Source: Sulfurihydrogenibium sp. YO3AOP1 (GTDB lineage: Bacteria > Aquificota > Aquificia > Aquificales > Hydrogenothermaceae). Taken from it: 64,000 bases of DNA. Made by a program: the position numbers and the translations under genes. The notes beneath the pieces were generated by a model. That model saw only the letters and a program-made list of their open reading frames with translations. It did not search any database and was not told the origin of the DNA. Shown here piece by piece: positions 1-64,000 of the stretch; position 1 is the first letter of the stretch; each line of letters opens with the position of its first letter. Location: contig NC_010730.1 in assembly GCF_000020325.1 (NCBI RefSeq), positions 124,001 to 188,000 of the forward strand, written 5' to 3'.

Positions 1-2230
1 AACTTATAGTTAAAGCAACTTCATAAGAATATATATTTAACAAATATTTGAACAAAAAGAAATGAGAAATTCCCATTATCAGACCATTATAAGCAACCTT
101 TATAAATTGCTCTTTTCCGGTGAATGCTTTTTCTGGTCTTTTGGGTTTTTCCTTCATTGGGTCGCCTTCATACTTTGTAAAAGGATAGGCTTTATCTTGA
201 ACGCCATCTGTTACTAAGTTGATCCAAAGTATTTGAGTAGCGTATAGTGGTAGCGGTAAACCCATTAATACTGCTAAGGAGTTATAAGTAAGTTCAAATA
301 GGTTTGTTGATAATAAGTATCTTATTACTTTTGAAATATTTTTTGTTATAAGCCTTCCGCTTTTTACTGCGTTAATGATAATGGAAAGATTGTTGTCAGT
401 TATAATCATTTTTGCTGCATCTTTGGCTGCCTGTGAACCGGAACCCATAGTGACTCCCAGGTCTGCAACTCTTAAAGCCGGAACATCATTAACTCCATCC
501 CCGGTAACCGCTACAATTTCTTTATTTGATTGTAAAACTTTTACTATACGATATTTATCCTCCGGTGTAGCTCTTGCTACTACTGTTATATTTTTTAAAT
601 GTTGATAAAGCTCTTCATCTGAGTATTTTTCAAGGTCTTTTCCTTCGATGGCTATATCTCCATCAGAAAATATACCTACCATTTTAGCTATCGCTTTGGC
701 AGTTAAAAGGTTATCTCCTGTAATCATAATTACTTTAATACCTGCATTTTTTGCCATCTCAACAGATTCTTTTACCCCTTCTTTTGGTGGGTCTAAAAAT
801 CCGACAAGACCTACTAAGTTTATTTTTACATCTTTTATGCTTTCTGGAACTTTATCAAGCTTAGCATATCCAAAAGCTAAAACCCTCAATCCCTCTTCAG
901 CTAATTTATCATGGTTTTTAAAAACTTCTTCAGGGCAAGTAGATTCACACATGGTAGATAGGCTTTCCAAAGCTCCTTTTATGTATAGTTCTATACCCAC
1001 ATCTGATTTAACCACGACAGCCATAAGTCTTAGCTTTGTATCAAAAGGATGCTCCCATATTTTTTCATACTTATTTTTTAAATTATTCCAATCTATCCCT
1101 TCCTTTTCTAACCAGTAAAGTAAAGAAATTTCTAATGGGTCTCCTTTTTCTTTTCCATCATAAATTTCAGCATCATTACATAACGCAGCAGCTAAATAAA
1201 GTTTTTCCTTATCATAAGGCACATAATCTTCTACTCTAAGCTTTCCAACTGTTATGGTTCCGGTTTTATCCGAACATATATACGTTGCACTACCAAGAGT
1301 TTCAACTGCTGGTAAATGTTTTACAAGAACTTTCTCTTTTGATAATCTGATAGCACCAACAACCAAGGCAATCGTTACAACTATTGGCAATCCTTCCGGA
1401 ACAGCAGAAACTAACTGTGCAATTGCAAAAAATACAAGACTTTTAGCTTCTCTGCCTTGCAAAATTCCAATAATTACAAGAAAAGTTAAAATTAAGATTA
1501 ATACGAATATCCATTTTTTTCCAAAATCTCCCAATGCTTTTGTTAATGGACTTTCTGGCGGCTTCTCTTGCATTCTTTTTGCAATCTTTCCCAGCTCTGT
1601 GTTTTCTCCTGTAGCAAAAACAACACCAATAGCTTTTCCCCTAACTATGGTTGTTCCTTTGAATAAGATATTTACTCTCTCATGAACAGGTGCATCTTGA
1701 TTAAGAATAACGCCGGCATTTTTTTCAACAGGAATTGATTCACCGGTTAAAATAGCTTCATCTACCATGAGACCAACCGATTCTATCAATCTAATATCTG
1801 CAGGTATAACATCTCCCTCAAAAAGTAAAACTATATCCCCCGGAACCAATTCTTTTATATTTATTTCAATCTCTTTACCATCTCTTAACACTCTTATAGT
1901 AGGTAAAGTTAGGCTTTTCAACGCTTTTACTGAAGCAAGGGCTTTTATTTCTTGATAAAAACCTATAAATCCATTTATAAGCAAAAGTCCATAAACGACT
2001 AAGCCATCTTTTAAGTCTCCTAAGAAAAAAGCCAATAAACCAGCTACCATAAGTATGATTATAAAAGGACTTGTAAACTGCCTAAGAAAGATCTTTAACT
2101 TACTTTCTTCTTTTTCTTCTATTTCGTTGGGTCCATATATCTTTAATCTTTCTTTTGCTTCTTCTTGTGATAAACCATTAATATCTGTTTTTAAAATTGA
2201 TAAAACTTGTTCAACTGAAAAATTATGCAT
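1..2230 (-). CDS. P-type cation-transporting ATPase, Ca2+-type (P2A-like), C-terminus beyond window
   Basis: The reading frame starts at the ATG complementary to 2228-2230 and stays open to base 1, giving about 743 residues without the last membrane helices. The phosphorylation site is D321 in SDKTGTIT and the hinge motif TGDGVND is near residue 578. The N-terminal cation-ATPase domain, the actuator TGES loop and the PEGLP motif of helix M4 are all present. PEGLP is typical of P2A Ca2+ pumps and related Na+/K+-type ATPases, and the family exports a cation across the inner membrane at the cost of ATP. The M6 region reads ILWINLVTDGVQDK, a variant of the usual LVTDGxPA, so the transported ion is uncertain. 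Family assignment is firm and substrate is not. Confidence 0.9.
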   Translation of the reverse strand, partial: MHNFSVEQVLSILKTDINGLSQEEAKERLKIYGPNEIEEKEESKLKIFLRQFTSPFIIILMVAGLLAFFLGDLKDGLVVYGLLLINGFIGFYQEIKALASVKALKSLTLPTIRVLRDGKEIEINIKELVPGDIVLLFEGDVIPADIRLIESVGLMVDEAILTGESIPVEKNAGVILNQDAPVHERVNILFKGTTIVRGKAIGVVFATGENTELGKIAKRMQEKPPESPLTKALGDFGKKWIFVLILILTFLVIIGILQGREAKSLVFFAIAQLVSAVPEGLPIVVTIALVVGAIRLSKEKVLVKHLPAVETLGSATYICSDKTGTITVGKLRVEDYVPYDKEKLYLAAALCNDAEIYDGKEKGDPLEISLLYWLEKEGIDWNNLKNKYEKIWEHPFDTKLRLMAVVVKSDVGIELYIKGALESLSTMCESTCPEEVFKNHDKLAEEGLRVLAFGYAKLDKVPESIKDVKINLVGLVGFLDPPKEGVKESVEMAKNAGIKVIMITGDNLLTAKAIAKMVGIFSDGDIAIEGKDLEKYSDEELYQHLKNITVVARATPEDKYRIVKVLQSNKEIVAVTGDGVNDVPALRVADLGVTMGSGSQAAKDAAKMIITDNNLSIIINAVKSGRLITKNISKVIRYLLSTNLFELTYNSLAVLMGLPLPLYATQILWINLVTDGVQDKAYPFTKYEGDPMKEKPKRPEKAFTGKEQFIKVAYNGLIMGISHFFLFKYLLNIYSYEVALTIS

Positions 2231-2407
2231 TTAGGCACTCGCTTTTTTGTTTTGTATTAATATGCATTTTAATTGTAAGAAAGTCAAGAATTTGTATGGC
2301 TTCGTTAGTTTGAAAATGTTTGGAAAATATTTAAAAAACCTGAAATAATGAATTTATTAACTGTGCCGATAGATGACATAGATGATTGTGTTTCAGTAAT
2401 CAGAAAT

Positions 2408-2434
2408 AAAAAAAATCCTTCGGATATCCGAAGG
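2408..2434 (-). terminator. Intrinsic terminator after ccsA
   Basis: Read on the minus strand, a perfect 9-bp inverted repeat (CCTTCGGAT/ATCCGAAGG, 2417-2434) is followed by eight T residues. It lies 27 bases beyond the ccsA stop and would end the trmD-to-ccsA operon. Confidence 0.85.
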
Positions 2435-2460
2435 AACATAGCTAAATTTATAATTTCTTC

Positions 2461-3582
2461 TTACTCTGTAGCATAACTATGTAAGCCAGGGAAGTATAAG
2501 TTTACTCCAAAATAACAGATTAAAAGCATTATAAAGCCTGCTACCACTATCCATGCAGAAGTCTCACCTTTCCATTTTCCGATAGTTCTTCCGTGTATGT
2601 ATGCTGCAAAGAATAACCAAACTATTAAAGCCCAAGTTTCCTTAGGGTCCCAGCTCCAATAACTACCCCAAGCCTCATTTGCCCATGCACCGCCAAGCAT
2701 TATAGATGCAGTCCATACAGGAAAAGAGATAGCAACTGCTTTAAAAGCAATCTCTGAAAGTAAATTTTCAGATGGAAGTTTATTGGCTATGGGTTTTAGG
2801 ACATATACAGCAAAATAAATTAAAGTTATAAGAGTGATGATAAAGATAATTCCAAAAATCATTGTTTTAATATCCTTAGCACCGGTTAAAGTAAGATATC
2901 CAAAAATCCCCGTTAAGATTAAGCTTAAAATAAATCCTACATAATGATACGTATTTACCGGTTTGTTTTTAACTTGAGCTTCTTTAAGTAGATAAGCAAA
3001 AGATGCACCAAATGCTACTGTAAAACCTGCATAACCTACAAACGATGCAAGGACATGAAGGTAGAGCCAATAGCTTCTTAAAGCAGGCACCAACGGATTT
3101 ATATCAGTATTAAACTTATGACCCCAGATAACCAAAAATGCAACGATCGGCATGAAAAATGTTCCAATAGTTCTTGTTTTGTATTCTCTCTCAATGTATA
3201 AATACAGTCCAACTGCAAGCCACGGGAAAAACATTAAAGATTCATAAAGGTTTGTCCAAGGTGGATGGAAAATACCCATATTATAAGATTCTAAACCTCT
3301 TATAAACAATCCTATTGTTTGTGTTAACCATCCGGCAAATGCAAGTAATGTACCAACCTTACCGATATTTTCATTTTTAAAGAAAAACTGAAAAATATAC
3401 ATCAATGCTGATAAACCATAAATAAAGCCGGCAATTTGAAACACAAGAACGTTACTAACCTTTCCTGACGATAAAGCTAAGAAAACAGATAATCCTAATA
3501 ATGCTAAAATGACACCAACAAATAAACCTGCTTCTAAATACGATGGTTTATTCTTATTTTCAAAAACAACTACATTATCCAT
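2461..3582 (-). CDS. ccsA: Cytochrome c biogenesis protein CcsA/CcsB-type (haem handling)
   Basis: This is a polytopic membrane protein of about 373 residues with seven to eight hydrophobic helices. Near the C-terminus it has the tryptophan-rich WGSYWSWDPKETW segment, which is the haem-handling WWD signature of the CcmC/CcmF/CcsA family. In System II cytochrome c maturation CcsA delivers haem across the membrane together with CcsB/ResB, which is not seen here. The ATG at 3582 is chosen because GGGAGGT lies directly upstream; the longer frame starting at 3597 would place that ribosome site inside the coding region. It is last in the minus-strand operon and ends at a strong terminator. The cbb3 oxidase cytochromes at 51-55 kb are plausible clients. 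Confidence 0.88.
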   Translation of the reverse strand: MDNVVVFENKNKPSYLEAGLFVGVILALLGLSVFLALSSGKVSNVLVFQIAGFIYGLSALMYIFQFFFKNENIGKVGTLLAFAGWLTQTIGLFIRGLESYNMGIFHPPWTNLYESLMFFPWLAVGLYLYIEREYKTRTIGTFFMPIVAFLVIWGHKFNTDINPLVPALRSYWLYLHVLASFVGYAGFTVAFGASFAYLLKEAQVKNKPVNTYHYVGFILSLILTGIFGYLTLTGAKDIKTMIFGIIFIITLITLIYFAVYVLKPIANKLPSENLLSEIAFKAVAISFPVWTASIMLGGAWANEAWGSYWSWDPKETWALIVWLFFAAYIHGRTIGKWKGETSAWIVVAGFIMLLICYFGVNLYFPGLHSYATE

Positions 3583-3601
3583 GTTTGTACCTCCCAAAAA
3601 A

Positions 3602-4234
3602 TCATAAAGTTATAATACCACCTTCTAAAGAATTTTCAAGATGGTAAGCCATATTTATGAATTTAACATTTGTGTTATTTTTATCAGATAAAATTAGCGA
3701 TAATCCGGTATTATTATGTCTAAATTTCCAAAGATGCTCCATGGAAAGATTCATAGATATGCAAAGTAAGCCCTGTATTGAACCACCATGCCCAACTACT
3801 AAGATATTGTCTTCATTGTGGTTTCTTACATCTTCAAAAAATAGCTTTAGCCTTTTTTCAAAAGATTCTATGCTTTCTTGCTTTGGCAAAGGATGTTTTA
3901 CAGGATTTGCTAACCAGTTATCAAAATGTTCTTTTGCGTTTTGATAAATCCAATCATAACTTAAGCCTTCCCATGTGCCAAAGTGCATCTCTCTAATTCT
4001 TGGGTCAACTTCATGATTTACTTCTAAAATTTCTGCTACAATCTGTGCTGTTTTGAAGGCTCTTTTTAAATCAGAAGATATTACTTTTTTTATTCCTTTA
4101 TCTTTCAAGAAATGACCAAGTTTTTTAGCTTGTAATATTCCATTTTCTGTTAAATCTGTGTCTATATGTCCTTGAACTATCTTTTTTGCGTTGTATTCAC
4201 TTTCACCATGTCTGCAAAGATATATATGCTTCAT
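3602..4234 (-). CDS. Histidine phosphatase superfamily protein (phosphoglycerate mutase-like)
   Basis: The protein has 210 residues. The phosphoacceptor motif CRHGES is at residues 7-12, the acid residue lies in REMHFGTWEG, and the second catalytic histidine is in VVGHGG. These are the hallmarks of the 2H phosphatase/phosphoglycerate mutase branch. In Aquificota one relative (Hydrogenobacter) is a metal-independent phosphoserine phosphatase, and other close relatives are alpha-ribazole phosphatase and cofactor-dependent PGM. Sequence alone does not separate these. It sits 2 bases after the acetyltransferase stop and 19 bases before ccsA, so it is co-transcribed with them. Confidence 0.85.
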   Translation of the reverse strand: MKHIYLCRHGESEYNAKKIVQGHIDTDLTENGILQAKKLGHFLKDKGIKKVISSDLKRAFKTAQIVAEILEVNHEVDPRIREMHFGTWEGLSYDWIYQNAKEHFDNWLANPVKHPLPKQESIESFEKRLKLFFEDVRNHNEDNILVVGHGGSIQGLLCISMNLSMEHLWKFRHNNTGLSLILSDKNNTNVKFINMAYHLENSLEGGIITL

Positions 4235-4236
4235 TT

Positions 4237-4692
4237 TTACTCCAAATTTATAGATACAGGAATTTCATGACAATCATTAAATTTTACACAATGAATGCAT
4301 TCAGTCCAGACTTTTTGCGGAAAGTTAGATTTATCTGTAATCTCAAATCCAATCTTTTTAAAAAAATCAGGAACGTAAGTTAAAGCAAAAACTCTTTTTA
4401 TACCAAGCTCTTTGGCTTCATTTAAACACTCTTGGACTATGCTTCTACCTATTCCAAGATGCTGATACTCTTCTTTTACAGCCAAAGATTTTATCTCCGC
4501 CAAATCTTCCCAGTATACATGCAATGACCCAACGCCAACAATCTTACCATCTACTTCACACACAAAAAAATCTCGTATATTTTCATATATACTGTTTAAA
4601 CTTCTTGGTAGTAAAACTTCTTTTAATGCAAAATGCTGTAAGATTTTGAAAATTTCGGTCGCATCTTTAACTTTCGCTTTCCTGATTTTCAA
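4237..4692 (-). CDS. GNAT acetyltransferase, short N-acetylglutamate synthase-like
   Basis: This 151-residue single-domain GNAT protein has an acetyl-CoA pyrophosphate loop in [12 protein letters not shown]. The N-terminal [18 protein letters not shown] stretch and the Cys-rich C-terminus ([13 protein letters not shown]) match the short ArgA-type N-acetylglutamate synthases, the first step of arginine synthesis. The arginine gene argH lies at 12-13 kb, not in this operon. The start overlaps the 3' end of lon by 26 bases, so translational coupling is likely. The GNAT fold is certain and the substrate is inferred from the motifs. Confidence 0.78.
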
Positions 4693-7069
4693 CTTCTTTT
4701 TTCTCCTCTCTTAATGCGATTTTGAAAACTTCATCAATATGGTCTACAAAAATTAAATTCATTGATTTTCTGACATATGGTGGAAGGTCAGACATGACTT
4801 CTTCTTTGTTGTCTTTCGGTAAAATTACTGTTTTTATTCCGGCTCTTTTTGCCGCCAGAATCTTCTCTTTTAGTCCACCAACAGGTAAAACTTTTCCTCT
4901 TAATGTGATTTCTCCTGTCATTGCAACATCCGACCTTACAGGTCTGTTTGTAAATACAGATGCAATGCCTGTTGTAATTGCTATACCTGCCGATGGTCCA
5001 TCTTTTGGAATAGCTCCCGCAGGCACGTGAATATGTAAATCGTATTTACCAAATTCTTCCGGGTCAATTCCAAGCTCTTTAGCTTTAGATTTTACATAAG
5101 AGAATGCAATTCTTGCAGATTCTTTCATCACATCACCAAGTGAACCTGTAAGAACTAAATTGCCTTTTCCGTCCATCTTTGTTACTTCTATTTTAAGAAT
5201 TTCTCCGCCAACTTCAGTCCAAGCTAATCCTGTGACAACGCCAACTTCATCTTTTTCTTCTTTCTCTGTTGAGTAAATTGGTGCTCCTAAGAATTTTTTA
5301 ATCAAGCTTGGAGTAATTTTATATTTCCTTTTCTTTCCAGTTTCTATTATTTTTTTAGCTATTTTTCTAATGATAGAACCTATTTGTCTTTCAAGGTTTC
5401 TAACGCCTGCCTCTCTTGTATAGCCTCTAATTAAGAATGTGATTGCTTTATCTGAAAATTCTACTGTTTTCTCATCTAAGCCGTTTTCTTTTAATTGCTT
5501 AGGAATTAGATATTTTTTAGCAATATGCAATTTTTCTTCTTCTGAATAACCTGAAAGTCTTATAACCTCCATTCTGTCTAATAAAGGTCTTGGAATGGTA
5601 TCTAATCTGTTTGCTGTGCAAATAAACATCACTTCTGACAAATCAAAAGGAACGCCAAGGTAATGGTCTATAAACTCTTTATTCTGCTCCGGGTCTAAGA
5701 CTTCCAAAAGTGCCGCCGTTGGGTCTCCTCTAAAATCTAAGCCGATTTTATCTACTTCGTCTAACATTATTACCGGGTTTTTTGTTCTGGCTTGTTTTAT
5801 TGCCTGAATGATTTTTCCGGGCATCGCTCCAACATACGTTCTTCTATGACCTCTTATTTCTGCTTCGTCTCTTACTCCACCAAGAGATATTCTAACAAAT
5901 TTTCTATTTAATGCTTTTGCAATAGACCTTCCAAGTGAAGTTTTACCCACACCCGGCGGTCCAACAAAGCATAATATAGGTCCTTTTATAGATTTATCCT
6001 TTGAGCTTTCTTTTTTAAGTTTTAATACAGCTAAATACTCTAAAATTCTTTCTTTTATTTTCTCTAAGTCATAATGGTCTTCATCAAGGATTTTCTTAGC
6101 AATTTTAAGGTCAAGTCTGTCTTTTGTTCTTTTATTCCATGGAAGTTCTACAAGCCAATCAAGATAAGTTCTAATAACACCTGCTTCTGCTGAATCTGGA
6201 TGCATTTTTTCAAGTCTTTTAAGCTGTTTTAAAGCTTCTTCCTTTATTTCGTCCGGCATTCCGGATTCTTCTATTTTCTTTTTGTAGTTTTCTATTTCTT
6301 CCTGCTTTTCATCTCTTTCGCCAAGCTCTTCTTGAATTGCTTTTATTTGCTGTCTTAAAAAGTATTCTCTTTGGTCTTTTTCAATGGCTTCTCTTGCAGA
6401 TATTCTGATTTTTTGCTGAAGCTCTAATATTCCTACTTCTTTTAAGAATTTATCATGAACAACTCTTAATCTTTCAACAGGGTCTAAGATTTCTAAAATC
6501 TGCTGGGCTTCTTCTGCTTTTATATCAAGTATAGATGCAACCAAATCGGCAAGTCTTCCCGGCTCTTCTACCGATTTTATTATCTCAACTAAATCTGGTA
6601 CTATCTGCTTGCCAAGCGAAATAGCCTTGTCCAATAAATCTTTTAGTGAATGTTTAAGCGCTTGAACTTCTAACGTTTCTTCTACTTCCGGGTCTTCTAT
6701 GATTTCAACTCCCACCTGATAGTAGTCATCTACTTTTTTTAATTCTTTTATTCTTCCTCTTGAAACACCTTGGACAAGGATTTTAATACGATTATCTTCA
6801 AGTTTCATCATTCTGATAATTGTGGCAACGACACCTATCTCATGAATGTCTTTTTTTGTCGGAATTTCTTTTTCTTTGTCTTTCTGAAGAGAGAGAAAGA
6901 TGTATCTTTGATTATTATCAAGTGCTTCTTCTACTGCCTTAATTGAAAATGGTCTTCCTATAAAAAGTGGAAATACCATATAAGGAAAAACTATAACATC
7001 TCTTGTGGGAATAAGTGGGTATGTTGATGGTAGTTCAAGTAAATCTAATTTATCTTCAAATGGACCCAT
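4667..7069 (-). CDS. lon: ATP-dependent Lon protease
   Basis: The 800-residue protein has the full Lon architecture: N-terminal substrate domain (about 15-205), coiled coil (about 205-300), AAA+ module with Walker A GPPGVGKT at 370-377, Walker B IMLDEVDK, and the S16 protease domain. The catalytic dyad is S693 in PKDGPSAG and K736 in GGLKEK. It degrades misfolded and regulatory proteins in the cytosol. GGAGG stands just upstream of the ATG. It follows hsp20 by 19 bases, grouping a holdase chaperone with a protease in one quality-control operon, and overlaps the acetyltransferase downstream. Confidence 0.97.
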
Positions 7070-7088
7070 TCAAACCTCCTGCAGTTTT

Positions 7089-7424
7089 TTAAAAAATTGA
7101 AATTTTGCAAATAGCATCTATTATAAACTGATTTTTTGCTTTTGGTATATAGATAACCAAGCAGCCGTTTTCATAAACTGCCTTGCCTTTTGAGATATCT
7201 ATATATTGCGGAAATCTGATACTTCTTTTGACAATTCCTGTGAAACGTTCCATTAAAACATACTTTCCCGGCAGGTTTATACTTTTAAGAGCTCTGATTT
7301 TTAAAGTTTTTTCATCACCTGTTATTTCTATATCTTCTCTTTTACATCCGGGCAAATCTATTATTACTATATACTTTTCCTCGTCTTCAAGAATATCTAT
7401 TGGTGGTTTTTCAAAACTAAGCAA
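7089..7424 (-). CDS. Small heat shock protein, Hsp20/alpha-crystallin family
   Basis: The 111 residues are almost wholly an alpha-crystallin domain, with the opening PPIDILEDEEKYIVIIDLPG pattern, the FTGIVKRSIRFP strand and a final GCLVIYIPK strand. Long N- and C-terminal arms are missing and no IxI anchor is obvious, so it is at the short end of the family. Such proteins bind unfolding proteins without ATP. The gene overlaps the 3' end of trmD by 8 bases and precedes lon. Confidence 0.85.
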   Translation of the reverse strand: MLSFEKPPIDILEDEEKYIVIIDLPGCKREDIEITGDEKTLKIRALKSINLPGKYVLMERFTGIVKRSIRFPQYIDISKGKAVYENGCLVIYIPKAKNQFIIDAICKISIF

Positions 7425-8181
7425 TTTTTCCCTCTTTAATCAAATCTTCAAATTCTTTACCTTCTATAATATACTTTAATAACTGTTTATCTTCAACAGA
7501 TAATTTTGCTTTTTCTAATAAATCTGGTCTATTTTTGTAAGTTCTTTTTAGTTTTTGAAACCTCCTCCATTTTTCTATCAATTTATGATTACCGGATAGT
7601 AAAACTTCCGGGACTTTCATACCTCTAAATTCAGCCGGTCTTGTGTAGTTAGGGTATCCAAGCAGTCCATCACTGAAAGAATCTACTTCCTTACTTTCGT
7701 CATCAGATAAAACACCCGGAAGCAATCTAATAACACTATCCATAATAACCAATGTAGCCGGCTCTCCACCCGATAAAATATAATCACCGATAGATATTTC
7801 CTCATCTACTAACGTTTTAACTCTTTCATCAACCCCCTCATACCTTCCACAAATTATTACAAGCTCTTCTTTTTCTGCCAATTTTCTTGCCATCTCTTGA
7901 TTAAAAGTTTTTCCCCATGGCTCGGTTATTATAGTATAAGGATTTTTGGATATATTTTTTATATAGTCAAATGCTTTAAATATAGGTTCTGGCTTTAAAA
8001 GCATACCGGGACCACCACCATAAACAACGTCATCAACTGTTTTGTGCTTATCTGATGTAAAATCTCTAAGATTTATAGTGTTTATCTCAACAAGTCCGCT
8101 TTTTATAGCTTTATTTACAACTCCATAATTTTTAAAACATTCAAAATAATCTGGAAATATAGTAATTATGTATATTTTCAT
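7417..8181 (-). CDS. trmD: tRNA (guanine-N1-)-methyltransferase
   Basis: At 254 residues this is the normal size for TrmD, which methylates G37 of tRNAs using S-adenosylmethionine and so prevents frameshifting. The SPOUT knot signatures are present: DDVVYGGGPGMLLKPEP, ICGRYEGVDERV and SIGDYILSGGE. The ATG at 8181 is chosen because it opens the conserved MKIYIITIFPDYF and has GGAG upstream; the frame extends to 8226 without a better start. It is first in the operon running to ccsA. The usual neighbours rpsP, rimM and rplS are absent. Confidence 0.96.
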   Translation of the reverse strand: MKIYIITIFPDYFECFKNYGVVNKAIKSGLVEINTINLRDFTSDKHKTVDDVVYGGGPGMLLKPEPIFKAFDYIKNISKNPYTIITEPWGKTFNQEMARKLAEKEELVIICGRYEGVDERVKTLVDEEISIGDYILSGGEPATLVIMDSVIRLLPGVLSDDESKEVDSFSDGLLGYPNYTRPAEFRGMKVPEVLLSGNHKLIEKWRRFQKLKRTYKNRPDLLEKAKLSVEDKQLLKYIIEGKEFEDLIKEGKIA

Positions 8182-8227
8182 GCTGTCTCCAAAGTTTTTT
8201 AATAATTTTACATCAACAGGACTCAAG

Positions 8228-8290
8228 AGTTAAAAAAAGTAAGATCCTTTGGACTAAAACTCTTGGATTATAAAGTAATGCATAAAAAAA
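8228..8290 (+). repeat. Degenerate copy of the dispersed intergenic repeat
   Basis: The stretch around GATCCTTTGGACTAAAACTC resembles the core GATCCTTCGGACTAAAGTCC found at six or more other intergenic places in the window. It lies between trmD and rnpB. Confidence 0.5.
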
Positions 8291-8341
8291 GAAAATATTA
8301 ATATCTCCTCACTTACTCACTTCTCACTCTCTCACTTTTAA

Positions 8342-8691
8342 ATCCCACAGCCTTGGAGTAAGCCGGATTCTGTTTTAGTGGTCATTTATCTAAGCTCCCA
8401 ACCCGAAGGCATCAGCCGGGCAAGCCTAATAGCGCCTTCCTACTTGGGATTGCTCCGGGAGAGGGTTGCCAACCTGCAATGTCGCCACTGCAGGTAGTGG
8501 GCTCTTACCCCACTTTTTCACCCTTGCCTCCATGACCACACCTAAAAAGGTGTGCGGATTGGCGGTTTGTTTTCTGTGGCCCTATCTGTAAGGTTACCCC
8601 TACCTGCCTTTCGGCAGCTCCCTGCCCTTTGGAGTCCGGACTTTCCTCAGTAGCTTAAAAGCTACCGCGAACCACCTCAAGGCTGTGGGAT
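8342..8691 (-). ncRNA. rnpB: RNase P RNA, bacterial type A
   Basis: Read on the minus strand the region contains the universal RNase P RNA blocks in order: GAGGAAAGTCCGGACTCC, ACAGAAA, GGGTAAGAGCCCAC, and a 3' ACAGAATCCGGCTTA. The ends pair as P1 (ATCCCACAGCC with GGCTGTGGGAT). The length of about 350 nt fits type A. It is the catalytic subunit that removes tRNA 5' leaders. The gene lies upstream of trmD on the same strand, with a degenerate repeat copy between them. Confidence 0.96.
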
Positions 8692-8748
8692 AAATAATAT
8701 ATTTCACATACTAAAATTTGACAAGGTAAAATTTCATGTATAAATTTA

Positions 8749-8757
8749 TGCTATAAT
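8749..8757 (+). promoter_or_regulatory. Extended -10 promoter of the encapsulin gene
   Basis: TGCTATAAT, a perfect TGn-extended -10, stands 23 bases before the encapsulin ATG. No good -35 is found 17 bases upstream; a TTGACA at 8718 is 28 bases away and too far. GGAGG at 8770-8774 is the ribosome site. Confidence 0.65.
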
Positions 8758-8780
8758 TACATTCATATTGGAGGAAAGCT

Positions 8781-9617
8781 ATGGAATTTTTAAAAAGAAA
8801 TGAAGCTCCTTTATCAGAAAGCGATTGGGAAAAGATTGATAAAGTAGTAGTTGAAACAGCAAAAAGAGTTTTAGTAGGAAGAAGATTTATAGAAATCTCA
8901 GGACCATATGATCCGTCTGTTCAATTTGTTCCATATGATTATATAGAAGATGGAAATTCCGGAGCTTGTGGTCTTTTTGGTGAAGTAGATTGTGGTGTTG
9001 TAAAAGTTAAAGAAAGAAAAATACTTCCTCTGCCAATTATTTACAAAGATTTTAAAATTCATTGGAGAGATGTAGAATCATCTAAAAAGTTTAATATTCC
9101 AATTGATTTTAGCGTTGCTGCTGCAGCTGCATCTCAGGTAGCTATTGCAGAAGATAGATTAATCTTCCATGGAGATATTGAAACAGGTTTTCCGGGATTA
9201 TTAAACGTTGAAGGTAAAAATTCGATATCAATCTCTGACTGGAATCAAACAGGAGAAGCTTTTAAAGATATACTAAATGCTATCGTTAAATTAAATGAAA
9301 ATGGATTTTATAATAACTTTGCTTTGGTTCTAAATCCTCAAGATTATGCAATGCTAAATAGATTGTATGGAAATAGCGGTATTCTTGAAATAGACCAGAT
9401 CAAAAAACTATTTGATGTTGGAGTATTTACAACGCCGGTTATACCACAATTTACGGCCGTTGTTGTATCAACCGGAATTGAAAATTTAGACCTATTTATA
9501 TCTCAGGACATGATAACATCATATTTAAACTATGATAATATGGATCATTATTTCCGTGTTTTTGAAATTTTAGCACTTAGAATTAAAAGACCGCAGTGTA
9601 TATGTACGATCGAATAA
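8781..9617 (+). CDS. Encapsulin nanocompartment shell protein
   Basis: The 278-residue protein opens with MEFLKRNEAPLSESDWEKID, very close to the conserved MxFLxRxxAPL start of family 1 encapsulins (formerly linocin M18/CFP29). The HK97-type core follows, including VCVGRR-like VLVGRRFIEISGP, and the segment VAAAAASQVAIAEDRLIFHG is the spine-helix/E-loop region. Such proteins self-assemble into icosahedral shells that hold a cargo enzyme, usually a ferritin-like protein, DyP peroxidase or hemerythrin. No cargo gene or cargo-loading tail is seen next to it: rnpB is upstream and an exported OmpH-like chaperone downstream. The C-terminus, RPQCICTIE, has two cysteines. Confidence 0.92.
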   Translation: MEFLKRNEAPLSESDWEKIDKVVVETAKRVLVGRRFIEISGPYDPSVQFVPYDYIEDGNSGACGLFGEVDCGVVKVKERKILPLPIIYKDFKIHWRDVESSKKFNIPIDFSVAAAAASQVAIAEDRLIFHGDIETGFPGLLNVEGKNSISISDWNQTGEAFKDILNAIVKLNENGFYNNFALVLNPQDYAMLNRLYGNSGILEIDQIKKLFDVGVFTTPVIPQFTAVVVSTGIENLDLFISQDMITSYLNYDNMDHYFRVFEILALRIKRPQCICTIE

Positions 9618-9638
9618 TTTTTAATATAGGAGGAATTT

Positions 9639-10097
9639 ATGAAGAAGCTTTTATCATTGGCTGTAGCAGGGTTTTTAATGCTAACTTTTACGTTAGCAAA
9701 AGCAGCAGATATTGTGTTTATCGATACACCAACAATCGTTAATAATTCAAAAGCCGGTAAAGATGCACAGAAGCTTTTAGAAGAAGCTGGAAAGAAAGCA
9801 CAGGCTGAAATTGAAGCCAAGCAAAAAACATTAAAACAAGACCAAAAGTCTCAAGAAGAGTTCCAGGCTTTTGCTATACAGAAGCAACAAGAGGTTTTAA
9901 AAAGAAGGGATGAACTTTTAGGTCAATTTATGAACCTTGTTCAAAAGAATTTAGATGCTTTCGCAAAGGCTAAAAATTATTCATTAATCTTAGACAAACA
10001 AGCTGTACTTTATGGAAAGCCAGAGTTAGATAAAACAGATGAATTTTTGAAATTCTTTGATTCAAACTATGAAAAATCCCCGGAAAAAATAAAATAA
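9639..10097 (+). CDS. OmpH/Skp-family periplasmic chaperone
   Basis: The protein has 152 residues. A signal peptide (basic MKK, hydrophobic core, AKAAD cleavage region near residue 22) is followed by DIVFIDTPTIV, the strand that opens the OmpH/Skp fold, then a charged coiled coil (about 35-110) and a closing strand. Skp holds outer-membrane proteins in the periplasm. GGAGG precedes the ATG, and only 21 bases separate it from the encapsulin, so the two are probably co-transcribed. Because it is exported it cannot be cytosolic encapsulin cargo. Confidence 0.8.
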   Translation: MKKLLSLAVAGFLMLTFTLAKAADIVFIDTPTIVNNSKAGKDAQKLLEEAGKKAQAEIEAKQKTLKQDQKSQEEFQAFAIQKQQEVLKRRDELLGQFMNLVQKNLDAFAKAKNYSLILDKQAVLYGKPELDKTDEFLKFFDSNYEKSPEKIK

Positions 10098-10567
10098 TTT
10101 AATTCCGAAATTTGTATGGGTAGACCATCGTGTCTGCCCCTTATTTCATTAATCTTACACAATTTTGTCTCATATCTTGAATTAGAAATTGGAAATTTTC
10201 ATTAAAACTAAAAAGATATCCTTCAGACTAAAGTCTTCAAAATGAGTGAAGATTAATTGGCAGCAAATTAAACAGACGTCTAATTTCTCGCCCTCACCTT
10301 TACGTACGGGCAATTCATGAATTGCTCCCAACATCCATTAAACTATTTTACTTTCTCACTTTTAACATCCTGCAGCTGTAGCAAAAAATCTGTAATATTT
10401 TGAATTTCTTAGCCTAAGTATCCTAATATAGCAGCAATCAAAAACAATATTCTGAAATCGTCTTAAGAACAGATGACATAACACAACATCTTAATTTACA
10501 TAATCTTAACCAAACCTTCATATTCCCTTAACACCCTCTGTGTATATTAATAGTAAAACTATAGGAG
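10098..10567. repeat. Gene-free stretch with dispersed-repeat copies
   Basis: A hairpin GGGTAGAC...GTCTGCCC lies at about 10118-10138. A plus-orientation copy of the dispersed repeat is at about 10184-10245 (GATATCCTTCAGACTAAAG core). A minus-orientation copy at about 10302-10375 carries GGGCAATTCATGAATTGC and CTTTCTCACTTTT. The rest is AT-rich, with no supported gene. Confidence 0.6.
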
Positions 10568-10576
10568 GTGTTTAAG

Positions 10577-10762
10577 ATGAAAACTTTAGAAAAATTAGAG
10601 GTTGACTTTAAAGAAGTAAGCTTCTTATGCAAGTGTGGTGAAGAAAACAAGAAAGTGATTTTAGTAATCAATGGTTATGGTTTTGATGATGTTAAATGTA
10701 AGAATTGCGGAAGAAGAGCTATGGTTGAGTATGATAATAAAGTTATATCTGTTAAATCTTGA
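10577..10762 (+). CDS. Small zinc-ribbon-like protein, unknown role
   Basis: This is a 61-residue soluble protein with two cysteine pairs, C18/C20 (CKC) and C41/C44 (CKNC), spaced like a zinc ribbon. The ATG at 10577 is chosen because AGGAGGTG stands 7 bases upstream; a GTG at 10568 lies inside that ribosome site. I do not recognise the family. It stands alone behind the repeat region, and its 3' end overlaps the convergent symporter gene by 11 bases. Confidence 0.7.
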   Translation: MKTLEKLEVDFKEVSFLCKCGEENKKVILVINGYGFDDVKCKNCGRRAMVEYDNKVISVKS

Positions 10763-12101
10763 TTAAAGAAAAAACTACCATAGCTAAAATATTTACAATA
10801 AAACCAAAGAAAATACCAAGCTCTTCTTCTCTAAGAAAAAAATAAAAGATAAACCATACCAAAAACCCCAAAACCATTGACGCTAAGGCTCCTTTTGAAT
10901 TTGCCTTTTTCCAATACAGTCCGAATATAAACGGAGCAAACAACGACACGAGAGTTAAAACAGACGATAACCCTACCAAGTTGTAAATCGTTTCACCGGA
11001 GTATGCTATCAAAAGAGATATTAACGCAACCAGAAAGACCGACAATCTTGTTATATTTAACAAAGCTAAGTCGGATAAATGATTAAAAAATTTTTTTATA
11101 ATGTTTTCGCTTAACAATGCCGATGGTGCTAAAATTGCAGCTGTTGCCGTACTTAATACAGCAGATAAAAGACCTGCAAAAAATAGATACTTTGTAATTG
11201 GAGAAGTATTTAAATATACATAATCAAGCAAAGTATTATCTGTTTTAAAACCAAAATTAAAGTATATGACTAAAACGGTAATTAGCGGAATTACTGCAAC
11301 TGTAAGATACATAAATCCGGCTATTATTGAAGACTTATAAGCTGCATCCTCAGATTTAGATGACATAAAACGCTGAAAAAGGTCTTGTCCCGGTAGAGAT
11401 CCAAGTCCAATAGTAATCCATGCAACTATGTATAGAATTATACTTTTTATGTCTAACTCCGGTAAGATTTTAAAGTAGCTTGTTGGTATTTTTTCTAAGG
11501 CTTGTATTCCGCCTGCTTTGATTAAAATTTCTCCAAAAATAAAAAAGATGCTTATAAGAATTACAATTGTTTGAATAAAGTCTGTTAAAGCAACAGACCA
11601 CATACCACCAAAAAATGTCATAAAAAGTGAGATCAAAAAAGCTATAAATATTGATATTTCTAAATTTAAACCTGTGATAGTTTTTAAGACCAATCCAAAA
11701 GCTACGTACTGAGCAGCTATCCATCCAAAGTAAGAAATTATCAAAAAAAACGATGCTAAAACTTCTACTTTCTCACCATACTTTACTTTAAAAAAATCTC
11801 CAAAAGTTAAAAGATTCATTCTATACAATGGCTTAACAATAAACAGTCCAGCCAAAATTAAACATAGGGCAGCACCAAAAGGCTCTTCTATTACTTTTAT
11901 AAATCCACCTTCTAAAACTTCCTGAGTTGCTCCAAGAATGGTTTCTGAGCCAAACCATGTTGCAAATAATGCAAAAACAGACAAAGAAAGAGGCAGCGAC
12001 CTACCTGCAAGAAGATAATCTTTCTCAGAAGATATAAGTCTCTTTGATACTAAAGCTATAATTACAAGAGATAGTAAATATAATCCAATAAAAATAATCA
12101 T
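10752..12101 (-). CDS. Sodium:solute symporter (SSF) family protein
   Basis: The 449-residue inner-membrane protein has about 13 hydrophobic helices. SSF hallmarks include an early LLAGRSLPLSLSVFALFATWFGSE-type helix and GSLPGQDLFQRFMSSKSEDAA, the cytoplasmic loop conserved in the PutP/SSS family. These carriers use the sodium gradient to import small organic solutes such as proline, acetate or pantothenate, and the substrate cannot be told here. Its ATG overlaps the argH stop (ATGA), so the two are translated together. Confidence 0.88.
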   Translation of the reverse strand: MIIFIGLYLLSLVIIALVSKRLISSEKDYLLAGRSLPLSLSVFALFATWFGSETILGATQEVLEGGFIKVIEEPFGAALCLILAGLFIVKPLYRMNLLTFGDFFKVKYGEKVEVLASFFLIISYFGWIAAQYVAFGLVLKTITGLNLEISIFIAFLISLFMTFFGGMWSVALTDFIQTIVILISIFFIFGEILIKAGGIQALEKIPTSYFKILPELDIKSIILYIVAWITIGLGSLPGQDLFQRFMSSKSEDAAYKSSIIAGFMYLTVAVIPLITVLVIYFNFGFKTDNTLLDYVYLNTSPITKYLFFAGLLSAVLSTATAAILAPSALLSENIIKKFFNHLSDLALLNITRLSVFLVALISLLIAYSGETIYNLVGLSSVLTLVSLFAPFIFGLYWKKANSKGALASMVLGFLVWFIFYFFLREEELGIFFGFIVNILAMVVFSLIKI

Positions 12102-13477
12102 TTGTTTAGTATTTTATCCCAATATTCTATTTGAGATAAAATCTGTTCTTTAGCCGTTCCACCAAAAGATTTTCTTCTATCTGCCACTACAAAAGGAGAT
12201 AAAAGTTTCAAAGCATCTTCTTCAAAGAGATGGCTGAACTGTTTCAACTCTTCCAAGGTTATACTTTCAAGCTCTCTTCCTTGATTTACTAAATATCCAA
12301 CTATACTTCCTACAATATGATGAGCTTGTCTAAATGGTACGCCTTTTTCAGCTAAGTAGTTAGCTAAGTCTGTTGCAAGTGCAAAACCACCTGCTGCAAG
12401 CTGTGTTTTTTCTCTATTTAATTTTAAACCTTCAACTATCTTTGTAATTCCTATTATTGAACCTTTTATCGTTTTTACACTATCAAAAACTGGCCCCTTA
12501 TCCTCTTGCAAGTCTCTGTTGTAGGCAAGGGGTAAACCTTTTACTACTGTTAAAAGAGAAATCAAATTTCCATAAACTCGTCCAGTTTTTCCTCTGATTA
12601 GCTCCAGCACATCCGGATTTTTTTTCTGGGGCATTATTGATGAACCTGTTGTTAATTTATCAGGAAGCTCTACAAAAGAAAATTCAGAAGATGAGTATAT
12701 TATCATATCTTCACTAAATCTTGACATATTAGCCATACAGATTGCACAGTTAGATAAAAACTCCAAAGCAAAATCCCTGCTACTTGTTGCATCAATAGAG
12801 TTTCTCATAATCTGACTAAATCCAAGCTCTTTTGCTACATACTCTCTATCAATTGGAAAATCTACGCCGGCAACAGCTCCACTACCAAGCGGTAGCATAT
12901 CAATTCTTTTTAGATTATCAATAAATCTTTCTTTGTCTCTTTGAAACATCTCTAAGTATGCTAAAAAGTAATGAGCTGCCCTTATTGGCTGTGCCCTTTG
13001 AAGATGAGTATAAGCCGGCATTACAACATCAATATATTCTTTTGCTTTTTCTAACAGTTTTCTTTGCAAGTCTTCTAAAAGATTTATTATATCCTGTGTA
13101 TTTTCTTTTAAATAAAGCCTAAAAGCTGTAATAACTTGATCATTTCTTGACCTTCCAGTATGAAGCTTTCCACCTGCCTTTCCAATCTTATCTGTTAAAG
13201 CTTTTTCTATATTCATATGAACATCTTCAAGCTCTTTCTTCCAAACAAATTTATTTTCTTTTATTTCTTGTTCTATATCTTGTAAGCCTTTTACTATCTT
13301 TTCAGCATCTTCTTGTGGAATAATCCCCTGCTTTCCAAGCATCTTTGCATGGGCCATGCTTCCTTTTATATCATATAAAGCAAGCTCTTTATCAAAAGAT
13401 ATACTTTCTGTAAACTCTTCTACAAAAGCATCTGTGCTTTCAGAAAATCTTCCACCCCAAAGCTTTTTTTCTTGCAT
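12098..13477 (-). CDS. argH: Argininosuccinate lyase
   Basis: The 459-residue protein has the standard ArgH start (KLWGGRFSESTDAFVEEFTES) and the fumarase/aspartase-superfamily signature GSSIMPQKKNPD that carries the catalytic serine loop. TGRSRNDQV and HLQRAQP also match. It splits argininosuccinate into arginine and fumarate in the cytosol. It is first in a two-gene minus-strand unit with the symporter, and starts divergently from the diguanylate cyclase. Confidence 0.97.
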   Translation of the reverse strand: MQEKKLWGGRFSESTDAFVEEFTESISFDKELALYDIKGSMAHAKMLGKQGIIPQEDAEKIVKGLQDIEQEIKENKFVWKKELEDVHMNIEKALTDKIGKAGGKLHTGRSRNDQVITAFRLYLKENTQDIINLLEDLQRKLLEKAKEYIDVVMPAYTHLQRAQPIRAAHYFLAYLEMFQRDKERFIDNLKRIDMLPLGSGAVAGVDFPIDREYVAKELGFSQIMRNSIDATSSRDFALEFLSNCAICMANMSRFSEDMIIYSSSEFSFVELPDKLTTGSSIMPQKKNPDVLELIRGKTGRVYGNLISLLTVVKGLPLAYNRDLQEDKGPVFDSVKTIKGSIIGITKIVEGLKLNREKTQLAAGGFALATDLANYLAEKGVPFRQAHHIVGSIVGYLVNQGRELESITLEELKQFSHLFEEDALKLLSPFVVADRRKSFGGTAKEQILSQIEYWDKILNK

Positions 13478-13531
13478 TTTTAAAACCTCATTGTATTTTT
13501 ATTAGAAAAATATTAGTTTAAAATATTATAG

Positions 13532-15010
13532 ATGAAAAAGAACAAAGAAAAAATAGCACTTATTATAGGAAATATTATCATATACTTAGCTCTTATATTT
13601 CTTTTATATTTAGACAAAAAAAACAAAGAAAATATTTATCTTAACGACAAAATCAATCAATTAAAATCTGAATTCCTAATTACCAAGAGAACTTATGATA
13701 AAGCTTCGGAATTATTTTATAACACAAGAATAAAAAATAGTTCGGTTATTAAATATTGTGGAGATTTTTCGAAAAGAAGCGCAATATTGAATACTTTTTA
13801 TGATGATTATAGATTTTTAAGAAAAATTGGTTTTGATAGATTTATATTTACATTACCTGATGGTACAGTTTATCTAAGAATGCATAACTTTGACAGGTAT
13901 GGCGATAAAATATCAGAAATAGCTGAAATAGCAAATTATGAAAATAATTATCTTTCAATAGACAAAAACTTACTTGACAGTTTAGTTTATCTATATCCCA
14001 TTTTTTTAAATAATAAAAGAGTATGCGATGTATATTTAAATGTCCCATTTTACAAAATTTCAGATGATTTAGCAAACACATTCAATAAGTCATATCTTTT
14101 TATAATAAAAAAAGATTTCCTTAATTTAAAAGAGAATAAAGGATATATTCAAAGCGATTTAAGTCCTGATTATTTTGTTGAATCAAAATTTTATAATCAA
14201 ATACTTAAGACGAAAAATAATGATTCTTTTAGTCTATCTGAGATTAACAAAAAAGCAAAAAAAGAAATAGATAAAAAATTAAGAGAAGAAGTTTCTTTTT
14301 CTTATCCTATTGATATAAACGGAAATACTATTTTAATGACTTTTATGTTAATTAAAAGTTTTAATAATATATCGATAGGTTATTTAATATCTTATGAAGC
14401 AGATACAACTTTCAAAGTTTTTTCAAAATCGTTTTATATAATGATTTCATCTTTACTATTTATCATGATTATCATTAACATATTTATTATAAATATAATT
14501 AAACTAAAAAACGTGGCTGAGAAGAAAGCCATTACTGATAAATTAACAGGACTATTCAATAGGTCTATTATTGACACATTAATTCAGGTTGAAATAGAAA
14601 GAGCAAAAAGAAATAATAAACCAATTTCAATATTATTATTTGATATTGACCATTTCAAAAAAATAAACGATACCTATGGGCATGACAAAGGAGATTATGC
14701 ATTAAAAACAATTGCTGAAATAGCAAGAAGGACTTTAAGAAAATCTGATTATGTTCTTAGATGGGGGGGAGAAGAATTTCTTGCCATATTACCAGAAACA
14801 GATTTAGATGGTGCTACAAAAGTAGCTGAAAAGATAAGGTCTAATATAGAGAATTATAACTTTAAAGATATTGGTAGAGTGACAGTAAGTATTGGTGTAA
14901 CAATGTTAAAAATAGGTGAACCTTTGGATAATGCAATAAAAAGAGCAGATGAAGCTCTTTATGCAGCCAAAAACAAAGGAAGAAATAGAGTTGAGGTTAG
15001 CTATTACTGA
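13532..15010 (+). CDS. Membrane diguanylate cyclase (GGDEF) with extracytoplasmic sensor domain
   Basis: The protein has 492 residues. A transmembrane helix near 6-26, a roughly 270-residue extracytoplasmic domain and a second helix near 300-322 lead to a C-terminal GGDEF domain. The active site is GGEEF at 412-416, with the inhibitory I-site RKSD at 403-406, five residues before it, so product feedback by c-di-GMP is expected. The sensor region is of Cache-like size but I cannot name it. No EAL domain is present. There is no clear ribosome site before the ATG. The 3' end overlaps convergent cinA by 14 bases. Confidence 0.92.
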   Translation: MKKNKEKIALIIGNIIIYLALIFLLYLDKKNKENIYLNDKINQLKSEFLITKRTYDKASELFYNTRIKNSSVIKYCGDFSKRSAILNTFYDDYRFLRKIGFDRFIFTLPDGTVYLRMHNFDRYGDKISEIAEIANYENNYLSIDKNLLDSLVYLYPIFLNNKRVCDVYLNVPFYKISDDLANTFNKSYLFIIKKDFLNLKENKGYIQSDLSPDYFVESKFYNQILKTKNNDSFSLSEINKKAKKEIDKKLREEVSFSYPIDINGNTILMTFMLIKSFNNISIGYLISYEADTTFKVFSKSFYIMISSLLFIMIIINIFIINIIKLKNVAEKKAITDKLTGLFNRSIIDTLIQVEIERAKRNNKPISILLFDIDHFKKINDTYGHDKGDYALKTIAEIARRTLRKSDYVLRWGGEEFLAILPETDLDGATKVAEKIRSNIENYNFKDIGRVTVSIGVTMLKIGEPLDNAIKRADEALYAAKNKGRNRVEVSYY

Positions 15011-16199
15011 TTAAATAAAGTCGAATTAAATTTAATGCAAACTGAGAAATGTATAATCTAACATCATTTCTGCTCCCTTGATAAATCTCTTTATAAACCT
15101 TTGTTTCTTTACCATCTGTAAACCCTATATAATGAAGACCAAGAGGCTTGTTCGGAGATTCGCCAGTTGGACCTGCTATCCCTGTATCACTTACAGCCAA
15201 ATCAGAATTTATTAAATTTCTAACTCCTTCAACCATCTGCTTTGCAACAGGCTCACTAACAGCACCAAAATTTTTAATATCTTCTTCATTTACTTTTAAC
15301 AAATTGATTTTAACCTCATTGACATAAGAGACAATTCCGCCTAAAACATACCCAGAAGAACCCGGTACGTTTACAAGACGGGAGACTATCAATCCACCTG
15401 TAGAAGACTCAGCCGTTGCAACAGTCTTTTTATTTTCTCTAAGTAGCTTACCGACTACTTCTTCCATCTCTAAATTATCTTCTGCATATATGAAAGTACC
15501 AAGCCTGTCTTTTATTTTTTTCTCTTTTTCTTTAAAACTTTCTAAAGTTGTATCATATAAAAATACATCAATACCTTTTGGAGAAAAGTTATAGCTTAAA
15601 TCTTTCATGTCATTTAGAAGATAGTTTAAATCAAGCTCTTTTATTCCAAAAACTCTAAAAAGCTTTGTATATCTTTTTTTCTCATTTATATTAAGCATCT
15701 CAAGTGCTTTATAAAACATTGGCTCCATTTCTGATGGAACACCCGGCAGAGCTACAACTGCTTTTTTTATGTCATCTAAAACTTTTATAAATCCTACCGC
15801 CCTACCAACCGGATTTTCAATAATGGCAGAACCATACGGAATCTTTGCCATGCTTTTTCTTTCTTCTGTTATCTCTACATTGTTTGATTTGTAATATGTT
15901 TTTAATTTATTTAACCATTCTTCGTTGTATATTAATGGAACTCCTATTGCTTCTGAAACAGCCATTCTTGTGTTATCATCTGTTGTTGGTCCAAGTCCAC
16001 CGGAAATAAAAACTAAATCAGCCCTATCTAAAGCAAACTTTATATAATTTAGTAATTCATAGTGAGAGTCTGGAGAGATGATTATACCTTGAACGTCGAC
16101 ACCTCTTTCAAAAAGATTTTTTGCTATAAATAAGCCGTTTTTATCTTGCTTTCTTCCTTGAACAAATTCAGAGCCTGCAATGATTATAATGGCTTTCAT
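14997..16199 (-). CDS. cinA: CinA-like protein (MoaB-like plus nicotinamide-nucleotide amidase domains)
   Basis: The protein has 400 residues in two parts. The N-terminal COG1058 MoaB/MogA-like domain has GxELVxGxxxDxN-type motifs (GSEFVQGRKQDKNG) and SGGLGPTTDD. The C-terminal CinA/PncC domain has ATAESSTGGLIVSRL, VSYVNEVKINLL and GIAGPTG. The PncC domain deamidates nicotinamide mononucleotide, and full-length CinA also acts as an ADP-ribose pyrophosphatase in some bacteria. The usual ESCTGG is ESSTGG here. It follows the CcmI-like lipoprotein gene by 4 bases. Confidence 0.9.
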   Translation of the reverse strand: MKAIIIIAGSEFVQGRKQDKNGLFIAKNLFERGVDVQGIIISPDSHYELLNYIKFALDRADLVFISGGLGPTTDDNTRMAVSEAIGVPLIYNEEWLNKLKTYYKSNNVEITEERKSMAKIPYGSAIIENPVGRAVGFIKVLDDIKKAVVALPGVPSEMEPMFYKALEMLNINEKKRYTKLFRVFGIKELDLNYLLNDMKDLSYNFSPKGIDVFLYDTTLESFKEKEKKIKDRLGTFIYAEDNLEMEEVVGKLLRENKKTVATAESSTGGLIVSRLVNVPGSSGYVLGGIVSYVNEVKINLLKVNEEDIKNFGAVSEPVAKQMVEGVRNLINSDLAVSDTGIAGPTGESPNKPLGLHYIGFTDGKETKVYKEIYQGSRNDVRLYISQFALNLIRLYLISNS

Positions 16200-16203
16200 T
16201 TTT

Positions 16204-16623
16204 TTATTCCAAGTATCTATTTATTTTAATGACTACGTCTTTACTTCCAGATTTTACTACTATTGGTTCACTTTCGCAGCTGTTAGAACTTTCCATAGGA
16301 TTTCCAGACTTTGAAACCTTAGCATATACAATAAGCTCTCCAGTAAATTCTTTATACAAATCTTCTATTATAACATCAGCAGGTGTAAGCTTAAATTTAT
16401 ATTCTTTATCATTAAATTTAATCTTCTTTACAGCCAAAGGCTGAGGAGAAACACCTTTTCTAACTATCAAAAACAATGTCCCTTTACATTTATCTTTTAA
16501 ACTATCATCAACTATAACTTTTCCTTCAATTTTATTTTGATCTATAAAGTATGCTTCTGGGGGTAATTTTTGACAGGAAGCTAAAAAAAGTCCTGTTAAT
16601 ATAAAAGTTAAAAATTTAATCAA
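16204..16623 (-). CDS. Lipoprotein resembling the CcmI/CycH C-terminal domain
   Basis: The 139-residue protein has a lipoprotein signal peptide ending LASC, with C17 as the lipidated residue. The mature part has the pattern LFLIVRKG...PLAVKKI...ELIVYAKVSKSGNPM, which resembles the periplasmic C-terminal domain of cytochrome c biogenesis protein CcmI/CycH. There it assists apocytochrome handling; here the domain stands alone on a lipid anchor. Function is inferred from this weak likeness only. It is immediately upstream of cinA, with a 4-base gap. Confidence 0.6.
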   Translation of the reverse strand: MIKFLTFILTGLFLASCQKLPPEAYFIDQNKIEGKVIVDDSLKDKCKGTLFLIVRKGVSPQPLAVKKIKFNDKEYKFKLTPADVIIEDLYKEFTGELIVYAKVSKSGNPMESSNSCESEPIVVKSGSKDVVIKINRYLE

Positions 16624-17035
16624 ATTTAAAGCTCCTTGTAAATCTATGTTTAATGATATTTTATCATATAGTTTATGTTGCTGTAGATTCAGTAATAAGA
16701 TATGGAAAGTAAAATATTAAAAAAGTTATTCATAACGATAGAGTAAACAAATTATTAAACTTTGGAAATGAGAAATTGGGAATTTTTATAAAATTTAGAA
16801 TGGAGATCTTTTGAGCTAAAGTCCCCACGATAAAGCACAGGCTGAATATAAGCATCAGAAATAAGTTTATTTTATAAAGCAAAGGTTTATAGTTCAAGAA
16901 TTACTTGTCCATAATGAATTTTTAAAGGTAAAACTTGAACGTTTTATTTAAATTTGCAAAGATTTTACTAATTTAAACATTGAATTGACACTACTTGAAA
17001 TTTTAAGATATGCTCATTTTAGATAAAGGATTTAA
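16624..17035. repeat. Gene-free stretch with a degenerate dispersed-repeat copy
   Basis: Bases 16761-16880 align with the repeat copy at 50853-51000: GAGAAATTGGGAATTTTTATAAAA, the block GGAGATC...CTAAAGTCC, and GAATATAAGCATCAGA. The copy is badly decayed. No gene is supported in the rest. Confidence 0.6.
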
Positions 17036-17061
17036 AATAAAAAGGGGGCTTTTGCCCCCTT
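17036..17061 (-). terminator. Intrinsic terminator after the low-complexity secreted protein
   Basis: On the minus strand GGGGGC, loop AAAA, GCCCCC (17044-17059) is followed by CTTTTTATTTT. It is a compact G+C stem with a U-rich tail, 9 bases beyond the stop codon. Confidence 0.92.
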
Positions 17062-17068
17062 GAAGAGA

Positions 17069-17314
17069 TTATTGTTTGTTTTCTTCTTTCTTTTCTTCTT
17101 TTTTCTCTTCTTTCTTTTCTTCTTTCTTTTCTACTTTCTTAGCAGCTTTTTTCTTAGCAGCTTTTTTAGCTGGAGCTTTTTTCTCTTCTTTAGCTGGAGC
17201 TGCTGCTTCTTGTTTTGCTCCTTCTGCTGGAGCTGCTGCTTTTTCTTCAGCCATTGCTGCGAATCCCATTCCGAACACTGCTACTGAGAGTGCTGATAAT
17301 ACTAATTTTTTCAT
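17069..17314 (-). CDS. Exported Ala/Lys/Glu-rich low-complexity protein
   Basis: The 81-residue protein has a signal peptide (MKKLVLSALSVAVFGMGFAAMA) followed by Ala-Pro-Lys-rich sequence and a tail of repeated KKEE units. The mature part is highly charged and probably unstructured. GGAGG stands upstream of the ATG. Its neighbour at 17345 shares the MKKLVL start and the Ala/Pro/Glu bias, suggesting a related pair. I do not recognise a family; a cell-envelope spacer or polyelectrolyte role would be a guess. Confidence 0.75.
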   Translation of the reverse strand: MKKLVLSALSVAVFGMGFAAMAEEKAAAPAEGAKQEAAAPAKEEKKAPAKKAAKKKAAKKVEKKEEKKEEKKEEKKEENKQ

Positions 17315-17344
17315 GTTACACCTCCTATAAAAGTTTTAATAAAA

Positions 17345-17599
17345 TTATTTTCCTGCTGGTGCAGCTGGTTGTTCAGCTGGCTTTTGCTCTCCTGCTGGTG
17401 CAGCTTGTTGCTCTCCACCTTGTGCAGGTGCAGCTTGTTGAGCTGGTTGTTGTTCAGCTGGTGCTGGAGCTGCTGGTTGTGCAGCTGGAGCTGGAGCTGG
17501 TTGTTGTTCAGCTGGTTGTTGCTCTTCTTTCTTTTGGCAGCTGAAAAGTAAAGATGCTGATAATACAGCTGCTACTGATCCAAGTACTAATTTTTTCAT
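17345..17599 (-). CDS. Pro/Ala/Gln-rich lipoprotein, low complexity
   Basis: The 84-residue protein has a lipoprotein signal peptide ending LFSC, with C21 as the likely lipid site. The rest is built from Pro, Ala, Gln and Glu repeats (EQQPA, APAAQP). AAGGAGG precedes the ATG. No domain is recognisable. It lies between the low-complexity gene at 17069 and the two-component pair at 17673-19725, on the same strand. Envelope location follows from the lipobox; function is unknown. Confidence 0.75.
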   Translation of the reverse strand: MKKLVLGSVAAVLSASLLFSCQKKEEQQPAEQQPAPAPAAQPAAPAPAEQQPAQQAAPAQGGEQQAAPAGEQKPAEQPAAPAGK

Positions 17600-17672
17600 T
17601 CCTAATAACCTCCTTTTTAATTTATCGTTAAATATTTTATTCTAATAAAATTACACAAATATTAAATAAAGA

Positions 17673-19070
17673 TTACAAATTTGTAATTTTATTGAAAATA
17701 ATTTCAAAAGTTGTTCCTTCATTTTCTTTGCTAAATACTTTAATTTCTGCCGAGTGTCTATCTAAAACTGCCTTAACAAGGCTTAAACCAAGGCCACTTC
17801 CCATATATATTCCCCTGCTTTCATCGGCTCTATAAAACTTATCAAAAATCTTATCTAATTTATCTTCTGGAATACCTATCCCTGTATCAGAAATAATTAA
17901 TATTACTTTGTCTTCAATTTCTTTGAGCTTTATGATAATCTTCCCATCTTGTTTATTAAACTTAATGGCATTATCCAATAAATTTGCTATAGCTCTGCTA
18001 AGATACTTTTCATCGCCTAAAATGTAGATATCTTCATCTACTTCTATTTCTATTTTTATTCCTTTTGTTAGTGCATAGTCTTTAAACAATGAATACAAAT
18101 TTTTGACAATTTTAGATAAATTTACCTTTTCCATTGAAAGCTGGAATGTTCCAGATTCAAGCTTTGAGATGGTAAGAAGGTCTGCTATCATTTGATTTAA
18201 AGACTCTGTTTCTTCAATGATATAGACTAATAAATCTGAACATTCTTTGCTGGATTTATTTTTCATTAGCATGTTTTCAGATGCTGCTCTTATTCTTGCA
18301 ATTGGAGTTTTAAGGTCGTGGGCTATGCTTTCTGTAGTTTCTTTTAAGGTTTTTACAAGAATTTCTATTCTATCTAAAAGATTATTAATAACTATTGCTA
18401 AATCATCTAACTCATCTCCAGCTTGAGAAACAGGAACTCTTTTCTCTAATTTCATACTAGTAGATAGCTCTTTTGCAGTGTTTGAAATTTTTTTAATCTT
18501 TCTTGTTATTGAGTTTGCTATTAAAAATCCACCAATTAATGATAATAGAAACACAATAATTCCGGAATTATAGAAGATACTTAAGAGTCTGTTTAAAAGT
18601 CTGTTTTTATCATATTTAGATTTTCCAATCACTAATGTGTGTTTTGGAGAGAGCTTATAGATGATGATATAAAAGTCATCTAAAGATACAATTTCATATT
18701 TATCTGGAGTTAATTTTTTATAGTTTTCTAAGTTTATCACTATATTTTGTGTATGAATAAGTGTATTTGTGTTTAATATAATATTACCTTTATTGTCGTA
18801 GATTTTAAAAAATTCATCTTTATTATTTATAATTTCAGCTTCCTTTAGGATTTGTTTTTTTAACCCATTTATCCCTTCCTGCTTGAATAGAATTTTATAA
18901 GATTTTGCCTTTTCTGTAATCTCTTGTTTTATTTTATCATCAAGATAGATTTCAAAAAATGAGTAAACTGTAAAAAATGAAGCTATTAATGATAATAAAA
19001 GTAAAGTTGAATACAGAAGCGTTATTTTAATTCCAATTTTATTTATAGTTTTAGTTAGCTTTAAGAACAT
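17673..19070 (-). CDS. Two-component sensor histidine kinase
   Basis: The protein has 465 residues. It has a membrane helix at 17-37, an extracytoplasmic loop to about 165, a second helix at 168-188, HAMP to about 240, HisKA with phospho-acceptor H251 in SIAHDLKTPIAR, and HATPase with the N box LLDNAIKF and G boxes DTGIGIP and GSGLGLSLV. The ATG at 19070 is preferred over an upstream TTG; it lies inside the end of the regulator gene, a 20-base overlap that implies coupled translation. The signal sensed is not evident. Confidence 0.92.
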   Translation of the reverse strand: MFLKLTKTINKIGIKITLLYSTLLLLSLIASFFTVYSFFEIYLDDKIKQEITEKAKSYKILFKQEGINGLKKQILKEAEIINNKDEFFKIYDNKGNIILNTNTLIHTQNIVINLENYKKLTPDKYEIVSLDDFYIIIYKLSPKHTLVIGKSKYDKNRLLNRLLSIFYNSGIIVFLLSLIGGFLIANSITRKIKKISNTAKELSTSMKLEKRVPVSQAGDELDDLAIVINNLLDRIEILVKTLKETTESIAHDLKTPIARIRAASENMLMKNKSSKECSDLLVYIIEETESLNQMIADLLTISKLESGTFQLSMEKVNLSKIVKNLYSLFKDYALTKGIKIEIEVDEDIYILGDEKYLSRAIANLLDNAIKFNKQDGKIIIKLKEIEDKVILIISDTGIGIPEDKLDKIFDKFYRADESRGIYMGSGLGLSLVKAVLDRHSAEIKVFSKENEGTTFEIIFNKITNL

Positions 19071-19725
19071 AACCAAAACCGCGGACCGTATGAATTAACC
19101 TTTTATCGAATCCTTTATCTATTTTGTCTCTTAATCTGTGTATCTGAACATCTACCACATTACTCTCTATATCAAAATCTATATCAAAAACGTTGGCAAG
19201 TATCATGTTTCTTGTTACTATTTTTTCAGCATTTTCCATAAGATATTTTAAAAGTTCATACTCTTTTGCTGTAAGGTCTATTTTTTTATTTCCTCTATAA
19301 ACTTCTTTTTTAAGTAAATCCATAACCAAGTCATGATATTTCAATTTTGATATTTCATCTATATCTTTACTTCTTCTAACAAGAGCCTGGATTCTTGCCA
19401 ACAACTCTGGAAAGCTAAAAGGTTTTGTTAAGTAATCATCAGCTCCTAAGGATAATCCTTTAACTTTGTCTTCTACACTATCTTTTGCACTTAGTACAAG
19501 TATAGGTGTTTTTATTTTTTTGTTTCTAAGAGATTCTATAATATAAAATCCAGACATTTTAGGAAGCATCAAATCAAGAATTATTATATCAAAGTTTTCA
19601 TAATTGGCGTAATTTAATCCCTCTTCTGCATCGTAGGCTTGTACTACATCATATCCTTCTTCTTTTAAACGTTTTGCAATAAGTTTTGATAAGTTTTTAT
19701 CATCTTCTACTATTAAAACTTTCAT
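19051..19725 (-). CDS. OmpR/PhoB-family response regulator
   Basis: The 224-residue protein has a receiver domain with acidic pocket E7/D8/D9, phospho-acceptor D51 in IIILDLMLP, the conserved lysine in DYLTKPF, and a winged-helix DNA-binding domain ending RGFGYVLKA. It is the partner of the overlapping kinase downstream. The CusR/OmpR-like layout is typical of metal or envelope-stress control, but the regulon cannot be inferred. The low-complexity envelope genes just downstream are candidate targets. Confidence 0.93.
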   Translation of the reverse strand: MKVLIVEDDKNLSKLIAKRLKEEGYDVVQAYDAEEGLNYANYENFDIIILDLMLPKMSGFYIIESLRNKKIKTPILVLSAKDSVEDKVKGLSLGADDYLTKPFSFPELLARIQALVRRSKDIDEISKLKYHDLVMDLLKKEVYRGNKKIDLTAKEYELLKYLMENAEKIVTRNMILANVFDIDFDIESNVVDVQIHRLRDKIDKGFDKRLIHTVRGFGYVLKAN

Positions 19726-19834
19726 TAAATCCTCTATTGCAATAGTGATTGATTATATTTTATATCATTCTGAAAACAAAGGACCTCTATTATAATTTCA
19801 TTAAAACTTACCAATTTTTCATCCAAGATTTTTA

Positions 19835-20956
19835 TTAAACTTTAATCCTAACAATAAAACCTAAAGAAAACAAAGAAATAAAAGCACTTATTAAAAACGG
19901 ATAATTGCTTGAAAAATTATCCCATATATATCCAGCAATCAATGCTGATATAAAGCTTCCAATACCAACAACAAAATGATATAAACCAAAAACAAATCCT
20001 TTTCTGTATTTTATCTTTTTTCCTATAGTCGCCCAAATGCCTATTTCCAAAAATGCCTCTGCAACAGCCAAAATTAAAAATCCAATAATAGGATTTAGAA
20101 TTATTAATAAATTTGATACAAAAAACAAAATGCTTATAATCATCAAGAAAATTCTTAAACTTACTCTATCATGAAGCCTACCGGCTAAGTAAGTAAAAAT
20201 AACAAGAAAGATACTAAAGACAAGATAAATACCTATTGACTCAGATTGACTTTTTAAATATTCATAAACTTTAAGAATATAAAAAGAATAGCCAAGATTC
20301 ACAAAAGATAAAACAAAAAAATACAGCAAAAGTTCAGGATAGACTATCCTCCATGAAATCTCTTTTCTTTCTTTTTTAATTTTTCTATCAAAGTTTACCG
20401 TTAATAAAATTAAAATAAAGAAAACACAAATAAACCCAAAATTTAAGAAAATGCTTTTTATACTTAAAAACTTAACAAAATAAGAAGATATTATTAATGC
20501 AACTAAAATACCTAAAAACTCTCCGAAATTCTCAAAAATTTTATTTAAAGCAAAAATCTTTCCTAAACTTCTTTTATAAGTATTCGAAAGAATAAAATCT
20601 TTTGCAGGAATTAAGAGTCCCTCGCTTAAACTTTTTAAAAAAGAAGAAAACAAAACTTCTTGCCACTTCGAAGCTATAAAGATAGTAATATTAGATAAAG
20701 ATAAAAAGCCCAAACCCGAAATAATCAAATTCTTCCTGCTTTTAATGTCAGATACATATCCGCCAAAAATTTTTAGCAAGTTAGATAAAGCCTCGCTCGA
20801 ACCTTCTACGATACCAACAATAAACATTGAAGCATTAAAAACATTTACAAGAATAAAAGGCAAAAGTGTTTCATATACTTCTATAAAAATAGTAAAAAGT
20901 AGAGTTATTAAATTTATAATTATTAGAGCTTTCTTTGAATATCTCAACTTTATCAT
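19835..20956 (-). CDS. Major facilitator superfamily transporter
   Basis: The 373-residue membrane protein has about 11-12 hydrophobic helices. It shows MFS pattern elements such as GVxDSIKSRK-like GGYVSDIKSRKNLIISG between helices 2 and 3, and a mid-protein LAGRLHDRVSLR loop. The substrate is unknown. Its ATG lies 5 bases after the original stop codon of the interrupted proton-type ATPase (20962), so the two were probably once one operon. The IS256 insertion may have cut this gene off from its promoter. Confidence 0.85.
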   Translation of the reverse strand: MIKLRYSKKALIIINLITLLFTIFIEVYETLLPFILVNVFNASMFIVGIVEGSSEALSNLLKIFGGYVSDIKSRKNLIISGLGFLSLSNITIFIASKWQEVLFSSFLKSLSEGLLIPAKDFILSNTYKRSLGKIFALNKIFENFGEFLGILVALIISSYFVKFLSIKSIFLNFGFICVFFILILLTVNFDRKIKKERKEISWRIVYPELLLYFFVLSFVNLGYSFYILKVYEYLKSQSESIGIYLVFSIFLVIFTYLAGRLHDRVSLRIFLMIISILFFVSNLLIILNPIIGFLILAVAEAFLEIGIWATIGKKIKYRKGFVFGLYHFVVGIGSFISALIAGYIWDNFSSNYPFLISAFISLFSLGFIVRIKV

Positions 20957-20961
20957 CCAAT

Positions 20962-21178
20962 CTATTGGCTTTTTACCATTTTTAAAACAAATTTTTTAAA
21001 CCTATCAAACATTAGAAAGACAAGCAGCATATATAAATCAACGGACAGAATTACATCAAGCTGAATGGATTTCATGAATATCCCGTAGTAAGCCATAAAA
21101 TTAGAACCGAAGATTGCAATTAACATAAAAAAGGTTAATAAAAAAGATGGTGGCTTTGCTTCTTTGATAGAATCTCTA
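20962..21178 (-). pseudogene. 3' remnant of the interrupted proton-type P-ATPase
   Basis: In the frame that continues the ATPase across the IS256 element, bases 21178-20962 encode about 72 residues beginning DSIKEAKPPSFLL, with two hydrophobic helices and a TAG stop at 20962-20964. These match the expected last helices of the pump. The segment has no start codon of its own. Confidence 0.9.
21170..21178. repeat. Target-site duplication of the IS256-family element (copy 1)
   Basis: GAATCTCTA occurs here and at 22476-22484, directly bounding the element. Duplications of 8-9 bp are normal for IS256. Confidence 0.9.
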
Positions 21179-22475
21179 GAGACTTGTCAATAATTTTGTG
21201 TCTGGATTGAAAACTTTTTATTAAACAATTGTAAAATTTCATAAGAGACTCCTTTAAAAGCAGGTATAGGCTTTTTCCATTTTCCATTCTTTAAATTGTC
21301 TCTTTGTATAAGCAGATTTATCTCAAGAATGTCCACAGATTGAAAATATCCACCTAAATTTATTCTTACCTTTTCTATCATGCTATTAACACTTTCAACT
21401 GGATTTGTTGTGTATATGTGCTTTCTTAGATTTTCTGGATATTTTAAAAAACATAAGTATCTCTCTTTGTTAGATTGAATATGTTTTATAAAGCTTGGAT
21501 ATTTAGACTTAAATCTACCGCATAAATCATCTAATTTTTCTAATCCATCTTCATAATCTAAGCTGTTTTCTTTTATGTTTTTCAGTTCTTTGTTAAATAC
21601 TTGTGAATCTTCTTTATCCATCTGATTTCTAACGTTTCTTTGTAAATGGACTAAACATAGCTGATGGTCTGTATAAGGAAATAGTGTTTCTATGGCTTTT
21701 GTTATCCCAGGAAAATCATCACTTACTATAAGCATTACCCTTTTTAGTCCTCTATCTATTAAATCATTGAATACTTTTATCCAGTCTGCTTTATTTTCAC
21801 TACTGAAAAATGTATAAAATCCAAATATATCTTTATTTCCTTGTAAATCTATTCCAAGAACTACATAGACAGAAGCCTTTCTGATTTTGTTTTTCTCTTT
21901 TATATCACAGTGATATGCGTCTATATACAGTACAAATGCATCCGATGGAAGCTCTCTTGTTTTAAAATCATTAAGTCTTTCTATAAGCTCTTTTTTGATT
22001 TTATCCATATGTTGTTTTGAGTAGTTTAAGCCCAAGCTTTTTAATGTAGAATCTATCTTGCTTTCTGAGTATCCATTGGATACTAAACTCATAAGAAGGT
22101 TTATGTAATCTTCATTAACTCTTTTGTAAGGGTCAGGTAATATTTGTGGTCTAAATCTACCCTTTCTATCTCTTGGGACATTTATGTTAAGCTTGAAAGA
22201 ACCAGTATTTAGGCTTCTTTCATAATATCCGTTTGCTTTGTTGTCTTCATCATTTTCAAGGAAGAAATTTCTTTCCTGATTCATAATCAGTTCCACAACA
22301 GATTCTAAAAGCTTTCTTATACCTATCTTTTCTTCTTGAGTTGTTATACCGTTTGGGAAAAGTTCTTTTACTAATTCTTCGGTAGATCTGTCTAATATTT
22401 TTTCAAAGTATTCTTTCTTATCCATTACTACTCCTCCTTATAATTTTATTTAGACACAACATTATTTTAACTCCC
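21179..22475 (-). mobile_element. IS256-family insertion sequence, complete
   Basis: The element is about 1297 bp. The imperfect terminal inverted repeats read GAGACTTGTCAATAATTTTG at the left end and, on the other strand, GGGAGTTAAAATAATGTTG at the right, both continuing TGTCT. A single full-length transposase fills it, and a 9-bp target duplication flanks it. Every part needed for transposition looks intact, so the insertion may be recent. Confidence 0.93.
21187..22425 (-). CDS. IS256-family (Mutator-type) transposase
   Basis: The 412-residue full-length DDE transposase shows the catalytic acids in YIDAYH, SDDFPG and TNPVESVNS, and the usual CLVHLQRNVR segment between the second D and the E. 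An AAGGAGGAG ribosome site precedes the ATG. The stop codon lies inside the left terminal repeat. It mobilises the surrounding element by cut- or copy-and-paste transposition. Confidence 0.96.
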   Translation of the reverse strand: MDKKEYFEKILDRSTEELVKELFPNGITTQEEKIGIRKLLESVVELIMNQERNFFLENDEDNKANGYYERSLNTGSFKLNINVPRDRKGRFRPQILPDPYKRVNEDYINLLMSLVSNGYSESKIDSTLKSLGLNYSKQHMDKIKKELIERLNDFKTRELPSDAFVLYIDAYHCDIKEKNKIRKASVYVVLGIDLQGNKDIFGFYTFFSSENKADWIKVFNDLIDRGLKRVMLIVSDDFPGITKAIETLFPYTDHQLCLVHLQRNVRNQMDKEDSQVFNKELKNIKENSLDYEDGLEKLDDLCGRFKSKYPSFIKHIQSNKERYLCFLKYPENLRKHIYTTNPVESVNSMIEKVRINLGGYFQSVDILEINLLIQRDNLKNGKWKKPIPAFKGVSYEILQLFNKKFSIQTQNY

Positions 22476-22484
22476 GAATCTCTA
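22476..22484. repeat. Target-site duplication of the IS256-family element (copy 2)
   Basis: GAATCTCTA, identical to 21170-21178, marks the ATPase-side junction of the insertion. Confidence 0.9.
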
Positions 22485-24556
22485 ACTCTGAGAGAGAAAA
22501 TACTTAACGGAATATTTAGAACCAAGGCTAAAAAAGTAATAGTTCTCAAGCTTTCTAAATTTAAATTAAATATCTTATAGCCAATCAAATAAACGCCGGC
22601 TAAGATACTAACAAAGCTAAATATACCAAACATTAATGATACTATAGAAATTTTCTTAATGTCCCATTTATCGGGCTTTTTAGAGTATCCTACGTTGTCT
22701 GTTGCCAGTGATAAAGTAAGGAAATCATTGTAAAATATTAGCGAAATCAGCATTTTTGTAGTCAAGATAAATTCTTTTGTCGTTAGATAGAAGAAAAAAA
22801 TCGTTAAAGTTATAGTAAAAACCCTGATCGTTTTAGTAAAAATATACGTCAAGAGTCTTTGATAAATTTTTCTTGAAATTATTATTGCAGACTTGATATT
22901 TACTAAACCCTCGTTAGTTAGTACGATTGAAGCGGCATCCTTTGCCACATCTGTTGCATTCGCAACGGCTATACCAACGTCAGCCTGTTTGATAGCAGGA
23001 GCATCGTTTAAACCATCCCCAGTCATCCCCACCGTATGACCTGAATTTTGAAGAACTTTAACAATATTAAATTTATCTTCAGGTAGAACTTCAGCAAAAA
23101 CTCCACAAGAGTCTTTAATATTTTTTGCTTCGCAGGCATTATCGTTTATTCCAACAATTTTGGCTATATACAAAGCAGTTTCTTTTGTATCTCCAGTTAT
23201 CATTTTAATATCTATGCCTAAGTTTTTAATTTCTGCAATCAACTCTTTAGAGTCTTCTCTCGGTGGGTCTAAAAAACCTATAAATCCTACATTTTTTTGG
23301 ATACCATCTATATCTATCCAAACTGCTAACACTCTAAGTCCGCTTTTAGCCATATTTTTATAAACTTCTTCCTCAGCTTTGTTGGAAATAGGAGCCACTT
23401 TTGGAGAACCTTTATAAACCTTAATCACTCTAGTGTTTTCCTTGACGATTGCATAAGAATATTTTTTAGAGGGTTCAAAAGGTTCAAAGCTTACTTTTTC
23501 ATATTGATAGCATTTCTCGCTTAATTTATTAAAAATTGCCTCTTCAATCGGGTCTTTTTCCTTTATGTCGGATGCAATAGCAGCATAACACAATACATCC
23601 TTTTCACTGTAGCTTCCAAACGGTATTATTTTTTCTATTGAAATTTTATTTTTCGTGATAGTTCCTGTTTTATCTGTACAAAGAACGTCCATAGAAGCTG
23701 CAGATTCTAAGGCAGATAATTTATTAACAAGAACTCCCTCTTTAACAAGCTCCTTTGCACCTAAAGCGGTGGTAAGCGTAAATGCAGCCGGCAGTGCAGC
23801 AGGTATTATTGGAATTAACATAATTACCATCACAGGCAGGAATTCCAGCAAATTACTCCCCTCTGATAGAGAGATAATAAAGATTAAAATCATCAAAACA
23901 ACGCCAAAAATGAATAAATATTTAACAAGATTAAAAACAATCTGTTCTAATTGGCTTTTTGTCTTAGCTTCTTTTAATAATTTTGCAGATTTTCCGAAAA
24001 ATGTATTTTCTCCTATGTTTATAACTTCACCAATAGCATCTCCTTTTAAAACAAAAGACCCCATAAACGCAACATCTCCAGATTTTAAGCTTTTAGATAA
24101 AGATTCACCTGTTATGCTTGATTGATCTACCATAATAACCCCCTCTAAAATTTTTACATCAGCCGGAACTGCAAAACCTTTTTGAAGGCTCACTATGTCC
24201 CCAACAGTCAGAAATTTAGAATCAATTTCTTTCCACGTACTATCTCTAAGCACCTTGGCTTTTATGCTAAGATGCTTTTTTAACAGATTCAATGCATTAA
24301 AAGAACTTAACTCATAAAAAAATGATACAAAAGCATTAAAAACAAGAAGTATAAATATAGCTATAGAATCTGGGTATTTTTTAAGTAAGAGAGTAATTAT
24401 TATAGTTAATTCTAAAATCCATGGAATTGGTCCCCAAAATTTCTGAAAAATTAATGCAAAAACAGTTTTTTTCTCCTCTTTAATCTCATTTAATCCATAA
24501 GTCTCGATCTTCTTTTTAGCCTCGATTTCAGTTAACCCTTTATACTCGTTCATCAT
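22476..24556 (-). pseudogene. Proton-type P-ATPase (P3A), 5' part, interrupted by IS256 element
   Basis: FWGPIPWILELT at the N-terminus, the actuator TGES, phosphorylation site CTDKTGT and hinge TGDGLNDAPA with GIAVANATDVAKDAA are typical of plasma-membrane H+-efflux ATPases (P3A). The frame runs into the element and stops at 22418 after a foreign tail, giving a roughly 712-residue protein that lacks the last two helices. Removing the element and one duplicate restores ...RVRDS-IKEAKPP... in frame. GGGGA precedes tandem ATGs at 24556/24553. Whether the truncated pump works is unknown; loss of function is likely. Confidence 0.9.
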
Positions 24557-24581
24557 TCCCCTTCTTAAATTTTGCTTATGT

Positions 24582-25082
24582 TTAAATCTCAACATTAACT
24601 TTTAGCCACTGTATCATGGAATCATCAACTTGAAGCTCCATTATTTCTTCACCTAATTTTTCCTTTGAAGGTTTAATGAAATTTATGATAAAACCTACTG
24701 GATAAACAATGTCTTTTTCTGATGATAAACTTTTCTTTAGAGCTTTAATATATTTTTGTGTTTGTATCTTATGGTCTTCTTTGATATCCGTATCAGTTTT
24801 TAATTCAATTATAATATGCACTCTTTTACCACTTTCTAACTCAATCAGGATAATTAGGTCCGGTATTCCCTCACCTACCACATATTTATCTTTATAATAA
24901 ATCGGTAAAACCCTTTGTTCTTCGTATTTTATACCTCTTTCTCTAAGTTCAACTTCCATAGCTTTCTGATAAACTGCTTCACTCCAACCTTCTCCTAAAT
25001 CTTGAAAAACAACTTTAGCAGAATCTAAAATTTCATTAATAACTTTTTGAATGATTAATTCTTCTTGCTCTTTTAGTTTCAT
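24582..25082 (-). CDS. GxxExxY family protein (PD-(D/E)XK nuclease-like)
   Basis: The protein is about 166 residues. The defining GEGWSEAVYQKAMEVELRE (GxxExxY) segment is followed by PIYYKDKYV, GIPDLIILI and IIIELKT, which give the D...ExK arrangement of the PD-(D/E)XK_3 fold. The family is widespread and its biochemical role unproven; nuclease activity is inferred from the fold. The ATG at 25082 is chosen for GGAG 6 bases upstream. It lies 25 bases before the proton ATPase and is divergent from herA. Confidence 0.82.
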   Translation of the reverse strand: MKLKEQEELIIQKVINEILDSAKVVFQDLGEGWSEAVYQKAMEVELRERGIKYEEQRVLPIYYKDKYVVGEGIPDLIILIELESGKRVHIIIELKTDTDIKEDHKIQTQKYIKALKKSLSSEKDIVYPVGFIINFIKPSKEKLGEEIMELQVDDSMIQWLKVNVEI

Positions 25083-25126
25083 TACTTTCTCCAAAGTTTT
25101 TAACAATTAAGATTATTATAATGTAT

Positions 25127-25342
25127 CGTGAAGTTTAAGAGTGTATAGGTCAAAAGAAGTATGGAAAAAATATATAAGAGACTTGGAAATGTTTAATTTA
25201 GAATTCTTAGCTGACACTCAGAATTACCCTTTTACTGATTTTGTCTGTCATCCAGAAAATATAATGATCTCTTAATTATTGATTTTTATATTTTCCCAAA
25301 CTAATATGAATTATCGAAGGAATTTAATAAATACATACTTTA
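25127..25342. repeat. Gap with decayed dispersed-repeat sequence
   Basis: GAATTCTTAGCTGACACTCAG at about 25200 and CTGTCATCCAGA at about 25245 resemble GATTCTTCGCTGACGCTCAG and TGTCATCCTGA of the intergenic repeat at 35.9 kb. No gene is seen in the gap. Confidence 0.4.
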
Positions 25343-25351
25343 TGCTATAAT
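25343..25351 (+). promoter_or_regulatory. Extended -10 promoter of herA
   Basis: TGCTATAAT stands 31 bases before the herA ATG, the same extended -10 as upstream of encapsulin and alaS. Confidence 0.65.
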
Positions 25352-25382
25352 TTCAAAATAAACAAGGATAAAGGTATAAAAA

Positions 25383-26945
25383 ATGGAAAAGCTTGGAATA
25401 GTTGTAGGTTCTACAAAACCAAACAGAGTTAATTTCTTATCTAATAAACCACTCAGACTTGGTCAGTTTGTGATTTTAAAATACTTTGATGGCGATGAAG
25501 AAATAAGGCTTCTTGGAATGATTAATAAAGTTGAAAGAGAAAATAAATATATTCCGGAAGATATTCCAAATTATGAAAAAATTGACAGATTGATAAAAGA
25601 AAGTTCAAGTGAGACAAAGGTTAAAGGAGAAATTCAAATTCTTGGAAAAATTGCAGAAAGGGATAACGGAATAACTCTTGAATTTCAAAGGACGCCTCCT
25701 CTTCCAGCATCAGAAGTTTTAAAGCCACCAAAAGAAATATTAGAAAAACTCTTTGGCTCAAAAGGAAAAAATTATATAAAAATTGGAAAGCTTTTAAGTG
25801 AAGCAGAAGATGTAAATGTGTATATTGATATTAATCAAATCGTTTTGAGACATCTTGCAATCCTTGCAATCACAGGAGCAGGAAAGTCTAACACAGTATC
25901 GGTACTACTTGACAATATAGTTAATTTAAAAGGAACTGTTGTTGTGTTTGATTTTCACGGAGAGTATACAAGAGCTGAATTTAGAAGAGATGGGAAAAAT
26001 GTTGTAAATGTTATAAAACCTCTCGTTGACCCAACTACCCTTGATAAAAAAGATTTTGCAAAGCTAATAGGAATTAGAGAAAATGCAACTACTCAGTATA
26101 GATACTTTAAATATGCAGTTGATAAAGTATTAAGAGATTTAAAAGATGAAAAAGGCGATGATTGGAGAAGGTTTGTAGAGACTGAAAGTTTTTTTGACAG
26201 ATTGATTGGTGAGCTTGAAAGTTGGACGGATGAAGAAAAATCATCTCCATTTAAAGGTAAAATCAGAGAAGAATCTCTTTATGAAGTTATAAATAAAATT
26301 GAAGATACAATGGTAGATCTAAGCCATATAATAAAAATTGGTGCAAAAGACCTTATAGAAAATATAAGACCGGGTATGGTAAATGTTTTTGACTTTTCAG
26401 AAGTTGATGAAGAAGTAGCAGATGCCCTTGCATCTAACATTTTAAAACATTCTTTAATAGAAAGAAAAAAAGCAGTAAGAGGAAGTAATAGCAAAATCCC
26501 AAACCCAATTTTAATCGTTGTTGAAGAAGCTCACATTCTTGCAGGTGTTAAATCTGACACAGACTCTAAATATTGGATGACAAGAATAGCAAGAGAAGGT
26601 AGAAAGTTTGGGCTTGGCTTATGCGTTGTTACACAAAGACCAAAAGGTTTAGATAAAGAAATTTTATCTCAGATGAACAATATGATAATACTAAAACTTG
26701 TTGAACCAGAAGACCAAAAACATGTTCAAAGTGCAAGTGAATCATTATCTTCTGAGCTTATGGAATACCTGCCATCTCTTAACCCAGGAGAAGCTATAAT
26801 TCTTGGAAATATGACAAAAATTCCACTGTTAATTAAGATTGACAAAGCTAAAGGAAAAATACAAGGTAATGATATACCAGTTGTTGATAAATGGCTCGGT
26901 TCTGAAGAAAAAGTAAGTAAATTAGAAGATTTAAAGGACTTTTAA
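25383..26945 (+). CDS. herA: HerA-type hexameric DNA-translocating ATPase
   Basis: The protein has 520 residues. It has an N-terminal HAS-barrel-like domain (1-140), Walker A ITGAGKSNT near 165, Walker B ILIVVEEAH near 380, and RIAREGRKFGLGLCVVTQRP, the conserved motif of HerA/FtsK-like pumps. In archaea HerA works with the NurA nuclease at broken ends; in bacteria it also occurs in defence modules with other nucleases. No NurA is in the window. The nearest nuclease-like gene is the divergent GxxExxY protein at 24582. It is 1 base from the phosphoribosyltransferase downstream. Confidence 0.9.
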   Translation: MEKLGIVVGSTKPNRVNFLSNKPLRLGQFVILKYFDGDEEIRLLGMINKVERENKYIPEDIPNYEKIDRLIKESSSETKVKGEIQILGKIAERDNGITLEFQRTPPLPASEVLKPPKEILEKLFGSKGKNYIKIGKLLSEAEDVNVYIDINQIVLRHLAILAITGAGKSNTVSVLLDNIVNLKGTVVVFDFHGEYTRAEFRRDGKNVVNVIKPLVDPTTLDKKDFAKLIGIRENATTQYRYFKYAVDKVLRDLKDEKGDDWRRFVETESFFDRLIGELESWTDEEKSSPFKGKIREESLYEVINKIEDTMVDLSHIIKIGAKDLIENIRPGMVNVFDFSEVDEEVADALASNILKHSLIERKKAVRGSNSKIPNPILIVVEEAHILAGVKSDTDSKYWMTRIAREGRKFGLGLCVVTQRPKGLDKEILSQMNNMIILKLVEPEDQKHVQSASESLSSELMEYLPSLNPGEAIILGNMTKIPLLIKIDKAKGKIQGNDIPVVDKWLGSEEKVSKLEDLKDF

Positions 26946-26946
26946 A

Positions 26947-27603
26947 ATGTTTAGAGATAGAGAAGAGGCGGGAAAATTACTTAGCGAGCTTTTAAAGAAA
27001 TATGGCGTTGATAAGGAAAATACTGTTATTTTAGCCATTCCGAGAGGCGGTGTTCCGGTTGCTTATGAAGTTTCTAAAAAGCTTGGGATACCATTTTCGT
27101 TGGTTATTACTAAGAAATTAGCTCCTCTTAGAGAGCCTGAAGCAGCATTTGGAGCAATTGCACCAGACGGAAGTCAAGTAATAGATGAAGTCTATATGAA
27201 ATATATGGGAGTATCCTCCTCAGAGCTTGAAATTGTAAGAGAAAATGCATTAAAAGAGATAAAAAACAGGATTATAAAATATCTAAACGGAAAAGATCCA
27301 AGCTTAGAAGGTAAAGATGTTATTATAATTGATGATGGAATAGCTACAGGATATACAGCAATAGCTGCATCGATGTACGTAAAAAATAAAGGTGCTAATA
27401 ATGTATACCTTGCTGTTCCGGTATGTCCGACAGATAGCATTCCAAGAGTAAAGAAATATTTTGATGATGTATTTTGCTATGAAAAATCGGATTCTCCTTT
27501 TTTTGCAGTAGGTGCATTTTATGAAGATTTCCATCAAGTAAGCGACCAAGAGATGTTTTTTATCATTGAAGAAGCCAAAAAGGATGGATTATTTTATATT
27601 TAA
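26947..27603 (+). CDS. Phosphoribosyltransferase-family protein (COG1926 type)
   Basis: The 218-residue protein has the PRPP-binding loop VIIIDDGIATGYTA (about 124-137) and the N-terminal AIPRGGVPVAYEVS segment of the stand-alone phosphoribosyltransferases grouped in COG1926. The physiological substrate is not known for this group. It begins one base after the herA stop, so it is in the herA operon. Whether it takes part in DNA repair or nucleotide salvage cannot be told. Confidence 0.85.
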   Translation: MFRDREEAGKLLSELLKKYGVDKENTVILAIPRGGVPVAYEVSKKLGIPFSLVITKKLAPLREPEAAFGAIAPDGSQVIDEVYMKYMGVSSSELEIVRENALKEIKNRIIKYLNGKDPSLEGKDVIIIDDGIATGYTAIAASMYVKNKGANNVYLAVPVCPTDSIPRVKKYFDDVFCYEKSDSPFFAVGAFYEDFHQVSDQEMFFIIEEAKKDGLFYI

Positions 27604-27609
27604 AATACA

Positions 27610-27745
27610 TTTGGGGGGGTAAGAAATTAGTAATTTTTATTTAGAATTTTAAAATAGGGATCCTTTGGACTTGCATCCTCAAGATGACAAGGTAAGAGTG
27701 TAGGGGCGATTCATGAATCGTGCTTACGAAAGTAAAGTGTAATTT
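27610..27745 (+). repeat. Dispersed intergenic repeat copy
   Basis: TAAGAAATTAGTAATTTTTA, GGATCCTTTGGACTTGCATCC, CTCAAGATGACA and GGGGCGATTCATGAATCG occur in the same order as in other copies. It lies in the 240-base gap before the haem lipoprotein. Confidence 0.6.
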
Positions 27746-27843
27746 TACAGCCGTGGGAAAAGAATCTCATACTTTTTTAAATTTCTTACAAGGCATATGG
27801 ACTATTTTATAACTAACTTAAAAACTTTTAAAGGAGGTGGAAG

Positions 27844-28437
27844 ATGAAAAAGTTATCATTTCTAGTAGCAGCTGGGTTATTGCTTGGTTGTACAACAACA
27901 CAAACAGTTCAAGTACCACAAGAAAAAGAGCCAAAAATAAAAGAAATTGGTGAAGCAACATCTATGAAACTGCTTAAAACATTAAAAGGTGAGCTTTTAA
28001 ATGCAATGCAACAAGGGGGACCAGACCAAGCTGTAGAGGTTTGTTCTAAAAAAGCTATGACTTTGACAAAGCAAATAGAAAATGAAACAGGTTATAGCAT
28101 AAAAAGAACTACTTTTAAATACAGAAACCCAGCTAACAAACCAGACAAATATGAAGAAGAAGCATTAAAGTACTTTGAAGAAGCAATCAAAACAGGTAAA
28201 ATGCCGGCTTACTATGTTCAGGCTATAAAAGAAGACAATAAAGTAGTTTACAGGTACTACAAACCTTTAAAAGTAGAAGGTTTGTGCTTAACATGTCATG
28301 GCGACCCGTCATTAATGGACCCAAACCTTGTTAAAAAGATTAAGAATTTATATCCTACAGATATGGCTGTGGGTTATAAAGAGGGAGACTTTAGAGGAGT
28401 TGTGAGAGTTTCTATTCCTGAGGATAAATTAAAGTAA
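27844..28437 (+). CDS. Tll0287-like (DUF3365) haem-binding lipoprotein
   Basis: The 197-residue protein has a lipobox LLGC (C16). A Tll0287-like domain follows, with VCSKKAMTL and TTFKYRNPANKPD, and a single haem c motif CLTCH at 148-152. In this family the domain resembles a haem-containing PAS-like sensor fold and may sense redox or gas, or carry electrons, outside the membrane. AAAGGAGGTGG is a very strong ribosome site. The gene stands alone and ends at a bidirectional terminator. Confidence 0.88.
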   Translation: MKKLSFLVAAGLLLGCTTTQTVQVPQEKEPKIKEIGEATSMKLLKTLKGELLNAMQQGGPDQAVEVCSKKAMTLTKQIENETGYSIKRTTFKYRNPANKPDKYEEEALKYFEEAIKTGKMPAYYVQAIKEDNKVVYRYYKPLKVEGLCLTCHGDPSLMDPNLVKKIKNLYPTDMAVGYKEGDFRGVVRVSIPEDKLK

Positions 28438-28444
28438 AATAAAT

Positions 28445-28470
28445 AAAGGGGGCTTTAACCCCCCTTTTTT
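28445..28470. terminator. Bidirectional intrinsic terminator
   Basis: AAAGGGGG, a 7-base loop and CCCCCTTT (28445-28467) are followed by further T residues on the plus strand and, because of the symmetric A run, T residues on the minus strand. It serves both the haem lipoprotein and the ferredoxin. Confidence 0.9.
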
Positions 28471-28482
28471 CAAAAATTTATA

Positions 28483-28707
28483 TCACTCTTCTATAACTTC
28501 CGTTACTAATGCACCAGATGGGCATTCTTCTGTAACTTCTAATACTCTTTGAGCTAATTCGCCTTCGATGATAGCACCATCACCACCAACTTCAGCTTTA
28601 ACTTGTGCAATTCCATCTCCAGAGTCTTCATAAACTTCTGGAACTTCGTCATAGCAGAGTGCGCAAGCTGTGCAAAGGTCTTTGTCTACTTGAACTTTTA
28701 CCTTCAT
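28483..28707 (-). CDS. [4Fe-4S] ferredoxin
   Basis: The 74-residue acidic protein carries one cluster motif, C12-x2-C15-x2-C18 with the distal C62-P, as in single-cluster 4Fe-4S ferredoxins of thermophiles. It is a soluble low-potential electron carrier; in reductive TCA organisms such ferredoxins feed pyruvate and 2-oxoglutarate synthases. An AGGAGG ribosome site stands upstream. It is monocistronic. Confidence 0.93.
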   Translation of the reverse strand: MKVKVQVDKDLCTACALCYDEVPEVYEDSGDGIAQVKAEVGGDGAIIEGELAQRVLEVTEECPSGALVTEVIEE

Positions 28708-28849
28708 AACATACCTCCTATAGAATTTTTAATGAAGTAGCTTTAATAGTATAGCTTATTATATATAAATTTTCAAATAAAACGCAGGTGAATGAGAGTA
28801 AGTTTAATCACAGATACCAAAATCCATTTAATCCCTTAAATCCCACCTA

Positions 28850-28858
28850 TGATATAAT
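28850..28858 (+). promoter_or_regulatory. Extended -10 promoter of pycB
   Basis: TGATATAAT lies 62 bases before the pycB ATG, with no convincing -35, leaving a leader of about 55 nt. Confidence 0.55.
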
Positions 28859-28920
28859 TTTATGAATTTTTGATAAATAAATACTTAATAATTTATAAGC
28901 CCCTATCAAGGAGTGAGGTC

Positions 28921-30771
28921 ATGACAAAAAGAATAATAGAGTTTACAGATGTTACACTTAGAGATGGTCAGCAAAGCTTACTTGCTACAAGAGTTAGAAC
29001 CGATGACTTACTTCCAGCATTAGAAAAATTAGATGATGCTGGTTTTTGGTCGTTAGAAGTATGGGGTGGTGCAACTTTTGACGTTTGCTTAAGATATTTA
29101 AAAGAAGACCCTTGGGATAGGCTTAAAAAGTTTAAGCAAGCGGCAAAAAATACTAAGCTTGAGATGCTACTTAGGGGTCAAAATTTAGTAGGTTATAGAC
29201 ACTATCCGGATGATGTAGTAGAAGCATTTGTTAAAAAGGCTGCTGAAAATGGAATAGATGTTTTTAGAATTTTTGATGCTTTAAACGATGTAAGAAATAT
29301 GGAAGTAGCTATATCTGTTGCAAAAGAATGCAGAAAAATAGTAAAAGGCGTTCTTTCTTATACAATAAGCCCAATTCATACAGTAGATTATTATATTAAC
29401 GTTGCAAGACAGCTTAAAGATTTAGGTGTAGATATTATTAGCATAAAAGATCAAGCTGGAATACTATCTCCTAAGGTTGCCTTTGAATTGGTTTCAAGAC
29501 TAAAAGAAGAAATAAAACTTCCTGTCCATGTTCATGCACAATCAACCGCAGCATTGGCAGAAATGACACTCTTAAAATCAGTAGAAGCTGGAGCTGACAT
29601 TATTGATACAGATGTTTCTACATGGTCTTGGCTTACAGCCCACCCCCCTTGCGAGACGATGGTATACGCATTAAAAGAGTTTGGTTATGAAGTTAAAGTA
29701 GATGTAGACATTGTTTTAGAAGTAGCAGAGTACTTAAAAGAAGTAAGAAAAAAATATGCTAAATACGATACAGCTGATAAATGGCCAGATACACAAGTAT
29801 TAATACACCAAATCCCCGGCGGAATGATGTCAAACTTTATAAATCAACTTAAAGAAAATAATGCGCTTGATAAACTTGACGAAGTTAAGAAAGAGGTTGC
29901 ATTAGTGAGAGAAGACCTTGGATATCCACCGCTTGTAACACCAACAAGTCAGATAGTAGGAACACAAGCACTTTTAAACGTATTGCAGGGAGAAAGATAT
30001 AAAGTTGTTACGAAAGAGACAAAAGACTATGTGAAAGGTCTTTACGGAAGACCACCGGCACCGATAAAACCGGATGTTATGAAGAAAATAATCGGAGATG
30101 AAACACCAATCCAAGTAAGACCTGCAGATTTATTAGAACCAGAGCTTGATAAGTGTACACAAAAAGCTTACGAAAACGGTGCAAGAAATGAAGAAGATGT
30201 TCTTTCTTACTGCCTATTCCCACAAGTAGCCATAGAGTTTTTCCAATGGAGAGAAAAATTTGAAAAAGGCGAAGCTCTTCCACCAGAAATAGAAGAAATA
30301 AAATTTGAAGAGACTAAGAACTTAGCACCGATAGAATTTAACATCACAGTACACGGCGAACAGTACCATGTGAGAATTGCAGGGGTTGGTAGTCCGGTAG
30401 AAAATAGAAAACCATACTTTATAAGAATAGATGGAAGGTTAGAAGAAGTAATTGTTCAACCGATAACGGTCATCGAGGTTGGTGCCACAGCAGAAACTTT
30501 GCCGTTGCCAGAAGGTGGTAAAGCAGTTTTTGGAAGACCAAAAGCTGTAGGTGTTGGAGATGTAAGTTCTCCAATGCCTGGCAAGGTGGTATCAATAAAA
30601 GTCAACGTAGGAGACAGGGTTAAAAGAGGAGATGTACTGCTTACAGTAGAGGCTATGAAGATGGAAAATGAAATCCATTCACCAATAGATGGAACTGTAA
30701 GCGAAATATTTGTTAAAGTTGGAGATAGTGTAAATCCTGACGAATGTTTAGTAAGAGTCTCTCCAGAATAA
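28921..30771 (+). CDS. pycB: Pyruvate carboxylase subunit B / carboxyltransferase with biotin domain
   Basis: The 616-residue protein has a DRE-TIM carboxyltransferase domain starting EFTDVTLRDGQQSLLATRVR, a conserved-domain linker, and a C-terminal biotinyl domain with acceptor K580 in VEAMKMENE. It transfers carboxyl from biotin to a 2-oxoacid. Candidates are pyruvate carboxylase B, oxaloacetate decarboxylase alpha, and the 2-oxoglutarate carboxylase large subunit of Hydrogenobacter. PycB is preferred because Hydrogenothermaceae are not known for the 2-oxoglutarate carboxylase route. The biotin carboxylase partner is not in the window. AAGGAGTGAGG selects the ATG at 28921 over an upstream start at 28870. 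Confidence 0.85.
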   Translation: MTKRIIEFTDVTLRDGQQSLLATRVRTDDLLPALEKLDDAGFWSLEVWGGATFDVCLRYLKEDPWDRLKKFKQAAKNTKLEMLLRGQNLVGYRHYPDDVVEAFVKKAAENGIDVFRIFDALNDVRNMEVAISVAKECRKIVKGVLSYTISPIHTVDYYINVARQLKDLGVDIISIKDQAGILSPKVAFELVSRLKEEIKLPVHVHAQSTAALAEMTLLKSVEAGADIIDTDVSTWSWLTAHPPCETMVYALKEFGYEVKVDVDIVLEVAEYLKEVRKKYAKYDTADKWPDTQVLIHQIPGGMMSNFINQLKENNALDKLDEVKKEVALVREDLGYPPLVTPTSQIVGTQALLNVLQGERYKVVTKETKDYVKGLYGRPPAPIKPDVMKKIIGDETPIQVRPADLLEPELDKCTQKAYENGARNEEDVLSYCLFPQVAIEFFQWREKFEKGEALPPEIEEIKFEETKNLAPIEFNITVHGEQYHVRIAGVGSPVENRKPYFIRIDGRLEEVIVQPITVIEVGATAETLPLPEGGKAVFGRPKAVGVGDVSSPMPGKVVSIKVNVGDRVKRGDVLLTVEAMKMENEIHSPIDGTVSEIFVKVGDSVNPDECLVRVSPE

Positions 30772-30774
30772 TAA

Positions 30775-31941
30775 ATGAAAAAAATTTTCCTGAGCGTTGG
30801 CGAAATTTCAGGAGACAATTACGCTTCTGAGCTTGCAAAACATTTAAAAGAATATCAGATTACAGGAATAACAGGTCCAAAAATGAGGGCAATCGGTGTA
30901 AAGCCGGTTGCCAACCTTGAAGATATATCCGTTGTAGGTCTAACAGAGGCATTAAGTAAATACAAAAAAATCAAAGAAGTATTCAAACAATCAGTCCAAG
31001 CTTTAAAATCCGGCGTTGACCTTTTAATCGTTGTAGATTTTCCAGGGTTTAACATAAAACTTTTAAAAGAAGCAAAAAAGCTTGGAATAAAGACTGTGTA
31101 CTTTATCTCTCCACAGGTTTGGGCTTGGGGAAGTGGCAGAGTTAAAGAAATAGTAGAAAATACAGATTTATTAATATCTATCCTACCTTTTGAAGAAGAA
31201 ATTTATAAACCATACGTATCAGATAAATTCAAATTTGCCTATGTAGGACATCCACTTTTAGATATAATCAAAATCTATGAAAATGAAGATAGCTTTAAGC
31301 AGAAATTAAACATTCCAAAGAATAAGAGAATCATAGGACTTCTTGCAGGCAGTAGAGAAAGCGAAGTAAATGTAATCCTTCCAATATTAATAGAAGCCGC
31401 AAGACTGCTAACAAAAACATTTGATGATCTGCATTTTGTAATTCCAGCTACTGTCAACATGGTTGATAGGGTGTTAGAAAAAGTTAACTTTAGCCTTCCT
31501 ATAACCGTGATCACATCCAACCTATCAGATAAAAACCTTCCTAAGTTTGAAAACCCTTCATATGAAGTAATGAAAAATGCAGTTTTTTCGATAATCACGT
31601 CAGGAACGGCAACCTTAGAAGCTGCTATTATTGGAAATCCATTTATCATTGTTTATAAGGTAAGTCCGATTACTTACTTTATTGGTAAAAAACTTGTAAA
31701 GATAAATTATTTAGGACTTCCTAACATAATAGCCGGTAATGAAATTGTACCGGAGCTTTTACAGGATAGATGCAACCCTCTTGATATTGCTAATAAGACT
31801 CTTGAATTTTTGACAGATAAAAATCTGTATAAAACCCAAAAGAGAAATTTAGAAATAGTTAGAAAATCTCTTGGAAAAAAAGGAGCTATAGAAAGAGCTT
31901 CAAATCTTATTCGCACACTGCTTGAGAAAGGTCAAGCATAA
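30775..31941 (+). CDS. lpxB: Lipid-A-disaccharide synthase
   Basis: The 388-residue glycosyltransferase has the LpxB start KKIFLSVGEISGDNYASELAK and the conserved ISPQVWAWGSGRVKEI, YVGHPLLD and GLLAGSRESEV motifs. It joins lipid X to UDP-2,3-diacylglucosamine on the inner face of the membrane, showing that the organism makes lipid A. It starts 3 bases after the pycB stop, and its 3' end overlaps the convergent kinase gene by 35 bases. Confidence 0.96.
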   Translation: MKKIFLSVGEISGDNYASELAKHLKEYQITGITGPKMRAIGVKPVANLEDISVVGLTEALSKYKKIKEVFKQSVQALKSGVDLLIVVDFPGFNIKLLKEAKKLGIKTVYFISPQVWAWGSGRVKEIVENTDLLISILPFEEEIYKPYVSDKFKFAYVGHPLLDIIKIYENEDSFKQKLNIPKNKRIIGLLAGSRESEVNVILPILIEAARLLTKTFDDLHFVIPATVNMVDRVLEKVNFSLPITVITSNLSDKNLPKFENPSYEVMKNAVFSIITSGTATLEAAIIGNPFIIVYKVSPITYFIGKKLVKINYLGLPNIIAGNEIVPELLQDRCNPLDIANKTLEFLTDKNLYKTQKRNLEIVRKSLGKKGAIERASNLIRTLLEKGQA

Positions 31942-33136
31942 AAACATTCTCTTGATTTTCGTATTTATAGTTAATACTTATTTTATGTAAATCTAAAATA
32001 AACTTTGTTATGTACAAGCCAAGTCCTAAGCCTGATTGATTTTTCAATGTCGTTTCTTTTATAAATGGTTCAAAAATCATGTCTATATCAATAGATGGCT
32101 TGTTTCCTTTATTTCTAAATTCAATCATTTTATTTTCAACAACTATTTTAACTTTATTGTCCTCGCTAAATTTTAAGCCATTATCAATAAGATTCTTTAA
32201 GGCTATCGGAAAGATGTTGTTGTCTGCTTTTATTTTTATACTTTCTTTTAAGTCAATGATAACGTTGTTTTTATCTTCTGAAAGAAGTAGAGAAATTCCT
32301 GAGTTTATAAGGTTTTCCAATGAATGGCATTCTAATTTAAGTTCAAGGTTTTTTGTCGCAAGCTTTTCCATCATCAAAAGCTGATTTACCAAAAATTCTA
32401 ATCTGTTGAATATCTTTTCAAAATGCTGTTTTCCTTTTTCATCTTCGAGAAGTTCTATTGCGATTTTCCCTTTTGTTATTGGTGTTTTAAGCTCATGGGC
32501 TATATTTCTTAAAAACCATTTTCTAACCTCTTCATTCTTTTTTAATGACTTTATAGCCTCGTTAAATTCTTTTGCTATAAATCCGATTTCATCATTACTT
32601 GATATTTCAACGCTTATATCAAGATTACCAGCCTTTAAAAGTTTTATCTTTTCTCTTAGAATTTTAAGGGGGTAGAAAGACCTGATAATTCCTACATAGA
32701 GTATTAGCATAAGAATGTTAAAAAATATCCATGCAACTATTACAACACGATGAAGTTCAAACTCATCGCTTTTCTCTACAAGATAGCTGATGCCAAACCT
32801 ATTTATAAGAAGATACTTATTTCCTTCATATACTAAAAGGACAATTTTAACTGTTAAAAAATCTCTTTCCATTAAGATTTTGCTGTTTGTATATATTTTA
32901 TAAATAGCTTCCGGGTCTTCTATGACTTTATAGTTTGTTTCAAATTTTTGGGGAAAGTTAGTACCTTCCGAAGATACTGTCAACAATGCTTTTCTGATAA
33001 AATCTCTTAACTCTTTTTCTTGTGCATTTTTATACAGAAAGTAAAAAAAGACCGATGATAAAAGTATGATTAATAAAAAAGCCAAGCTAATTTTAAAGAG
33101 TATTGAGTTTCGCTCAACATTCAAATTTATAGCCAA
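31907..33136 (-). CDS. Two-component sensor histidine kinase, CpxA/ArsS-like
   Basis: The protein is about 409 residues. It has a membrane helix at 15-35, a short extracytoplasmic loop, a second helix at 130-152, HAMP, HisKA with H214 in RNIAHELKTPITK, and HATPase with NLIDNGLKF and GLGLGLYI. The start at 33136 is a TTG inside the regulator gene (23-base overlap) and is uncertain. With the regulator and the LTxxQ periplasmic protein it forms a Cpx-like envelope-stress module. Confidence 0.9.
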   Translation of the reverse strand: MAINLNVERNSILFKISLAFLLIILLSSVFFYFLYKNAQEKELRDFIRKALLTVSSEGTNFPQKFETNYKVIEDPEAIYKIYTNSKILMERDFLTVKIVLLVYEGNKYLLINRFGISYLVEKSDEFELHRVVIVAWIFFNILMLILYVGIIRSFYPLKILREKIKLLKAGNLDISVEISSNDEIGFIAKEFNEAIKSLKKNEEVRKWFLRNIAHELKTPITKGKIAIELLEDEKGKQHFEKIFNRLEFLVNQLLMMEKLATKNLELKLECHSLENLINSGISLLLSEDKNNVIIDLKESIKIKADNNIFPIALKNLIDNGLKFSEDNKVKIVVENKMIEFRNKGNKPSIDIDMIFEPFIKETTLKNQSGLGLGLYITKFILDLHKISINYKYENQENVFMLDLSQAVCE

Positions 33137-33788
33137 AACCTCTTACAGATATGATATATTTTGGATTTTTTGGGTCATCACCTATCTTTTTTCTGATTCT
33201 TCCAATTATAACATCAACAGTTCTATCTATACTGTCATAGTTTAAATAGATTGAATTATCTAATATATAATCTCTCGTTAAGACTCTGCCTTTATTTTTT
33301 ATAAGCATGGATAAAAGCTCATACTCTGCTGAAGTTAGATTTAAAGGTTCTCCATTTTTCTTAATTATATAACCTTCTTCATCAAGTTCAAACTCACCAC
33401 ACTTAATTACTTTTTCAACTGCTTTATTTTTTCTTCTTAAAACAGCTTGAATTCTTGCTACCAATTCTCTTGGGTTATACGGCTTAGCTAAATAATCATC
33501 TGCTCCTATTTCAAGGGCAAGGATTTTGTCTGTATCGTCACTTCTTGCCGAGGATATGATGATGGGAATATTTCCTTCTTTTGCTAACATTTTACATATA
33601 TCTATACCATCAATTTCCGGAAGTGTTAAATCAAGAATCATTAGGTCATAACTTTGATTTTTCTTAAGCTCTTCAAGTGCTTTCTTAGAATGTTCAAAAT
33701 TTTTTACAGATATATTAAACTTTGCTAAATATTGAGTTAAAAGCTCTGCCAATTCTTTGTCATCTTCTATCATTATTACATTTATCAT
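33114..33788 (-). CDS. OmpR/CpxR-family response regulator
   Basis: The 224-residue protein has receiver-domain residues E8/D9/D10, phospho-acceptor D53 in MILDLTLPEIDG, the conserved lysine in DYLAKPY, and a C-terminal winged helix ending SVRGFGYKFEC. The ATG at 33788 opens the conserved MINVIMIEDD; the frame runs open to 33890 but that part has no family likeness. It is translationally coupled to the kinase, and a terminator lies between it and the LTxxQ gene upstream. Confidence 0.93.
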   Translation of the reverse strand: MINVIMIEDDKELAELLTQYLAKFNISVKNFEHSKKALEELKKNQSYDLMILDLTLPEIDGIDICKMLAKEGNIPIIISSARSDDTDKILALEIGADDYLAKPYNPRELVARIQAVLRRKNKAVEKVIKCGEFELDEEGYIIKKNGEPLNLTSAEYELLSMLIKNKGRVLTRDYILDNSIYLNYDSIDRTVDVIIGRIRKKIGDDPKNPKYIISVRGFGYKFEC

Positions 33789-33811
33789 TTTAGCCTGCCT
33801 CTTATAAAAAT

Positions 33812-33842
33812 AAAAAAGGGGGAGGTCATTGACGACCTTCCC
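33812..33842 (-). terminator. Intercistronic terminator-like hairpin before the response regulator
   Basis: On the minus strand GGGAAGGTC and GACCTCCCC (one mismatch) form a 9-bp stem followed by CTTTTTTATTTTT. It would allow strong LTxxQ-protein expression with only partial read-through into the regulator and kinase. Confidence 0.78.
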
Positions 33843-33893
33843 AAATAATGGAGGGGAGGAGGTTAAGCCATGAGGAGGGCTAAAACACATCTA

Positions 33894-34349
33894 TCAGTGG
33901 TTCATCATCATTTCTTGCATTTTTTCCATTTTTTCTTTCATATGATTTATAAATTTTTGTCTTTGCTCATCATTTAAAACATTAAACATTTTTTCTAAGT
34001 ATTTAGCTTTAATTTCAGACATTTTTTTAGCGTTTTCTAACATAGTTTTTTGAAAAACTTCTTTATCAAATTTTCCGCTTTTCGTTGCTTCTAATAAACA
34101 GTTTTTATGCTCTTTTGCAAAGAAGTTTTTAATTTCTTCTTTTTCTTGTTTTTTAATCTCTTTAATTTGATTAAACTGCTCATCTGTTAAATTAAGCTCT
34201 TGTTTTAATTTTTCAAGATGTTTTTCGTGCTTTTCTGCCATTTTTTCCATCTTGTATGGCTTTTCTGACGCATCTCCCATTGCAAAACTATTTCCAACTA
34301 ATCCAACTCCAAGTGCTAATGTTAACATTGCTACTTTTAACTTTTTCAT
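33894..34349 (-). CDS. Spy/CpxP-like LTxxQ periplasmic protein
   Basis: The 151-residue protein has a signal peptide (MKKLKVAMLTLALGVGLVGNSFA). The helical mature part is rich in Lys, Glu and Met, with two LTxxQ-type motifs, LNLTDEQFNQIKEI and VLNDEQRQKFINH. This is the CpxP/Spy fold of ATP-independent periplasmic chaperones, which can also restrain a sensor kinase. GGAGAAG selects the ATG at 34349. It is first in the module with the regulator and kinase. The C-terminus is Met/His-rich, so metal binding is possible. Confidence 0.85.
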   Translation of the reverse strand: MKKLKVAMLTLALGVGLVGNSFAMGDASEKPYKMEKMAEKHEKHLEKLKQELNLTDEQFNQIKEIKKQEKEEIKNFFAKEHKNCLLEATKSGKFDKEVFQKTMLENAKKMSEIKAKYLEKMFNVLNDEQRQKFINHMKEKMEKMQEMMMNH

Positions 34350-34572
34350 TTCATCTTCTCCTTTTTCGATCTTTGTTATTAGTAATATAAAACATAATTG
34401 TAAATATAAATTAAACAAGTTGTTAATGTTATGTAAAAGGTTTTAACGATTTTGGAGTGTGAGAAGGTAAGGAAGTATTTAAAGTCTTTTACACATCAAG
34501 TGTTACCCGTTACTTTTTGTCATCGTATATTAAATATACTAAAAATTTTTTAAACTATAAGAGAATAAGTTT

Positions 34573-34578
34573 TATAAT
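34573..34578 (+). promoter_or_regulatory. Possible -10 for the bridge RNA
   Basis: TATAAT here lies about 25 bases before the first stem, with TTAAAC 17 bases upstream at 34550-34555 as a weak -35. Transcription would start near 34585. Confidence 0.4.
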
Positions 34579-34585
34579 AATTATA

Positions 34586-34760
34586 GACATGGGAGAAAAA
34601 AAGAAGGACAGATCAAGTTTCTGTCATTGGTCTTTTAAGACCGATCAGGATGTTTTAGACTGTCCTTCCTCTACTTCCTAAAACCTGAATCAGAACATTA
34701 GGCTTTTAAGCCTGTATTTAACTACGATGATAGGTTATCAGGAAGTTTCTTTCATGTCAA
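34586..34760 (+). ncRNA. Putative IS110 bridge RNA (target and donor loops)
   Basis: Stem 1 is GAAGGACAG/CTGTCCTTC (34603-34611/34660-34668), topped by ATTGGTC/GACCGAT (34626-34645). Stem 2 is ACTTCCT/AGGAAGT (34673-34679/34740-34746) with AACCT/AGGTT, topped by AGGCTTTTAAGCCT (34700-34713). In loop 1 the left side has TGTCAT (34622-34627), identical to the left flank, and the right side has TCAGGAT (34645-34651), complementary to the right flank ATCCTGA. In loop 2 the left side has AGAACAT (34692-34698), identical to the right end of the element, and the right side has TACGAT, complementary to the left end ATCGTA. This is the arrangement of bridge RNA guides in the IS110 family. The ends of the RNA are estimated. 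Confidence 0.75.
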
Positions 34761-34785
34761 GTATTTTATGAAAGGAGGTACTATT

Positions 34786-35772
34786 ATGAACAGCTACAAA
34801 ATTGTTATAGGAGTTGATGTATCTAAAAACTCATTCACTGCTACAGTTTTGTATGATAACAAGAAAGAAACTTTTGAAGTTAAATCTGACCCGGTTGAGT
34901 TTGAAATGAAAGTAAAGCCATTTTTGAAGAAGTTTAAAAAGTCAGATATGCTTATCATAATGGAGCATACGGGAGTTTACCATTTAAAGCTTGCTAATTA
35001 TCTGTATGAAAATGGTTATAAAGTAGCAGTAGTAAATCCATTTTCAATAAAGAAATTTATGGAAGCTAAAATGACAAGAGTTAAAACAGATAAAGCTGAT
35101 TCATTCTTTATTGCAGAATATGGAAGAACGTTTTTCGATGGAGAGCTTTATAAACCAAAATCAGAGGTAGAAAAAGAAATAGAAGTAAAACTAAAGATAT
35201 TAGAAGACTTACAACAGCAGCTTACAATGCTAAGAAACAAAAGAGAATCATTAAGTCATGTGCCAATGAAAAAATTGAAATAGAATTTAGAATATTACGA
35301 TGAGATAATCAGAAAAATAGAAAAAAACATAAAAGAACTTGAGAAAGAGATAAAAGAATTGTCTAAGAAGAATTATCAAGAGGAATACAAACTTTTAAAA
35401 AGCATACCTGGTATAAGTGATAGGACTATAGGAATGATAATATCAGTATATGGAAATTTTGAAAGATTTAAGAGTGTAAAAGATATATCGAGTTTTATAG
35501 GAATCAGTCCGGGTATACATGAAAGTGGAACGAGTGTAAAGAAAAGTGGCTGGATAAAAAAGATGGGAAATCCATATGCAAGGAAAATATTATACATGGC
35601 AGCATTATCAGCAATAAGGTTTAACAAATACTGCAGAGAATTATACGAAAGATTAGTAAGTAAAGGTAAGGCTAAAAAATTAGCATTAGTGGCTGTAGCA
35701 CATAAGTTATTAAGGCAAGCATATGGTGTATTAAAAAGCAAAAGACCATTTGATGAAAATTTTTGTACTTGA
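34786..35772 (+). pseudogene. IS110-family DEDD transposase with in-frame amber codon
   Basis: The N-terminal RuvC-like half has D11 in IGVDVSKNS, E60 in IMEHTG and D102/D105 in KTDKAD, as in DEDD transposases. The C-terminal transposase_20 half has LKSIPGISDRTIG and the SGTSVKKSGWIKKMGNP region that holds the catalytic serine. Codon 166 (35281-35283) is TAG, in the same frame as both halves, and the 25 codons after it still read as a charged helix. Otherwise the gene looks intact at 328 codons. AAAGGAGGT precedes the ATG. It is probably a nonsense mutation; programmed read-through or a sequencing error are alternatives. Confidence 0.88.
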
Positions 35773-35787
35773 CATTTAACATAGAAC

Positions 35788-36130
35788 ATCCTGAGGCTGT
35801 AAAGAAAGGTCCTTCTCTTTTTGATGCTATTTGAATAGTGAAGAAGACAAAAAGAGTGGAGATTCTTTACATGACTGCAGATTGACGTTATTTTTCCTTC
35901 GTCATCCTGAGGCCGAAGGATCTAGTCCTTTTAATGTTTTTTAAAAAACAGGAGATTCTTCGCTGACGCTCAGAATGACATCATTGGATCGTTCTTTGTC
36001 ATCCTGAACCAAGTGAAGAATCTCCTCTTTTAGAAAAGGTGAGAAAGTGAGTAGAGGCAATTCATGAATTGCCCATACGGTGAATAAGTAAAAGGTAAGA
36101 AAGGAAGGGGATTCTTTGTCGGCTGCAGAA
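35788..36130 (+). repeat. Cluster of dispersed intergenic repeats (IS110 target side)
   Basis: It contains CGTCATCCTGAGGCCGAAGG at 35900, GATTCTTCGCTGACGCTCAG at 35954, TGTCATCCTGA at 35997-36007 and, at about 36040-36095, GAGAAAGTGAGTAGAGGCAA then TTCATGAATTGCCCATACGG. The last block is nearly identical to 62721-62770. No gene is supported between the IS110 element and the acyltransferase gene. Confidence 0.75.
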
Positions 36131-36158
36131 TGACCGTTCGAAATCTGCATCTAAAAAA

Positions 36159-38597
36159 TTACAACTTCTTTGAAATCTCATTATAAACGATTTTTACTAT
36201 CTCATCGTAGCTTTTATTTTCTGGATACACAGGATTTAAAAATTCTACTGATATTTTGAAAGGGCTTGGAAGAGATTTATTTATAGGAAGACTTTCAAAG
36301 ACACCTTTTATTACTACTGGAACAGCCGGAATGTTTAACTCTTTTGATAAAATAGCAAAACCTTTTTTAAACGGCAGCAATTTACCATCCCTTGTTCTTG
36401 CACCTTCCGGAAAGATAACAACGTTTTTTCCATTTTTAAGAGCATAAGCTGATTTAATCAATGACTCTTTTAAATCTTTGTTAACGTTTACAGTTATGAT
36501 ATTAAAATTTCTCGCAATCCACCTTCTAAACGACGTATTAAAATAAGTCTCTTCTGCTAAGAAGTATGTTTTTTTAAGTATTTGATTTGGAAGGGATGCA
36601 ACGATCAAAAATCCATCAAGATAGCTTTGATGGTTTGGAGCAAATATAACTGGCTGATTTAGAATATTTTCTATGCCTTTTATTTCTAAGTTGTTGTAAA
36701 GCTTAAAATATAGCTTTAAAATCGGTTTTATGATTGTCAAATATCCTTCTTTCAATTCAAAGCTTATTGGCTGGTTTAAAATCTTCTTCCAATCTATTTC
36801 TGAGATTTCTATCTTTTGTTTCTTTTCATCTATAAAGTATGATAATTTTTCAACGGTTGGATTTTCTATTAAATCCTTTTCATCAAGTTTTATTCCAAAT
36901 GTGCTTTCTATGAAGGTCAAAAACTCTATTTTCCCAAGAGAATCAAGCCCAAGGTCTATCTCTATGTGAGAGTCCGGATATACGCTTAGATTCGTATATT
37001 TTTCTAAGTATTCTTTTAATATGCTGTAAGTTTGAGTTTTTGGTTCTTCTTTGACTACTGATCTTTCTTGTTTTTCAAGAAATTGATTAAGCATAAATCT
37101 TCTGATTTTTCCAAGCCTTGTTTTTGGAAGTTCGGTATTTACAATCTTAAAACCGCCAATTTTTTTATAGCTTGCTACAGTTTGATTGTATTTATCAATC
37201 ACATTCCATTTTATTGTCTCTTCAAGATTTACAATGTTTCTTTTCTTTACAACTTCAAAATCTGGATAAATAATAGCAAAAAGCTGATTGTCTTTTTGAA
37301 TTACTGCTATCTCTTTTACAATATCAAAATTTTTAAGAATTATGTTCTCTATTTCTTCCGGGTTGATGTTTTTCCCATTTGGTAAGACTATGATTTCTTT
37401 TTTTCTTCCTGTTATATAAAGATAGCCATCTTCATCAAGATACCCAAGGTCTCCTGTCATAAAATAGCCATTTTTAAATGCTTTCTTCGTTTCTTCAATC
37501 TTATTTAAATATCCAACAAAAACATTATCACCTTTAACAAGAATTTCATCATCTTCTATCTTTACTTGTACACCTTCTATTGGCTTTCCTACCGAGCCAA
37601 GTTTAATTTTGTATGGTGGATTGAATGATACGATAGGAGAGGTCTCTGTTAGTCCATATCCTTCAATAATCTTAAATCCAAGAGCCTGAAGATCTTTTGC
37701 AATATCTAAATCAAGCTTTGCACCACCAGAAACAAAGTATTTTATATTTCCACCAAATACATCATGCACTTTTTTAAAAACTGTTTTACTAAGTGTTTGG
37801 TTGTTAATTTTTTTACAAAGTTTAAAAACTGTTTTTATAAAAAAATCTTCGTTGATTTTATCAAAAATCCTTCTATGAAAAAGAGCATACAGCCTGGGAA
37901 CGCCTATAAGAATAGTAATCTTGTATTTTTTTAGCTTATCTAAAATATCCTGTGGAGACAACTCATCAAGAAAAACAATCGTAGCACCAATATGAAGAGG
38001 TGTGAGCATAGAAACCATCAAAGGATAAGAATGATGAAATGGTAGTATCGCAAGGGTTGAGTCTTGAGAGTTTGCAATCTCTACTTTTTCTATGCTTTTT
38101 ATGTTAGATAGTAGATTTTTATAACTAAGCATTACACCTTTTGGCTGTCCTGTAGTTCCGGAAGTGTAAAGTATTACAGCTACATCTTCTTCAAGCTTCT
38201 TACATTCTTTATTCTCAAAAATTGGACTGGTAAATTCAATCTCTTCAAAAACCAAAACTTTTATATCATAATCAAGCTTTAGCTTCACATTTAAAACTTT
38301 TTCTTTATTATTTTTAGATGTAAAAATGTATACTGGCTTACTGTCGTTTAGTATGTAAAAAAGTTCATCTTCTGAAGACATAAAATCTATCGGGACGTTT
38401 ACTCCGCATTTTTCCCAAACTGCAAAAAAGGCATAGATCCATTCCGGTCTATTTTCGCTAAAAATAGCTACTTTATCTTCCGGCTTTATATCTAAAATAT
38501 TTGAATATTTTTTTATATTTTCTAATAATGATATGTAGCTTATCTCTTGACCTTTGTGTATTAAGGCGGTCTTTTCTAAGGGCTTTATATTTATCAT
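36159..38597 (-). CDS. Acyl-ACP synthetase - ACP - PlsC acyltransferase fusion (Aas-like)
   Basis: The protein has 812 residues in three domains. An AMP-forming ligase comes first (about 1-510), with YTSGTTGQPKG at 144-154, GYGLTETSP and TGDLG. A carrier domain (about 525-592) has attachment serine S553 in DLGLDSLGK. A PlsC-type acyltransferase (about 620-812) has NHQSYLD at 655-661 and FPEGARTR at 729-736. It probably activates free fatty acids, loads them on its own carrier and esterifies a lysophospholipid. E. coli Aas has the two end domains in the opposite order and no carrier. It is a single gene, divergent from alaS. Confidence 0.88.
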   Translation of the reverse strand: MINIKPLEKTALIHKGQEISYISLLENIKKYSNILDIKPEDKVAIFSENRPEWIYAFFAVWEKCGVNVPIDFMSSEDELFYILNDSKPVYIFTSKNNKEKVLNVKLKLDYDIKVLVFEEIEFTSPIFENKECKKLEEDVAVILYTSGTTGQPKGVMLSYKNLLSNIKSIEKVEIANSQDSTLAILPFHHSYPLMVSMLTPLHIGATIVFLDELSPQDILDKLKKYKITILIGVPRLYALFHRRIFDKINEDFFIKTVFKLCKKINNQTLSKTVFKKVHDVFGGNIKYFVSGGAKLDLDIAKDLQALGFKIIEGYGLTETSPIVSFNPPYKIKLGSVGKPIEGVQVKIEDDEILVKGDNVFVGYLNKIEETKKAFKNGYFMTGDLGYLDEDGYLYITGRKKEIIVLPNGKNINPEEIENIILKNFDIVKEIAVIQKDNQLFAIIYPDFEVVKKRNIVNLEETIKWNVIDKYNQTVASYKKIGGFKIVNTELPKTRLGKIRRFMLNQFLEKQERSVVKEEPKTQTYSILKEYLEKYTNLSVYPDSHIEIDLGLDSLGKIEFLTFIESTFGIKLDEKDLIENPTVEKLSYFIDEKKQKIEISEIDWKKILNQPISFELKEGYLTIIKPILKLYFKLYNNLEIKGIENILNQPVIFAPNHQSYLDGFLIVASLPNQILKKTYFLAEETYFNTSFRRWIARNFNIITVNVNKDLKESLIKSAYALKNGKNVVIFPEGARTRDGKLLPFKKGFAILSKELNIPAVPVVIKGVFESLPINKSLPSPFKISVEFLNPVYPENKSYDEIVKIVYNEISKKL

Positions 38598-38609
38598 ATT
38601 TCTTCCATA

Positions 38610-38618
38610 TGCTATAAT
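38610..38618 (+). promoter_or_regulatory. Extended -10 promoter of alaS
   Basis: TGCTATAAT stands 39 bases before the alaS ATG, in the divergent gap with the acyl-ACP synthetase gene. Confidence 0.65.
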
Positions 38619-38624
38619 TTTTAA

Positions 38625-41288
<2,664 letters not shown>

Positions 41289-41299
41289 GGAGGTTTCTT

Positions 41300-41605
41300 A
41301 TGCAAGGTGATCCAATGGGTGGTTTAATAAGTGCTATAGTATGGATGGTTTTATTTGTTGGTATATTCTATTTCTTAATTTTAAGACCACAGCAACAGCA
41401 GAGAAAAAAACATGAAGAGTTTTTAAAGAATCTAAAAAAAGGTGATAAAGTAATCACAACCGGCGGGATTATTGGAGAGATAAAAAACATTGAAGAAAAA
41501 ACTGTTTCATTAAAAGTTTGTGAAGGCTGTATAATAAAAGTTTTAAAGCCATCAATAGCTTCTTACTATCAAGAGGAAGCAGCATCACAGGAAGAAAAGG
41601 GATAA
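41300..41605 (+). CDS. yajC: Preprotein translocase accessory subunit YajC
   Basis: The 101-residue protein has a single membrane helix (about 9-28) followed by ILRPQQQQRKKHEEFLKNLKKGDKVITTGGIIGEI, the YajC signature. It associates with SecDF in protein export. AAGGAGG precedes the ATG. In most genomes secD follows; here the nuclease gene mrr follows instead, 5 bases after the stop. Confidence 0.95.
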   Translation: MQGDPMGGLISAIVWMVLFVGIFYFLILRPQQQQRKKHEEFLKNLKKGDKVITTGGIIGEIKNIEEKTVSLKVCEGCIIKVLKPSIASYYQEEAASQEEKG

Positions 41606-41610
41606 GATAA

Positions 41611-42519
41611 ATGGCTATTCCGGGCTATCAAGATTTAATGCTTCCTTTACTAAAGCTTGTTTCTGACGGCAAAGAGTATTCATTAAGAGAAATTATTGAA
41701 AGGTTAGCAGAAGAATTTAATCTTTCTGAAGAAGATAGAAATGAATTTTTACCATCAGGACAACAGAGAGTATTTGATAATAGAGTAAACTGGGCAAAAA
41801 CATATTTATTAAAAGCTGGACTGTTAGAAAGTCCAAAAAGAGGTTATATCAAAATATCTAAGGCGGGAAAGCAGTTTTTAGTTGATAATCCCAATTTAAA
41901 CAAATTAACAAAAGAAGATTTGATGCAATTTGAAAGTTTTAGAGAATTTATAAGTAGAGGAAACAAAAAGAATATGGTCTTGCATATTGATTCAGAGACT
42001 CCAACGGAAATAATAGAGCAAAAAATCCAAGAGGTTAATGAAGCATTAGCGGATGAACTACTTAGAAAAATCAAAGGCTCATCACCAAAATTTTTCGAAA
42101 AATTGGTTATAGATTTACTTTTAAAAATGGGATATGGTGGTTCTGAGAAAGAAATGGCTGAAGTTGTCGGAAAATCTGGAGATGAAGGAATAGATGGAAC
42201 AATCAAAGAAGATAAACTGGGATTAGATGTTATTTATATTCAAGCTAAAAGATGGGAAGGTCCTGTCGGTAGACCAGAAATTCAAAAGTTTGTAGGAGCT
42301 TTAGCCGGCAAAAAAGCTAAAAAGGGTGTGTTTTTTACAACTTCCACATTTACAGATGAAGCTAAAGATTATGTTTCACACCTTGAACAAAAGGTCGTTT
42401 TAATTGACGGTAATAAGTCAGCGGATTTGATGATTAAATACAATGTAGGTATTTCTGTTGAGAAAGTAATTGAAATAAAAAGAATAGATTCAGATTATTT
42501 TGAGGAAGATATCATCTGA
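41611..42519 (+). CDS. mrr: Mrr-family type IV restriction endonuclease
   Basis: The 302-residue protein has an N-terminal winged-helix Mrr_N domain (about 1-95) with VNWAKTYLLKAGLL. The C-terminal Mrr catalytic domain (about 158-275) has D195 in DEGIDG and Q211/K213 in YIQAKRW, the PD-(D/E)XK variant with QxK. Mrr cuts methylated DNA and is a defence nuclease. It sits 5 bases after yajC in a housekeeping run, with the Rpn nuclease next. Specificity is not visible. Confidence 0.93.
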   Translation: MAIPGYQDLMLPLLKLVSDGKEYSLREIIERLAEEFNLSEEDRNEFLPSGQQRVFDNRVNWAKTYLLKAGLLESPKRGYIKISKAGKQFLVDNPNLNKLTKEDLMQFESFREFISRGNKKNMVLHIDSETPTEIIEQKIQEVNEALADELLRKIKGSSPKFFEKLVIDLLLKMGYGGSEKEMAEVVGKSGDEGIDGTIKEDKLGLDVIYIQAKRWEGPVGRPEIQKFVGALAGKKAKKGVFFTTSTFTDEAKDYVSHLEQKVVLIDGNKSADLMIKYNVGISVEKVIEIKRIDSDYFEEDII

Positions 42520-42629
42520 TTTTTTGTTTATAAGTTAAAAATAGATGATGACATAACATATAAATGGAAAATGAAAGGAAATGAAAGGATTGTAACAAGG
42601 CTTGCAAGGAATGATAGAGGTTTAATTTA

Positions 42630-43526
42630 ATGAGTGAAATTCATCCTCACGACCAATTTTTTAAACAGATATTTTCTGAGCCAAAGAGGGTTAAAAGCCT
42701 GCTTGATATATTTTATCCAGAGCTATCTCAAAAGATAGACTTAGAAAGTATAAGATTATTAAACAGTGAAAAATACTCACAGAAGATTGGAAAATCACTT
42801 CTTGACCTTTTGTATGAATGCAAAATAGAAAACGAAAAAAGCTTTATAAGAATCATTTTTGAACACAAATCATACATAGATAAAAACCTACCAAGTCAGC
42901 TTTTGTATTACAATGGCATATTATGGGAAGAAACAGGAGAGTATGAAGAGTATCCACCAATAATCAACATTGTCTTGTACCATGGTAAAAGAAAATGGAA
43001 TATACCAACTATACTACCAAAAACTAACTCAGAAATTATAGAAAGATTTACAAACAAACTTAACTATCACTTAATAGACCTTTCAAAGGTAGCTGATGAA
43101 GAGATGATAAACAAGCTCTACATAGACTTTTGCACAGTGTCAGCACTTCTTACAATGAAGCATATTTTCAAAGATTTAAGAAAGTATAAACATATTTTAA
43201 AGAAGGTTTTTGAACACTATCAAGATGGTTGTGTTTTTATCATTTTAGATTATATTTCAGTTGTAAACAACCCACAAGAAGTTGAAAATGTATTAAAGGA
43301 AATCTTGGGAGGTGAAAAAGATATGATGACATTAACAGAAAAATGGAAAATGGAAGGAATAATTGGAGCTAAGAAAGAAGACATTCTTAAACTTATCAAT
43401 CTTAAATTTGGCAGAGTATCAGAGGAAGTTGAAAAATTAATTTCAAACATTAACGACTTAGAAGAATTAGACAAACTCTTTACAAAGGCTATTTTGGCTA
43501 ATAGCTTAGAAGAGTTGTTGAAGTGA
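42630..43526 (+). CDS. Rpn-family recombination-promoting nuclease
   Basis: The 298-residue protein begins HPHDQFFKQIFSEPKRVKSLL, the hallmark of the Rpn/transposase_31 family. A PD-(D/E)XK core follows, with the acid in SLLDLLYECKIE and ExK-like IIFEHKS. Rpn proteins are DNA endonucleases; in E. coli some defend against phage and are held in check by a small protein made from an internal start in the same gene. A strong internal ribosome site occurs here too, at 43307. It follows mrr by 110 bases with no ribosome site of note. Confidence 0.88.
   Translation: MSEIHPHDQFFKQIFSEPKRVKSLLDIFYPELSQKIDLESIRLLNSEKYSQKIGKSLLDLLYECKIENEKSFIRIIFEHKSYIDKNLPSQLLYYNGILWEETGEYEEYPPIINIVLYHGKRKWNIPTILPKTNSEIIERFTNKLNYHLIDLSKVADEEMINKLYIDFCTVSALLTMKHIFKDLRKYKHILKKVFEHYQDGCVFIILDYISVVNNPQEVENVLKEILGGEKDMMTLTEKWKMEGIIGAKKEDILKLINLKFGRVSEEVEKLISNINDLEELDKLFTKAILANSLEELLK
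43323..43526 (+). CDS. Possible intragenic RpnS-like small protein, in frame within rpn
   Basis: GGGAGGTGA at 43307-43315 stands 7 bases before an in-frame ATG at 43323 (a second ATG follows directly). This would give a 67-residue product starting MMTLTEKWKMEG and ending SLEELLK, identical to the Rpn C-terminus. No such strong site precedes the full-length start. Published work on E. coli Rpn describes an intragenic C-terminal product that inhibits the nuclease, so this is a likely antitoxin; there is no direct evidence of translation. Confidence 0.5.
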   Translation: MMTLTEKWKMEGIIGAKKEDILKLINLKFGRVSEEVEKLISNINDLEELDKLFTKAILANSLEELLK

Positions 43527-43532
43527 TATAAT
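43524..43532 (+). promoter_or_regulatory. Extended -10 promoter of aspS
   Basis: TGATATAAT overlaps the rpn stop codon and lies 35 bases before the aspS ATG. It would free aspS from the defence genes upstream. Confidence 0.55.
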
Positions 43533-43567
43533 AATTATCAAAACAACAACTATTTACAGGAGGTTTT

Positions 43568-45376
43568 ATGATAGACCAGCTTAGAGAATTTAAAAGAGAT
43601 TACTACTGTGGAGATTTAAACGAATCAAATATAGGTGATGAAGTTAGACTTCTTGGTTGGGTTGACACTGTTAGAGACCATGGCGGAGTTATTTTTATAA
43701 ATCTCAGAGACAGAGAGGGTATAGTTCAAGTAGTTTTTGATCCATCAAAAATTGGAGAAGAGTTATACAATAAAGCGAAAAAACTCAAATCAGAATACGT
43801 TATCGGTGTGAGAGGTAGAGTTTACAGAAGACCTGCAGGTACTGAAAATCCTAAAATGAAAACAGGAAACATAGAAGTAGCCGGTGAAGAGCTTTTAATC
43901 TTAAACACATCCAAGGCTTTACCTTTTCCAATAGAAGATAATATAAAAGTTAGCGAAGAAGTTAGATTAAAATACAGATATTTAGACTTAAGAAGACCAT
44001 CTATGCAAAGAAACATAATATTAAGACACGAAGTATATCAAGCTGTAAGAGAGTTCTTAGCCGGAAATGGATTTATTGAAGTAGAAACCCCAATGCTTAC
44101 AAAATCAACACCGGAGGGAGCAAGAGACTTTTTAGTTCCATCAAGATTAGAAAAAGGCAAATTTTATGCACTTCCACAATCACCACAGCTATTTAAACAA
44201 ATCTTAATGGTTGCAGGACTTGAAAGATACTTCCAAATAGCCAAATGTTTTAGAGATGAAGACCTAAGAGCAGACAGACAGCCAGAATTTACACAAATAG
44301 ACTTAGAGATGTCTTTTGTAACAGAAGATGATGTGATGACTTTAGCAGAATCTTTGATTCAGTATGTATACAAAAAAGTTCTTGGAATTGATATAAAAAT
44401 TCCTTTTAGAAGAATGAGCTATGAAGAAGCTATAAATAAATATGGAACAGACAAGCCTGACCTAAGATATGGCTTAGAGCTTATAGATATTACAGATTTA
44501 GCAAAAGAGGTAGAATTTAAAGTATTTAACGATGTAGCAAAATCCGGCGGGCTTGTAAAAGGTATAAACATTAAAGGTGGATCTAAATTTTCAAGAAAAG
44601 AAATTGACGAGCTTACAGAATACGCTAAAAAGTTTGGTGCCAAAGGAATGGCATGGGTTAAACTTGAAAATGGAGAAGCTACTTCTCCAATCCTAAAATT
44701 CTTCACAGAAGAGCAAAAACAAAAGTTATTTAGCCTTATGGATGCAAAAGATGGAGACTTGCTAATATTTATTGCAGATAAAAAAGATATCACTCACAAA
44801 GTTTTAGGATTTTTAAGAAAGCATATAGCAGAAAAAATGAATCTAATAGACAATAGCAAATTAGAGTTTTTATGGGTGGTTGATTTTCCACTTTTTGAAT
44901 GGGACGAAGAAGAAAATAGACTTGTTGCAATACACCATCCGTTCACAAGTCCAAAAGACGAAGATATAGATAGATTGGACGAAGCTTTAAACAGTCCAGA
45001 AATTGCACTTAGCTTTAAATCAAAAGCTTACGACATGGTTTTAAATGGTGAGGAGATAGGTGGGGGTTCAATAAGAATACATACACCTTACATACAAGAA
45101 AAAGTATTCCAGCTTTTAAACATTTCAGAAGAAGAGGCAAAAGAAAAATTTGGGTTTTTAATAGAAGCTTTAAGCTACGGAGCACCACCACACGGCGGAT
45201 TAGCTTTTGGTCTTGATAGAATTTTAGCACTTATGACAGGTAGCGAAAGCATAAGAGACGTAATCGCATTCCCTAAGACACAAAAAGGAATATGTCCGCT
45301 AACAGGAGCACCGGATTATGTTTCAGAAAAACAACTTAAAGAAGTAGGAATAAAAGTAGAGGTAGATGAAGAATGA
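43568..45376 (+). CDS. aspS: Aspartyl-tRNA synthetase (bacterial type)
   Basis: The 602-residue protein has an N-terminal OB anticodon-binding domain (VRLLGWVDTVRDHGGVIFINLRDREG), the class II core with RYLDLRRPSMQRNI, FRDEDLRADRQPEFTQIDLE and GLAFGLDRI, and the bacterial GAD insertion at about 290-420. It charges tRNA-Asp and perhaps tRNA-Asn. AGGAGG precedes the ATG. The stop overlaps the rhodanese start by 4 bases. Confidence 0.97.
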   Translation: MIDQLREFKRDYYCGDLNESNIGDEVRLLGWVDTVRDHGGVIFINLRDREGIVQVVFDPSKIGEELYNKAKKLKSEYVIGVRGRVYRRPAGTENPKMKTGNIEVAGEELLILNTSKALPFPIEDNIKVSEEVRLKYRYLDLRRPSMQRNIILRHEVYQAVREFLAGNGFIEVETPMLTKSTPEGARDFLVPSRLEKGKFYALPQSPQLFKQILMVAGLERYFQIAKCFRDEDLRADRQPEFTQIDLEMSFVTEDDVMTLAESLIQYVYKKVLGIDIKIPFRRMSYEEAINKYGTDKPDLRYGLELIDITDLAKEVEFKVFNDVAKSGGLVKGINIKGGSKFSRKEIDELTEYAKKFGAKGMAWVKLENGEATSPILKFFTEEQKQKLFSLMDAKDGDLLIFIADKKDITHKVLGFLRKHIAEKMNLIDNSKLEFLWVVDFPLFEWDEEENRLVAIHHPFTSPKDEDIDRLDEALNSPEIALSFKSKAYDMVLNGEEIGGGSIRIHTPYIQEKVFQLLNISEEEAKEKFGFLIEALSYGAPPHGGLAFGLDRILALMTGSESIRDVIAFPKTQKGICPLTGAPDYVSEKQLKEVGIKVEVDEE

Positions 45377-45744
45377 TAAGAAAGGCTTTTTTGACAATTT
45401 TATTAATTTTCGGATTTTCTTTTGCATACCAAGACTTAAATGCAAAGCAGTTTTATGAAATGATACAAAAAGAGAAAGATGTGATAATTCTCGACGTCAG
45501 AACACCACAAGAGTACCAAGAAGGACATATAAGTAATGCAATCAACATTCCTGTCCAAATTTTAGGACAGCAATTAGATAAGCTTAAAAACTTCAAAGAT
45601 AAAAAAATCCTTGTATACTGTAGGTCTGGCCATAGAAGTGCAATCGCAAGTCAGATATTAGATAGAGCCGGATTTAAAAACGTATACAATCTAAAAGGTG
45701 GATTACTTGAGTGGAAAGCATCAGGATTACCATTGGTTAAGTAA
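45373..45744 (+). CDS. Periplasmic rhodanese-domain protein
   Basis: The 123-residue protein has a signal peptide (about 1-18) followed by one rhodanese domain with LDVRTPQEYQEGHI and the active-site loop YCRSGHRS, C83 being the persulfide cysteine. It may handle sulfur species in the periplasm, which fits a sulfur-oxidising lifestyle, but the donor and acceptor are unknown. It starts on the aspS stop (ATGA) and overlaps the ComF-like gene by 38-47 bases. Confidence 0.9.
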   Translation: MIRKAFLTILLIFGFSFAYQDLNAKQFYEMIQKEKDVIILDVRTPQEYQEGHISNAINIPVQILGQQLDKLKNFKDKKILVYCRSGHRSAIASQILDRAGFKNVYNLKGGLLEWKASGLPLVK

Positions 45745-46423
45745 ATTTAAGCTAATATTTAACGCACTTTTTCCAAGAGAATGTGTTTTATGTGGTGACC
45801 CTTTTGTATTTACATACCAAAACATTGTTTGTGATGATTGTTTATCAAAATTTGAAAAAACCGAAAGCTTCTTTTGTAGAAGCTGCGGAAAGTCTGGAGA
45901 AAACACCTATCCAATATGTGAAGAATGTAAATACGATAGAAAATATTCCTTCATAGAAGCTTTTACAGATTATTATGAGTTTGGAGAGATTATCAGAGAG
46001 TATAAGTTCAGCAAACATAAAAACTTGGCTTACGATATAGCGAAAATCATTAAAGAAGACTTTCAAAAGTTTGTCAGACAAAACCAAGTACAAAATATTT
46101 TATACATTCCTATATCGAACAAAAAATTAAAAGAAAGAGGATTTAATCATTTAAAGGAGATTTTGACTTACATATTTCCAAAATATCTCGTAAAAGATTA
46201 TTTGATAAAAGTCAAAGAGACAAAACTACAGGTTGAGTTAAATAAGACAGAAAGGTTTGAAAATCTAAAAGATAGCTTTAAATTAACAGTTGACAAAATA
46301 GATGGCAATACGCTTGTTTTTGATGACATTCTAACAACAGGTGCAACATTATTAGAAGCTTACAAAACAGTCAAAGATAAAGTTAATGGAAATCTGTACG
46401 CTTATGTCATCACAAAGGTTTGA
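45698..46423 (+). CDS. ComF-like phosphoribosyltransferase-domain protein
   Basis: The protein is about 241 residues. Cysteine pairs CVLC, CDDC, CRSC and CEEC form an N-terminal double zinc finger, followed by a phosphoribosyltransferase fold with TLVFDDILTTGATL. This is the ComF/GntX layout, linked to DNA uptake and handling of transported DNA. The start is a GTG at 45698; a TTG at 45707 with AGGTGG upstream is also possible. Either start lies inside the rhodanese gene, so translation is coupled. Confidence 0.88.
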   Translation: MDYLSGKHQDYHWLSKFKLIFNALFPRECVLCGDPFVFTYQNIVCDDCLSKFEKTESFFCRSCGKSGENTYPICEECKYDRKYSFIEAFTDYYEFGEIIREYKFSKHKNLAYDIAKIIKEDFQKFVRQNQVQNILYIPISNKKLKERGFNHLKEILTYIFPKYLVKDYLIKVKETKLQVELNKTERFENLKDSFKLTVDKIDGNTLVFDDILTTGATLLEAYKTVKDKVNGNLYAYVITKV

Positions 46424-46424
46424 A

Positions 46425-47348
46425 ATGGTTTACATAGAAAATAAACTAAAAGAAAGAAATACAGATCAAAACAAAAACCGGCTAATAATCGCAATAGGAT
46501 TAAATATTTTAATTGTTATAATTCAAGTTATTTTTGGCTTGTATTCAAACTCAATATCCTTAATCACTGATGCAATTCACAACTTTCAAGATGTTATTTC
46601 TTTAATTGTCAGCTTGATTGCCATTTTAGCTTTGTCAAAAAAGCCAACCTTAGAAATGACTTTTGGCTTTTTAAAAGCTGAATCTATGGCCGGCTTTGTA
46701 AACAGTTTAATTTTAATGATAACATTAATTTTTATTATTTATGAAGCTACGCTTAGATTGATTCATCCGGAAGAAGTTAAAGGTTTATTTGTCATAATCT
46801 TTGGATTTATAGCTTTTATAGTAAATCTAGTATCAGCATTAATTTTAAAACATCATCATCACCATGAAGAAGATGACCACCACCATCATGAGGATATAAA
46901 CATTGCAGCTGCTTATATTCATCTTTTGAGTGATGCGTTGTTATCCTTGTCTGTTGTGATTGGCGGAATTTTTATCTATCTTTTTCAAATAAGCATCATT
47001 GACCCAATCTTATCATTAATTTTCAGTATTTACATCTTTAAAGAAACTTTTCCTATTTTGAAAAAAAGCTATAAGGTTTTAATGGAAGCAGCACCATCTA
47101 ATATAAATCTGTATGAATTGATAGATGAAATGAAAAATAGATTTGATGAAATTGTAGAAATTCACGATATTCACGTATGGTCTTTATCCTCTAAGGATAT
47201 CTATTTTACCGGACATATAGTTGTCAAAGATATGGATAAATCAATGGAAGTTCTTGAAAATTTAGAAAAATTCTTAAAAGAAAAAGGTATAACCCATTCT
47301 ACAATCCAAATAGAAAGTACAGATAAGATATGCGAAATATTTCATTAA
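46425..47348 (+). CDS. Cation diffusion facilitator (zinc/cobalt-type efflux)
   Basis: The protein is about 307 residues with six hydrophobic helices. A His-rich cytoplasmic loop (HHHHHEEDDHHHHED) lies between helices 4 and 5, the metal-site pattern LITDAIHNFQD in helix 2 pairs with HLLSDALLS in helix 5, and a C-terminal metal-sensing domain contains IHDIHVWSL. This is the CzcD/ZitB type exporting Zn2+ and related ions by proton exchange. The ATG at 46425, 2 bases after the ComF stop with AAAGG upstream, is preferred to starts inside that gene. Confidence 0.9.
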   Translation: MVYIENKLKERNTDQNKNRLIIAIGLNILIVIIQVIFGLYSNSISLITDAIHNFQDVISLIVSLIAILALSKKPTLEMTFGFLKAESMAGFVNSLILMITLIFIIYEATLRLIHPEEVKGLFVIIFGFIAFIVNLVSALILKHHHHHEEDDHHHHEDINIAAAYIHLLSDALLSLSVVIGGIFIYLFQISIIDPILSLIFSIYIFKETFPILKKSYKVLMEAAPSNINLYELIDEMKNRFDEIVEIHDIHVWSLSSKDIYFTGHIVVKDMDKSMEVLENLEKFLKEKGITHSTIQIESTDKICEIFH

Positions 47349-47349
47349 G

Positions 47350-47370
47350 AAAAGGGCGATAAATCGCCCT
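47350..47370 (-). terminator. Intrinsic terminator after bpsA
   Basis: AGGGCGAT, loop, ATCGCCCT (47353-47370) is followed on the minus strand by TTTTCTTAATG. It may also help end the convergent CDF gene. Confidence 0.8.
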
Positions 47371-47383
47371 GTTTAAGATTATA

Positions 47384-48463
47384 TTAAGTAGTTGAGCCCT
47401 CTTCGTCTAAGTATAACTCTCTGAAAACTTCGTCAGTGATTTGAACGTTTTCACCTTTAAAACCTGGTAATGCTTCCATTCTTACCCATGCAGACCTATA
47501 CCATATATCTGTTGGAACTTTATTAACCGGTGCCACTTCCTGAGCTTTTGTCTCAGCATGATAGTCCCAGTTCATGTATGCGTTAAAGTCTTGAACTATG
47601 TCTGTAATAACCATTCCATAGTCGTTTATTAAAGCTTTTTGGAATTGATGCCATCTTGTAATAGAAGAATCTCTTAATGTTAATCCAAAGTATCCAACAC
47701 TACCTTCTTGTCTTAATGCTGCAATACCTCTTGCAATGAATGCTTTAAAGGCTTTTAATGTTTCCGGCGGGTCTGTGATAAATACATCAAAAGATTTCAA
47801 CCATTCTTCTGGGAATGGATTTCTTAAATCAAATCTTATAGCTTCTGCATTGTCTATGCCAAGTTCTTTAAAGATCCTGTTATCAAAATCTATAGACCTT
47901 TCATCTATATCTAAGATTAAAACTCTTCTTGGAAGTCTTGTTAAAGCTACAGCTAAACCTGTTAAATCATCCTCAGCACCCATAACAAGAATATCTCTGT
48001 CTCTTAAATCTTCTCTTGAATCTAAGAATAAAACTCTTGATACAGTAGTTTCCGGTGTAACGCTGCCTTGGTCATACTCTTGAATTGCTTTCGGTCTATC
48101 CTTTGTAACTTGTAAAAATGTACGATACCAATCTAAATTTGCATAGAATGGTATACCTCTGCCTTCACAAGCTTTACAAGAATAATCTACCGCCGGTGGT
48201 ATTTTTAACTCTTTTACTAAATTAAAACCTTTTTCTGTTAATAAGATTTCATCGTTTTCTATTTTTGCGATGCCTTCAGCTACAAGCTGTCTTACTATTT
48301 CTGCTGTCGCCGGCACCGGTTGGTCAGCCAAGTCTACAACCTTCCAAAAATCTGATGTTGTTAAAAGACCAGCCAACACCCTTTCTACACTTCTTCCGTA
48401 AAGTTTAATATTTGTTTTTTCTGATGCTCTTTTTGCGATTAAGTCTAAAACCTCTCTTGCCAA
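47384..48463 (-). CDS. bpsA: N4-bis(aminopropyl)spermidine synthase (branched polyamine synthase)
   Basis: The protein is about 359 residues. It has an N-terminal winged-helix region (ADQPVPATAEIVRQLVAEGIA), a CKACEGRG zinc-like motif, and a Rossmann aminopropyltransferase domain with LVMGAEDDLTGLA, LDIDERSI and ITDPPETL. This is the BpsA (DUF43) family of thermophiles, which adds two aminopropyl groups to spermidine to make a quaternary branched polyamine that protects nucleic acids at high temperature. The start is most likely the TTG at 48463, because GAGGTGAG is 5 bases upstream; the frame is open to 48478. It follows speE directly. Confidence 0.92.
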   Translation of the reverse strand: MAREVLDLIAKRASEKTNIKLYGRSVERVLAGLLTTSDFWKVVDLADQPVPATAEIVRQLVAEGIAKIENDEILLTEKGFNLVKELKIPPAVDYSCKACEGRGIPFYANLDWYRTFLQVTKDRPKAIQEYDQGSVTPETTVSRVLFLDSREDLRDRDILVMGAEDDLTGLAVALTRLPRRVLILDIDERSIDFDNRIFKELGIDNAEAIRFDLRNPFPEEWLKSFDVFITDPPETLKAFKAFIARGIAALRQEGSVGYFGLTLRDSSITRWHQFQKALINDYGMVITDIVQDFNAYMNWDYHAETKAQEVAPVNKVPTDIWYRSAWVRMEALPGFKGENVQITDEVFRELYLDEEGSTT

Positions 48464-48478
48464 TTTCTCACCTCTCAA

Positions 48479-49309
48479 TTATTTAATTAAATCTGATACA
48501 AATTTTGGTATTGAAAATAAAGAAGCATATATTTTATCACAAAAATATTTTGTTTTCAAATCCTTAATCTTTTCAAACTCGCTTTCTTCATACTTTAAAA
48601 TATCAACATCATCGGAAGCCAATGTAAAACTCCACATTCCAGCTGGATACGTTGGAATAAATGCTAAATAAGTTCCAAAATATTTAAATACTTGTTTAAT
48701 CTCATTTACAGCTGTCTTAAAATAAAGCTCTTGTAAAAATGGAGATTCAGTTTGTGCTGCCATTATTCCATTTTCTCTAAGTGCATTTTTAACCTTAGTA
48801 TAAAATTCTCTTTTAAACAAAGCTTCTGCAGGACCTACTGGGTCAGATAGGTCAAGCAGTATAACATCATAATAATTTTTTCTTTCATCTAAAAACTTAT
48901 TTCCATCTTCTACAAAAACTTGGACTTTTGGATTGTTTAGTTCACATGAAATTGTAGGAAGATACTCTTTTGAAATTTTTATAACTTCTTCATCAATTTC
49001 ACATAAATGAGCTTCTTTTACAGATGGATGCTTTAAAACTTCTCTAATTGTTCCACCATCACCACCGCCAATAACAAGAACTCTTTCTGGGTTTGGATGT
49101 TTTATCAAGGCAGGATGAGTAAGCATCTCATGATATATAAACTCATCTCTTTCTGTTGTTTGAACTGCACCATCTAAAACAAGCATTTTGCCATACTCAT
49201 AAGTATCTAAGATCAAGATTTCCTGATACTTTGATTTCACTGTTTTAGCTTCTTTAACTTTTACAGTTAATCCTGTGTTTGGTGTTTGATACTCAGTAAA
49301 CCAGATCAA
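48479..49309 (-). CDS. speE: Spermidine synthase (aminopropyltransferase)
   Basis: The 276-residue protein has the SpeE core YGKMLVLDGAVQTTERDEFIYHEM, the SAM-binding GGGDGGTIREVLKH, and DLSDPVGPAE with the catalytic aspartate. It transfers aminopropyl from decarboxylated SAM to putrescine or agmatine-derived amines. It is the first gene of the two-gene polyamine operon with bpsA, whose substrate it supplies. GGAGG stands upstream. Confidence 0.95.
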   Translation of the reverse strand: MIWFTEYQTPNTGLTVKVKEAKTVKSKYQEILILDTYEYGKMLVLDGAVQTTERDEFIYHEMLTHPALIKHPNPERVLVIGGGDGGTIREVLKHPSVKEAHLCEIDEEVIKISKEYLPTISCELNNPKVQVFVEDGNKFLDERKNYYDVILLDLSDPVGPAEALFKREFYTKVKNALRENGIMAAQTESPFLQELYFKTAVNEIKQVFKYFGTYLAFIPTYPAGMWSFTLASDDVDILKYEESEFEKIKDLKTKYFCDKIYASLFSIPKFVSDLIK

Positions 49310-49433
49310 TTTTTACCTCCAAAGATTATTTGAAATAATTATATAATAAGTGAGACAGTAAGTAGATGAGAAAGTGAGAGACCGAGAAAATAAGTAGCAG
49401 TTTAACGTCTCAATTCTGACTTTAAAGTGCAAA

Positions 49434-50711
49434 TTACGGTGATACTATAATACAAGAAGATTTTGTAAAGTATTTAATTGTAAGCTTAGTTAAATCTCTG
49501 AGTTTTACTTTTTTTATTAAATTTGGATAGTTTTTATCCATTTGATAACCAAGTCCTACAGTTTCAAACCATCCTAAATAATATGCCTGTTTTGACCTTG
49601 TTTGATGGTCCATCATAAACGTTCCAAGTATCTTTTCCTTGGATGTTTTTATCTCTTCTTCCTTTATTCCTTCTTTCAAACTTTTAACAACCTCTCTCAT
49701 ACCTTTTTCTGCATCTTCTCTTTTTTTAGGGTCTGTGCCAATATATAAAACAACTGTACCAATGTTTAATCTTGCCGGAAAGTAAGAACCTGTTGCGTAT
49801 GCAAGTCCTCTTTTTTCTCTTAGCTCTTGAAACATACGAGAAGTAAAGCCGCTTCCAAGAATTCCATTTAATACTCTAAACGGAATGTAATCTTTATCTA
49901 AAAGAGTTGGAGCGTTATATGCAATTAAAATAGTTGATTGTTGACCTTCTCTGTGAACTGTAATACATTGGTTATCTTCAATAACTTTATCAATTTTTGG
50001 AAAACTAAAATACTCTTTTTTTTGTAGCTTTGAGAAATTATATAACTGATTTTCAAATTCTTTAAATGAAGCATCCCCAACTATTGAAATAACAATCCTG
50101 TTACTGTTTAAAAGCTCATTCCATCTTTTCCTTACATCTTCCGATGTTATCTTATTCAATGATTCTTCTGTTCCAAGTGGGCTATATTGGTAATTTGTAT
50201 CTTTATATATCACTTTTCTTAAATCATCAAAGGCTATGGAAAATCCTTCTTCTTTTTTTGCCTTTATTTGTGCGATTATATTGCTTTTTTCTTGAGAAAA
50301 TTTATCCTCCGGAAATAATGGGTTTTCTAAAATATCCATTAAAATTTCAACAGCCTTAGGGAAATTATCTACAGTGGTGGCAAATTCAATGTTTGAAAAA
50401 TCTTCCCCGGACGAAGAGGATATATACCCACCGCTGTCTTCAAAAAATTTGTTTATATCATAATCCGAATATTTCTTTGAACCTTTTAATAACAATTTTA
50501 ATGTCAAATTTGTGAGACCGGCTTTTTCTGTTCCATCTTCAAAGCTTCCACCTCTAATAAATATACTACCGGCTATTATTCCTTTCCCTTGCGTTTGTTT
50601 GTATATTAAAGTCAAATTATTTGGATATATTACTTTAAGCACTCTTTCTCCTCCAAATGACAATTGGGATAACGCAAAAAACAATAAGAATATAATTATT
50701 AATCTTTTCAT
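49434..50711 (-). CDS. M16-family peptidase homologue lacking the zinc motif
   Basis: The 425-residue protein has a signal peptide (about 1-20). Two pitrilysin-type domains follow, including NGILGSGFTSRMFQELREKRGLAYATGS with the conserved Arg/Tyr pair of the C-terminal half. The expected HxxEH zinc site is replaced by AGLTNLTLKLLLKGS, so it should not be a peptidase on its own. In bacteria such subunits usually pair with an active M16 partner encoded next door; none is present here. Confidence 0.88.
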   Translation of the reverse strand: MKRLIIIFLLFFALSQLSFGGERVLKVIYPNNLTLIYKQTQGKGIIAGSIFIRGGSFEDGTEKAGLTNLTLKLLLKGSKKYSDYDINKFFEDSGGYISSSSGEDFSNIEFATTVDNFPKAVEILMDILENPLFPEDKFSQEKSNIIAQIKAKKEEGFSIAFDDLRKVIYKDTNYQYSPLGTEESLNKITSEDVRKRWNELLNSNRIVISIVGDASFKEFENQLYNFSKLQKKEYFSFPKIDKVIEDNQCITVHREGQQSTILIAYNAPTLLDKDYIPFRVLNGILGSGFTSRMFQELREKRGLAYATGSYFPARLNIGTVVLYIGTDPKKREDAEKGMREVVKSLKEGIKEEEIKTSKEKILGTFMMDHQTRSKQAYYLGWFETVGLGYQMDKNYPNLIKKVKLRDLTKLTIKYFTKSSCIIVSP

Positions 50712-50748
50712 ATCTTATCTCCTAACTCCTTACATTAGTATACCATAA

Positions 50749-51099
50749 TTGGTATTTATTATTAGAACTTGGAATTAAAACAAATGTGAGATTATCTTTC
50801 AAAATTAGTCATTATGTTTATTAACAATTTAAGTGATAAATAAAAGATATCTTGGATGAGAAATTAGGGATTTTTATAAAACTTAGGAAGGAGATCCTTC
50901 GGACTAAAGTCCTCAAGATGACAGGAAAAGGTTGAATTATAAGCATTAGAGGAAGGATAACTTTATTTGTCATTCTGAAGCCGGAGAAGAATATCCTTCT
51001 TTTATCAAATTTTCCACCAAAGTATTTAAGAGTGATAAATAAAAAATTTTATAGTTAGGAAAATTAATTGAGTATTTTTGGGCTTTTAAAATTAGAAAA
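50749..51099 (-). repeat. Dispersed intergenic repeat, long copy
   Basis: Bases about 50853-51005 are the reverse complement of a long version of the repeat: CCGGCTTCAGAATGAC, AATAAAGTTATCCTT, CTCTAATGCTTATAATTCAA, CCTGTCATCTTGAGGACTTT, AGTCCGAAGGATCTCC. It matches 62610-62706 closely. The rest of the gap holds no gene. Confidence 0.75.
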
Positions 51100-51129
51100 A
51101 AAATAAAAAAGAGGCCATAAAAGCCTCTT
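51100..51129 (-). terminator. Intrinsic terminator of the cbb3 operon
   Basis: On the minus strand AAGAGGC, a 7-base loop and GCCTCTT are followed by TTTTATTTTTT. It lies 35 bases beyond the last gene of the operon. Confidence 0.9.
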
Positions 51130-51163
51130 CATAAAAAGAATTAAAATATAGATTTAAATCTTT

Positions 51164-51388
51164 TTAATTTCTCATTAATTCTCTTAACCAAATGTACTTA
51201 TCAGCTGCTTCGGTTCCTTGTCCTACAACTGCTAACCAACCTAAGAAGTCCGGTATCCAATCAAATACTATGTAAGACACAGTAAAAAGAATATATCCGA
51301 TCCAGAACATCATCCACCATGTTGGAACAGCATCTGTTACATAGGTAATCTTATCAATTGCTCTTGTATTCTCCAAATGTGCAGCCAT
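51164..51388 (-). CDS. CcoP N-terminal-like membrane subunit of cbb3 oxidase, no haem domain
   Basis: The 74-residue protein has one clear membrane helix (about 24-45) preceded by DKITYVTDAVPTWWMMFWIGYILF. This matches the N-terminal anchor of CcoP, where a D-x-L/V-P-x-WW motif leads into the helix. The usual two C-terminal cytochrome c domains are absent and the protein ends after LRELMRN. A separate diheme cytochrome is encoded first in the operon, so CcoP appears to be split. GGAGG stands upstream. Confidence 0.75.
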   Translation of the reverse strand: MAAHLENTRAIDKITYVTDAVPTWWMMFWIGYILFTVSYIVFDWIPDFLGWLAVVGQGTEAADKYIWLRELMRN

Positions 51389-51391
51389 TTT

Positions 51392-51679
51392 TTAATACCT
51401 CCCAGCTTTTTTTTCTGATTCAATGATTTTTTCCTCTTTTTCTAAAAGTTCATACTTTGGACCTTCTATGTCCTTAAAATCACCTTTCAGATAAGAATAA
51501 ATGAATAGAGTCAACCACCCAGTTAAAGCAACAATATAAGATATAACTTCAACCAAGAATCCTTTTAATTCAAAACCTGCTTCTAAATAAGCAACAGTTC
51601 TTACTGCAATTATAGACCCAACTACAAATAAAAAAATAAACATTATCATAAGTGAAACTGTTCGTTGGGTTATCTTCAT
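51392..51679 (-). CDS. CcoS/CcoQ-like small membrane protein of the cbb3 operon
   Basis: The protein is about 95 residues with two membrane helices (about 9-30 and 42-62). The sequence KGDFKDIEGPKYELLE resembles the G-x-F-x-D-L/I-E-G-P signature of CcoS, an assembly factor for cbb3 oxidase; its place after ccoO is that of ccoQ. GAGGTGG selects the ATG at 51679. Assignment is by this short likeness and by context. Confidence 0.65.
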   Translation of the reverse strand: MKITQRTVSLMIMFIFLFVVGSIIAVRTVAYLEAGFELKGFLVEVISYIVALTGWLTLFIYSYLKGDFKDIEGPKYELLEKEEKIIESEKKAGRY

Positions 51680-51730
51680 TTTACCACCTCGCATTTGCTA
51701 AGTGGAGGGGCATTAACCCTCCATTGCTAA

Positions 51731-52405
51731 TTATTTTAAAGCCCATTCTTTTGTTGGTTTAACTTCCCAAGAACCAAGCCACATTATGTAGGTTAAGAGT
51801 CCAATACCTCTTTCATTAGGAACCATATTTCCATTTTTATCCTTTTCAAAATACCATGGATATCCTGGCATGTTTGTTCCTGGGGAAGTAGAAGGAGGAT
51901 TATAGAGGTGTGCAACTTGCCAGTCTACGTTATGAACTGCCGCCTCTCTAATTAAGTCTGGGCCAATTCTTTTTGTACCCCATAATACAGGAGCTTGTAA
52001 TTCATTTTGATATTCTGAAGGATAAGAGACAGTATTAGACACTCCCGGAATACCAAATCTTAATGTTTCATTAGAAACTGGTCTTATCATTTGAGAGTGA
52101 CAGTTCCAGCAACCTTCGGCAACATACCAATGGTGACCAACATCTAAAGCCTTCGCAAATGATTTTTCATTTACTTCGCCATAATATTTTTTAAATTGTT
52201 CTGGATAGTATTGAGCTAATCTTTGAAAATCAGCCCAAGCAGAGGTATTTTTTGCTTTTGCCTCTGCCGCAAGGTCGTTGATTTTCTTCATAGGAATATC
52301 TTTTAATACAAACATTGGCAATGCCCAAGATATAAAGTCTGCAAAAAGGAAAAATCCTAACCCTGCTACTAATACCACAAAAGGGAAACGTTCCATTTTA
52401 CCCAT
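51731..52405 (-). CDS. ccoO: cbb3-type cytochrome c oxidase subunit II (monohaem)
   Basis: The 224-residue protein has an N-terminal membrane anchor (about 7-27) and a periplasmic domain with haem c motif CWNCHSQMIRP, preceded by HHWYVAEG, and the distal methionine region GTNMPGYPWYF. These are standard CcoO/FixO features. It passes electrons from the c-type cytochromes to CcoN. It lies 14 bases after ccoN. Confidence 0.95.
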   Translation of the reverse strand: MGKMERFPFVVLVAGLGFFLFADFISWALPMFVLKDIPMKKINDLAAEAKAKNTSAWADFQRLAQYYPEQFKKYYGEVNEKSFAKALDVGHHWYVAEGCWNCHSQMIRPVSNETLRFGIPGVSNTVSYPSEYQNELQAPVLWGTKRIGPDLIREAAVHNVDWQVAHLYNPPSTSPGTNMPGYPWYFEKDKNGNMVPNERGIGLLTYIMWLGSWEVKPTKEWALK

Positions 52406-52419
52406 TTTTCATTCCCTCC

Positions 52420-53829
52420 TTATACTGTTTGCTTTAGCTGAGCTTCAAGACCTTTACCAGCTGTAGCAGTTTTATAGAAGTTCATAGCATACATTAATAA
52501 TCCTGTTAACATCATGATTCCAGCAACAGATCTGAAGTACCAGAATGGTTTTGAGAAATTAACTGAGTCAATCCATGGGTTTAATCCAATCCAGTCAAAA
52601 CCTTGAACTAACCCTACAGCTGTTAAGTCAACAAACATTGCAATTACACCAATTGTTAATAACCAGTATGCTCCTTCTGACATTCCCTTAGAATACATAG
52701 TTTCTTTTCCAAAGAGCCTTGGCCATACATATTCAGCCATTCCAAGAACCCACATTCCAAATGTACCAAACATTATTAGGTGTGCGTGTCCTGTTACCCA
52801 GTCTGTAAAGTGGATAACTTTTTGGAATGTTAATGTAACGTGAAATGCACATTGGAAGCAAGTAATCCAGTAGAAAATTGCTCCAGTATACATATATCTT
52901 AAAGGTACATTGTACTTTAATACTTCAGCAGAACCTCTTAATGTCATCATGAAGTTGATTAAAACCGATGTAACTGCAAACTCAATAGCAACTGTTGCAA
53001 ATACTGCTGAATACTGAGCAAACATTGGAATTGGAGACCACATGAAGTGGTGAACACCGTTCATTGGATAGAAAAATGCCAATCCCCAGAAACCAAGTAA
53101 TGACAACCCATGAGACCACATTGGCTTTTTCATAATAACTGGTACAAAGTAATACATCAATCCCCAAGCTACAGGTGTAACGTACAACCCAACTAAGTCG
53201 TGAATGAATGTAGATTGAACTGCACCAGCTCCAGAACCTGCAGACCAGAATCTTGGTATAAAGTTACCCATGAACACAACAAGGGGTGTCCATACCAACA
53301 TTGCTGATACATACCATCCTGTAACATAAAGAGGAGCCTTTTGAGATGCTTTTAAAATTGGAGTACCAAATTGAATTGCATGTAACAATAACCAAGCAAC
53401 AATTATAGGGTCAATCCACCAAGGTGTCTCACCCCATTCAACGTTGTCAGCTTGACCTAAGAAAAGAATAGCAACAACTGTAATTAATACAGCCGCCTGA
53501 AGACCAATAAACATAAAACCACCTAAGTATTTTTCGTTAAAAACTTTATAACCTGTAAATCTTGGAACTGCCCAATAAAGAAGACCAGTAAACATGTTTA
53601 CTAAAAATCCATAAGCAGCACCTGCTGTGTGAATCATTCTCACCCTACCGGCGGATAAAAATTCTATCCCTGGGAATGGATAGATACCATCAAGCTGTAA
53701 AGAGTATAAGAATCCCATTAATCCAACAATAATGAAGAAAATCAGACCCATTGCAACGTGAAGCTTTACAAGGGTATAGTTAACGAGGTTTGTTAATTGA
53801 ACATCACCTGTTGCTGTTGCGGTAGCCAT
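52420..53829 (-). CDS. ccoN: cbb3-type cytochrome c oxidase catalytic subunit I
   Basis: The 469-residue membrane protein has about 12 helices. Haem and copper ligands are seen in MIHTAGAAYGF, FIHDLVGLYVTPVAWGLMYYFVP (CuB histidine and nearby tyrosine), VHHFMW, and HFTDWVTGHAHLIMFG for haems b and b3. It reduces oxygen to water with high affinity and pumps protons, fitting a microaerophile. It follows the diheme cytochrome gene by 18 bases. Confidence 0.97.
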   Translation of the reverse strand: MATATATGDVQLTNLVNYTLVKLHVAMGLIFFIIVGLMGFLYSLQLDGIYPFPGIEFLSAGRVRMIHTAGAAYGFLVNMFTGLLYWAVPRFTGYKVFNEKYLGGFMFIGLQAAVLITVVAILFLGQADNVEWGETPWWIDPIIVAWLLLHAIQFGTPILKASQKAPLYVTGWYVSAMLVWTPLVVFMGNFIPRFWSAGSGAGAVQSTFIHDLVGLYVTPVAWGLMYYFVPVIMKKPMWSHGLSLLGFWGLAFFYPMNGVHHFMWSPIPMFAQYSAVFATVAIEFAVTSVLINFMMTLRGSAEVLKYNVPLRYMYTGAIFYWITCFQCAFHVTLTFQKVIHFTDWVTGHAHLIMFGTFGMWVLGMAEYVWPRLFGKETMYSKGMSEGAYWLLTIGVIAMFVDLTAVGLVQGFDWIGLNPWIDSVNFSKPFWYFRSVAGIMMLTGLLMYAMNFYKTATAGKGLEAQLKQTV

Positions 53830-53847
53830 TGCTTACACCTCCTTATA

Positions 53848-54612
53848 TTATTTTCCTTGATTCATTAAATATGCAATGTAAGAAACAAGATGCCATCTGT
53901 CTTCTTCTGATAAATGGTCAAATTTTGGCATCGGAGAACCTTCAAGACCAACGGTTAAAACTCTAAACGTGTCTTTTGGTGATGGACCTGCCGCTCTAAC
54001 TGGATAAGTTAAATTGGTTGGTGGAACTGGTAAAGTTGAAGCTATTGGACCATCTCCTCTTCCACTTTCACCATGGCAAGCTGTACAGTTTGCAGCATAC
54101 AACTCTTTACCTTTTTCAATAGATTCCTTTGTTCCAAAGAATTCAGGAACTTTTTTGATTTGGCTATAAACACTCTCTCCAGGTTGTTCTTTTTTCCATC
54201 TGTCAGAGAAAGTTTTGATATAAGCAATAACTGCTCTTTTTTGAACTTCTGGTACCAAATGGAAAGATGGCATAGGTGTTTGAGGAATACCCCAATCTAA
54301 TACGTGTAACAAGTCTTCATCTGTTGGGAGTGTTCCTTCTGGAGTAGATTTCCATCTAAATACGCCGGTGTGGAAGTTTGGTGGCTTGTCCTTAAAGAAA
54401 GGCGCTGCCATACTGTTTCCATCACCGTTTTCACCGTGACATCCTACACAGAATTTGTTGTAAACCTTTCTTCCAGCTTCTTCCATTTCTGTAAGTTCTG
54501 CTGTCTTTTTAGCTTGAGCAGGTTTAGATGAATAAACATGCAACAAACCATAGACAAACAGGGCTGGGAAGAAGAAGAAGAGCAACCATCTGATAGCTGT
54601 GTTTTCTCCCAT
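53848..54612 (-). CDS. Membrane-anchored diheme cytochrome c of the cbb3 operon
   Basis: The 254-residue protein has an N-terminal membrane helix (about 7-25). Two cytochrome c domains follow, with CVGCH (near residue 56) and CTACH (near 176) and methionine ligands in QTPMPSF and GSPMPKF. It is first in the operon, before ccoN. With no haem domain on the CcoP-like peptide at 51164, this protein most likely takes the electron-entry role of CcoP; an alternative is a separate donor cytochrome. Confidence 0.92.
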   Translation of the reverse strand: MGENTAIRWLLFFFFPALFVYGLLHVYSSKPAQAKKTAELTEMEEAGRKVYNKFCVGCHGENGDGNSMAAPFFKDKPPNFHTGVFRWKSTPEGTLPTDEDLLHVLDWGIPQTPMPSFHLVPEVQKRAVIAYIKTFSDRWKKEQPGESVYSQIKKVPEFFGTKESIEKGKELYAANCTACHGESGRGDGPIASTLPVPPTNLTYPVRAAGPSPKDTFRVLTVGLEGSPMPKFDHLSEEDRWHLVSYIAYLMNQGK

Positions 54613-54632
54613 TGTTAACCTCCTACTAAAAT

Positions 54633-54674
54633 ATGATTTAAATCAATAATAAAATATTTATCAAGCAATTTCAA
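54633..54674 (-). promoter_or_regulatory. cbb3 operon promoter with FNR-like palindrome
   Basis: On the minus strand TTGAAA (54669-54674), a 17-base spacer and TATTAT (54646-54651) form a sigma70-type promoter. TTGATTTAAATCAT (54633-54646), which matches the FNR half-sites TTGAT/ATCAA at nine of ten bases, overlaps the -10 edge and start point. That position would suit repression rather than activation. Regulator identity is inferred. Confidence 0.5.
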
Positions 54675-54719
54675 GCATTTAATTTAAAGTTAAAATAAAA
54701 TAAAATTAACGTATTCTTT

Positions 54720-55040
54720 TTATATTTCTTTTATTACCTCATAAATTTCAACGGAAGGTAGTCCTGCAAACCATTCTTTTGGTGGTGGATTTTCATGAGC
54801 TTTCTTAAAAGCTTCACTATTTGTATAGTTTAAGAAACTTTCCATATCTTTCCAGTATGTAATAATTAACACATTGTTATTTTCCGGCATTGATGGAAAG
54901 CTTTTACCAGATAAAATTTTCATTCCAAGAAATCCTTCCATTTGAGAGATTCCATGCTCTCCAAATCTTTCCTTAGACCTTTTTTCAAAATCTTCTTTGA
55001 ACTCCTTTTTGATTGGAAATTTTGTTAAAACAACTACCAT
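54720..55040 (-). CDS. Antibiotic biosynthesis monooxygenase (ABM) domain protein
   Basis: The 106-residue ferredoxin-like ABM-fold protein has the VLIITYWKDMESFLNYTNSEAFKKAHE segment typical of HmoA/IsdG-like small monooxygenases. Members break down haem or oxidise small aromatics; the substrate cannot be assigned. It follows pyrD by 4 bases, so it shares that transcript. Confidence 0.8.
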   Translation of the reverse strand: MVVVLTKFPIKKEFKEDFEKRSKERFGEHGISQMEGFLGMKILSGKSFPSMPENNNVLIITYWKDMESFLNYTNSEAFKKAHENPPPKEWFAGLPSVEIYEVIKEI

Positions 55041-55044
55041 CTTT

Positions 55045-55980
55045 TTACACCTCCTTTATTATCATTTGATGAGCTTTTCCTATTAGTTGACTATAATGCA
55101 CATAACCTTTTTTATCTAAATGATTTTTTAAATCTTCAATTATTTTTAACGGCGAGAGAGGGTCATAAAAATTTGCTGTTCCCACTTGTATAGCAGATGC
55201 TCCAGCCAATATATGCTGCAGTGCATCTTTGTAGTTTGATATTCCACCTACACCGATGATGGGTATTCTGCTGCCGTATTTTTGATAAACTTGCCATATC
55301 ATCCTAACAGCTATTGGAAGCATGGCAGGACCAGAAAGTCCTCCAGTAATGGTTGACAAAATTGGCTTTTCTCTTTCTACATCTATAGCAACACCAAGAA
55401 GTGTATTTATAAGTACCAAACCATCAGCTCCTGCAGATACACAAGCATCAGCGGTATCAAGAATATTGCTAACATTTGGACTTAATTTTACAAGAAGTGG
55501 CTTTTTTGTAATTTTCTTCATTTTATAAACAAGATTATATAAAACCTCTGGGTCTGTTCCAAATGCAATTCCACCTTTTTTGACGTTCGGACATGATACG
55601 TTTAACTCAAGTCCATGAACTCCATCTGCTTTATCAAGTCTTTCTGCTACTGCAAGATATTCATCTTCATCCTCTCCAAAAACATTAGCAAATATTTTAG
55701 TGTCGTATTTTTTTAATTTAGGAAGTGTTTCATTTATAAAATAATCAACTCCCGGGTTTTGAAGACCAATTGAGTTTAACATTCCAGCTGGCGTTTCTAC
55801 AATTCTTTCTGGCATATTTCCTTTTCTTGGTTTTAATGATAATCCTTTAACAACTATAGCGCCAAGTAATGATAAATCATATATTTTTGCGACTTCAAGA
55901 CCATAGCTAAAAGTTCCTGAAGCTGTCCATACAGGATTTTTAAATTCTAAGCCAAAAAGTGTATGTTTTAATTTGTCCAT
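55045..55980 (-). CDS. pyrD: Dihydroorotate dehydrogenase, class 1B-type catalytic subunit
   Basis: The 311-residue FMN-binding TIM barrel has [17 protein letters not shown], the active-site [14 protein letters not shown] with catalytic cysteine, and the FMN-phosphate loop [23 protein letters not shown]. The cysteine base marks class 1, and the form resembles PyrD of PyrDK systems. The PyrK electron-transfer subunit is not seen here. It makes orotate in pyrimidine synthesis. Confidence 0.95.
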
Positions 55981-56039
55981 AAGCCAACCTCAATTAGATG
56001 GTAAAATAATATCTTACACTAAAAAATATGGAGTAGCAA

Positions 56040-57020
56040 ATGAAGACAGTATTACTTACAGGTGCAGCAGGTTTTATTGGTTGGAAAACTGCTGAATTTT
56101 TATTAAAAGAAGGATATAAAGTTATTGGCGTAGACAATTTAAACAACTATTACGATGTAAGATTAAAAGAATATAGAAAAAAAGACCTTGAAAAGTATGA
56201 GAATTTTAAATTTTATCCAGTTGATATTGAAAATCTTCAAGCTTTAGAAATTCTTTTTAATGACTACAAATTTGATGTAGTAATTAACTTAGCAGCAAGG
56301 GCTGGCGTAAGATACAGTATGATAAACCCCTATGTTTATATGACAACAAACGCAAATGGTACATTAAATTTACTTGATTTGATGAAAAAGTACAGTGTTA
56401 AAAAGTTTGTTCTTGCTTCTACCTCTTCATTGTATGCCGGACAGCCAATGCCGTTTAAAGAAGACCTGCCTGTAAATACACCGATATCTCCTTATGCTGC
56501 ATCAAAAAAAGCTGCAGAAGTGATGGCATATACTTATCACTATCTTTATGGAATTGATGTATCAGTTGTAAGATATTTTACAGTTTATGGTCCAGCCGGC
56601 AGACCTGATATGAGTATTTTTAGATTTATAAAATGGATTGATGAAGGAAAACCAATTATTTTATACGGTGATGGTTCTCAATCAAGAGATTTTACATACG
56701 TTGATGATATTGCAAGAGGCACTATTTTAGCAACTAAAGAGCTTGGTTATGAGATTATAAATCTTGGTGGTGGTAAAAATCCTATAAGTTTAAAAAGAGT
56801 TATTGAAACCATCGAAGCACATCTTGGTAAAAAGGCTGTTATTGATTATAGACCTTTTCATAAAGCAGATTTAAAAGAAACTTGGGCTGATATTACAAAA
56901 GCTAAAAATCTTCTTGGCTGGGAGCCAAAGGTAAGCTTTGAAGAGGGTATTAAAAAGACTGTTGATTGGTATTTAGAAAATAGAGATTGGCTTAAAGATG
57001 TGGAAGTTGGAAATGAGTGA
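56040..57020 (+). CDS. NAD-dependent sugar epimerase (UDP-glucuronate 4-epimerase-like)
   Basis: The 326-residue extended SDR protein has the NAD motif GAAGFIGWKTAEFLL, the GVDNLNNYYDVRLKEYR loop typical of UDP-glucuronate 4-epimerases, catalytic YAASKKAAE (YxxxK), and RYFTVYGPAGRPDM. It probably supplies an activated uronic acid or hexose for surface polysaccharide. It is a single gene, divergent from pyrD. Substrate is inferred from motif likeness. Confidence 0.88.
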   Translation: MKTVLLTGAAGFIGWKTAEFLLKEGYKVIGVDNLNNYYDVRLKEYRKKDLEKYENFKFYPVDIENLQALEILFNDYKFDVVINLAARAGVRYSMINPYVYMTTNANGTLNLLDLMKKYSVKKFVLASTSSLYAGQPMPFKEDLPVNTPISPYAASKKAAEVMAYTYHYLYGIDVSVVRYFTVYGPAGRPDMSIFRFIKWIDEGKPIILYGDGSQSRDFTYVDDIARGTILATKELGYEIINLGGGKNPISLKRVIETIEAHLGKKAVIDYRPFHKADLKETWADITKAKNLLGWEPKVSFEEGIKKTVDWYLENRDWLKDVEVGNE

Positions 57021-57446
57021 AGCTAAGTGTACTTCAAAATTTTATTGTAGTTAAAAATGAGATAAACTTTGTCTGCAATCATATGTTTTAAAATAAAGAG
57101 ATTCTTCACTTCGTTCAGAATGACAAAAAGGTTTTTCACTTCTTAAATTTTTATAAAGATTTCTAATCTTCCGTCCAGGATATAGAGTGTTGCAAAAATC
57201 TATAAACTCTTCCTAAAATTTCGCAATACTATTTACGTTCGACTTGAGATGTGAGACGTTTATCCTGTTTCAATTCCTCATAAGTAGGCTACAAACCTTA
57301 AAAATTTTTCTTATTCAATTGCCAAGGTTAACTTTGCAAATCAACTATAAGAACATTACATTGCATTTATGATCTTGTAGAAAATCCAGAGGATCGACAC
57401 TTTCTTTTCTAACCAATAACAAGAGTTTATCATCTATTCCCTTGCT
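57021..57446. repeat. Gene-free gap with repeat fragments
   Basis: Bases about 57095-57180 hold GAGATTCTTCACTTCGTTCA, CAGAATGAC and TTTTTATAAAGATTTCTAATC, which are parts of the dispersed repeat. The rest is AT-rich and I see no gene or RNA in it. Confidence 0.5.
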
Positions 57447-58739
57447 TTAATGCTCCACAATTTCCCTTCTTATCTTAGCACCGATGTTGATTAATTTATC
57501 ATCTATATGTTCATAACCTCTGTCTAAATGATAGATGCTAAATATTTTTGTTTCTCCTTCTGCTATCAAGCCAGCGATTACCATTGCAGCACTTGCTCTT
57601 AAATCTGTTGCTTTTACTTCTGCTCCTGTAAATTTCTTAACAGGTCTAATAATGGCAGTTTTTCCTTTTATCTCAATATCTGCTCCAAGTCTGTTTAACT
57701 CTGGAACATGCATAAATCTATTTTCAAAAATATTTTCTGTAATCTCAGATATTCCATCAGCAAAACAAAGTAGAGTCATAAACTGAGCTTGAAGGTCTGT
57801 TGGAAATAGTGGATATTCTTTTGTCTCTATATTTACAGGTTTTAATTTTTCTTCTCTTTTAATTAAAACTTCGTTATCTGAAAGCTTTACAATGTGTATG
57901 CCGATTTTATTTGAAATTTCTTCCACGTACTCTAAATATTGACTTGGATAGTTTTTGATTATTATTTTTCCATCTGTCAGTGCAGCTAATACTAAAAAAG
58001 TTCCGGCTTCAATTCTATCCGGAATTACTTTATGATAGGTTCCGTGAAGTTCTTTTACGCCGTTTATAACAATTCTATTAGTCCCTTCACCTGCAATATC
58101 TGCTCCCATTTTTTTAAGCATAACGGCAAGATCTACAACCTCCGGCTCTAATGCTGCGTTTTCTATAATTGTCTGACCTTCTGCTAAAGATGCAGCCATT
58201 AAAATATTTTCTGTTCCTGTAACTGTGATTTTGTCAAAGAAAATATGAGCTCCCTTTAAGCCTTTTGGTGCATAGGCTTTTATATACCCATGCTCTATTT
58301 TTATCTGGGCTCCCATTTTTTCTAATGCTTTTAGATGTAAATCAACCGGTCTTGCTCCGATAGAACATCCACCGGGCAAAGCAACTTCTGCATAGCCAAA
58401 CCTTGCAAGCATTGGACCCAGTACAAGGATAGATGCCCTCATCTTATTTACTAAATCGTATGGGGCGGTGTAAGATTTTGGATTAGTAAGTTTAAAACTG
58501 TATGTTTTATCTTTTATGTGATTTATTTCTGTTCCTAATTCTTGTAAAAGCTTTTTCATTGTATCTATATCTAAAAGGTCTGGAAGGTTTTCTATTATTA
58601 CTTCATCAGATGTTAGGATGGTTGCAGCCATGTTAGGAAGTGCGGCATTTTTAGCTCCAGAAACTTCTAATACACCCTCTAGTTTATTTCCACCTTCTAT
58701 AATTAATGCTTCCTTCAACTTAACATCTTCCTTTAACAT
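57447..58739 (-). CDS. murA: UDP-N-acetylglucosamine 1-carboxyvinyltransferase
   Basis: The 430-residue EPSP-synthase-fold enzyme has the opening GGNKLEGVLEVSGAKNAALP, the active-site loop PGGCSIGARPVDLH with C125 (the fosfomycin target), and a closing RASAAMVIAGLIAEGET. It makes the first committed step of peptidoglycan synthesis. GGAGAAAG precedes the ATG. A repeat copy separates it from prmC. Confidence 0.97.
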   Translation of the reverse strand: MLKEDVKLKEALIIEGGNKLEGVLEVSGAKNAALPNMAATILTSDEVIIENLPDLLDIDTMKKLLQELGTEINHIKDKTYSFKLTNPKSYTAPYDLVNKMRASILVLGPMLARFGYAEVALPGGCSIGARPVDLHLKALEKMGAQIKIEHGYIKAYAPKGLKGAHIFFDKITVTGTENILMAASLAEGQTIIENAALEPEVVDLAVMLKKMGADIAGEGTNRIVINGVKELHGTYHKVIPDRIEAGTFLVLAALTDGKIIIKNYPSQYLEYVEEISNKIGIHIVKLSDNEVLIKREEKLKPVNIETKEYPLFPTDLQAQFMTLLCFADGISEITENIFENRFMHVPELNRLGADIEIKGKTAIIRPVKKFTGAEVKATDLRASAAMVIAGLIAEGETKIFSIYHLDRGYEHIDDKLINIGAKIRREIVEH

Positions 58740-58799
58740 GATCTTTCTCCTTTATTTTAGCAGGTTTTTTTATCATCTATCTAAATTTTTAATCGATAG

Positions 58800-58910
58800 T
58801 GCCATAAAATTTTTACTAAGTGGGCAATTCATGAATTGCCTCTACTCACTTTCTTGCTTTTTAAAATAGGTGATCCTTCAGACTAAAGTCCTCAACATGA
58901 AATGATGAAG
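58800..58910 (-). repeat. Dispersed intergenic repeat copy
   Basis: Read on the minus strand it has GAGGACTTTAGTCTGAAGGA, then AAGAAAGTGAGTAGAGGCAA and TTCATGAATTGCCCA, the same order as at 62685-62760. It fills the gap between prmC and murA. Confidence 0.75.
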
Positions 58911-58944
58911 TTAAACTTACAAAAATTTTAAAACAGCCTCGTTT

Positions 58945-59820
58945 TTAATCTCCTATTCTTTTAAACCTCTTACTTGCAATGATAACTCTATCAATTCCAG
59001 CCAAATCTTTATAGATTTCTATATTTTTATATCCGTTATCTTCTAAAATCAGCTTTACCTTTTCAGCTTGACCTATTCCAACTTCAAAAGCAAAAAAACC
59101 ATCTTCTTTTAGAAAATCTTTTAAAGAATTCACTATCTTTTCGTAAAATTCTGTTCCTTCTTTACCAGAAATTAAAGCTTCTTTTGGCTCTTTTTTTACT
59201 TCTTTTTGAAGTTTTTGATAATCTTCTTCTTTTATGTATGGTGGATTAGAAACTACAAAATCAAGCTTTGGAAGGTTTAAAGAATTCATTTTTCCATTCA
59301 TAATATTAAACTTAAAAAGTTTTAACCTGTCTAAAACTTCATGAATTTTAGCGCTTTTTTCTGTAATTTCTAAAGCTTTTTCTGAAATATCAATTCCTAT
59401 GATTTTCAAGTTTTTTATATTTTTTAATAAACTAACAGAAATACAGCCACTACCAACGCCAACTTCTAAGCCGATTAATTCTCCCTTAGCGTTTTGCAAC
59501 TTTTCAATAACTTTCTCTACTAAAATCTCTGTCTCCGGTCTTGGGATTAAGACACCTTCTTCTATGTAAAAATCAAGTCCAAAGAATTCTTTGTTTTTTG
59601 TAAGGTATGCCATAGGATAGCCTGAAGCTCTTTTTTCAGATAAAACTACTAATTTTTTTGCATCTTCTTCCGATATCTCTAAATCCGGATATGAAATAAT
59701 GTGATGTTTTGGAAGGTTGAGAATTTTAGAAATCAGTATTAAAGCTTCATTCGCCGGATTTTCTATTTTTGATTCTTTAAAGATTTCTGTTATTTTGCTA
59801 AACAGCTCTTTTAAATTCAT
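58945..59820 (-). CDS. prmC: Release factor glutamine methyltransferase
   Basis: The 291-residue protein has an N-terminal helical domain, SAM-binding GLEVGVGSGCISVSLLK, and the N-methyltransferase motif VVSNPPYIKEEDY. It methylates the GGQ glutamine of release factors. The ATG at 59820 overlaps the upstream stop as ATGA and is preferred to the frame start at 59841. It is last in the ruvB-sfsA-UPF0126-prmC run. Confidence 0.94.
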   Translation of the reverse strand: MNLKELFSKITEIFKESKIENPANEALILISKILNLPKHHIISYPDLEISEEDAKKLVVLSEKRASGYPMAYLTKNKEFFGLDFYIEEGVLIPRPETEILVEKVIEKLQNAKGELIGLEVGVGSGCISVSLLKNIKNLKIIGIDISEKALEITEKSAKIHEVLDRLKLFKFNIMNGKMNSLNLPKLDFVVSNPPYIKEEDYQKLQKEVKKEPKEALISGKEGTEFYEKIVNSLKDFLKEDGFFAFEVGIGQAEKVKLILEDNGYKNIEIYKDLAGIDRVIIASKRFKRIGD

Positions 59821-60437
59821 TGAAATTTTGGAAGCTTCCAATCATAGAGAATAGCTACGATTCTAAACATCAAAACAAGTAAACTACAAACGATAGATGC
59901 TACTGTTAAATCGGATGTTAAAACCATAGATATGTAAAATCCAATTGATCCTATTATGCTACAACTTGCATAAAAATCATCCCTCAGTACAGATGGAACT
60001 TTTCCAAGAAGTAAATCACTAATTACGCCACCACCTACACCTGTAAGTGTAGCAAGAATAATAATTCCAAAAAAAGACACATCAGCATTGTATGCAATGA
60101 TTGCTCCTGTAGTAGTAAAAGCTGACAGACCAATTGCATCAGGAATTAAAATGTAGTATTTGTTTGATATATCACCTTTAACAACTTTATACATCACAAC
60201 AGCAACCCAAACGCCAAAGAGTGCAACGCTCATATCTGTGATAGATTTTAAAGCATTTGGAATTGTATTTATAAGTAAATCTCTCGTAATCCCACCACCA
60301 AGTGCAGTCATAACTCCTAAAACAGTAATTCCAAGCAGGTCTAAACCTTCTTTTATTGCCTTCAAAGAACCGGTTACAGCAAAGGCTACAAGTCCTATAA
60401 TGTTCATTATAAAGAAAATTTCTTTTGCAAACTCCAT
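59817..60437 (-). CDS. UPF0126/TRIC-family membrane protein (YicG-like)
   Basis: The 206-residue protein has about seven helices in two similar halves. Each half carries the glycine motif: AVTGSLKAIKEGLDLLG with ALGGGITRDLL, and ATLTGVGGGVISDLLLGKVP. This is the bacterial TRIC-type cation channel/UPF0126 group; family members tested are K+ or monovalent-cation channels. Its start overlaps sfsA by 31 bases and its stop overlaps prmC. Confidence 0.9.
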   Translation of the reverse strand: MEFAKEIFFIMNIIGLVAFAVTGSLKAIKEGLDLLGITVLGVMTALGGGITRDLLINTIPNALKSITDMSVALFGVWVAVVMYKVVKGDISNKYYILIPDAIGLSAFTTTGAIIAYNADVSFFGIIILATLTGVGGGVISDLLLGKVPSVLRDDFYASCSIIGSIGFYISMVLTSDLTVASIVCSLLVLMFRIVAILYDWKLPKFQ

Positions 60438-61126
60438 ATTTCCTCGCTCAGGTTTAAGCTACCATTTAACACAATGTTAAATTCCCCATCAAACCTTACT
60501 TTATAGCCTAAAAATTTTACTCCAACTTCTAACGCTTTTAAAAAGTATTTACTAAACTCTCTATCTGTTTCATAATTTGGCAGAAATTCTTCACAATCTC
60601 TAAATGCAATTATCATAATACCTGCTTCATAACCTTTATTTTTTAATTCTATCAGATGTTTTATATGTTTTGCTCCTCTTAATGTTGGTGCATCAGGAAA
60701 TAGACAAAGTTTTCCTTTTCTTAGATTACAGCCTTTGACTTCTATATAAAAATTGTCATCAATGAGAAAATCTATTCTACTGTCTTGATACAAAACCTCT
60801 TTTTTTATCTTTTTAGGTTTAAAGCCAAGATATCCTCTTTCTATAATTTTTTCCGCTATTTTAGAATGGAAAGAAGTATTTAGTAGAATGTAGCCCTCTT
60901 CCATCTTTGCAGAAATTAGCTTGTAATTTGTTTTATTTTCAGCTTTATTTTTTATGACTAAAATCTCTCTTCCTTTTGTAAGGATTTCTTTTAGCCTTCC
61001 TGTATCTGCAATATGACATTTTGTAATATTTCCATCAATTTCAATCAGTCCAACAAATCTATTTAATCTCTCTATAAACTTAGCTTTTCTTAAAGATGGA
61101 AACTCTGATTTATCAAGTATTTTCAT
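60407..61126 (-). CDS. sfsA: SfsA family protein (sugar fermentation stimulation protein A homologue)
   Basis: The 239-residue protein has an N-terminal OB-like part with RFVGLIEIDGNITKCHIADTGRLKEI and a PD-(D/E)XK-like core with SRIDFLIDD, YIEVKGCNL and FPDAPTLRGAKHI. These motifs are diagnostic for SfsA, a possible nucleic-acid-binding protein of unsettled role. It overlaps ruvB upstream by 14 bases. Confidence 0.94.
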   Translation of the reverse strand: MKILDKSEFPSLRKAKFIERLNRFVGLIEIDGNITKCHIADTGRLKEILTKGREILVIKNKAENKTNYKLISAKMEEGYILLNTSFHSKIAEKIIERGYLGFKPKKIKKEVLYQDSRIDFLIDDNFYIEVKGCNLRKGKLCLFPDAPTLRGAKHIKHLIELKNKGYEAGIMIIAFRDCEEFLPNYETDREFSKYFLKALEVGVKFLGYKVRFDGEFNIVLNGSLNLSEEIWSLQKKFSL

Positions 61127-62087
61127 AATTTTCTAAATACTCAACCGCCGTAGGTAATGCAACTCTTCCTTTTGCCGTTCTTTTTATAAATCCAAGCTTA
61201 AGAAGATAGGGCTCAATTACTTCTTCTATCGTTCTTTTGTCTTCTGATATTGCAAAAGATATTGTGTTTAAGCCAACAGGACCACCGTTAAACTGATAAA
61301 CCAAAGATTTTAGATATTTTAAAGACAGTCCATCTATTCCATCTTTACCGATAGATAAAAATCTCAGTGCGTCAAAGGCTGTTTCTCTATCTATAACATC
61401 TTTTTTGTGAATAACAGCATAATCATAAACTCTTTTTAAAAGTTTGTTTGCAATCCTTGGAGTTCCTTTTGAGTGTTTGGCAATCTCTAAAGCACCTTCC
61501 TCTGTAATGTTTATGTTTAAAATTTTAGCAGACCTTAAAATAATCTCTTTTAAAGACTGCTGATCATAAAAATCAAGATTTAAAATTATTCCGAAACGAG
61601 AGATTAAAGGTGTTGATAACATGCCTATTCTTGTAGTAGCTCCAATCAGTGTAAATTTATTAATATCTAATCTTATAGCTTTGGCAGACCTTGCCTTCCT
61701 GTTAGACCCACCACCAACTATAACATCCACTTTAAAATCTTCCATTGCAGAGTATAAAATTTCTTCCAATGTTGGAGTTAGTCTGTGAATTTCATCAATA
61801 AATAAAATATCTCCTTCTTTTAAAGAAGTAAGTAGTCCTATAAGGTCTCCCTTTTTCTCTAAAACAGGTGCAGATGTTATTTTTATATTTGTCGCAAGTT
61901 CATTGGCTATGATTGTCGCAAGGGTTGTTTTACCAAGTCCGGGTGGTCCTGAAAGTATAGTATGGTCAAGAGTTTTTCCTTGAATTTTACATGCTTCTAT
62001 AAAAACTTTAAGCTGCTTCTTAACTTCTTCCTGTCCTATAAAATCATCAAGCTTGAGCGGTCTGATTGAATGTTTTTCTGATATCAT
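61113..62087 (-). CDS. ruvB: Holliday junction branch migration ATPase
   Basis: The 324-residue protein opens with RPLKLDDFIGQEEVKKQL. It has Walker A SGPPGLGKTTLA near 45-56, Walker B LFIDEIHRL, IGATTRIGMLS (sensor 1) and a C-terminal winged helix ending GRVALPTAVEYL. It drives branch migration with RuvA, which is not in the window. It is first in the four-gene run. Confidence 0.97.
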   Translation of the reverse strand: MISEKHSIRPLKLDDFIGQEEVKKQLKVFIEACKIQGKTLDHTILSGPPGLGKTTLATIIANELATNIKITSAPVLEKKGDLIGLLTSLKEGDILFIDEIHRLTPTLEEILYSAMEDFKVDVIVGGGSNRKARSAKAIRLDINKFTLIGATTRIGMLSTPLISRFGIILNLDFYDQQSLKEIILRSAKILNINITEEGALEIAKHSKGTPRIANKLLKRVYDYAVIHKKDVIDRETAFDALRFLSIGKDGIDGLSLKYLKSLVYQFNGGPVGLNTISFAISEDKRTIEEVIEPYLLKLGFIKRTAKGRVALPTAVEYLENYENT

Positions 62088-62117
62088 AATAGTATTATTT
62101 TACCATGAGGTTTTTTA

Positions 62118-62513
62118 ATGGCAAGGTATTATTTAGCCAAGACAGAGCCTGAAGAGTATTCATATGATATGTTAGAAAAGGAAGGTAAAACTGTTTGGAA
62201 TGGAGTAAAAAATCCGTTAGCTCAAAAGTTTATAAAACAGATGAAAAAAGGTGATTTGGTTTTTATCTATCATACAGGAAAAGAAAAAGCTATCGTTGGA
62301 ATTGGTAAAGTAGTGTCTGAGCCTTATCAAGACGAGAATGGTTTGTACGTTGTAGATATTCAGCCATACAAGAGATTGAATAAGAAATTAACTTTATCTG
62401 AGATTAAAAAAATGAAAGAGTTTCAAGATTTTTATCTTGTTAAAATGCCCCGTTTATCTGTAATGGAAGTTCCGGACGATTTGGCTAATTTGATTTTAAA
62501 GTTAACAGAGTAA
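62118..62513 (+). CDS. EVE-domain protein
   Basis: The 131-residue protein is one EVE domain. YYLAKTEPEEYSYDML, TVWNGVKNPLAQKFIKQMKKGD and VFIYHTGKEKAIVGIGKV are the expected pocket-forming elements of this PUA-like fold, which binds modified bases in DNA or RNA. Stand-alone EVE proteins are common and their ligand is usually unknown. It is divergent from ruvB by 30 bases. Confidence 0.92.
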   Translation: MARYYLAKTEPEEYSYDMLEKEGKTVWNGVKNPLAQKFIKQMKKGDLVFIYHTGKEKAIVGIGKVVSEPYQDENGLYVVDIQPYKRLNKKLTLSEIKKMKEFQDFYLVKMPRLSVMEVPDDLANLILKLTE

Positions 62514-62949
62514 GAAGTTAAGATTGATGAAAGATTTTTAATATTTTTGTAAAGATTTAAAACTTACTACATATCATGATGAGAAATTTAATAAAAGTAT
62601 AAGACTCTTTGCCGGCTTCAGAATGACGAATAAAGTTATCCTTACTCTAATGTTTATAATTCAACCTTTCGCTGTCATCCCGAGGACTTTAGTCCGAAGG
62701 ATCTCCTTTTTTAAAGAAGATGAGAAAGTGAGTAGAGGCAATTCATGAATTGCCCATACGGTGAATATGTGAGAGGTAAAAGGGAGGAGATTCTTCGCCA
62801 GCTTTAGAATAACGATCAAAATGTTAATCAATTTTTAGACTTAGTTAAAATTTGAAACATCTTCCCCGTCACACATATCTTTTCACTACTCACACATCTT
62901 CTTAATTCTGATAAAATTATCTATTAAAACAAAAAAACGGAGATAGGCG
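62514..62949. repeat. Dispersed intergenic repeat, most complete copy
   Basis: Bases about 62605-62830 read CCGGCTTCAGAATGACGAAT, AAAGTTATCCTTACTCTAAT, TGTCATCCCGAGGACTTTAG, TCCGAAGGATCTCC, GAGAAAGTGAGTAGAGGCAA, TTCATGAATTGCCCATACGG and GAGATTCTTCGCC in that order. It contains all blocks seen separately elsewhere. No gene is seen in this gap. Confidence 0.78.
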
Positions 62950-63810
62950 TTGGAGAAAAATAACTTTTTTGTCAAATCACATGGACTTGGTAATGATTAC
63001 ATCGTCTTGGACTCAGATAAAATAGATTTTAAGCTAACACAAGGTTTGATAAAAAAAATCTGCGATGTTCACTACGGGATAGGAAGCGATGGGATTTTAG
63101 TTAAATACGATTCAGATGTAGCGGATTTTAAGCTAAGGATTTTCAATCCGGATGGTAGCGAAGCAGAGAAAAGCGGAAACGGACTTAGAATTTTCTGTAA
63201 ATTTCTTTATGATTATGGCTATACAGACAACGAAGAGTTTACAGTTGAAACAAAAGGTGGTATTGTAAAAGCAAAAATAGAAGAAAAAAATAAATTTGGC
63301 AAGGCAAAAATTATAACCGTTGATATGGGAAAGGCTATTTTTAACGCAAAACAAATTCCAATCAATACAGACAAAGAAGAGTTTATATCAGAAAAAATCA
63401 CGGTTGGAGATAAAGAGTTTGAAGTTAACTGTGTATCTGTTGGAAATCCTCACTGTGTAATCATAAAAGAAAACCTTGATGAAGAAGAGATTAAAAAGTA
63501 TGGACCAATGATAGAAAATCATCCACTTTTTCCAAACAGGATAAACGTTCAGTTTGTTAAGCCTATAAGTAGAAATGAAGCACAGATTTTAATATGGGAA
63601 AGGGGGGCGGGATTTACTTATGCCTCGGGAAGTTCTTCGTGCGGGGTTGCATCTGTGCTTGTTAAAAAAGGTCTTGCAGATAGAGAAATTAAGATTAAAA
63701 TGATTGGTGGCGAGCTTAAAATTAGCATAGATGAAGATTGGAATATTAAAATGACCGGAGAAGTTCAAGAAATTTGCAGTGGCTACATCAGTAGAGAGTT
63801 TTTAGAATGA
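62950..63810 (+). CDS. dapF: Diaminopimelate epimerase homologue with Ser/Ser in place of catalytic Cys pair
   Basis: The 286-residue protein has the DapF two-lobed fold: KSHGLGNDYIVLDS, RIFNPDGSEAEKSGNGLRIF, VSVGNPHCVI and IWERGAGFTYASGSSSCGVAS. In known DapF the two catalytic cysteines stand in the CGNG and ACGTG loops; here both loops have serine (S75 and S226). It may be a divergent DapF or another amino acid racemase/epimerase. The start is a TTG preceded by GGAG. thpR overlaps its stop as ATGA. Confidence 0.8.
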   Translation: MEKNNFFVKSHGLGNDYIVLDSDKIDFKLTQGLIKKICDVHYGIGSDGILVKYDSDVADFKLRIFNPDGSEAEKSGNGLRIFCKFLYDYGYTDNEEFTVETKGGIVKAKIEEKNKFGKAKIITVDMGKAIFNAKQIPINTDKEEFISEKITVGDKEFEVNCVSVGNPHCVIIKENLDEEEIKKYGPMIENHPLFPNRINVQFVKPISRNEAQILIWERGAGFTYASGSSSCGVASVLVKKGLADREIKIKMIGGELKISIDEDWNIKMTGEVQEICSGYISREFLE

Positions 63811-64000
63811 AAAGAATTTTTATAGGCAGTTTTATTGATAGCAAAGGATTAAAAAAGCATTATACAGAGATTAAAAAAGATTTTTCGGGTGTTTTGACAG
63901 GTAGTTGGGTTAAACCTGAAAACTTTCACATAACTTATAAATTCTTAGGAAATGTAGAAGACGATAAGATAGAAGATATAAAAAATAATTTGTCTGAATG
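63807..64000 (+). CDS. thpR: RNA 2',3'-cyclic phosphodiesterase, N-terminal part only
   Basis: The open frame runs off the window after about 64 residues. RIFIGSFID and WVKPENFHITYKFLGNVED show the first HxT motif (HIT) of the 2H phosphoesterase family, as in ThpR/LigT. The ATG overlaps the dapF stop. The second HxT motif lies beyond the window. Confidence 0.8.
   Translation, partial: MKRIFIGSFIDSKGLKKHYTEIKKDFSGVLTGSWVKPENFHITYKFLGNVEDDKIEDIKNNLSE

Follow-up and report, generated by a model that had tools for sequence, protein, structure and literature searches.

An internal Shine-Dalgarno site in a Sulfurihydrogenibium rpn gene is conserved and homologous to the RpnA internal start, suggesting a gene-within-gene RpnS-type antitoxin

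Intragenic antitoxins of Rpn nucleases have been demonstrated experimentally by Zhong et al. (2023, PMC10327210) in Escherichia coli and, with E. coli as the expression host, for one Clostridioides difficile gene. In E. coli, RpnAS and RpnAL form a 2:2 complex, RpnL lacking RpnS shows higher toxicity and activity, and mutation of RpnA M244 together with its ribosome site abolishes RpnAS (PMC10327210). The RpnAS crystal structure (7th0) is a three-helix bundle, a variable number of four-residue repeats in the first helix is a published RpnS hallmark, and tandem duplication has been proposed as the origin of rpn arrays (PMC10327210). Here we describe an rpn gene in a 64-kb stretch of DNA (the window; bases 124001-188000 of the 1,838,442-bp single-contig genome of a hot-spring Sulfurihydrogenibium; all window features given below lie on the forward strand). 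This gene very probably represents an RpnL/RpnS-type toxin-antitoxin, with one gene nested in the other, and would be a further member of a known system. The internal site, its homology to the RpnA start, and selection on the site and on solo RpnS are shown by sequence comparison; RpnS synthesis, dimerisation, neutralisation of the nuclease and phage defence are predicted by analogy with E. coli.

The full-length gene (42630-43526) encodes a 298-residue Rpn/YhgA-like protein (RpnL) of the PD-(D/E)XK nuclease type. Its product matches PF04754 with E=8.9e-31 and 107.5 bits, above the gathering score of 21. Although inside this Pfam family, it falls below the NCBIfam TIGR01784 cut-off (29.6 against 52.1 bits), a curated NCBI subfamily model that the Pfam definition does not demand. 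RpnA itself was rejected as an assignment: the equivalog model NF007361 gave 28.6 bits where 583 are needed, making the product a homologue only. Residues D59 and E78-H79-K80, corresponding to the PD-(D/E)XK active site, are invariant or nearly so in 20-21 homologues and are the predicted catalytic residues. A structure model of the full-length protein was poor (pLDDT 44, from two sequences) and was set aside.

The internal start consists of the Shine-Dalgarno site GGGAGGTGA (43307-43315), a gap of seven bases and an ATG at 43323 in the rpn frame, giving a 67-residue product; the sequence confirms this part of an earlier reading made from sequence alone. A second ATG adjoins it at 43326, so that the start is a tandem ATGATG (43323-43328; M232 and M233) and the product may have 66 residues instead. 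The 8-mer GGAGGTGA occurs once on the two strands of the 64 kb, at this site. Paired with the 16S tail GGCTGGATCACCTCCTTT, which was found in the genome of the window, the internal site forms a duplex of -16.1 kcal/mol. This ranks first among the 274 internal in-frame ATGs of the window, the background against which its chance level was judged, and the best outside rpn reaches -10.6 kcal/mol. A promoter scan for an internal transcription start returned promoter-like sites in about the number found in shuffled sequence, none of which stood out.

The sequence-only reading had also stated that the full-length start at 42630 has no comparable ribosome site, which is wrong: TAGAGGT, with its GAGGT at 42617-42621, lies about 9 nt before the ATG (9 nt from GAGG) and pairs at -7.0 kcal/mol, equal to the alaS start. 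The site is thus weaker, not absent. In other family members the full-length starts range from +0.8 to -8.9 and the internal starts from -11.3 to -17.8, the full-length start always being the weaker; this contrast is conservative because a script picked the best candidate for each full-length start.

The sequence-only reading had claimed the same geometry as in E. coli Rpn, and M233 (ATG 43326) aligns with RpnA M244, the published RpnAS internal start. A profile built without RpnA also aligns through this point. The homologous start codon may therefore be the second ATG (66 residues), although either could serve, 43323 having the better spacing and 43326 the better homology. The domain that would be made from here (rpnS, 43323-43526; 67 or 66 residues) is predicted to be an all-helical C-terminal antitoxin domain (AF2 model, mean pLDDT 73.6; alignment). 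In the alignment, its four-residue repeats (GLQQ, GKLE and others) number none in this copy, two in the S. yellowstonense gene at the same locus and more in the paralogues. A fold search with the helical RpnS model, which is of moderate confidence, gave no match to 7th0 and nothing significant, and the family profile without RpnA did not find 7th0. The RpnS domains have diverged past the first helix (49 residues in RpnAS, 67 here). A match of another profile to the RpnAS crystal structure was discarded as circular because that profile contains RpnA.

Loss of the site or ATG in close homologues, which the sequence-only reading had named as a refutation of its own proposal, was not seen: the ribosome site is present in 17 of 17 intact genes of the genus, and at least one ATG of the pair survives in each of the 23 intact genes listed from the genus and the order. 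In intact homologues from Sulfurihydrogenibium and another genus of the order Aquificales (39-92% identical), an ATG comes 9 or 12 nt after GGA-GGT, which in one case reads GGA-GGG. The first ATG is lost and the second kept in L078, L079, L090, L091 and L101 (Ala, Val or Ile) and in L047 (ATA), while L002 has lost the second and kept the first. Among divergent representatives (<75% identity), 10 of 11 use GGA-GGT, where the Gly codon usage of these genes predicts 0.155 (binomial P 7e-8, a value that treats clusters as independent and is weakened by shared ancestry, other synonymous sites being well mixed). To control for ancestry, codon fixation was compared over the 20 columns in which a conserved amino acid has at least four codons; it is seen at two of them only, the GGA and the GGT. 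Synonymous resampling of the internal site gene by gene is weakly unusual (0.05-0.12) because the Gly-Gly motif itself favours a ribosome site. Distant homologues encode the ribosome site with other residues (QEEKK-M in L016, KKEPN-M in L082, KHKESL-M in E. coli RpnA). Together with the codon fixation, this argues for selection on the nucleotides, beyond that on the protein.

Thirteen related loci, found in part through their RpnS and some of them from draft genomes, have an open RpnS frame and a broken or absent nuclease part, and the SD-like site is kept in 11 of the 13. Four (L053, L032, L047 and L028) have a fragment of the nuclease start followed directly by an intact ribosome site and RpnS. 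L031, L043 and L049 retain RpnS but lack the nuclease start. An open RpnS accompanies an interrupted nuclease frame in L026, L029, L039 and L040; given the drafts, single interruptions may be sequencing errors. L011 and L041 are solo rpnS copies downstream of rpn. The RpnS start region has been lost by decay in L010 and L042.

Two of these loci come from different species, L032 from genome G006 and L047 from G004, and share the same deletion junction, with the nuclease body gone and a purE-like gene adjoining. Since the deletion their RpnS sequences have accumulated a dN of 0.065 and a dS of 0.83 over 63 codons (dN/dS 0.08). They differ by one four-residue repeat, and the C-terminal end of L047 is changed after residue 67. 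At the level of codon substitutions, this pair of solo RpnS genes is under purifying selection with no nuclease present in cis, although gene conversion from paralogues may have contributed. The window's own genome also carries a solo rpnS in decay (L010, G000:C1:1401578-1401811), its frame shifted immediately past the start. A similar copy that is intact, L043, follows a recR-like gene in S. yellowstonense (G005).

The 110-nt gap between mrr and rpn holds a decayed copy of the 5' part of rpnS that forms the rpn leader (42533-42620; local alignment score 74, the highest of 300 shuffles being 31). This relic comprises the ribosome site, the ATGATG, the first helix and the repeats of rpnS, is better preserved in S. 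yellowstonense, and contains the full-length ribosome site of rpn. Judged from the alignment, it agrees with the proposal that rpn arrays arose by tandem duplication.

The gene mrr (41611-42519) encodes a type IV methyl-directed restriction enzyme (Mrr_N 6.2e-35, Mrr_cat 6.6e-36; PADLOC mREase_IV E=1.9e-91), whereas PADLOC did not recognise rpn. The gene order in the window is alaS-yajC-mrr-rpn-aspS. The suggestion of a small defence island holds insofar as mrr lies just upstream of rpn within the alaS-yajC-aspS run, but the island comprises only two genes here. It is larger in S. yellowstonense SS-5, the nearest named relative of the window and the only match in the genome-contig scan, where the order is alaS-yajC-mrr-rpn-solo rpnS-type III Mod-Res (solo rpnS and the restriction-modification pair at L103:3005-8467). 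G004 has a close relative of that solo RpnS at another place in its genome (L031), and the sequence downstream of the two is the same. Among 25 genomes, mrr is found in the window genome and S. yellowstonense only. In a third species (G002), which lacks mrr there, yajC is followed immediately by rpn; in four other members of the genus, the stretch retrieved downstream of yajC shows no rpn. Sulfurihydrogenibium genomes hold up to about seven PF04754 matches each, plus solo RpnS. A tblastn search of plasmids returned 2711 records with remote Rpn, while viral contigs gave no detectable relative.

A divergent Rpn clade of the same phylum, from the same genomes and relatives, scores below both the PF04754 and the TIGR01784 cut-offs and has a related C-terminal domain with repeats (L017:832-1704, L018:832-1701, L033:11-898, L045:1364-2341, L046:477-1484, L048:959-2017, L054:1035-1988, L055, L057 and L058). 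In nine of its ten genes the strongest internal ribosome site precedes the in-frame ATG of an MP(I/L) motif, and in the tenth this site ranks second. Starting there, the predicted product has 87-146 residues; the repeats and the RpnS-like domain come after the motif, and the ribosome site is encoded by residues different from those in the window rpn. As judged from these sequences, the clade could possibly carry intragenic antitoxins outside PF04754. Resampling gives modest values (0.07-0.17 per gene, with one of 0.002) and several of the genes are close relatives, so we treat this extension as a lead, not proof.

Homology to the RpnA start, conservation of the site and the solo RpnS genes all support the internal start as that of an RpnS-type antitoxin, whose synthesis and neutralising role are predicted from the E. 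coli precedent. We propose that the weaker upstream ribosome site would give the 298-residue DNA nuclease RpnL, while the strong internal site would give extra copies of the C-terminal helical domain, RpnS (66-67 residues). The first helix of RpnS would pair with the same domain of RpnL and hold the nuclease inactive. With the stronger internal site, RpnS would be in excess, so that freeing the nuclease would require a disturbance of the complex, phage infection being the probable cause.

It could be argued that GGAGGT simply reflects a conserved Gly-Gly-Glu/Asp linker in the protein and that the internal Met starts nothing. The GG motif is indeed conserved in the family, and free synonymous choice over it already averages about -11 kcal/mol. 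Such a linker would not account for the fixation of both Gly codons, where other conserved columns with at least four codons average about 0.6, nor for ribosome sites built from other residues in distant homologues, nor for retention of the GG-ATG segment at loci without the nuclease part; we consider it unlikely. Intragenic SD-like sites can also pause ribosomes or stimulate frameshifting, and the A-rich codons after this site would suit such a signal on the full-length message. That explanation is very improbable given that the other two frames meet a stop immediately or within 25 codons, that no slippery heptamer is constant across relatives, and that the ATG is kept at start-site spacing.

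An internal product might alternatively be made as a structural subunit needed for activity, like Cas11, instead of an inhibitor. Internal starts yield such subunits elsewhere (Cas11d, cited in PMC10327210), and the 2:2 complex of RpnAS and RpnAL would accommodate one; against this, E. coli RpnL is more toxic and more active without RpnS. Purifying selection on solo RpnS without the nuclease, seen in one species pair, likewise suits an inhibitor better than a subunit, and the subunit explanation appears improbable.

The RpnL/RpnS system itself is already known, and the apparent extension to the divergent clade is the newest part of the finding. The Sulfurihydrogenibium paralogues add independent evolutionary evidence for codon-level selection on the internal ribosome site. 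They also offer solo antitoxins whose toxin has been deleted naturally, and matched pairs that differ in repeat number, making specificity and cross-neutralisation directly testable. More tentatively, and with some doubt on our part, the intragenic antitoxin might be an old and general trait of the wider Rpn superfamily, the solo antitoxin being retained against Rpn nucleases elsewhere in the cell or on incoming mobile DNA.

Like E. coli RpnA/RpnAS (rpnA, b3411) and the C. difficile Rpn, the window gene encodes a PF04754 nuclease from a family with variable four-residue repeats. As in RpnA, the first helix is immediately preceded by an internal ribosome site and ATG, which align in position (MTIAERLRQEG in RpnA, MTLTEKWKMEG here), and solo rpnS copies stand beside rpn as they do in E. 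coli. The two differ in overall sequence (about 22% identity), in the length of the antitoxin (66-67 residues against 49 in RpnAS) and in its diverged C-terminal part. The gene described here also has two tandem ATGs, an internal ribosome site that pairs far more strongly (-16.1, compared with -8.3) and a thermophilic Aquificota host, and its solo RpnS relatives arise in place as well, via deletion of the nuclease part. The solo rpnS of S. yellowstonense, 88% identical to the window RpnS, resembles the E. coli pairs rpnE-ypaA and rpnC-rpnCS in lying downstream of rpn; unlike them, it uses an upstream start of its own that lacks GGAGGT, and a type III Mod-Res pair comes after it. By analogy, type I-D Cas10d/Cas11d offers a further parallel, in which a C-terminal domain is made apart from an internal start and binds its parent protein, although the proteins are unrelated and Cas11d is a needed subunit whereas RpnS is a predicted inhibitor.
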